A DNA stretch of 26,545 nt from a virus, in the IMG/VR virus record IMGVR_UViG_3300042568_000316, positions 1-26,545 of that record. One strand, 5' to 3'. A program made the position numbers and the translations under genes. Position 1 is the first letter of the stretch. Each line of letters begins with the position of its first letter. Below are positions 1 through 26,545 of the stretch, piece after piece. A model generated the notes under the pieces. The model did not search any database and had not been told where the DNA came from. It saw only the letters and a list, made by a program, of their open reading frames with translations.

Positions 1-2
1 AC

Positions 3-323
3 GAGCATGAAGTCGGCTACGCCTACGACTCGGCCACCCCTTTTGCGGAGTCAGGCCCAATTTCTCTAGGAAACGGCGATCAGACCATGACGGTTCTGGA
101 GTTGGTGCCAGATGAGCAGACGCTAGGCGAGGTGCAGGTTTCCTTTAAGGTAAAAGACTTTCCGACAAGTACAGAGACAACTTTCGGGCCTTATGCCGCT
201 GCGCAGCCTACGGATGTGAGATTTTCAGCGCGGCAGGTTAAGGTCAGGTACACCGGAGCGGTGCTTGATGATTGGCGAGTCGGCGTGCCGAGGATGGATG
301 CTATCGCGGCAGGAAAACGCTGA
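3..323 (+). CDS. C-terminal part of a phage tail/virion structural protein (5' truncated)
   Basis: Open from the window edge to a TGA at 321-323, so only the last 106 residues are present. The fragment looks beta-rich, with alternating Thr/Val/Lys stretches (for example FKVKDFPTSTETTFGPY), and ends in DWRVGVPRMDAIAAGKR. My recollection is that C-termini of this kind (arginine-rich, D-W-R-V-G) occur in podovirus tail-nozzle or packaged-DNA-stabilisation proteins. That assignment is inferred from position and style, not from a firm domain. The next gene overlaps its stop by one base (TGATG), so the two are translationally coupled. The missing N-terminal part should lie in the portion of the genome that continues the adaptor cut at the right edge. 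Confidence is high that it is coding and moderate for tail protein. Confidence 0.6.
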   Translation, partial: EHEVGYAYDSATPFAESGPISLGNGDQTMTVLELVPDEQTLGEVQVSFKVKDFPTSTETTFGPYAAAQPTDVRFSARQVKVRYTGAVLDDWRVGVPRMDAIAAGKR

Positions 324-682
324 TGGATGACTTTGAGAGGTGTTCTAAATGGCTGGAGGCGGCGCTAGAATACTCGGCAGGGACACACACAATTGAGGAC
401 ATTGCAGCGGGGGTGAAGAGTGGCGCTTTTCAGTTCTGGCCGGCACCTAACGCAGCAGTAATCACCGAGATCATTGTCTACCCGCAACTGAAGGCTCTGA
501 ATTTTTTCTTAGCTGGCGGCGACCTAGATGAACTCAAAGCGATGCGACCATACATCGAGCTTTGGGGAAGGCGAAATGGTTGCACCAGGGTTAACCTTGC
601 TGGCCGCAAAGGCTGGCAAAAAACCTTTTTAAGAGATGAAGGATACGAACCAAGGTGGTTCGTGTTGAGCAAGGAGCTTTGA
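323..682 (+). CDS. gp13-like / GNAT-like phage virion-associated protein
   Basis: A 119-residue protein. The ATG at 323 shares one base with the preceding TGA, which favours this start over an upstream in-frame ATG at 272 that would lie deep inside the previous gene. The middle reads FFLAGGDLDELKAMRPYIELWGRRNGC and then LAGRKGWQKTF, ending in the pattern GYEP-W-VLSKEL. This resembles the T7 gp13-like (DUF2833) family of acetyltransferase-fold phage proteins, found among internal or tail genes of podoviruses. In T7, gp13 is needed for virion maturation. No acetyl-CoA-binding signature is clear enough to claim enzyme activity. It sits directly before the Ala-rich and ejection-type genes, which fits a role in particle assembly. 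Confidence 0.6.
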   Translation: MDDFERCSKWLEAALEYSAGTHTIEDIAAGVKSGAFQFWPAPNAAVITEIIVYPQLKALNFFLAGGDLDELKAMRPYIELWGRRNGCTRVNLAGRKGWQKTFLRDEGYEPRWFVLSKEL

Positions 683-683
683 G

Positions 684-1646
684 ATGGCAATCACCTATCC
701 GAGCCAGTTGATGAGAACGCAACTGCCTTATTACGTCAGAGAAGGTGACATCTACTCGCAGATCATGAGTCAGATGCCGCAGCGCCGAGTCGCTAGTCCC
801 TACGGCAACTTTACTGGCGGCTATGACCCCAGCATCTACTCTCGCAGGGCCGCAACTGTAGCTCCTGAAACCTCTGGCGGTCTGCTCGGTGTTGGTGTGG
901 CTGATGGTGGAATAGGTGACCTTGGCCTTGGCGACTTGGCGGCTGCTTTGGCGGCGCTAGGAGAGCTATCCTCTGCTCAGGTTGGACGTGATGAGGCTGC
1001 TGCGATAGCTGATGCTCAAGCAATGGAGGCCCTAAGCGATCTGTCCTCTGCCCAGGTTGGCCGTGATGAGGCTGCTGCAATAGCTAATGCTCAAGCGATG
1101 GAAGCATTGTCCGAACTATCAGATGCATCTGTTGGTCGGGGCGAACAGGCAGCTATTGATGCTGCTTTGGCTGCTGCTGCTGCCGAGTCGATGGGTAGTG
1201 CCTTGGCAGCAGATCAAGCTGCTGCCGCAGATGCGGCTGCGGCGGCTGCTGCCGCAGAATCAATGGGCAGTGCCTTGGCGGCAGATCAAGCCGCTGCCGC
1301 AGATGCTGCTGCGGCTGCTGCCGCCGCTGCTGCCGCTGCCGATGTTGCTGCTGCTGCTGATGTTGGAAATGTTGGAGGCCCAGGCGGTGGTGATGTTTCT
1401 GGCGGTTATGGTGGTGTTGACAGCGGAGGATATAGTGGTGATGGATCTGGAGGCTACTACTACAAAGGCGGCAAGGTCACTATGGGTGGCCTGCTCACTG
1501 ACTTTGATCCTCCCGGACCGGATGACGGTTACGCAGCCCTCCAGGCTGGCGAGTACGTCATCAAAAAATCAACCGTGAAGAAGCTGGGCGACAAGAAGCT
1601 CAAAGCCTTGAACGAAGGCCGGGCAACGATCAAAATGCGTAAATGA
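684..1646 (+). CDS. Ala-rich repeat protein with a conserved C-terminal lysine-rich domain
   Basis: A 320-residue protein beginning one base after the previous stop, with AAGGAG upstream as ribosome-binding site. Residues 1-90 are ordinary and include YYVREGDIYSQIM. Residues 95-150 hold about two and a half copies of a 25-residue unit (LSSAQVGRDEAAAIADAQAM and so on). Residues 167-214 hold two copies of a 24-residue unit starting AESMGSALAADQ, followed by a long alanine run. A glycine/serine/tyrosine-rich linker (about 225-260) leads to a C-terminal domain with LQAGEYVIKKSTVKKLG and LKALNEGRATIKMRK. Related GEYVIK-type tails are found in phage virion proteins near ejection genes. The repeats suggest an extended helical rod. 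Likely virion or ejection protein; exact function unknown. Confidence 0.6.
   Translation: MAITYPSQLMRTQLPYYVREGDIYSQIMSQMPQRRVASPYGNFTGGYDPSIYSRRAATVAPETSGGLLGVGVADGGIGDLGLGDLAAALAALGELSSAQVGRDEAAAIADAQAMEALSDLSSAQVGRDEAAAIANAQAMEALSELSDASVGRGEQAAIDAALAAAAAESMGSALAADQAAAADAAAAAAAAESMGSALAADQAAAADAAAAAAAAAAAADVAAAADVGNVGGPGGGDVSGGYGGVDSGGYSGDGSGGYYYKGGKVTMGGLLTDFDPPGPDDGYAALQAGEYVIKKSTVKKLGDKKLKALNEGRATIKMRK
966..1151 (+). repeat. 75-bp tandem coding repeat (25 aa), about 2.5 copies
   Basis: Units begin at 966, 1041 and 1116. The first two are nearly identical at protein level (one A-D/A-N change), and the third is diverged and breaks off after about 12 residues. The period is exactly 75 bp, so copy-number change would keep the reading frame. 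It encodes a predicted helical segment in the Ala-rich protein. Confidence 0.85.
1182..1325 (+). repeat. 72-bp tandem coding repeat (24 aa), 2 copies
   Basis: Copies at 1182-1253 and 1254-1325 both encode AESMGSALAADQ followed by an Ala/Asp run. They differ mostly at third codon positions, so the duplication is old enough to have drifted silently while the protein was kept. The run of GCT/GCG/GCC codons continues to about 1360. Confidence 0.85.
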
Positions 1647-1658
1647 AGGAGTTGGAAT

Positions 1659-2414
1659 ATGTCTAAAGGTGGCGGCGGCACGCAAACGACTACGCAGTCA
1701 ATTGATCCTGATCTGAAGAATGCATATCTGCAACAGATTGAGCAGGCGCGAGGTGTGGCGGCTGCATTGCCTGCGCAGCAGTTCGCGCAGTTCAATCCCA
1801 TGTACGAAGCCGGCGAGCGGCAACTTACAAACCTGGGGCTGACTCCATTCGCGCCAGAAGAGATTGCAGCCTTTCAGAATCCTTACGAGCAGCAAGTTGT
1901 CCAGAATACTCTAGCTGACATCGAGGAACAAAGGCGCATGGCGCAGATGGCTGAAGCGCAACGCGCCACAGCGGCTAAAGCCTTCGGAGGTAGCCGGCAG
2001 GGCGTGGCGCAGGCTTTGACCAACGAGGCGGCTCTTAGGGAGGCCAGCAGGGCATCTGCGGGGCTGCGCCAGCAAGGCTACGGGCAGGCGGCGCAGCTTG
2101 CCCAGCAGGCGCGCAACATTGGCCGTCAAGGCGCAATGGATGTCCTCGGTCTTGGCGGTGCCCGTCAGCAGCTTGAGCAGCGTGAGCTTGATGCTTTGCG
2201 AAACATCGGCCTTGAGCGGTTGGGCATATCGCAAAGCGCATTAAGCGGAAGCCTGCCCAATCTTGGCATGACGACGACATCTCCGCTGTATCGCAATACC
2301 GGGTCTAGCTTGTTGGGTGGCGCATTGGCTGGAGCGACTTTAGGATCTAAAGTCCCTGTCATTGGACCCGGCTTAGGTGCTGGTATTGGCGGTCTGCTTG
2401 GCCTGTTCGGATGA
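1659..2414 (+). CDS. Putative internal/ejection virion protein (Gly-rich C-terminus)
   Basis: A 251-residue protein with a good site (AAGGAG) before the ATG. It starts SKGGGGTQTTTQS, followed by a long Gln/Ala-rich helical region (about residues 20-190) containing RATAAKAFGGSRQGVAQALTNEAAL. It ends in a glycine-rich hydrophobic stretch (about 217-251: GGALAGATLGSKVPVIGPG then GIGGLLGLFG) that could insert into a membrane. This build, coiled Gln/Ala helices plus a glycine-zipper-like tail, is typical of podovirus DNA-ejection proteins such as the P22 gp7/gp20/gp16 class, and of similar proteins in environmental phages. It lies in an ejection-type cassette between the Ala-rich protein and two large proteins. 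Function is inferred from composition and context. Confidence 0.6.
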   Translation: MSKGGGGTQTTTQSIDPDLKNAYLQQIEQARGVAAALPAQQFAQFNPMYEAGERQLTNLGLTPFAPEEIAAFQNPYEQQVVQNTLADIEEQRRMAQMAEAQRATAAKAFGGSRQGVAQALTNEAALREASRASAGLRQQGYGQAAQLAQQARNIGRQGAMDVLGLGGARQQLEQRELDALRNIGLERLGISQSALSGSLPNLGMTTTSPLYRNTGSSLLGGALAGATLGSKVPVIGPGLGAGIGGLLGLFG

Positions 2415-2422
2415 GGTGAAAC

Positions 2423-4405
2423 ATGGCAACATCATTTGATCTCGGCGGGTTGCTCGGGTCGGCATTTGGAGATGACGATTACAGCGATCTATTGACGCCT
2501 GCGCAGCAATCATCGATTAGAGATCGGTCTATGCTTGCCGCTGCCGCTGCGCTCTTGCAGGCTGGTGGCCCGTCTACGACACGCACCACGCTAGGACAGG
2601 CGCTCGGGTCTGCTTTGACCGCTGGTCAGGCTGGCGCTGAGAGAGCGCAGCAGTCGGCATTAGCCGGCATGATGACTCGCCAGAAGCTGGAGGAGGCACG
2701 GCGAGCGCGTGAAGTGCAAGCGAACATCGCAAGGATTCTTGGTGGCGGCGAACAGGTTGCGCCTGCTGGTCAGATCATCACGCCAGATATGGCGCTCGCT
2801 GCGCCAGTTACCGAAGGTATGCCTGCCGGTCCTACAGTTGCGCGAGCAGGGATGATCGGGCAGGCTGCGCCCGCTGCGCCAGCGATGACCGCCAATGAGA
2901 TGCAATCGCAGCGGTATCGTCAGGCTGCAAATGTATATACAGCATCAGGCCGAACTGAAGATGCCAAGCGCATGATCGACATTGCCGAGCAGCTTGCGCC
3001 GACTCGGCAGAAGGTCATCGGAGAGCCGATCCAGACTAGGACCGGCTGGGTTCAGCGTACTGAGTCTGGTGGCTTTATTGAGTTGCCCAAGGACTTTGAG
3101 CCGCAAGTTAGGGTCAAGCCGATTGGCGAGCCTTTGACCGTTACGGATGAGGCATCCGGCAATCAGATTCTTGTCCAGCGTTTCGACGACAACACCATCA
3201 AGCCGCTCGAAGGTTTTGGGCCGAAACGTGACTTGGTGCTGCAAACCGTTGACGGCAAGATTGTCGCTATTGACAAGAACAAAGTCACTGCTGGGCAGAC
3301 ATTCGGCACTGGAACCTACATTCCTCCTGCCGAGCGTGAGCGCCTTGACATTGAGCGTGAAAGACTACAGATTAGTCGTGACGAGTTTGAGCGCGGCAAT
3401 TATGAAAGACAGGAAACTCCCAGTGGGATTATGTACGTCCCAAGGGTTCCGGGTGGTCGTGTAATCCCGCTGGCCGATGTTTCTGGCGAACCTCTGATGG
3501 GTATGGAGGCTCAAAGATTGCAGATTGCTTTGCGTCAACTTGACATTAGCCAAGCAGAATTTGATAGAGGACGTTACGAGAAAACGGTGACGGATCAAGG
3601 TATCGTCTATGTGCCTAAAGTCCCAGGTATGCCGGTCATTCCGATTACTGACTCATCAGGCAAACCCTTGATGGGATTTACTCCTTCGCCATCAGAAGTC
3701 AGGACTCTTGAGGCTACAGGGACGCCCGTCACGTTTGAAAACGTAATGAGGTTGCGGCAATCTGGAGCTGCTAGGACAAACGTCGATGTCAGGCTGCCAG
3801 GGAATCAGCAATTCCTTGCTGGGGCAGGAACCGAAGTAGCTCAGACGCTTGGCAACCTTACAACCCAAGCGCGTGCAGCAAATGACACTCTTGCAACGAT
3901 TGACAGAATCAGGCCAGCACTTGACTCTGCCATAACTGGCCCTGCTGCTGAGTACAGGACGACAATGCTGCGGATCGGCCAACAACTTGGTGTCGGTGGT
4001 CAGAATGATGCGGAGAAGCTTTCCAACACTAGAACGCTAGTGCAAGGTCTTGCACAAATGGAGCTTGATGCAGCAGCTGGCATGAGGGGCCAAGGAGCGC
4101 TGACGGAGGGAGAGCGCGGGATACTTCGTCGTGCTGCTGCTGGCGATCAAACTTTGAGCTTGCCGGAGTTGAATGCGGCCATGAATGCAGCAGAGAAAGT
4201 CGCTCGTCGTCGTATAGCATCGCAACAAGATTTCCTTGATAGGGCTAAAAAGCTTCCTGGGTTCCAACAGCTTGCACCTCTTTATGAGGTAAATCCTTAC
4301 CAAGGCGCTGGTGGTGGTCGTGCTGGAACGCCAAGCATGTCTAACGCTATTGACGCTGAACTTCAAAGACGTCAGCAACAGTCGCAGCAACCGAGGGGCA
4401 GATAA
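2423..4405 (+). CDS. Large putative internal/ejection virion protein with internal duplication
   Basis: A 660-residue protein starting at ATG 2423 with GAGGTG upstream. Residues 35-110 are Ala/Gln-rich helix. Residues 315-366 and 373-424 are two diverged copies of one unit with period 58 residues, each L-x-I-S-x-x-E-F-x-R-G-x-Y-E ... G-I-x-Y-V-P-x-V-P-G ... G-x-P-L-M-G. The C-terminal third holds AQMELDAAAGMRGQGALTEGERGILRRAAAG, a pattern I recall from phage proteins that act inside the capsid or tail, and ends in a Gln/Ser/Arg tail. The TAATG junction with the next gene implies coupling. I infer an ejected or internal virion protein. No enzyme motif such as lytic transglycosylase is visible. 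Confidence 0.55.
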   Translation: MATSFDLGGLLGSAFGDDDYSDLLTPAQQSSIRDRSMLAAAAALLQAGGPSTTRTTLGQALGSALTAGQAGAERAQQSALAGMMTRQKLEEARRAREVQANIARILGGGEQVAPAGQIITPDMALAAPVTEGMPAGPTVARAGMIGQAAPAAPAMTANEMQSQRYRQAANVYTASGRTEDAKRMIDIAEQLAPTRQKVIGEPIQTRTGWVQRTESGGFIELPKDFEPQVRVKPIGEPLTVTDEASGNQILVQRFDDNTIKPLEGFGPKRDLVLQTVDGKIVAIDKNKVTAGQTFGTGTYIPPAERERLDIERERLQISRDEFERGNYERQETPSGIMYVPRVPGGRVIPLADVSGEPLMGMEAQRLQIALRQLDISQAEFDRGRYEKTVTDQGIVYVPKVPGMPVIPITDSSGKPLMGFTPSPSEVRTLEATGTPVTFENVMRLRQSGAARTNVDVRLPGNQQFLAGAGTEVAQTLGNLTTQARAANDTLATIDRIRPALDSAITGPAAEYRTTMLRIGQQLGVGGQNDAEKLSNTRTLVQGLAQMELDAAAGMRGQGALTEGERGILRRAAAGDQTLSLPELNAAMNAAEKVARRRIASQQDFLDRAKKLPGFQQLAPLYEVNPYQGAGGGRAGTPSMSNAIDAELQRRQQQSQQPRGR

Positions 4406-6438
4406 TGGCTCTTGAGCAATTCACCACAGAAGAATTGACGAACATCAGGAATGGCGATCTGTCGAACATATCGACAGAGAAACTGCAATTGCTACGCAGC
4501 GAGCTTGCATCGATGGAGCAGCCATCGCAGCCGGTAGCGGCTCCAGTTGCACAACCCAACCAAGCTCCAGCGCCTACGCAGAGACTGCGGGCAACCGCTC
4601 AGGGGTTGACGCTTGGCTCGTCTGACGAGATAGAGGCTCGTCTTAGGTCTGCTGTAACGGGCCGACCTTACGAAGAAATCTTGGCCGAGATTCGCGGCCA
4701 GCTTCGTGCATATCAACAGCAATCGCCACTAGAGTCCCTTGGCTATGAGGCTTTTGGTGGTGTTCTCCCTGCTGCCGCGATTACGGCCGCAACGGGTGGA
4801 GCCGCTACCCCAATTACAGCGCCAATGACAGGTGCAAGAGTTGCCCCGCTAGTTCGTGGCCTTCTTGGTACAAGCGCTATTGGCGGTGCGCAAGGCGGTG
4901 TGACAGGATTCATGACGGGGGAGGGCGACATTTATGATCGTTTGGCGCGCATTCCTCAATCGACCGCTATAGGCGCTACCGTTGCGCCTGGGGTTCAGCT
5001 TGTCACGATGGGACTTGGCGGCTTAACTAATAAGGTGCTTGATTTCGCTCGTCGTGTAACTGGCAATCGTGGTGGACGCGCTGCTGAAGCAGAGATTCAA
5101 AGGCTTGCGCAAGAGTCCGGACTTACAAGTGACGAGATCGTAGATCGCATCGCTAAAGGCGAAATCATGGCAGAGAATCAAACTCTGCTGGCGGCGGTTC
5201 GAGGACTTTACGCGCAAGGTGGTGAAGCTGGCACGACCATCGGCAAGGCACTAAGGGAGCGCCCCGATCGTTTGCGCAGTGAAGTGTTAACCGACATGCA
5301 GCAAAAATTGATTAGCGGTCTTGACCCGACGTTTGTTGGCCCTAGGCCACAGAATGAAAACGTGTTGCGGTATTTCAGGGCTACGGACGATCAAGCAAAG
5401 AAGATCGAAAACGAGGCTTACAAGGCAGCTTATGGCACTGGCGGCGTTATCGACGCCAATTTGCTTGGCAGCCTTACTGATGCGCTTAAGCGCTCTCCTA
5501 GCGCAATCAAGGACATCAACGATATTTACATTGCTCAAACCGGGAAGAAACCGTTCTTCTCTTTTGACAAGAAGGGGGAAATCGTTTTTGCTAGAACGCC
5601 AACCCTTGAGGACGCTGAAATCATTCGTCGCGGCTTACAGACAACGATCAACCAAGCCTACACAAGCGGCCGTGGTGGTGTTGGAGAGGCACTAAAAGAT
5701 GTCGAGTCATCACTGCGAGCAGCGATTGATAACTCTTCTTCTGCATTGGCGGGCGCAAGGCAGCAAGCAGCAACTCGCAGAACCGCACGAGATTCTTTCA
5801 ATGAAGGTCGTGGCGTCTTCTCAAAAAGCGCTGATGAAATTGCAATTTATGTAGAGCAGATTGCAAACAATCCAGGTGCTCTCAATGCGTTTCGCGCTGG
5901 CACGATGGACGCAATCAGGGCCAGAATGGGGACCGGCAGGGCAAAATCTATGATGGGTCTGCTGGCTAATCCAGACACCAAAGAAGGCGCAATTCTTCGG
6001 ACCATCTATCCGATGGATGAGCTAGAGAGTATTCTGACTCGCATCTCTACAGCGGCACAATCTCAGGCCGCTAAGGGATACGTCATTGGCGGTCCTTCCA
6101 CTGCACCGACATTGCTTCAAGCTGCAAGAACTGGCGCAAATGTCAATGCTGAAGAATTGGCTAGCGCTGCACAAGGAAACCCATTTGCTGCCTTTAGAGT
6201 TGCCAATAAGCTGATTGGGGAAACCAACAAGAACATGTCAGAGCGTGACCGTAATCTTGTGGCCCAAATTCTTGTCAGTGAAAATCCAAACTTAGTTCGC
6301 AATGCTCTAGTAGATGCGAGCGGGATGGCTACGTTTCAGCAGGCCGTCAATCGTGCTATGAGGACTGTGAGCAAAACAGTCCCTTACGGTGCTGGATATC
6401 TTGGCGCAACATTCCCGAGAAGGCCGGAGGGTCAGTAA
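4405..6438 (+). CDS. Large putative DNA-ejection/internal virion protein
   Basis: A 677-residue protein whose ATG overlaps the previous TAA by one base. The N-terminus has a helical pair (FTTEELTNIRNGDLSNIST ... LQLLRSELASME), then a Pro/Gln/Ala linker (about 38-60). Residues about 110-210 are a long Ala/Gly-rich hydrophobic stretch (FGGVLPAAAITAATGGAATP, LLGTSAIGGAQGGVTGFM). The rest is mostly helical, with VRGLYAQGGEAGTTIGKALR in the middle. The hydrophobic glycine-rich section followed by a long helical body fits proteins ejected with DNA to form a channel. It ends convergently with the minus-strand oxygenase gene, overlapping it by seven bases. Specific function is unproven. Confidence 0.55.
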   Translation: MALEQFTTEELTNIRNGDLSNISTEKLQLLRSELASMEQPSQPVAAPVAQPNQAPAPTQRLRATAQGLTLGSSDEIEARLRSAVTGRPYEEILAEIRGQLRAYQQQSPLESLGYEAFGGVLPAAAITAATGGAATPITAPMTGARVAPLVRGLLGTSAIGGAQGGVTGFMTGEGDIYDRLARIPQSTAIGATVAPGVQLVTMGLGGLTNKVLDFARRVTGNRGGRAAEAEIQRLAQESGLTSDEIVDRIAKGEIMAENQTLLAAVRGLYAQGGEAGTTIGKALRERPDRLRSEVLTDMQQKLISGLDPTFVGPRPQNENVLRYFRATDDQAKKIENEAYKAAYGTGGVIDANLLGSLTDALKRSPSAIKDINDIYIAQTGKKPFFSFDKKGEIVFARTPTLEDAEIIRRGLQTTINQAYTSGRGGVGEALKDVESSLRAAIDNSSSALAGARQQAATRRTARDSFNEGRGVFSKSADEIAIYVEQIANNPGALNAFRAGTMDAIRARMGTGRAKSMMGLLANPDTKEGAILRTIYPMDELESILTRISTAAQSQAAKGYVIGGPSTAPTLLQAARTGANVNAEELASAAQGNPFAAFRVANKLIGETNKNMSERDRNLVAQILVSENPNLVRNALVDASGMATFQQAVNRAMRTVSKTVPYGAGYLGATFPRRPEGQ

Positions 6439-7136
6439 CGCGCCCGCCTCTCAATCAACTCCATCACCTCGCCATCACCGGCCTGCTCGGCAGTTGGCGC
6501 AAACAGAGCGCGGTTACGCGAGGCAGCGCCATCGCGGGGATCGCACAGGAAGTAAACCGCCAAGGACTTGCGGTGCTGTCCTACAGGGCACGCTACAGGC
6601 TCAGGCAGGCCATGCCAAGCGTTTGTCGTGTCGAAGACCACAGCGCGATTAAACAGCGGCGCGATTGACTTCATCAACTCGCCGGGCTTTCCATTGTCAT
6701 CGCGCCACAGCCCGAGCGAGCCGCCCCATGACTCCTGCCAGTCGGGGTTAAGGTACACGATGAGATTGAGTCGGCGCTCCAGCTTGAGCTTGGGGTGAAT
6801 GCTGTAGTCCAGATGCGGGTTTAGCTTACCGCCAGAGCCGTGAATGTGTAGGCCGGCACCATGGAGGCCGTAGTCTGGGAATAGCCTGCCATTTGTCAGA
6901 GCCTCAAAAGGCAAGATGCACTCAAGCGAGTTCATGTCATAGAAAAACCTGTACAGGTCAGGCGAGAAGTGGTGCCAGTTGTTGCAGGTCTTCTTCACCT
7001 CGATGGCGTTATCGTATGAATGCCAGATCGGTGAATCGAAGTCGGGGAAGTCGCTGGACAGTTGCAGAGCCTGCTGCTCATCCATGAACCCGTCAATCAC
7101 CAGATGCGGGAATGGATCGATGCTATCCCATCTCAT
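6432..7136 (-). CDS. 2-oxoglutarate/Fe(II)-dependent oxygenase (prolyl-4-hydroxylase-like)
   Basis: A 234-residue protein on the minus strand. The Fe(II)-binding triad is visible: H108-x-D110 in KLNPHLDYS and H175 in AWHGLPEP. R189 (QHRKSLAVYF) is the expected 2-oxoglutarate-binding residue about 14 residues after the distal His. The opening PFPHLVIDGFMDEQQA is the usual start of phage and bacterial enzymes of this family (2OG-FeII_Oxy_3 type), and length is normal. Such enzymes hydroxylate amino-acid side chains or nucleic acids; the substrate here is unknown. It is the last gene of the leftward HTH-RuvC-oxygenase operon, its ATG sharing four bases with the RuvC stop. These genes are common in environmental phages, but an operon with a resolvase and a regulator is less usual. 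Confidence 0.85.
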   Translation of the reverse strand: MRWDSIDPFPHLVIDGFMDEQQALQLSSDFPDFDSPIWHSYDNAIEVKKTCNNWHHFSPDLYRFFYDMNSLECILPFEALTNGRLFPDYGLHGAGLHIHGSGGKLNPHLDYSIHPKLKLERRLNLIVYLNPDWQESWGGSLGLWRDDNGKPGELMKSIAPLFNRAVVFDTTNAWHGLPEPVACPVGQHRKSLAVYFLCDPRDGAASRNRALFAPTAEQAGDGEVMELIERRARY

Positions 7137-7597
7137 TGGCGTGCCCCGTAGGCGGCGATCAGCGCGGCATCGCTGCGCCCGTTGTCCTTAACGCGCTTGA
7201 ACAGTTCAGCGTGCGCCGGGAAAAGCTGGGCGGCGCGATAGCGCGAGCCATCCTTTCCGGCGGGCACATCAAGCGCCTTCTGCCAGGTGCGCGGCGGGAT
7301 CGTCGTGGTCGGGATGTCGAGGGCTGCGAGTATCCCAAGGACAACGCCCAGGCTCTGGCCCATGCTGAACATTGACGTTACGCCCTGACCGGGCATCGCG
7401 TTAAGTCGCTCTAGGTACGCGCAGCCGGGTGCTGCCTGCCTGATAAGGCGAGCCAGCTCGGCGGCATTGACCATGCGCTTTGACTTGTTGTTGCGCTCCA
7501 GCGTCACAATGGGCATGTCGTGGACTTCTAGGAGATCGCCGTTTTCGATCAGCGCGATTGCGCCGTCAAGGCCAATGTCGATGCCGAGGGTTTTCAT
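7133..7597 (-). CDS. RuvC-like Holliday junction resolvase (phage type)
   Basis: A 154-residue protein of normal size for the family. Motifs: GIDIGLDGAIA at the N-terminus with catalytic D7; YLERLNAMPGQG with E63; a TTTIPPRTWQKAL segment; and C-terminal KDNGRSDAALIAAY carrying D143 (and D138). These acidic residues form the RNase H-fold Mg2+ site that cuts four-way junctions. In phages this enzyme resolves branched replication or recombination intermediates before packaging. It overlaps by ATGA with the HTH gene upstream and the oxygenase gene downstream, so all three are expected on one leftward transcript. Its separation from the rightward replication genes is notable. Confidence 0.88.
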   Translation of the reverse strand: MKTLGIDIGLDGAIALIENGDLLEVHDMPIVTLERNNKSKRMVNAAELARLIRQAAPGCAYLERLNAMPGQGVTSMFSMGQSLGVVLGILAALDIPTTTIPPRTWQKALDVPAGKDGSRYRAAQLFPAHAELFKRVKDNGRSDAALIAAYGARQ

Positions 7598-7836
7598 GCC
7601 TTGCCGGCTATTTCTAGGCTTTCAGACATCTTCTTGAGGCGAGCGGCTATCAGGGCATCAACTGATGCCTCTAGCCGTCTTACGGACCCGTAGAGCGGCT
7701 CGGTGATGCCGCCATGCCAGCGGCTGACCTGCGCCTGATCGATCTCCGCAACGCGGCAGACGTCAGACATGCGAAAGCCTGCCGCCTCGGCCTTGTCCTT
7801 TATTTCAGAAATCGCTTGCTGCGCGTAAGTTGTCAT
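7594..7836 (-). CDS. Small helix-turn-helix regulator (possible phage repressor)
   Basis: An 80-residue protein. Residues about 22-43 (RMSDVCRVAEIDQAQVSRW) fit a helix-turn-helix of the Cro/C1/XRE type, with the usual spacing between the first helix and the V-S-R-W recognition helix. The rest is a basic and helical tail. It is the first gene of the leftward operon and overlaps ruvC by ATGA. A minus-strand promoter places the predicted transcription start about one base before its ATG, so the mRNA is probably leaderless. A perfect 14-bp palindrome overlaps the -35 box, suggesting it controls its own promoter. It is shorter than full CI repressors and lacks a peptidase domain, so any induction would not be by LexA-type self-cleavage. 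Confidence 0.75.
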   Translation of the reverse strand: MTTYAQQAISEIKDKAEAAGFRMSDVCRVAEIDQAQVSRWHGGITEPLYGSVRRLEASVDALIAARLKKMSESLEIAGKA

Positions 7837-7843
7837 GCGTAGA

Positions 7844-7873
7844 ATTGTATCCCGCTGATGACTTGCAAGTCAA
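7844..7873 (-). promoter_or_regulatory. Leftward sigma70-type promoter for a leaderless HTH transcript
   Basis: Read on the minus strand: -35 TTGACT (7868-7873), spacer 18, -10 TACAAT (7844-7849). The expected start is about 7837-7838, directly at the HTH ATG (7834-7836). That leaves no room for a Shine-Dalgarno sequence and implies a leaderless mRNA. Inferred from consensus match only. Confidence 0.6.
7859..7872. promoter_or_regulatory. Perfect 14-bp palindrome, candidate operator
   Basis: TGACTTGCAAGTCA is identical on both strands. It lies 23 bp upstream of the HTH gene and covers most of the -35 box of the leftward promoter. This is where a dimeric HTH repressor would be expected to bind. 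A weaker relative (TTGATGGTCTAGTCAA, 8014-8029) overlaps the -35 of the rightward promoter. Confidence 0.6.
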
Positions 7874-7883
7874 ATGGCATGGC

Positions 7884-7912
7884 AAAAAAAGGGCGAGGCG
7901 TGAACCTCGCCC
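7884..7912 (-). terminator. Intrinsic terminator facing left
   Basis: Perfect 8-bp stem GGGCGAGG (7891-7898) / CCTCGCCC (7905-7912) with a 6-nt loop. On the minus strand it is followed by seven T (A-run 7884-7890 on plus). Only the leftward reading gives stem then U-run. It lies upstream of the leftward promoter, so it would end transcripts that start farther right, not the HTH operon itself. Confidence 0.7.
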
Positions 7913-8010
7913 GAAGGGCATGGCAACTGCGGGGAGACACCGCAGTCGAGACAGGTTGCCCTGGCTCCGGGTTGATTCTAAGGGTCTGAGTATCCGACTA
8001 AGATGTAGGG
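7884..8010 (-). ncRNA. Candidate small leftward RNA ending at the intrinsic terminator
   Basis: The terminator at 7884-7912 has no gene to serve on its strand: no leftward reading frame ends just before it. The 100 bases to its right fold well. There is a 7-bp stem ACTGCGG (7926-7932) / CCGCAGT (7940-7946) nested inside GGCAAC (7922-7927) / GTTGCC (7955-7960), with an alternative outer AGGGCA/TGCCCT pairing. A short structured RNA with a terminator at its 3' end would explain this. The 5' end is a guess: a TTGACT box (8024-8029 on plus) could be its -35, but no good -10 is seen. Confidence 0.3.
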
Positions 8011-8013
8011 TAT

Positions 8014-8041
8014 TTGATGGTCTAGTCAATTGTGATATGAT
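8014..8041 (+). promoter_or_regulatory. Rightward extended -10 promoter for the ATGA-linked operon
   Basis: -35 TTGATG (8014-8019), spacer 16, -10 TATGAT (8036-8041) preceded by TGA, an extended -10 (TGn). The expected start near 8048 leaves a short leader with a GGGAG site before the ATG at 8075. It is divergent from the HTH promoter, and the -35 lies inside a partial copy of the operator palindrome. Confidence 0.65.
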
Positions 8042-8074
8042 GCAGTTGTCAGCAACCAACTGGGAGAACGCAAC

Positions 8075-8263
8075 ATGAACCACAACCACAGCAACAACAC
8101 GGGCCGAGTGCATCGAACGATGGAATCTGCCTTCGGCCCATACTCTCGCGGCGCGATCTATGAGCCGTACACCCCAATGACCAAAGCAGACCGCATCGTC
8201 GTCGGTGTCAGCATCGTCGTCATGGTCGGTCTGCTCACGGCGCTGCTGCTGGGGGCGCTATGA
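8075..8263 (+). CDS. Small membrane protein, first gene of the rightward operon
   Basis: A 62-residue protein with GGGAG about 9 nt before the ATG. The N-terminal 37 residues are polar and His/Asn-rich. Residues about 40-62 form one hydrophobic helix (RIVVGVSIVVMVGLLTALLL) running to the C-terminus, as in tail-anchored proteins, with the N-terminus probably in the cytoplasm. It is the first gene after the strong extended -10 promoter, hence probably early. Role unknown. A single-helix holin is possible, but position next to the switch rather than with lysis genes argues against it. Its TGA is inside the ATGA of the next gene. Confidence 0.65.
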   Translation: MNHNHSNNTGRVHRTMESAFGPYSRGAIYEPYTPMTKADRIVVGVSIVVMVGLLTALLLGAL

Positions 8264-8442
8264 GCCTCAAGGAGTCCGTCAAGGAGATCGTCGAGCAGAT
8301 GGCACCGCCAGCTAATGCAGTGGGGTTGCTCACTGCGGATGAAGTGCGGCGCATCATCGAGGAGGCCGCAAAGCGTGGCGCAATGGCTGGCTGGGCCTGC
8401 GCAATGCGTACCAACGAAAACCGTACAAAGGATGCGCCATGA
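8260..8442 (+). CDS. Small hypothetical phage protein
   Basis: A 60-residue protein, mostly helical and charged. It has VKEIVEQMAPPANAVGLLTADEVRRIIEEAAKRGAM followed by a Trp/Cys segment (GWACAM) and a polar tail. It is joined on both sides by ATGA overlaps (8260-8263 and 8439-8442), which support it being real although short. No family recognised. Likely an early accessory protein. Confidence 0.6.
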   Translation: MSLKESVKEIVEQMAPPANAVGLLTADEVRRIIEEAAKRGAMAGWACAMRTNENRTKDAP

Positions 8443-8639
8443 AGATTGAAAAGAATATCCCGATGCCTAAGACGTTTCCTTTCGATCAAATGGAGCCGGG
8501 CGACTCGTTTGCGATCCCTAATGAGATCGGTAGAAACCGAGTTTCTGTCGCAGCGTACAGGCACAGCAAGATCAACAAGACCAAGTTCTCCGTCAAGAGA
8601 ATGCCTGACGGCAGCTACAGATGCTGGAGGATCGAATGA
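8439..8639 (+). CDS. DUF7303-like small phage protein
   Basis: A 66-residue protein. The pattern MKIEKNIPMP ... FPFDQMEPGDSFAIP ... FSVKRMPDGSYRCWRIE matches a widely distributed small phage family I know as DUF7303-like: N-terminal K-I-P, P-F-x-x-M-x-x-G-D-S-F, C-terminal R-x-W-R. Function is unknown; it is normally found among early small genes. It has ATGA overlaps with both neighbours. Confidence 0.65.
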   Translation: MKIEKNIPMPKTFPFDQMEPGDSFAIPNEIGRNRVSVAAYRHSKINKTKFSVKRMPDGSYRCWRIE

Positions 8640-8791
8640 CTGGATACGTTTTTTATGAGCCGCCGAAATACGTTGGTGCGTATCGAATTGGTGGCCCCAC
8701 GGGTTTGGCAATCAGCTTATCAAAAAAGCCAAACTGGTTCCACCGCCACATGATGCGGCTGTGCCTTGGCTGGGAATGGGTGGACGCATGA
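8636..8791 (+). CDS. Short phage protein, 51 aa
   Basis: A 51-residue frame, easy to miss because of its size. ATG 8636-8638 shares ATGA with the previous stop, and its own TGA (8789-8791) shares ATGA with the next start, so it exactly fills the gap in a chain of coupled genes. It starts MTGYVFYEPPKYVGAYR and ends [18 protein letters not shown]. The aromatic and histidine-rich end (F-H-R-x-M ... L-G-W-x-W) is a pattern seen in other small phage proteins of unknown role. Coding is supported by gene order; function is unknown. Confidence 0.6.
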   Translation: MTGYVFYEPPKYVGAYRIGGPTGLAISLSKKPNWFHRHMMRLCLGWEWVDA

Positions 8792-9132
8792 ACAAAGAAG
8801 ACATCATCCGCATGGCGCGGGAGGCTGGGTTCATGTTCTGCGAGGAGTCATACAAGCACCAAACGAACTGTTTGTTTTATGGCGGCTATGCGGTTGATGA
8901 ACAGCTTGAACGCTTTGCCGCATTTGTCGAAGACGCGCAAGCAAGACGAATGCACGAAGAAGGCATGGTGACTGTCGGCCACATGCGCGAGCAGATCGCA
9001 GCCGAGCGCGAGGCGTGTGCGAAGGTGTGTGATCGCATGGTGATGTATGGCCCAGTGGCTGAGGTTCAGCAGCGGTACAACAAAGCATATGCCGATTGTA
9101 GAGATGCCATCCGAGCAAGGGGTCAGTCATGA
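8788..9132 (+). CDS. Small hypothetical phage protein
   Basis: A 114-residue protein. I chose ATG 8788 ([15 protein letters not shown]) because it forms ATGA with the preceding stop; an upstream in-frame ATG at 8761 would lie inside the previous gene. The N-terminal [14 protein letters not shown] and [12 protein letters not shown], plus a second part with [13 protein letters not shown] ... CRDAIRARG, are recurrent in small early proteins of proteobacterial phages. The second part shares its spacing (E/A-x-x-A-C-A ... A-I-R) with the next gene product, suggesting the two are distantly related. Function unknown. Confidence 0.65.
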
Positions 9133-9419
9133 CCAATGAGCAAATCGCCAGCCTCTGGCGTGAGCATCAGGAGGTGCATTCATTTGCTAGGACGATTGAG
9201 TTCATCGCGGCGCAGGAGGCGCGTGATGCGTGCGCGGCACTCTTAGAAGAAAACGCTATGCACGCGACAAACCCTCTGTTCCGCAACCTGCTGCAAGCAA
9301 ACGCCCAGGCTATCAGAGACATCGGTAAGGACAAGATGCCCTTGTTCGATGATTGGGGGTGCCCACCTTGCAATAACAAATGCAACCAGGGCCGCGAGTG
9401 TCCTGCGAGGAGCAAATGA
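9129..9419 (+). CDS. Small phage protein with a cysteine-rich tail
   Basis: A 96-residue protein in ATGA overlap with both neighbours. The helical body contains [16 protein letters not shown] and [10 protein letters not shown], similar in layout to the preceding protein. The C-terminus carries [19 protein letters not shown], a C-x2-C-x3-C-x5-C array that could bind zinc. Similar C-N-x-G-R-x-C tails occur on many small proteins of betaproteobacterial phages. No enzymatic motif. A regulatory or protein-binding role is possible but not shown. Confidence 0.6.
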
Positions 9420-9697
9420 CAGACACAAAAAGCAGCCGGCGCATTGCCCAGGTTAGGGCGCTTCTACACGCAAACCCCGACGGACTCACAGTAGCCGAGA
9501 TCCTTCAGAGGATACCGTCAATGTATCAAGCGCATCTGGCTCGCATTCTGCGGGCAATGCCTGACTCTTACATCGACAGGTGGGTGCGAGGGAAAACACC
9601 GGGAGCGCATCGAGCAGTGTGGTGCGTGATAGTGCCGCCAGAAGATTGCCCCAGGCCATATCGGTCAGACGAGTCAATAAGGAGAAAGCGCAAATGA
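9416..9697 (+). CDS. Putative winged-helix-like small protein
   Basis: A 93-residue basic protein. ATG 9416 forms ATGA with the previous stop and is preferred over the in-frame ATG at 9380. Residues about 10-55 ([40 protein letters not shown]) look like a helix-turn-helix or winged-helix layout, followed by a beta-like [10 protein letters not shown] segment and a Lys/Arg tail (SIRRKRK). I infer nucleic-acid binding. It could regulate the operon or act on DNA with the downstream enzyme genes. It overlaps the next gene by ATGA. Confidence 0.5.
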
Positions 9698-10566
9698 TTG
9701 ATCCATTCAAAATTGATGGGCCTACATGCATCAGCTTCAGCGGAGGACGCACAAGCGCCTACATGCTGTGGCGGGTGCTGCAATCTAACGGCGGCCTTCC
9801 TTCAGATGCTGTCGTTTGTTTCGCCAACACCGGCAAAGAGGACGAGGCAACGCTGCGATTCATCCGAGACTGTGGCGAACATTGGGGTGTGCATATCAAC
9901 TGGCTGGAGTTTCAGCAGGAAGACCCGCAGTTTAAGGTTGTCAACTTCTATTCTGCAAGCCGCGACGGGGAGCCATTTGAGGCCATCATTCGTAAGCGCC
10001 AATACCTGCCCAATCCCGTGACAAGGTTTTGCACCAGCGAACTAAAGATTCGCACGATGCACAAGTGGCTTCGGGCCAATTGGCAAAAGCTCGGATGGGA
10101 TGCCCATGACCTTGAGTGGGATCAGATGATCGGGATCAGAGCGGACGAGCAACGAAGAGTTTCAAAGATTCGTAAACGCGGGCATAGCACGGAGACTACA
10201 AAGGAAACTATGAGAATGCCTCTCGCTGATGCGAATATCTCGCTCATCGAAATCGATGCGTTTTGGGCAAAGCAGCCGTTTAAGTTGGAGCTACCAACCT
10301 ACAACGGAAGAACGCTTGCAGGGAATTGCGACCTGTGTTTTTTAAAACCAGCGAATCAAGTGTTTACCCTCATAAAAGAAAAGCCAGAAAGAGCCGTTTG
10401 GTGGGCGAAGATGGAGGCGCTGGCGCTGGCGCTGGCGTCTAAGCCTGACGGCGCTGTCTTTAGAAAAGACAGGCCGAATTACGCTGCGATGACGCGCTTT
10501 GCGCAAGATCAACGCGACATGTTTGACAAAAACGAAGAAGGCATCGCCTGCTTCTGTGGAGATTAA
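9694..10566 (+). CDS. PAPS-reductase-like ATP pyrophosphatase with candidate Fe-S cysteines
   Basis: A 290-residue protein; ATG 9694 forms ATGA with the previous stop and has GGAG nearby. The PP-loop S16-G-G-R-T-S21 (CISFSGGRTSAYML) is the nucleotide-binding signature of the PAPS reductase/N-type ATP pyrophosphatase family. Next come VVCFANTGKEDEATL and R-F-C113-TSELKIR. Cysteines at 113, 212 and 215 (GNCDLC) and 286/288 (CFCGD end) could hold a 4Fe-4S cluster. Known relatives include CysH (sulfate assimilation), DndC/IscS-linked phosphorothioation enzymes and phage homologues of unknown role. It lacks an obvious canonical CysH C-terminal ECGLH signature, so sulfate reduction is not assured. 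It ends the ATGA-coupled operon and precedes DNA metabolism genes, so nucleic-acid modification is also possible. Confidence 0.78.
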   Translation: MIDPFKIDGPTCISFSGGRTSAYMLWRVLQSNGGLPSDAVVCFANTGKEDEATLRFIRDCGEHWGVHINWLEFQQEDPQFKVVNFYSASRDGEPFEAIIRKRQYLPNPVTRFCTSELKIRTMHKWLRANWQKLGWDAHDLEWDQMIGIRADEQRRVSKIRKRGHSTETTKETMRMPLADANISLIEIDAFWAKQPFKLELPTYNGRTLAGNCDLCFLKPANQVFTLIKEKPERAVWWAKMEALALALASKPDGAVFRKDRPNYAAMTRFAQDQRDMFDKNEEGIACFCGD

Positions 10567-10568
10567 AA

Positions 10569-10793
10569 ATGAACGACGAAGAAAGACAGACCCTCAGAAA
10601 TCACATCATCTTCCTGGGCACGAAGCTAGAGCAAGAAAGGAAAAGCAGCATGGCTAAGAGCGAACTGCTGCGCCGCCTGCTGGACCGCGAAGACCTTGGA
10701 TGGGCAGTCACTGACGAAGTGAGAAGCCTCGCGTACCAGTGCCTAACAGATGAGTATCTGCAATCGCGTGAGAAGGAAAACCGTCATGATTGA
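10569..10793 (+). CDS. Small hypothetical charged protein
   Basis: A 74-residue, charged, helical protein (ERQTLRNHIIFLGTKLEQER ... LLRRLLDREDLGWAV). It starts three bases after the previous stop without a clear ribosome-binding site, so it may depend on coupling. Its end overlaps the next gene by eight bases (10786-10793). No family recognised. Possible coiled-coil adaptor within the DNA metabolism block. Confidence 0.5.
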   Translation: MNDEERQTLRNHIIFLGTKLEQERKSSMAKSELLRRLLDREDLGWAVTDEVRSLAYQCLTDEYLQSREKENRHD

Positions 10794-11895
10794 GCTACGC
10801 CCATCGGCAGCAGATCGCTGGATTGCCTGTCCTGCCAGTGCAAGGCTATCGAAGGACATCCCGCCAACGCCTAGCGGGGACGCGGCGCAAGCTGGCACAG
10901 CCATTCACGCGCTGGCTGAGGACTGCTACCAGTTCGACGATGACCCGATGAATCACCTCGGCGCAACCGTCGAAGGCGTGAAGCTCGCAAAGTGGCACTG
11001 CGATATGGCAGAGGATCACCTGCAATGCATCAAGGACATTGAGGATTTCGTCGGCAGGTACAACGTCAGGATCGAGTCCAAAGTCTCCTACCTTGAGAGC
11101 GATGAAATTAGGCTGCGAGGAACGGCTGACGTTATCGGCGTGTCAAAGGACAAAAAGGTTCTCATCGTTGCCGACTTGAAGACAGGCGCTAACTACGTCG
11201 ATGAGGACAGCAATCAACTGAAGGTCTACGCGCTGGCCGCGATCAAGTCGATGAAGCTTGATGAGATCGATAAGATCGAGCTACAGATCAACCAGCCTCG
11301 CGCTGGTGGTGTGCGCATTCACGTTATGGACATCACTGATCTGAGGAAGTGGGAGCATGAGCAACTCATCCCCGCGATCTACGAAGTGATGGACACGCAG
11401 GCAAAACCTAAGCCATCAGAGAAGGCTTGCCAGTACTGCCCCGCAAAGCTGACATGCCCTGCGCAGCAGGAGTCATTCGATGTCATCGAGGCGCAGCCCA
11501 ACATCAGCGCGATGACGAAGGATGAGATCAATCAGGTCATGGTCACGCTTTCCGATGAGCAGGTCAGCAGCCTCCTAGATCGCGCACCTATCGCAGAGTC
11601 ATTCATCGACGCGCTGCGCAAGCACGCCCTAGAGCGCATGAAGGCCGGGGGCACGCTGCCGGGTTGGCAGCTCGCGCCCAAGCGGGCAGCGCGCAAGTGG
11701 GGCGATGAGCAGAAGGCAAAGCAAGCCCTGATCGATGCAGGAATCAACGCAGATCAACTCTATTCAACAGAGTTCATCTCACCCGCAGCAGCCGAAAAGC
11801 TGCTGCCGAAAGAGCAAAAGGCAATTCTTGAAGAGCTAACCGTTAAGGAAAGCTCGGGAATCACTATTGCAAGGGACGCAAGCCTGCGTCAATAA
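10786..11895 (+). CDS. DUF2800 / Cas4-RecB-like PD-(D/E)XK nuclease
   Basis: A 369-residue protein. ATG 10786 lies in the end of the previous gene; it is preferred over an in-frame ATG at 10750 because the domain begins with LRPSAADRWIACPAS, the usual start of DUF2800. Nuclease motifs: GTADVI (about 108-113) and D130-L-K132 in VADLKTG, giving the D...(D/E)XK metal site. Cysteines C15, C215, C218 and C224 (CQYCPAKLTC) match the Fe-S cysteine layout of Cas4/AddB-like nucleases. C-terminal half helical, with WQLAPKRAARKWGD. In phages DUF2800 genes sit next to SSB and replication genes, as here, and probably process DNA ends during recombination-dependent replication. Confidence 0.85.
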   Translation: MIELRPSAADRWIACPASARLSKDIPPTPSGDAAQAGTAIHALAEDCYQFDDDPMNHLGATVEGVKLAKWHCDMAEDHLQCIKDIEDFVGRYNVRIESKVSYLESDEIRLRGTADVIGVSKDKKVLIVADLKTGANYVDEDSNQLKVYALAAIKSMKLDEIDKIELQINQPRAGGVRIHVMDITDLRKWEHEQLIPAIYEVMDTQAKPKPSEKACQYCPAKLTCPAQQESFDVIEAQPNISAMTKDEINQVMVTLSDEQVSSLLDRAPIAESFIDALRKHALERMKAGGTLPGWQLAPKRAARKWGDEQKAKQALIDAGINADQLYSTEFISPAAAEKLLPKEQKAILEELTVKESSGITIARDASLRQ

Positions 11896-11940
11896 TGCCC
11901 GCTCTGGGCGAAACCTCAACCTTTGAAAGCGAAACGCAAA

Positions 11941-12531
11941 ATGCTTAATCTATCTTCTGGCGGTGGCAATGGGAACTTCATCCGGTTCTCGCCTCAAGCG
12001 AATGCCTGGACGAACTCCCAAGGAGAGGAAATCCAACTCAAGAAGGTCATCTTCGATGTTGACAATGTGCAAACCGGGTGGCTCCTGCTCGGTGTAGGTG
12101 TACGCGATTGGCAACCCGATGCAGCCGTAGGCCGCAAAGGTGCGCAGCCGACACCGGAACATAAACGCGGCTTTAACGTCACGTTTTACAACAAGCAACT
12201 CGGCACCTGCGAGTGGTCATCGAACGGCGTAGGCCCGAACATGGGCCTTGAGCAGCTTTACGTTAAGTGCATGGAGGAGCGCAAGGCGCTGCCGCTTAAC
12301 GAGTCTCTGGTGCCTGTCTGCGAGTACAAGGGAAGCAAGCTGGAGAAGATCGGCAAGGGCACCACGCGAATACCGCAGTTTGATGTCGTCGATTGGATCG
12401 CCCGGCCTGCGGGTATGGATGCCGGCAGTGTCGAGGAAGTCGCAGCACCAGCACCAGCACCAGCACCAGCGCCTGTGGCGAAGACGGCGGCGCAGCGGGC
12501 TGTCGAGGAAAACGATGACGAGATGTTCTGA
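11941..12531 (+). CDS. Single-stranded DNA-binding protein-like
   Basis: A 196-residue protein from ATG 11941; an in-frame TTG at 11923 would add six lysine/arginine-rich residues. Neither has a strong ribosome site. The N-terminal part looks like an OB-fold: SSGGGNGNFIRFSPQANAW, then DNVQTGWLLLGVGVRDW and RGFNVTFYN. It is followed by an Ala-Pro linker (APAPAPAPAPV), Glu-Asn and an acidic tip NDDEMF, the layout of SSB proteins whose acidic end recruits partners. It lies directly after the DUF2800 nuclease, a common pair in phages. A terminator follows. I am fairly sure of the SSB-like role and less sure of the exact fold. Confidence 0.7.
   Translation: MLNLSSGGGNGNFIRFSPQANAWTNSQGEEIQLKKVIFDVDNVQTGWLLLGVGVRDWQPDAAVGRKGAQPTPEHKRGFNVTFYNKQLGTCEWSSNGVGPNMGLEQLYVKCMEERKALPLNESLVPVCEYKGSKLEKIGKGTTRIPQFDVVDWIARPAGMDAGSVEEVAAPAPAPAPAPVAKTAAQRAVEENDDEMF
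12445..12468 (+). repeat. Hexanucleotide repeat GCACCA x4 in the SSB linker
   Basis: Four exact GCACCA units, each encoding Ala-Pro, in the disordered linker before the acidic tail. Slippage by whole units would lengthen or shorten the linker without changing frame. Confidence 0.8.
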
Positions 12532-12549
12532 CGTTAAGTCTTGAGGAGG

Positions 12550-12576
12550 CCGGGGCCAGTTGGTCCCGGTTTTTTT
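12550..12576 (+). terminator. Rho-independent terminator after the SSB-like gene
   Basis: 8-bp stem CCGGGGCC (12550-12557) / GGTCCCGG (12562-12569) with one G-U pair, a 4-nt loop AGTT, then seven T (12570-12576). It closes the nuclease-SSB block. The methyltransferase ATG lies 19 bp after it, so that gene needs read-through or its own promoter. Confidence 0.8.
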
Positions 12577-12594
12577 GACTCTGAAAAAACTCAG

Positions 12595-13596
12595 ATGAAC
12601 AAAATCGAATTTGGTGACTGCCGCGACACGATGCGGCGCTGGGCGGCTGATGGCGTGAAGGTGCAGATGTGCGTCACCAGCCCGCCTTACTTCGGCCTGC
12701 GGGACTACGGCCACGAAGGTCAGATCGGCCTTGAGCAGACGCCAGAGGGGTACATCGCCGCGATGGTCGAGGTCTTTCGCTGCGTCAAGGATGTCCTGGC
12801 CGACGATGGGACGCTGTGGCTGAACATCGGGGATAGTTATTTCAGCCAGACCAAGGGCGACAACAGAACGAGAGAGCAAAAGCTGGCAAGTTCGGCTTTA
12901 AACCTAGCCAAAGACTTGAGTTCGGCACAGTCGCAGCACGATATTGTTGGTGTTAGAAAAATTAGCGCGGGGGATACCGGCTGCAAGCCCAAAGACCTGA
13001 TCGGCATCCCTTGGATGCTGGCTTTCGCTCTCCGTGCCGATGGCTGGTACTTGCGCCAGGACATCATCTGGCACAAGCCCAATCCCATGCCTGAAAGCGT
13101 GCGCGACCGCTGCACTAAGGCGCATGAGTACATCTTCCTGCTGTCAAAGTCGGAGCGGTACTTCTACGATGCAGAGGCCGCGATGGAGCCTGTCGCGGCA
13201 AGCTCAGTGGAGCGCCTGAGCCAGCCGACTTTGCACCAGCAGGAAGGCAGCGACCGTGTCCCCGGTAAGACCAACGGCAACATGAAGGCCGTGGGTCGCA
13301 CTGATAAGCGCAACCGCCGCAGCGTCTGGACGGTCGCCACCCGCCCGTACAAGGGCGCTCACTTCGCGACCTTCCCGCCCGCGCTGATTGAGCCGTGCAT
13401 ACTGGCCGGGAGCCGACCTGGCGACATCGTGCTCGACCCGTTCATGGGAAGCGGCACCACGGCAGCGGTGGCCCTCCAGCACGAACGCCAGTACCTGGGC
13501 TGCGAACTGAACCCGGACTACGGATTGCTCCAGCAGGAGCGCATCAATCAAGTCATTAAGGCTGAATCGAATCAGCTTCTTCTGGCTTTGGAGTAA
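12595..13596 (+). CDS. DNA methyltransferase (N4-cytosine/N6-adenine, beta-class)
   Basis: A 333-residue protein. Motif IV TSPPY (residues 28-32) comes before motif I DPFMGSGTT (281-289), the beta-class order of pfam01555 enzymes; the following ALQHERQYLGCELN is the AdoMet-pocket strand. TSPPY occurs in N4-cytosine enzymes and some N6-adenine ones, so the modified base cannot be fixed from sequence. ATG 12595 starts MNKIEFGDCRD, the normal beginning; an in-frame TTG at 12541 would add residues encoded through the terminator hairpin. No ribosome-binding site is visible. No restriction enzyme gene neighbours it, so it is an orphan, most likely protecting phage DNA from host restriction or marking it for replication or packaging. 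Confidence 0.88.
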   Translation: MNKIEFGDCRDTMRRWAADGVKVQMCVTSPPYFGLRDYGHEGQIGLEQTPEGYIAAMVEVFRCVKDVLADDGTLWLNIGDSYFSQTKGDNRTREQKLASSALNLAKDLSSAQSQHDIVGVRKISAGDTGCKPKDLIGIPWMLAFALRADGWYLRQDIIWHKPNPMPESVRDRCTKAHEYIFLLSKSERYFYDAEAAMEPVAASSVERLSQPTLHQQEGSDRVPGKTNGNMKAVGRTDKRNRRSVWTVATRPYKGAHFATFPPALIEPCILAGSRPGDIVLDPFMGSGTTAAVALQHERQYLGCELNPDYGLLQQERINQVIKAESNQLLLALE

Positions 13597-13600
13597 CTAA

Positions 13601-15679
13601 ATGCAAGCCGAAGAAATAGCAAAAACCCTGGGCAACGCCAAGAAGGTCAACGGGCAATGGCTCGCCTCCTGCCCAGTGCCAGGGCATGGCAGAGGCAATG
13701 GAGACAAGAACCCGTCACTGTCAATCAGTGATGGCACAGACGGGAAACCCTTGTTCCACTGTCACGGTGGATGCGATCAGGGAACCGTCTTTAACGTGAT
13801 GCGCGAGAGAGGAATGCTGCCCGAGCTAGAGCAAAGGCCGGAACCCTTGTCGCTCATCAAGCCGATGGTGGCAAGCCGGCAGCTTGAGCATGAGTGGAAC
13901 TACACCGACGAGGAAGGCGTAGTTTTATTCATCAAGCAGCGGTATAGGACAACGGACTCGAAGGGCAAGGACTATAAACTCATCAAGGTTGACGAGGCAG
14001 GCCGCAGGCACGCGGCAATGGGTGACGCGAGGATCGTTCCGTACAAGCTGCCCGAGCTGCTCGACGCGATCAGCAAAGGCCGTTACGTCTATCTGACGGA
14101 AGGCGAGAAGGCGGCAGACGCGATCATCAGCCTAGGCTCGGTCGCCACAACGTCCCACGCCGGCAGCGGCTCATGGCCGGAGGCCATCACGCAATATTTC
14201 CAAGGGGCAAACGTAGTCATCCTGCCGGACAACGATCAGCCCGGCTGGAAGTACGCCAGGAAGGCCGCAGCCAAGATACTGCCGGTAGCCAAGTCGGTCA
14301 GGATCATCGACCTGGGCGGCGATGACCTGGGCGACGATGCCTACGAGTGGATACACCTGCAAGGCAAGACGCGGCAGGATCTCGCCGATCTGGTCAAGGG
14401 GCAAGCCCCAATCACCTCGGAGCAGGAGATCAGGACGCCAGAGCGCCTCAAGGAAAAGCCACCAGAGGCAGCTACGCCGGCTACGCCGGCAGAGCAAACC
14501 CAAGCAACGACAAAGGCACCAGAAGCGCCAGATGCGAAGCAAAAGGCGCAGCGTAGAGCCATCACGCTCGAAGCATGGGAAGAAATCAGGGATGAGCCGG
14601 TAGAGTGGCTTGTCGATAAGGTTATCCCTAAGAATGGTTTCGTAGCGCTGTACGGTCCCCCAGGATCATTTAAGTCATTCATAGCCCTGGACATCGCGGC
14701 AGCGATTGCCCGCGAGGCGCAGTGGTTTGGGCATCAGGCGAAGCCATCGGACAACGGAGCGGTCATCTACATCGCTGGCGAAGGCCATGGCGGCATAGGG
14801 GCGCGGATTAAAGCCTGCCGCATCCACCACAACATCGAGGGAGGCATCCCGATCTACTTTGTACGCCACCAGATCAACCTCAGAAGCAGCGCGGAGGACA
14901 TAGCCAGCCTTTCAGTGGCCATTAAGGAACTAAACGATGCCATAAAGATCAAGGTGGACTTGATCGTTATCGATACCTTAGCCAGAGCATTTGGCGGTGG
15001 AAATGAGAATTCCAGCGAGGACATGGGAGCTTTCATTACGTCATGCGGCTACTTGCAGGAGGAATTCGAGGCCGCGCTGATGGTCATCCACCACTCGGGA
15101 AAGGATGCAGCAAAGGGTCTGCGGGGCCATTCCAGCCTGCTCGGAGCCGTCGATACAGAGCTTGAATTGATCCGTTTTGAGGATCAGCCTCGAGGCGTTT
15201 TGACGGTTTCAAAGCAAAAGGACGGCGAGGATGGCATTAGATTTGGGTTTGAGATGGTCGAAATCGACATAGAGGACATAGACAAACCAAGCCTCAGCCT
15301 TGACGAAACCCGCAAGTCGCTGGCCGTCCAGCCAAGCGATGAATCATTACGCTCAGGCATGAGTGATGCCAAAAAGGAAGCCCTGAACAGGTCAGGGAAG
15401 GGTCGGAATCAGGCAATAGCAGTAGATGCGCTAAGTGAGGCGATTAATACTAAAGGCACACATTGGAAGGTTTCTGCGGGAACCAGAAAATGCGTCAGGC
15501 TTGACCAGTGGAGGGCTGTTTTTGCTCAAAAAATGGGCACTGATGAGGAGGGCGATGAGGCGTTTAGGTCGGCTTGGAGAAGGGTCAGGAGTGAAAAAGG
15601 AAGGCCATTAAATGTTAGGATTGATAACGAGTGGGTGTGGATAGAGGATGCCGTTAAGGTCGATGAGCAGTCCTTTTAG
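13601..15679 (+). CDS. Primase-helicase (zinc finger, TOPRIM, RecA-like ATPase)
   Basis: A 692-residue protein. Domains: an N-terminal CHC2-like zinc finger (C24, H29, C54, C58: SCPVPGH ... FHCHGGC); a TOPRIM domain with E167 (YLTEGEKAADAI) and D210-N-D212 (VILPDNDQPGW); a Pro/Ala/Thr/Gln linker (about 275-320); and a RepA/AAA_25-type ATPase with Walker A GPPGSFKS (352-359), Walker B VDLIVID (D458) and a VIHHSGKDAAKGLRGHSSL segment. The C-terminus (about 595-692) may bind DNA. It makes primers and unwinds DNA at the phage fork. No DNA polymerase gene is seen in the window, so it probably works with host polymerase. It lies between the methyltransferase and the iteron-like repeat cluster, fitting a role at that site. 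Confidence 0.9.
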   Translation: MQAEEIAKTLGNAKKVNGQWLASCPVPGHGRGNGDKNPSLSISDGTDGKPLFHCHGGCDQGTVFNVMRERGMLPELEQRPEPLSLIKPMVASRQLEHEWNYTDEEGVVLFIKQRYRTTDSKGKDYKLIKVDEAGRRHAAMGDARIVPYKLPELLDAISKGRYVYLTEGEKAADAIISLGSVATTSHAGSGSWPEAITQYFQGANVVILPDNDQPGWKYARKAAAKILPVAKSVRIIDLGGDDLGDDAYEWIHLQGKTRQDLADLVKGQAPITSEQEIRTPERLKEKPPEAATPATPAEQTQATTKAPEAPDAKQKAQRRAITLEAWEEIRDEPVEWLVDKVIPKNGFVALYGPPGSFKSFIALDIAAAIAREAQWFGHQAKPSDNGAVIYIAGEGHGGIGARIKACRIHHNIEGGIPIYFVRHQINLRSSAEDIASLSVAIKELNDAIKIKVDLIVIDTLARAFGGGNENSSEDMGAFITSCGYLQEEFEAALMVIHHSGKDAAKGLRGHSSLLGAVDTELELIRFEDQPRGVLTVSKQKDGEDGIRFGFEMVEIDIEDIDKPSLSLDETRKSLAVQPSDESLRSGMSDAKKEALNRSGKGRNQAIAVDALSEAINTKGTHWKVSAGTRKCVRLDQWRAVFAQKMGTDEEGDEAFRSAWRRVRSEKGRPLNVRIDNEWVWIEDAVKVDEQSF

Positions 15680-15680
15680 G

Positions 15681-15846
15681 GGTCAAATTTGGGGTGGTCA
15701 AATCGTGGTCGAATCGTGGTCGAATCGTGACGATTTGACCGCAGGCAATGTCCGGTCGAATCGTCAAAAGGGTGTACCTTTGACGATTTGACCGCCCGCG
15801 ATTTGACCGGGGAAGGGTAGAGCGGTCAAATGGTCACGATTTGACC
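15681..15846. repeat. Cluster of ten 11-bp repeats (GGTCRAATCGT), candidate replication origin
   Basis: Right after the primase-helicase stop, the motif GGTC(A/G)AATCGT occurs in both orientations. Forward copies: 15681 (diverged), 15696, 15707, 15718, 15754, 15824 (diverged end). Reverse copies: 15730-15740, 15783-15793, 15799-15808 (first base changed) and 15836-15846. The copies at 15696, 15707 and 15718 are head to tail with period 11, close to one DNA turn. 15754-15768 and 15779-15793 form 15-bp arms of a dyad with one mismatch. This resembles iterons bound by an initiator. An operator array is the main alternative. Confidence 0.75.
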
Positions 15847-15871
15847 GGCAAGCGTGAACAAGGAGATGGAT

Positions 15872-16552
15872 GTGGTGAGTAAAGCTAAGAAAAGAAATCG
15901 CGGAGAATTGCCAGAGGTTCAGAAGCTGGCGTTTCCGGAGTCTGAGTGGTCTAGGTTCATGAAGGCTAGGCTCGTCGAAATCGATCAGGCTCAGGGTGAA
16001 CATGAGCGGAAATGGGGAATCGGCAGGGTGATTACTTTAGTTCCTAGTGTGTTTAGGGAGCGTTTTTACGCTCAGAGCGAGCGCGTGTGGGATGCTCAGG
16101 GTAAGCAGGACGAGGAAAAGTTCAAGGCGGCTTGCGATGGGATGGTTAGAGCCTTCAAGGCTTTGGATGCCTGGGCAGTGTCCGAAGGACTTGAGCCGAT
16201 CAGTCAGGTCAAGGCAGTCGAAGGTCAGACCGAACGCGGGTTGATGGTTGTCGTCCAGACTGAAGCTGATGCGGTGCAGTATCAAGCGATCAGGCCAGAT
16301 GTCAGACAGGTCTGGACAATCGCAGAGTTGGAGCAGATGGTATCGTCAGGCATAGGACAGGACATCTGGCGACTCAAAGAGGAAATCCCGTTTCGGGCAG
16401 CGGTCATCGAGGTGAAGCAGGAAAGGCCGGTGGCGAAGCCAGTGGCGGGGGGAGCTTCAGGGTTCGAGGACATCGAGAACGATTTCGACGTTGATGCGCC
16501 TGTCGGTTTGCCTAAAATGTTCACGCTGCCGCAGAAGGCCGCGAAGGGCTAA
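15872..16552 (+). CDS. Hypothetical protein downstream of the iteron cluster
   Basis: A protein of about 226 residues. The AGGAG site (15861-15865) suits GTG 15872 (6 nt) or GTG 15875 (9 nt) better than ATG 15866 (0 nt) or GTG 15854, so the start is uncertain. The N-terminus is basic (SKAKKRNRG). The middle is helical (RFMKARLVEIDQAQGEHERK, RVWDAQGKQDEEKFKAACDG). The C-terminal part has acidic FEDIENDFDVDAPVG and ends PQKAAKG. I recognise no family. Its place between the repeat cluster and terminase, and its basic start, make a DNA-binding or initiator role worth testing, but nothing in the sequence proves it. Confidence 0.55.
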   Translation: MVSKAKKRNRGELPEVQKLAFPESEWSRFMKARLVEIDQAQGEHERKWGIGRVITLVPSVFRERFYAQSERVWDAQGKQDEEKFKAACDGMVRAFKALDAWAVSEGLEPISQVKAVEGQTERGLMVVVQTEADAVQYQAIRPDVRQVWTIAELEQMVSSGIGQDIWRLKEEIPFRAAVIEVKQERPVAKPVAGGASGFEDIENDFDVDAPVGLPKMFTLPQKAAKG

Positions 16553-16605
16553 GTTGATGTCTACCTATGTCATGACCAAAACAATCGCTTGGAGGCCGTT
16601 TTAAC

Positions 16606-17055
16606 ATGCCTGGAAGGCCGAAATACAAGTCCGATCTTGAGGCGCTTCAGTCAATGCCAGAGGAAATGATCTGGGCCATGATTGAGGACGGTAAAACAAT
16701 CTCGCAGATATGCTACGAGATCGGCGTGGGCCGAAGGCCGCTGCAAGCGTGGTTTGACGAAGTTGATCCAGATGAGTCTAAAATCGCGCGTGCGCGTGCG
16801 AAGGCTGCGACGAGCTATGCAATGCAGGCTCTGGAGATCGCGGATAGCTCCGAGCCGGAGCAGGCGGCGAAGGCGCGGCTACAGATCCAGGCGCGGCAGT
16901 GGATCGCCGAGCGATGGAACCAGAAGTTATATGGCGTGCAAAAAGCACCGCAGATTACGCTTAACGTCCAAGACATGCGCCTCGCGGCGCTGCGACATGT
17001 CGAGGTAATCGAGGACTTATCCACAGATGCGATACCAAGGTTATCCACAGAATGA
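16606..17055 (+). CDS. terS: Terminase small subunit
   Basis: A 149-residue protein with GGAGG 10 nt before the ATG. Residues about 28-52 (DGKTISQICYEIGVGRRPLQAWF) form a helix-turn-helix for recognising the packaging site. Then comes a helical oligomerisation region (RARAKAATSYAMQALEIAD ... ARLQIQARQWIAERWNQKLYG), the usual order in this family. It binds phage DNA and regulates the large subunit. The last 13 codons contain two LST triplets that also spell perfect DnaA boxes. A 342-bp gap separates it from terL, where its binding site may lie. Confidence 0.85.
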   Translation: MPGRPKYKSDLEALQSMPEEMIWAMIEDGKTISQICYEIGVGRRPLQAWFDEVDPDESKIARARAKAATSYAMQALEIADSSEPEQAAKARLQIQARQWIAERWNQKLYGVQKAPQITLNVQDMRLAALRHVEVIEDLSTDAIPRLSTE

Positions 17056-17230
17056 GCATTTCACGCTCGCGCTGCACAAAAAACAGGCAAAACGGTACGC
17101 GCAAACGCCGCTCGACTTAACATAATGGAGATCGTGCGAACTGCATTCTGTAAGCCCGGTGTAAGTAACCAATGAAATCAACAACTTAGGAGAGTACGCG
17201 CAGCCGCGCAGACGCGCCGACTTGTCCACA
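17017..17230 (+). promoter_or_regulatory. Three DnaA-box-like sites, same orientation
   Basis: TTATCCACA, the exact DnaA consensus, occurs at 17017-17025 and 17041-17049, both within the end of terS. A one-mismatch form TTGTCCACA lies at 17222-17230 in the gap. All read the same way. They may recruit host DnaA, or be chance products of the repeated Leu-Ser-Thr codons. Confidence 0.5.
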
Positions 17231-17397
17231 GCACGCGCAGGACGCGCCGGCAACCGGCCTCGCTGGCTCGGGACGCGCAGACCCCCCCCGGGCCGCGAGG
17301 CGACGGGGGCGACGGTGGCGTAGCCAAACGCCTACCGAAACCGCATAATCCTGCCCCATAATCGCTTACCCCCCCCACTCCCCCACCACGGCAAAAA
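17056..17397. other. 342-bp non-coding gap between terS and terL, candidate packaging site
   Basis: No convincing gene is seen on either strand. The stretch holds seven units of the form (A/C)CGCGC(A/C)(G/A) at 17097, 17196, 17204, 17212, 17233, 17242 and 17273; those at 17196-17219 are three tandem 8-mers. It also has two runs of eight C (17282-17289 and 17369-17376) and a CATAATC direct repeat (17344 and 17357). In many phages the cos or pac site lies near terS, and repeated short sites are what TerS binds. This is the best candidate here, but the cut site cannot be read from sequence. Confidence 0.55.
17196..17280 (+). repeat. 8-bp GC-rich repeats (ACGCGCAG/ACGCGCCG), six units
   Basis: Units at 17196, 17204 and 17212 are contiguous; others at 17233, 17242 and 17273 are spaced. 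Consensus (A/C)CGCGC(A/C)G, all in one orientation. A seventh looser unit (ACGCGCAA) lies at 17097. Likely protein-binding sites, perhaps for TerS. Confidence 0.7.
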
Positions 17398-18834
17398 GTG
17401 TCCAGCCAAAAAAATTCTGAAATCGCGCTAGAGCAAAACCCTTTTGTCGAGTTCGTCAAGCGATACAAGACAAACCCGGTACTCTTCGTGCGCGAGGTGC
17501 TTAACACCAAGCCGGACGAGTGGCAAGTTGAGTTTCTAAATCACATTGCCAGTGGCAGCAGGCGCATCAGTGTGCGTAGTGGTCACGGCGTAGGCAAGTC
17601 AACCGCTGCCGCCTGGGCGATGATTTGGTATCTGTTCTTGCGTTTCCCGGTGAAGGTTGTCGTGACGGCACCGACGAGCAGCCAGTTGTATGACGCGCTT
17701 TTCGCGGAGGTCAAACGCTGGTGCAAGGTGCTACCGCCTTTGCTTGCGGAGCAACTGGAGGTCAAGCAGGACCGCATTGAGATGAAGGACGCTAATAACG
17801 AGGCGTTTATATCTGCCAGGACATCCCGAGCCGAGCAGCCCGAGGCCTTGCAAGGTGTCCATAGCGAGAATGTGATGCTTGTGGCCGACGAGGCAAGCGG
17901 CATACCTGAGCAGGTTTTCGAGGCTGCTGCTGGCTCGATGTCTGGTCATTCCGCGATGACGTTACTGCTGGGCAACCCTGTGAGGTCTAGCGGGTTTTTC
18001 TACGACACGCATAACCGCCTCTCGAATGACTGGGTGACGATGCGCGTAAGCTGCGAGGACTCTCCGAGGGTGTCCAAGGCGTACTTGGAGGAGATGAAGC
18101 AGCGTTACGGCGAGGAGAGCAATGCTTACAGGATTCGCGTACTTGGCGAGTTCCCGAGGTCGGACGACGACACGGTGATACCGATGGAGTTGCTGGAGAT
18201 GGCGATGTCACGGGATGTAAGCGCCAGCCAACATGCGCCGATTGTGTGGGGTTTGGACGTTGCGAGGTTTGGCAGCGACAAGAGCGCGCTATGCAAGCGT
18301 CAGGGCAATGCTGTGATTGAGCCGATTAAGACTTGGAAGAATCTTGACCTGATGCAGTTGACTGGCGCGGTTGTCGCGGAGTATGAGGCGCTGATGCCGA
18401 ATCAGAAGCCCAGGGAGATTCTGGTAGACAGCATTGGCCTGGGCGCTGGCGTGGTGGATCGGTTGCGGGAGTTGGGTTTGCCTGCTCGCGGCATCAATGT
18501 GGCCGAGTCGCCCGCGATGGGCACGACGTATAGGAATCTGAAGGCCGAGCTTTGGCACAAGGCCAAGGCGTGGCTTGAGGCGCGTGACTGCTGGTTGCCC
18601 AAGGATGAATCCTTGGTGGCTGAACTGGCGACGGTGCGTTACAGCTTCACCAGCAGCGGGAAGATACAGATTGAGGGGAAGGACGAGATTAGGAAGCGGG
18701 GTTTGCCATCGCCTGACCGTGCTGATGCGTTTTGCTTGACGTTTGCAAGTGACGCGATGATCGGGGCTTATGGGTCGAGCATGGCTGGGAAGTGGAATCA
18801 GCCTTTGCGTCGGAACATTCCTCGGGTAGCATAG
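17398..18834 (+). CDS. terL: Terminase large subunit
   Basis: A 478-residue ATPase-nuclease that drives DNA into the head and cuts it. ATPase: Walker A GHGVGKST (62-69) and Walker B VMLVADE (D164, catalytic E165), followed by LLLGNPVRSSGFF, a coupling motif. Nuclease (RNase H fold): D287 in GLDVARFGSD, D344 in ILVDSIGLG and D443 in SPDRADAF. Length is normal. The start is GTG 17398 (MSSQKNSEIALEQNPFVEF); the ribosome site is poor, and no better ATG exists before the conserved N-terminus. It opens the head gene block. Confidence 0.93.
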   Translation: MSSQKNSEIALEQNPFVEFVKRYKTNPVLFVREVLNTKPDEWQVEFLNHIASGSRRISVRSGHGVGKSTAAAWAMIWYLFLRFPVKVVVTAPTSSQLYDALFAEVKRWCKVLPPLLAEQLEVKQDRIEMKDANNEAFISARTSRAEQPEALQGVHSENVMLVADEASGIPEQVFEAAAGSMSGHSAMTLLLGNPVRSSGFFYDTHNRLSNDWVTMRVSCEDSPRVSKAYLEEMKQRYGEESNAYRIRVLGEFPRSDDDTVIPMELLEMAMSRDVSASQHAPIVWGLDVARFGSDKSALCKRQGNAVIEPIKTWKNLDLMQLTGAVVAEYEALMPNQKPREILVDSIGLGAGVVDRLRELGLPARGINVAESPAMGTTYRNLKAELWHKAKAWLEARDCWLPKDESLVAELATVRYSFTSSGKIQIEGKDEIRKRGLPSPDRADAFCLTFASDAMIGAYGSSMAGKWNQPLRRNIPRVA

Positions 18835-18861
18835 TGATATTTTCAATTCAAGGGGTAAACC

Positions 18862-19032
18862 ATGAAGATGGCAGAAGCTGCGAAGAAGATTGAGAGGGTG
18901 ATGGGTGAGTATGGCAAGGGTAAGCTGCACAGCGGGTCTAAGAAGGGTCCGGTTGTGAAGAACCAGAAGCAAGCCGTAGCAATTGCCTTATCTGAAGCCG
19001 GCAAGAGCAAACCGATGAAAAGGGGTAAATGA
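18862..19032 (+). CDS. DUF6496-like small basic protein
   Basis: A 56-residue protein with AAGGGG before the ATG. GEYGKGKLHSGSKKGPVVKN followed by QKQAVAIALSEAG is the pattern of the DUF6496 family, found in many phages and some bacteria, with unknown role. It is strongly basic, ends KPMKRGK, and may bind DNA or be packaged. The TGA lies inside ATGATG, the start of the next gene, so they are coupled. Its place next to terminase and portal is typical for this family. Confidence 0.75.
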   Translation: MKMAEAAKKIERVMGEYGKGKLHSGSKKGPVVKNQKQAVAIALSEAGKSKPMKRGK

Positions 19033-19499
19033 TGGCAACCGAGATGGAAATGGAAATGATGTCCTGCCCGCGAGCAACGCAGGACATTACGCTCAATCTG
19101 AAGAACCGTGGCGAGGCCATTGATTCTGCGAATTACGGCCCCGAGAACCCGAAATTGCCGAACTCGGGTTTCTGGCGCGAGATGGCGAATGAGTGGGATG
19201 TGAGTACCGATGAGGCGAAGACTGCTCGCTGCGGTAACTGCGCCGCGTTTAATCGTTCGCCTGCGATGCTTCAGTGCATTGCCAAGGGTGTGGGGTCTGA
19301 GGGCGATCCTTGGGCGACGATTGAGGCTGGCGATCTGGGGTACTGCGAGATCTTTGATTTTAAGTGCGCCGCCTCGCGTACCTGCCGGGCTTGGGTTGCC
19401 AAGGAGGATGAGGATTACGAGGACGAAGAGGGCGAAGAAGACGAGGAATACATGGGCAAGGAAAACGCCAAGATGGAGGGCGAGGATTATGAAGACTAA
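19029..19499 (+). CDS. Cys-rich protein with acidic tail
   Basis: A protein of 155-156 residues; either ATG of ATGATG (19029 or 19032) could start it, and 19032 has better spacing from AGGGG. The conserved core is RCGNCAAFN ... LQCIAKG ... LGYCEIFDFKCAASRTCRAW, with six cysteines suited to binding zinc or an iron-sulfur cluster. The last 30 residues are highly acidic (EDEDYEDEEGEEDEEY). I know similar core patterns from phage proteins next to terminase and portal, all of unknown role. The TGA at 19030-19032 of the previous gene overlaps its start. Confidence 0.65.
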   Translation: MMATEMEMEMMSCPRATQDITLNLKNRGEAIDSANYGPENPKLPNSGFWREMANEWDVSTDEAKTARCGNCAAFNRSPAMLQCIAKGVGSEGDPWATIEAGDLGYCEIFDFKCAASRTCRAWVAKEDEDYEDEEGEEDEEYMGKENAKMEGEDYED

Positions 19500-19659
19500 G
19501 CCCGCTGGCTTGTACGCCAACATTCACGCCAAACGCAAGCGCATCGAGGAGGGTTCCGGCGAGAAGATGAGGAAGCCGGGATCGCCTGGAGCGCCTACGT
19601 CGAAGGCATTTAAGGCTGCGGCGAAGACCGCCAAGCCGCCTAAATCGGCCAAAAAGTAA
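19489..19659 (+). CDS. Small basic phage protein (GLYANI-AKRKRI family)
   Basis: A 56-residue protein overlapping the previous gene by 11 bases in another frame. MKTKPAGLYANIHAKRKRIEEGSGEKMRKPGSPGAPT is a pattern I know from many phage genomes (G-L-Y-A-N-I-x-A-K-R-x-R-I ... R-K-P-G-x-x-G-A-P-T). The tail is Lys/Ala-rich. The role is unknown, but it occurs with portal and terminase genes. Its strong charge contrasts with the acidic tail of the protein encoded just before it, so the two might interact. Confidence 0.7.
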   Translation: MKTKPAGLYANIHAKRKRIEEGSGEKMRKPGSPGAPTSKAFKAAAKTAKPPKSAKK

Positions 19660-19661
19660 GA

Positions 19662-19687
19662 TTATCGAAGTTATCGAAAAACGATAA
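19662..19687. promoter_or_regulatory. Short TTATCG repeats before the glycosyltransferase gene
   Basis: TTATCG (19671-19676) / CGATAA (19682-19687) form a perfect 6-bp stem around AAAAA, and a second TTATCG lies at 19662. The downstream gene has no visible ribosome site. This could be a protein-binding site or a small hairpin. There is no T-run, so it is not a normal terminator. Confidence 0.35.
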
Positions 19688-19699
19688 GACGGCTAATAA

Positions 19700-20398
19700 A
19701 TGAAGATTTCGATTGCAGTGGCGAGCGTTACGGGTAGGTGTCTGCCGGTGATGCTTGCCAGTTGCCGAGAGTATGCACCGAAGGTGCCGGTTTACTTGAG
19801 GACGCCGATTGATAAGCCCAGGCAGGATGTGTATGTTCAGCTTCGCGGCGCGGCTCGCAGCTTTGGAGAGGACTACAACGAGGTGATTGACGCGGCTTTT
19901 GCTGATGGTTGCGAGGCAGTCGTGGTGGCCAATGACGATGTGGTCCTGACGCCGACGAGCCTTGAGCTTTTGCTGGAGGACTATCAGCTTCTTCGGGAAT
20001 ACGAAGGAGATATCGGTTGGGTGTGCTCGCGGTGCGATGCGGCTCGGCCTATGCAGAATATCAGGAGCAATCCTTTAAATCAGCAGATGAAGTATTTCCG
20101 CTATCCGTCGGAGTTGCACATTTTGCAAATGGATGTGATTTCGCCTATATTTGGGGTCATCTCACGGGAGGCTTGGTCAAAGGCTAAGTTTCCTCCGCTG
20201 AACTGGTACTCGGATGATGTGCACTGCAACGATCTGAGCAAGGCCGGTTTTAAGCATTTTCTGTCGCGCTCTTATGTGCATCATGTTGGGTCTGACACGA
20301 CGGGCATGGACGGGAAAGCGCTTACCTTGGCCTCAGTCCCTTGGATACGGGCCAATCGTCCAGAGTACGCCAATTCGTGGTTTGGAGTTGAGCAATGA
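19700..20398 (+). CDS. GT-A glycosyltransferase-like protein (head-block gene 1)
   Basis: A 232-residue protein. The N-terminus (KISIAVASVTGRCLPVMLAS) and the NDD motif at 78-80 (VVVANDDVVLTP) match the first strand and metal-binding DXD-like site of GT-A (family 2 type) glycosyltransferases. Later come WYSDDVHCNDL (likely the second acidic site) and YVHHVGSDTTG with a conserved His. No membrane segment. The donor and acceptor are unknown: it could glycosylate a capsid protein or the host surface. No ribosome site is clear before the ATG. The stop overlaps the next gene by ATGA. Confidence 0.7.
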   Translation: MKISIAVASVTGRCLPVMLASCREYAPKVPVYLRTPIDKPRQDVYVQLRGAARSFGEDYNEVIDAAFADGCEAVVVANDDVVLTPTSLELLLEDYQLLREYEGDIGWVCSRCDAARPMQNIRSNPLNQQMKYFRYPSELHILQMDVISPIFGVISREAWSKAKFPPLNWYSDDVHCNDLSKAGFKHFLSRSYVHHVGSDTTGMDGKALTLASVPWIRANRPEYANSWFGVEQ

Positions 20399-20685
20399 AA
20401 ACACCTGTGTGGCAGCGTAAAGAGGGTCAGAATCCGAATGGCGGTTTGAATGCTAAGGGTAGGGCGAGTTTGCGCTCTGCTGGTCAAAACATTAAGCCGC
20501 CAGTGAAGTCGGGTGACAATCCTCGTCGGGCGTCTTTTCTTGCACGAATGGGCAACATGCCCGGTCCTGAATACAAGGATGGCGAGCCTACTCGCTTGCT
20601 CTTGTCTCTTCGTGCCTGGGGCGCGTCATCGAAGGCTGATGCGCGTGCGAAATCTAAAGCAATTTCCGCGAGGAACAAGAAATGA
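20395..20685 (+). CDS. DUF6321-like small basic protein
   Basis: A 96-residue basic protein with VWQRKEGQNPNGGLNAKGRAS at the start, then NPRRASFLARMGNMPGP, and SLRAWGASSKADA near the end. This order (K-E-G-Q-N-P-x-G-G-L-N-A-K-G-R, R-R-x-S-F-x-A-R-M, L-R-x-W) is the DUF6321 pattern seen in many phage genomes near portal genes. The role is unknown. ATGA overlaps on both sides couple it to glycosyltransferase and portal. Confidence 0.75.
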   Translation: MKTPVWQRKEGQNPNGGLNAKGRASLRSAGQNIKPPVKSGDNPRRASFLARMGNMPGPEYKDGEPTRLLLSLRAWGASSKADARAKSKAISARNKK

Positions 20686-22877
20686 TTAACGAGATGGGGC
20701 TATCTATTGACGTTGCGGCTCCCGAGCCGATGGACGATGCCGAACTGCAATCGATCATCAACGGCGAGTTGACTGACGCGGTGTCCTACATTGACTCGGA
20801 CATCTCTCCTATCCGAGCCAAGGGCACCGAGTATTACCGGGGCGATCCCTTTGGCAACGAGGAAGATGGCCGCTCGCAGGTCGTGGCGATGGAGGTGCGC
20901 GACACGGTAAGCGCGATGATGCCGAGCTTGATGAAGGTGTTCTTCTCAAGCGAGAACGTGGTTGAGTTTGTGCCACGCGGGCCGGAGGACGAAGCCAGTG
21001 CCCAGCAGGCGACGGACTACGCGAACTATGTGTTCTCGTCTGACAACAATGGTTTCATGCAGTCCTACGCGATTTTCAAGGATGCGCTGGTACGCAAGTG
21101 CGGGATTGCTAAGTATTGGTGGGAAGAAACCGCCGAGGTGCGGATTGAGGATTACTCGGGTCTGGATGACCAGACCGTCCAAGTGCTGATGCAGGAGGAC
21201 GCCGAGGTCAAGATTGTGATGTCCTACCCGGACCCTGCGATATCGCAGGAGCAGATTGCGGCAGTAGAAGCCCAGGCGCAAGCCGCTGGCGTAGCGGTGC
21301 CGCCTCTGCCGATGCTGCACGATGTGCAGATTAAGCGCGTGCTGCGCGATGGCCGTATCCGCATCATGGCGGTGCCGCCTGAAGAGTTGATTATTGACCG
21401 GCGTGCGAGGTCATTTGAGGAGGCTGGAGTCATTGCGCATCGGCAGATGTTGACGGTTGGCGAGCTGCTTCAGATGGGCTACGACATGGAGGAGATTGAG
21501 CCGAACATCTCCTCGACTGACTTGGATACCAATGACGAGTATCTGGCGCGTCAGCCTCTGTCTACGACGATGGGGTCCAATGACTCCATGAACCCGATGC
21601 AGCGCCGGCTGCTGTACGTCGAGGCGTATATCCGCGTCGATTACGACAATGACGGATTGCCCGAATTGCGCAAGCTCTGCTGCATGGGATCGAGCTATAA
21701 GATGGTGCGCAACCTGCCAGCGTCTTACATCCCGTTTGTCGATTTCCCGTTTGATCCTGAGCCTCATACTTCGCCCATCGAGGCGATGAGCGTTTTCGAC
21801 ATCACGCACGACATTCAAGAGATCAAGTCGCAGGTTCTGCGCAACACCCTTGATTCATTGGCGCAATCTATCCATCCTCGCACTGCGATAGTCGAGGGTC
21901 AGGTCAACATTGACGATGTGCTGAACAACGAAACCGGCGCAGTGATTCGGATGCGCGCCCCTGGGATGGTGCAGCCTTTGGCACAGCCATTTGTCGGGCA
22001 GGCCGGTTACTCGATGTTGGAGTACATGGATCAGGTCAAGGAAGACCGCACCGGCATGAGCAAAGCCGCGATGGGCTTGAATGCTGATGCCTTGCAGTCG
22101 TCTACCAAGGCGGCTGTGGCGGCAACGATCAGCGCAAGCCAGAGCCGCCTGGAGTTGACTGCGCGGATCATGGCAGAGGGCATGAAGAAGCTCTTTAAGG
22201 GCATTCTGTATCTGCTGACGACTCATCAGGACAAGCCTCGTATGGTGCGGCTGCGCAACCAGTGGATTTCAATTGATCCTCGCGGCTGGGATGCTTCGAT
22301 GGATGTGGCGGTCAATGTTGGCCTGGGCAATGGCGATGTCAATGAGCGTTTGCAGGCCATGATGATGGTCTTGCAGAAGCAGGAGCAAATCGTCGGCCAG
22401 CTTGGATTGAGCAATCCTTTGGTAACGCCTCAGATGTATTCGCGCACCTTGCAGAAGGTGGTCGAGTTGTCAGGGTTCAAGGATGCGTCGCAGTATTTCC
22501 AGATGGTGCCAGCCGATTTCCAGATTCCGCAGGCGCAGCCTAAGCCTACCCCCGAGGAGGTATTGGCGGGTGTGCAGGCCGAGTCGATCCAGGCCGATAT
22601 CCAGAAGAAAGCTGCCGAGTTGGAATTGAAGCGCGAGCAGATGATGCGCGACGACGATTACCGGCGCGATCAACTGGCTCAGGATTTCCTCTTGAAAAAA
22701 TACGAGCTTGAATTAAAGTATGGCACCCAGATCAGCAATGCCGAATTAATGGCAGCGCAGAATATGGACCGTGAGGCAATGCGTCAGCAGAGCGCCATCG
22801 TGCAATCTGCTGTGCAGGCAGCGCAGGCGCAGCAGATGCAGCCTGTACCCATCAACCTAAATGGAATGGCTCAATGA
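20682..22877 (+). CDS. Portal protein (podovirus type)
   Basis: A 731-residue protein, the size expected of P22-like podovirus portals. The N-terminus has helical YIDSDISPIRAKGTEYYRGDPFGNE and DTVSAMMPSLMKVFFSSENVVEF. The middle includes RRLLYVEAYIRVDYDNDG. The stem region has DRTGMSKAAMGLNADALQ and AAVAATISASQSRLELTA. The C-terminal 130 residues are a Gln/Lys/Glu-rich coiled region (QKKAAELELKREQMMRDDDY). It forms the ring through which terminase packs DNA and to which the adaptor binds. ATGA joins it to the previous and next genes. Confidence 0.88.
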   Translation: MINEMGLSIDVAAPEPMDDAELQSIINGELTDAVSYIDSDISPIRAKGTEYYRGDPFGNEEDGRSQVVAMEVRDTVSAMMPSLMKVFFSSENVVEFVPRGPEDEASAQQATDYANYVFSSDNNGFMQSYAIFKDALVRKCGIAKYWWEETAEVRIEDYSGLDDQTVQVLMQEDAEVKIVMSYPDPAISQEQIAAVEAQAQAAGVAVPPLPMLHDVQIKRVLRDGRIRIMAVPPEELIIDRRARSFEEAGVIAHRQMLTVGELLQMGYDMEEIEPNISSTDLDTNDEYLARQPLSTTMGSNDSMNPMQRRLLYVEAYIRVDYDNDGLPELRKLCCMGSSYKMVRNLPASYIPFVDFPFDPEPHTSPIEAMSVFDITHDIQEIKSQVLRNTLDSLAQSIHPRTAIVEGQVNIDDVLNNETGAVIRMRAPGMVQPLAQPFVGQAGYSMLEYMDQVKEDRTGMSKAAMGLNADALQSSTKAAVAATISASQSRLELTARIMAEGMKKLFKGILYLLTTHQDKPRMVRLRNQWISIDPRGWDASMDVAVNVGLGNGDVNERLQAMMMVLQKQEQIVGQLGLSNPLVTPQMYSRTLQKVVELSGFKDASQYFQMVPADFQIPQAQPKPTPEEVLAGVQAESIQADIQKKAAELELKREQMMRDDDYRRDQLAQDFLLKKYELELKYGTQISNAELMAAQNMDREAMRQQSAIVQSAVQAAQAQQMQPVPINLNGMAQ

Positions 22878-23131
22878 GTGATGAAGAAGCAGTAAGGAAA
22901 GGAAGGAAGGCGCAGCAGATACTAGAGGACGAGACTTTGGTTGCTGCGCTGACGAAACTGGAGAACGATCAGCTTTGGGTTTTTAAGTCAACGAGGGCAG
23001 AAGAGACTACCAAGCGCGAACAGTGCTGGGCAATGCTCAAGGCCATTGACAACTTGAGAACCGAATTGACAAAGGTGATTGATAACGGCAAGGTGGCGCA
23101 GCGCGCCATCGAGCGGGTTCAAAACAAATAA
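22874..23131 (+). CDS. Small helical protein between portal and scaffold
   Basis: An 85-residue charged protein, nearly all helix (RKGRKAQQILEDETLVAALT ... LRTELTKVIDNGKVAQRAIE), overlapping the portal stop by ATGA. Proteins of this kind (K-A-x-x-I-L-x-x-x-L..A ... W-x-x-x-x-A-x-x-x-x-x-R-E) sit between portal and scaffold in several phages. The role is unknown; it may assist head assembly. Confidence 0.6.
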   Translation: MSDEEAVRKGRKAQQILEDETLVAALTKLENDQLWVFKSTRAEETTKREQCWAMLKAIDNLRTELTKVIDNGKVAQRAIERVQNK

Positions 23132-23144
23132 AGGAATTTGACCA

Positions 23145-24143
23145 ATGAATGCACCCACGCCCCAGGCAAGTGCGCCATCTGGCCCCATGAATATGGACCA
23201 AGCGGTCCAAGCACTCGCAGCAATACTGCCCGAAGAGGGACAACAGGACGGCGGCGGGACGCAAGAGTCTTCATCCGATGAGGAGGAGACTGCGGCGCTA
23301 TCTGATGATTCTCTGGATACTGAAGACGCATCCAGCGAAGAGACTGATGGCGAACAATCCGAGTTAGAAGAAGACACCCAGGAGGACGACAAGCCCCAGG
23401 TCTTCACCGTCAAGGTTGACGGTAAGGAGATCGAGGTTAGCTTGGATGAACTCCAGAAGGGCTATTCGAGGACTCAGGATTACACCCGAAAGACGCAGCA
23501 AGTGGCCGAGGTGCGTAAAGCTGCCGAAGCTGAGTTGCAAGCGATTCGGGCCGAGCGAGAGCAATATGCTCAGTTGTTAGGTGCGTTAAGTGAGCAAGTG
23601 AAGGCTGCTGCCGAGCCACAGATTGATTGGGATCGTCTTTACCGTGAAGACCCCATCGAGTATGTGCGGCAGCGCGAGGTGATGCGCGACAACAAGGAGC
23701 GGGCTGCTGCTATTGATGCTGAACAGCAGCGCCTATTTCAGATCGCGCAGGAAGAACAAGTCAAGCAACTTCAGACCGTCAAGGTCAAGGAGTCGCGTGC
23801 ATTGCTTGAAGCGGTTCCGTCATGGAAAGACCCGGCCAAGGCCAAGGCCGAGAAAACCATGCTGATCGAATTCGGTCAGAAGATGGGATTTACACCTCAA
23901 GAACTTGGGAACATTTATGACCACCGTGTAGTTCTGGCTCTTCGTAAGGCGGCGCTTTACGATCAGATGCAGGCCAAGCGCCAAGTCATCAAGCCGGTTA
24001 CGAACAACGGACCCAGACCTGCCAAGCCTGGAGCAGCGGGGAGGGTTTCACAGATGAGCGATAGTGTTCGCGCAAAACAGCGTCTTGCCAAAACGGGTCG
24101 CGTCGAAGATGCGGCCTCCGCAATTGAACTTCTTTTGAAATGA
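23145..24143 (+). CDS. Scaffolding protein
   Basis: A 332-residue protein. Residues about 25-85 are strongly acidic and Ser/Glu/Asp-rich. Next is a short conserved unit VFTVKVDGKEIEVSLDELQKGYSRTQDYTRKTQ (about 86-118). A long coiled helix follows (AEVRKAAEAELQAIRAEREQ, QQRLFQIAQEEQVKQLQT). The end is basic (SVRAKQRLAKTGRVEDAASA). This order and its place before the coat protein are typical of podovirus scaffolds, which guide coat assembly and leave or are cleaved. No protease motif is seen. Confidence 0.82.
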   Translation: MNAPTPQASAPSGPMNMDQAVQALAAILPEEGQQDGGGTQESSSDEEETAALSDDSLDTEDASSEETDGEQSELEEDTQEDDKPQVFTVKVDGKEIEVSLDELQKGYSRTQDYTRKTQQVAEVRKAAEAELQAIRAEREQYAQLLGALSEQVKAAAEPQIDWDRLYREDPIEYVRQREVMRDNKERAAAIDAEQQRLFQIAQEEQVKQLQTVKVKESRALLEAVPSWKDPAKAKAEKTMLIEFGQKMGFTPQELGNIYDHRVVLALRKAALYDQMQAKRQVIKPVTNNGPRPAKPGAAGRVSQMSDSVRAKQRLAKTGRVEDAASAIELLLK

Positions 24144-24151
24144 GGTAAATC

Positions 24152-25117
24152 ATGGCTATCGTGACCAATACCTTTACGACTTACTCTGCAAAGGGTATTC
24201 GTGAAGATCTGAGCAATGTCATCACCAACATTGCACCCGAGGAAACGCCTTTCATGTCCAACATTGGCCGTGAGAACGTGACCAACACTCTCTATGAGTG
24301 GCAGACTGACACTCTGGCCGCTGCTGCTGCTAACGCACAGCTTGAGGGTGATGACGTTACGTCTTTCGACTCTGTGACGGCAACTGTGCGTCTGCAAAAC
24401 TATGCGCAGATCTCGCGCAAGACCATCGTCCTGTCCAACACCGAAGAGGTGGTGAACAAGGCTGGTCGGCGCTCTGAGGTTGCGTATCAGATTGCAAAGC
24501 GCAGTTCTGAACTGAAGCGCGATCAAGAGTTCGCAATGCTGAACAACGCTGGCACTACCTCCGGTAGCACCACTGCTGCTCGCACTAGCGCCTCGCTGCA
24601 AGCCTTCATCAAGACCAACGTGGACTATGACACCACGAACGGCGTTAACCCGACTTATACGACTCTGCCCACGCTGGGCCGTACTGACGGGACCGTGCGT
24701 ACCTTCACGGAAACCATTCTCAAGAATGTGATTCAGAAGGTTTGGACTCAAGGCGGCACGCCCAAAATCTTGATGACCGGCCCGGTCAACAAGCAGCGTG
24801 TTTCTGGCTTTGCCGGTATCGCTTCTTCGCGTTTCAACATCGACGGCGGTGCGCGCCCTGCCACCATCATCGGTGCTGCCGACATTTATGTGTCGGATTT
24901 CGGCAACGTGCAAGTGGTCCCCAACCGCTTCCAGCGCGAGCGTGACGCCTTCGTGATCGATCCCGATTACGCGAAGATGGTTGTTCTTCGTCCGTACCAG
25001 CAGGTCGAACTTGCTAAGACCGGCGACGCTGAAAAGCGTATGCTGATCGTCGAGTGGGGTCTGAAGGTTCTGGCTGAGAACGCTCACGGTCTGGCAGCAG
25101 ACCTTGTGACTTCCTAA
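24152..25117 (+). CDS. Major capsid protein (DUF5309-like, HK97 fold)
   Basis: A 321-residue protein with GAGGTAA before the ATG. The opening MAIVTNTFTTYSAKGIREDLSNVI then APEETPFMSNIGRE, followed by LYEWQTDTLAAAAANAQLEG, fits the DUF5309 major capsid family. Later landmarks include QISRKTIVLSNTEEVVNKAG, QIAKRSSELKRDQEFAML and FGNVQVVPNRFQRERDAFVI, with a conserved end (KRMLIVEWGLKVLAENAHG). It follows the scaffold and is followed by a terminator, as expected for a highly expressed coat gene. No cleaved N-terminal delta domain is seen; the separate scaffold does that job. Confidence 0.9.
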   Translation: MAIVTNTFTTYSAKGIREDLSNVITNIAPEETPFMSNIGRENVTNTLYEWQTDTLAAAAANAQLEGDDVTSFDSVTATVRLQNYAQISRKTIVLSNTEEVVNKAGRRSEVAYQIAKRSSELKRDQEFAMLNNAGTTSGSTTAARTSASLQAFIKTNVDYDTTNGVNPTYTTLPTLGRTDGTVRTFTETILKNVIQKVWTQGGTPKILMTGPVNKQRVSGFAGIASSRFNIDGGARPATIIGAADIYVSDFGNVQVVPNRFQRERDAFVIDPDYAKMVVLRPYQQVELAKTGDAEKRMLIVEWGLKVLAENAHGLAADLVTS

Positions 25118-25130
25118 TCGAAGCAACGGA

Positions 25131-25157
25131 GGGATCGGGGAAACCCGGTCCCTTTTT
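25131..25157 (+). terminator. Rho-independent terminator after the major capsid gene
   Basis: 9-bp stem GGGATCGGG (25131-25139) / CCCGGTCCC (25144-25152) with one G-U pair, a stable GAAA tetraloop, then five T (25153-25157). It lies 13 bp after the coat stop and only 5 bp before the next ATG, so downstream tail genes would get reduced transcription. Confidence 0.85.
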
Positions 25158-25161
25158 AACG

Positions 25162-25476
25162 ATGACAGACAAAAAACTATTTGATGTGAACCCGGAACTC
25201 GGGATCACTAGGACATGGCACTACGACTCGGAAAAAGACGAAGCGACGATCCAGACTCAACAGGATGTCACTGCGATCATCGAGGAGAACAAGGACGAAT
25301 TTAATCAGGTGGATGAGCGCGCACGCTGGGGGGAGTGGTCCCGCGTAGCGTCTATCCCTCTGAGCCTTTACTACAAGATGAAGGAAGAAGGTAAGCTGGA
25401 CGACGAAGCGTACATGAAACGCTGGCTTAACGATCCTGAAAATCGCCATTTCAGAGTGAGGCCGGGCCAAGTATGA
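25162..25476 (+). CDS. Conserved phage protein next to the capsid gene
   Basis: A 104-residue protein starting 5 bp after the capsid terminator. The pattern W-H-Y-D-x-E ... W-G-E-W-S-R-V-A-S-I-P-L-S-L-Y-Y-K-M-K-E-E-G ... R-W-L-N-D-P-E-N-R-x-F-R-V-R-P-G is one I have seen beside capsid genes in many phages. It may be a head-decoration or assembly protein; its real role is unknown. No ribosome site is visible, apart from the hairpin itself. The stop shares ATGA with the next gene. Confidence 0.7.
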   Translation: MTDKKLFDVNPELGITRTWHYDSEKDEATIQTQQDVTAIIEENKDEFNQVDERARWGEWSRVASIPLSLYYKMKEEGKLDDEAYMKRWLNDPENRHFRVRPGQV

Positions 25477-26132
25477 AGACCAACTACATCGCGGTCTGCA
25501 CGCCTGCGCGTGACATGGTGCATACGATGTTCACCTACGACTTGGTGAACATGGTTTGCTATCACACACTCAACACGAATGATGCGGTATCTCTCAAGAT
25601 TTCCGAGGGCACCTTGATTGCCAATCAGCGCGCCGAGCTAACGCTTGACGCGATGCGCGAGGGCTGCTCGCATATCTTGTTCGTTGATTCCGACATGCGT
25701 TTTCCGCAGGACATGATTTCGCGGCTGCTCAAGCATGACCTTGACATCGTGGCTACGAACTGTGCGCGTAGGCGTATGCCTACAGGCCCGACTGCTCAGA
25801 TCTACAAGGAAAACGGGGATCGTGAGCTTGTTTGGACAATGCCAGAAAACACTGGCCTGCAAGAAGTTGGCTCAGTCGGCATGGGCGTGATGATGATTAA
25901 GGCTGAAGTCTTTAAGGCTTTGGGCGAACCGTGGTATGAAACCCCTTGGCGGCATGACAAGCGCGGCTATATCGGAGAAGATGTGTTCTTCTGTAAAAAA
26001 TCCCGCGAGGCTGGCTTTAAAATCTGGATTGACCACGATGTCTCGAAAGAGATCGGCCATGTCGGAACCTTTGAGTTCAAGCATGACCACACTTGGGCGA
26101 TCAAGGATCTGGAAAAAGCGAGGGAATCGTAA
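25473..26132 (+). CDS. GT-A glycosyltransferase-like protein (head-block gene 2)
   Basis: A 219-residue protein. The DSD motif at 72-74 (CSHILFVDSDMRFPQDM) is a classic GT-A metal-binding site, with the preceding strand ANQRAELTLDAMREG. VGSVGMGVMMIKAEVFKAL and GEDVFFCKKSREAGFKIWID carry the second acidic site and helix. H-V-G-T-F-E-F at the end matches the His seen in the other glycosyltransferase (HHVGSDT), so the two may share a mechanism. The target is unknown. ATGA joins it to the previous gene and TAATG to the adaptor. Confidence 0.72.
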   Translation: MKTNYIAVCTPARDMVHTMFTYDLVNMVCYHTLNTNDAVSLKISEGTLIANQRAELTLDAMREGCSHILFVDSDMRFPQDMISRLLKHDLDIVATNCARRRMPTGPTAQIYKENGDRELVWTMPENTGLQEVGSVGMGVMMIKAEVFKALGEPWYETPWRHDKRGYIGEDVFFCKKSREAGFKIWIDHDVSKEIGHVGTFEFKHDHTWAIKDLEKARES

Positions 26133-26545
26133 TGGCCCTGACCACTTACAACGAGTTGAAATCGTCTGTCGCGGATTGGCTCAACCGAACCGATCTGACG
26201 GCGGTGGTGCCTGACTTTATCTCTCTGGCCGAGGCGCAGATTGAGAGGACTTTGCGCACCCGTCAGATGATCGTAAGGGCTACGGCTGCAATCGATACCG
26301 AATACAGCGCGGTTCCTGCCGACTTCTTGGAAACCAAGTCGATCAAGCTCAACACAAACCCAGTGACCGCTCTGGCGTTTGAGTCGATTGACGCGATGGA
26401 CTTGATGAAGTCAACGATGTACCTGTCTCCTGGCAAGCCTCAATACTTCAGCATCGTTGGAGGCCAGATTCGTGTTTTGCCTGTGCCTGACAACAGCTAC
26501 ACGGCAGAATTGACTTACTACGCGAAGCTCACGAAGCTATCAAGC
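26132..26545 (+). CDS. Head-tail adaptor (SU10/P22 gp4-like), 3' truncated by the window
   Basis: The first 138 residues; no stop before the edge. It starts at an ATG sharing one base with the previous TAA. MALTTYNELKSSVADWLNRTDL then VPDFISLAEAQIERTLRTRQM and VPADFLETKSIKL are the standard opening of the SU10-adaptor/P22 gp4-like family. These proteins sit under the portal and close the head. The rest, and the tail genes after it, lie outside the window. Confidence 0.8.
   Translation, partial: MALTTYNELKSSVADWLNRTDLTAVVPDFISLAEAQIERTLRTRQMIVRATAAIDTEYSAVPADFLETKSIKLNTNPVTALAFESIDAMDLMKSTMYLSPGKPQYFSIVGGQIRVLPVPDNSYTAELTYYAKLTKLSS

Follow-up and report, generated by a model that had tools for sequence, protein, structure and literature searches.

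A predicted leaderless HTH repressor gene, putative operators and a candidate small RNA gene in the control region of a group of freshwater tailed phages

Does a divergent control region in a phage genome recovered from IMG/VR represent a lysogeny switch, or does it serve some other kind of early-gene regulation? The question is raised by the record IMGVR_UViG_3300042568_000316, of which positions 1 to 26,545 were analysed (26,545 nt; this whole stretch of DNA is referred to as the window). Here a leftward promoter (PL) in front of a gene for a small HTH protein and a rightward promoter (PR) point away from each other, and the original prediction had noted the resemblance of this layout to a lysogeny switch. 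The window derives from a tailed phage, with genes for terminase, portal, scaffold, major head protein, primase/helicase and exonuclease as well as PAPS-reductase-like genes. The rightward operon includes an auxiliary metabolic gene, the PAPS-reductase-like gene at 9580-10566 (phrog_424, E 1.6e-47). Between the terminase and portal genes there is a 226-aa minus-strand ORF (18843-19523) without a PHROGs match.

A search of IMG/VR with the HTH protein identified 149 related places, 80 of which were kept. The upstream regions of these relatives were aligned gap-free from the HTH ATG, and the proteins, about 50-100% identical, were assigned to three HTH clades (A, B and C). The module described below belongs to a group of freshwater tailed phages. 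Among database phages there was no close one that was similar in the control region, and in homologues from Bordetella phages (33% identity) the layout was not kept. The features of the region are listed in Table 1.

Table 1. Coordinates of the features in and around the control region (numbering of the window)
Feature	Position	Strand	Description
RuvC-like Holliday junction resolvase gene	7133-7597	-	phrog_1770, E 5.6e-31; 4-nt overlap with the HTH gene
HTH repressor gene (predicted role)	7594-7836	-	80 aa; predicted Cro/CI (XRE) fold; recognition segment IDQAQVSRW
PL	7844-7873	-	TTGACT (7873-7868)-N18-TACAAT (7849-7844); 7 nt before ATG; predicted start 7836-7837, at or 1 nt before ATG
OL (putative operator)	7859-7872		TGAC-N6-GTCA, TGACTTGCAAGTCA; on PL -35; in clade A the four outer bases on each side are invariant and the six inner ones vary
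Predicted small RNA	7884-7974	-	about 85-91 nt; hairpins, conserved CAGUUGCC, terminator
Small RNA, intrinsic terminator	7884-7912	-	stem 7891-7912, T run 7884-7890
Small RNA, conserved CAGUUGCC	about 7922-7929	-
Small RNA, central hairpin	7926-7946	-	loop UGUCUCC
Small RNA, 5' hairpin	7948-7967	-
Ps -10	7975-7980	-	TAGAAT; in relatives TAGAAT/TACAAT/(G,C)ATAAT/TGTAAACT
Box upstream of Ps -10	7989-7999	-	consensus A(G/C)TC(A/G)(A/G)NTATT; replaces a good -35
PR	8014-8041	+	TTGATG-N16-TATGAT, TGn extended -10; divergent early promoter (predicted)
OR1 (putative operator)	8014-8029		TTGATGGTCTAGTCAA; on PR -35; 9/10 to TTGAC-N6-GTCAA
OR2 (operator-like, weaker)	8038-8051		TGATGCAGTTGTCA; over PR -10/start, 23 bp from OR1; imperfect
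Rightward operon gene 1	8075-8263	+	62 aa, no family match; other genes in its place in relatives

The HTH protein is predicted to adopt the Cro/CI (XRE) fold. Its AlphaFold2 model (pLDDT 90) contains four helices and by fold matches XRE proteins in the PDB, namely P22 c2, SinR, DdrO, C.Esp1396I and further C proteins, and POU-specific domains. A sequence search of the PDB with the HTH profile gave no meaningful match. Members of the family matched Pfam HTH_3 (PF01381) with a best E of 1.2e-6, the window protein alone being below the Pfam cut-offs. The recognition segment was invariant in 26 of 26 aligned members, and clade C proteins (50% identity) retained IDQAQ with small changes after it, an observation consistent with one common DNA specificity. 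Going leftward, the HTH gene is followed by the RuvC-like resolvase gene and a 2OG-oxygenase-like gene, and the short overlap between the first two was retained in the clade A and clade B relatives checked. The pairing was also considered as a general trait of RuvC phages and rejected, the distant RuvC relatives examined having no matching HTH gene upstream. In one relative (L027) the longest reading frame from the HTH stop resembles the start of a DNA methyltransferase, not RuvC, although the contig also carries RuvC.

The leftward promoter, TTGACT and TACAAT separated by 18 nt, was present as originally described. Between its -10 hexamer and the ATG lay exactly 7 nt in every one of the 48 distinct upstream sequences representing the three HTH clades, and an SD-like motif within the final 20 nt was seen in none of them, compared with 14 of the 21 rightward window genes checked. 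Taken together, the constant gap and the missing SD provide strong indirect support for the view, already put forward in the original prediction, that the HTH mRNA is leaderless, with the start codon at its 5' end. The relatives share the order terminator, TTGA-type -35, 18-nt spacer (clades A and B), -10, 7 nt and ATG. Clade C, with only 50% HTH identity, keeps the layout; TAAAAT-N6-ATG, a comparable arrangement, occurs in a phage from Manatee Spring (43% identity). The lambda cI mRNA synthesized from PRM is leaderless, and the comparison with lambda cI is a fair one with respect to the leaderless start.

The 14-bp palindrome reported to cover the PL -35 was found there and is perfect (OL, Table 1). 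All 20 distinct upstream sequences of clade A had TTGAC and GTCA at the -35 and in the spacer of PL, and the six inner bases and most of the flanking spacer varied among them. The invariant GTCA in the spacer is not accounted for by the promoter alone, which explains TTGAC only. The left site of clade B is looser and degenerate, TTGAC-N6-(A/C)ACAA. On the opposite side, both the divergent extended -10 promoter and the partial relative of the palindrome on its -35 were found where they had been placed. The window OR1 has one mismatch; nearly all relatives carry TTGAC-N6-GTCAA or a variant differing by 1-2 bases on the PR -35, with best scores of 8-10 out of 10 against a mode of 6 in shuffled sequences. 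The distance between OL and OR1 is about 160 bp (about 155-180 bp in clade A, somewhat less in clade B). A third site, absent from the original prediction, is OR2; TGAT-N6-(A/G)TCA occurs at the same 23-bp spacing in many relatives. The 434 operator is 14 bp long and consists of 4-bp half-sites around a 6-bp centre, a geometry shared by the operators described here.

By pattern alone the region is unremarkable: chance would give 1.4 ± 1.1 promoter-like sites in 3 kb and 2 were counted, and in the relatives a strict TGACN6GTCA turns up about every 6 kb. It is the conservation among relatives that leads us to take the control region as real, beyond chance. Proteins of the XRE type can serve as activators of transcription and not only as repressors. 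Repression is favoured here by the location of a single OL on the PL -35, and most likely the HTH protein represses both its own gene and the rightward early operon.

The promoter pair and the palindromes of the original prediction stood up to the comparison, but a whole predicted RNA gene between the two promoters had been missed. In relatives with a complete region, a hexamer resembling a -10 box on the minus strand is followed by a short structured segment and then by an intrinsic terminator, the latter present in every one of them; its T run stops just short of the PL -35. The fold z-score was -4.4 for the minus strand and -2.0 for the plus strand, and G-U pairs also favour the minus-strand sense. 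Among the clade A RNAs 97.7% of the cells were paired, with two-sided changes in 8 of 23-24 pairs. The covariation score was 0.283; shuffles gave 0.151, none of 500 reaching the observed value, and slid structures no more than 0.101. In clade B, where the RNA is shorter at about 65-76 nt, a hairpin, CAGUUGCC and the terminator are kept, with covariation in the terminator stem; across the relatives the length is about 65-100 nt. No Rfam family was matched at the gathering cut-off, the best sub-threshold hit scoring 18.6 bits against 50. These features suggest that the region probably contains a gene for a stable small RNA, which may act in trans. The central loop in clade A carries UCUCC, complementary to the Shine-Dalgarno sequence. 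Pairing with the PR mRNA leader was considered as a possible role and rejected, as it was no better than in dinucleotide shuffles (mean z -0.4, 60 pairs).

The presumed promoter of the RNA (Ps) has a conserved box 7-12 nt upstream of its -10 in most relatives. The box looks like the site of an activator or of an alternative factor. The combination of box and -10 was found once in each of four clade A relatives, the exact pattern missing the diverged copy of the window. A general late promoter can be discounted, because in the relatives scanned the combination occurred at this locus only.

From the features of the sequence and the degree to which they are conserved, together with the predicted fold and the RNA covariation, we consider that the region is a Cro/C-protein-like early-gene control module with a leaderless HTH gene, repression at OL and the OR sites, and an embedded small RNA gene, and we assign this reading a probability of about 0.7. 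Transcription from PL would produce a leaderless mRNA for the HTH protein, with the overlapping RuvC resolvase gene in the same operon. The HTH dimer would bind to TTGAC-N6-GTCAA-like operators of 434/C-protein-like geometry at the PL -35, at the PR -35 and weakly at the PR -10, and with its accumulation HTH synthesis and the rightward early operon would be shut off. Ps, the third promoter between PL and PR, would direct synthesis of a structured RNA of 65-100 nt ending at the terminator before PL, and this terminator would also keep Ps transcripts from entering PL. Expression from Ps is possibly aided by a factor at the conserved box, and the RNA could act in trans or in timing. The degenerate left operator of clade B and the imperfect OR1 and OR2 of the window speak against this scheme.

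The module resembles the Cro-CI systems of lambda, 434 and P22 in its small HTH_3-like fold, in the sites on divergent promoters and in the (predicted) leaderless repressor mRNA, as made for lambda cI from PRM. It differs from them in having one repressor only, in the distance of about 160 bp between the operators, with a predicted RNA gene in between, in the variable first gene on the right-hand side and in that no integrase was seen in the records searched (see below). Short phage RNAs with a terminator in a regulatory region, such as lambda OOP RNA, P22 sar and P1 c4, are also comparable (PMC12197685); in contrast to these, the RNA described here does not overlap a target gene, has no Rfam match and differs in sequence and structure.

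It appears rather improbable that the region is a genuine lysogeny (immunity) switch belonging to a temperate phage, with the HTH protein as prophage repressor and with integration or persistence achieved by means other than those listed here. Divergent promoters, shared operators and a leaderless repressor are indeed reminiscent of lambda cI and of cI/cro of the telomere phage PY54, whose leaderless repressor mRNAs start at AUG and whose operator and promoters share one intergenic region, as they are predicted to do here (PMC4488713). PY54, however, is temperate, with facing cI and cro genes and a linear plasmid prophage (PMC4488713). In the relatives' records, which may be fragments and extend to 36 kb at most, searches run with positive controls detected no tyrosine integrase (16 relatives) and no serine recombinase or ParA (10 relatives), and two short peptide patterns found no relative in 84,980 bacterial genomes. 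The first rightward gene of the window had no HTH match and two facing regulators were not encountered; as this gene differs between relatives, there is no conserved opposing Cro/CI partner. Nothing beyond the layout supports the proposed lysogeny switch. We also consider it unlikely that the HTH protein works like the controller (C) protein of an R-M system, which would be made from a leaderless transcript, activate itself at low level and repress at high level through GACT...AGTC-type boxes, and time the RuvC operon. The C proteins (C.Esp1396I, C.PvuII) are a second close parallel, since GACT-tat-AGTC is the form of the C.PvuII-type boxes and leaderless transcripts are common for C proteins (PMC4824078); in addition to the GACT/AGTC-like half-sites and the predicted leaderless transcript the likeness includes the presumed autoregulation and the predicted fold, with C.Esp1396I and its relatives among the top matches. 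In C-boxes, however, two operators lie together in front of a single promoter and the spacing is odd (GACT-N3-AGTC), whereas here the spacing is even (TGAC-N6-GTCA), there is one site per -35, and a divergent early operon would be controlled as well. Moreover, the next gene encodes a RuvC resolvase and no restriction gene follows, and the single OL on the -35 is better suited to repression.

For the RNA, a doubtful alternative is that it serves as an antitermination or attenuation leader: Ps transcripts would stop at 7884 unless a factor bound to the box let them into HTH-ruvC, in the manner of lambda PR'-6S-tR' and Q. This proposal fits the order of elements ahead of the operon, where a promoter with a conserved box close to the -35 position is succeeded by a short leader and a terminator. 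It is less compatible with the start of PL immediately after the terminator and with the long HTH leader without SD that the read-through mRNA would have, and the fact that no Q-like gene was identified also counts against it. The hairpins could, alternatively, be just a strong terminator isolating PL, with an incidentally conserved 5' part. The terminator is the most constant element; however, the 5' and central hairpins covary in clade A, CAGUUGCC and the upstream box with the -10 are conserved, and there is no other nearby leftward gene whose transcription would need stopping, which makes this explanation very improbable.

The module amounts to a compact regulatory cassette, conserved in three clades of abundant freshwater phages in which no integration genes were detected. 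Every part of it is predicted at single-base resolution, from the leaderless repressor through the two or three operators to the new RNA family. It is a natural test case for asking why so many phage repressors are leaderless and what function a small RNA fulfils within the repressor region of phages that perhaps do not form lysogens. A far more tentative idea is that in these possibly virulent phages the leaderless Cro-like repressor and the small RNA form a timing or decision circuit, in which the exposed CAGUUGCC, shared with terminator-linked RNAs of unrelated phages, would be a common seed or protein site directed against a host target. Scanning IMG/VR for GCAGTTGCCTT plus a G run yielded at least 120 matching places; among the matches listed, 99 had a hairpin and a T run, and these fell into 8 of the 24 context clusters. 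By comparison, the 27 places yielded by a permuted control motif of the same dinucleotides included no terminator in any of their 17 clusters. Of the eight clusters, two represent the module described here, and some of the others have homologous downstream genes, thus the independent cases are few. CAGTTGCC was observed directly before, or in the loop beside, intrinsic terminators in several other phage groups (L298, L299, L269, L322, L232, L310, L205 and L210). In the group of L299 and similar loci TATAGT-N6-ATG follows right after the terminator, and the gene starting there is again likely to be leaderless.
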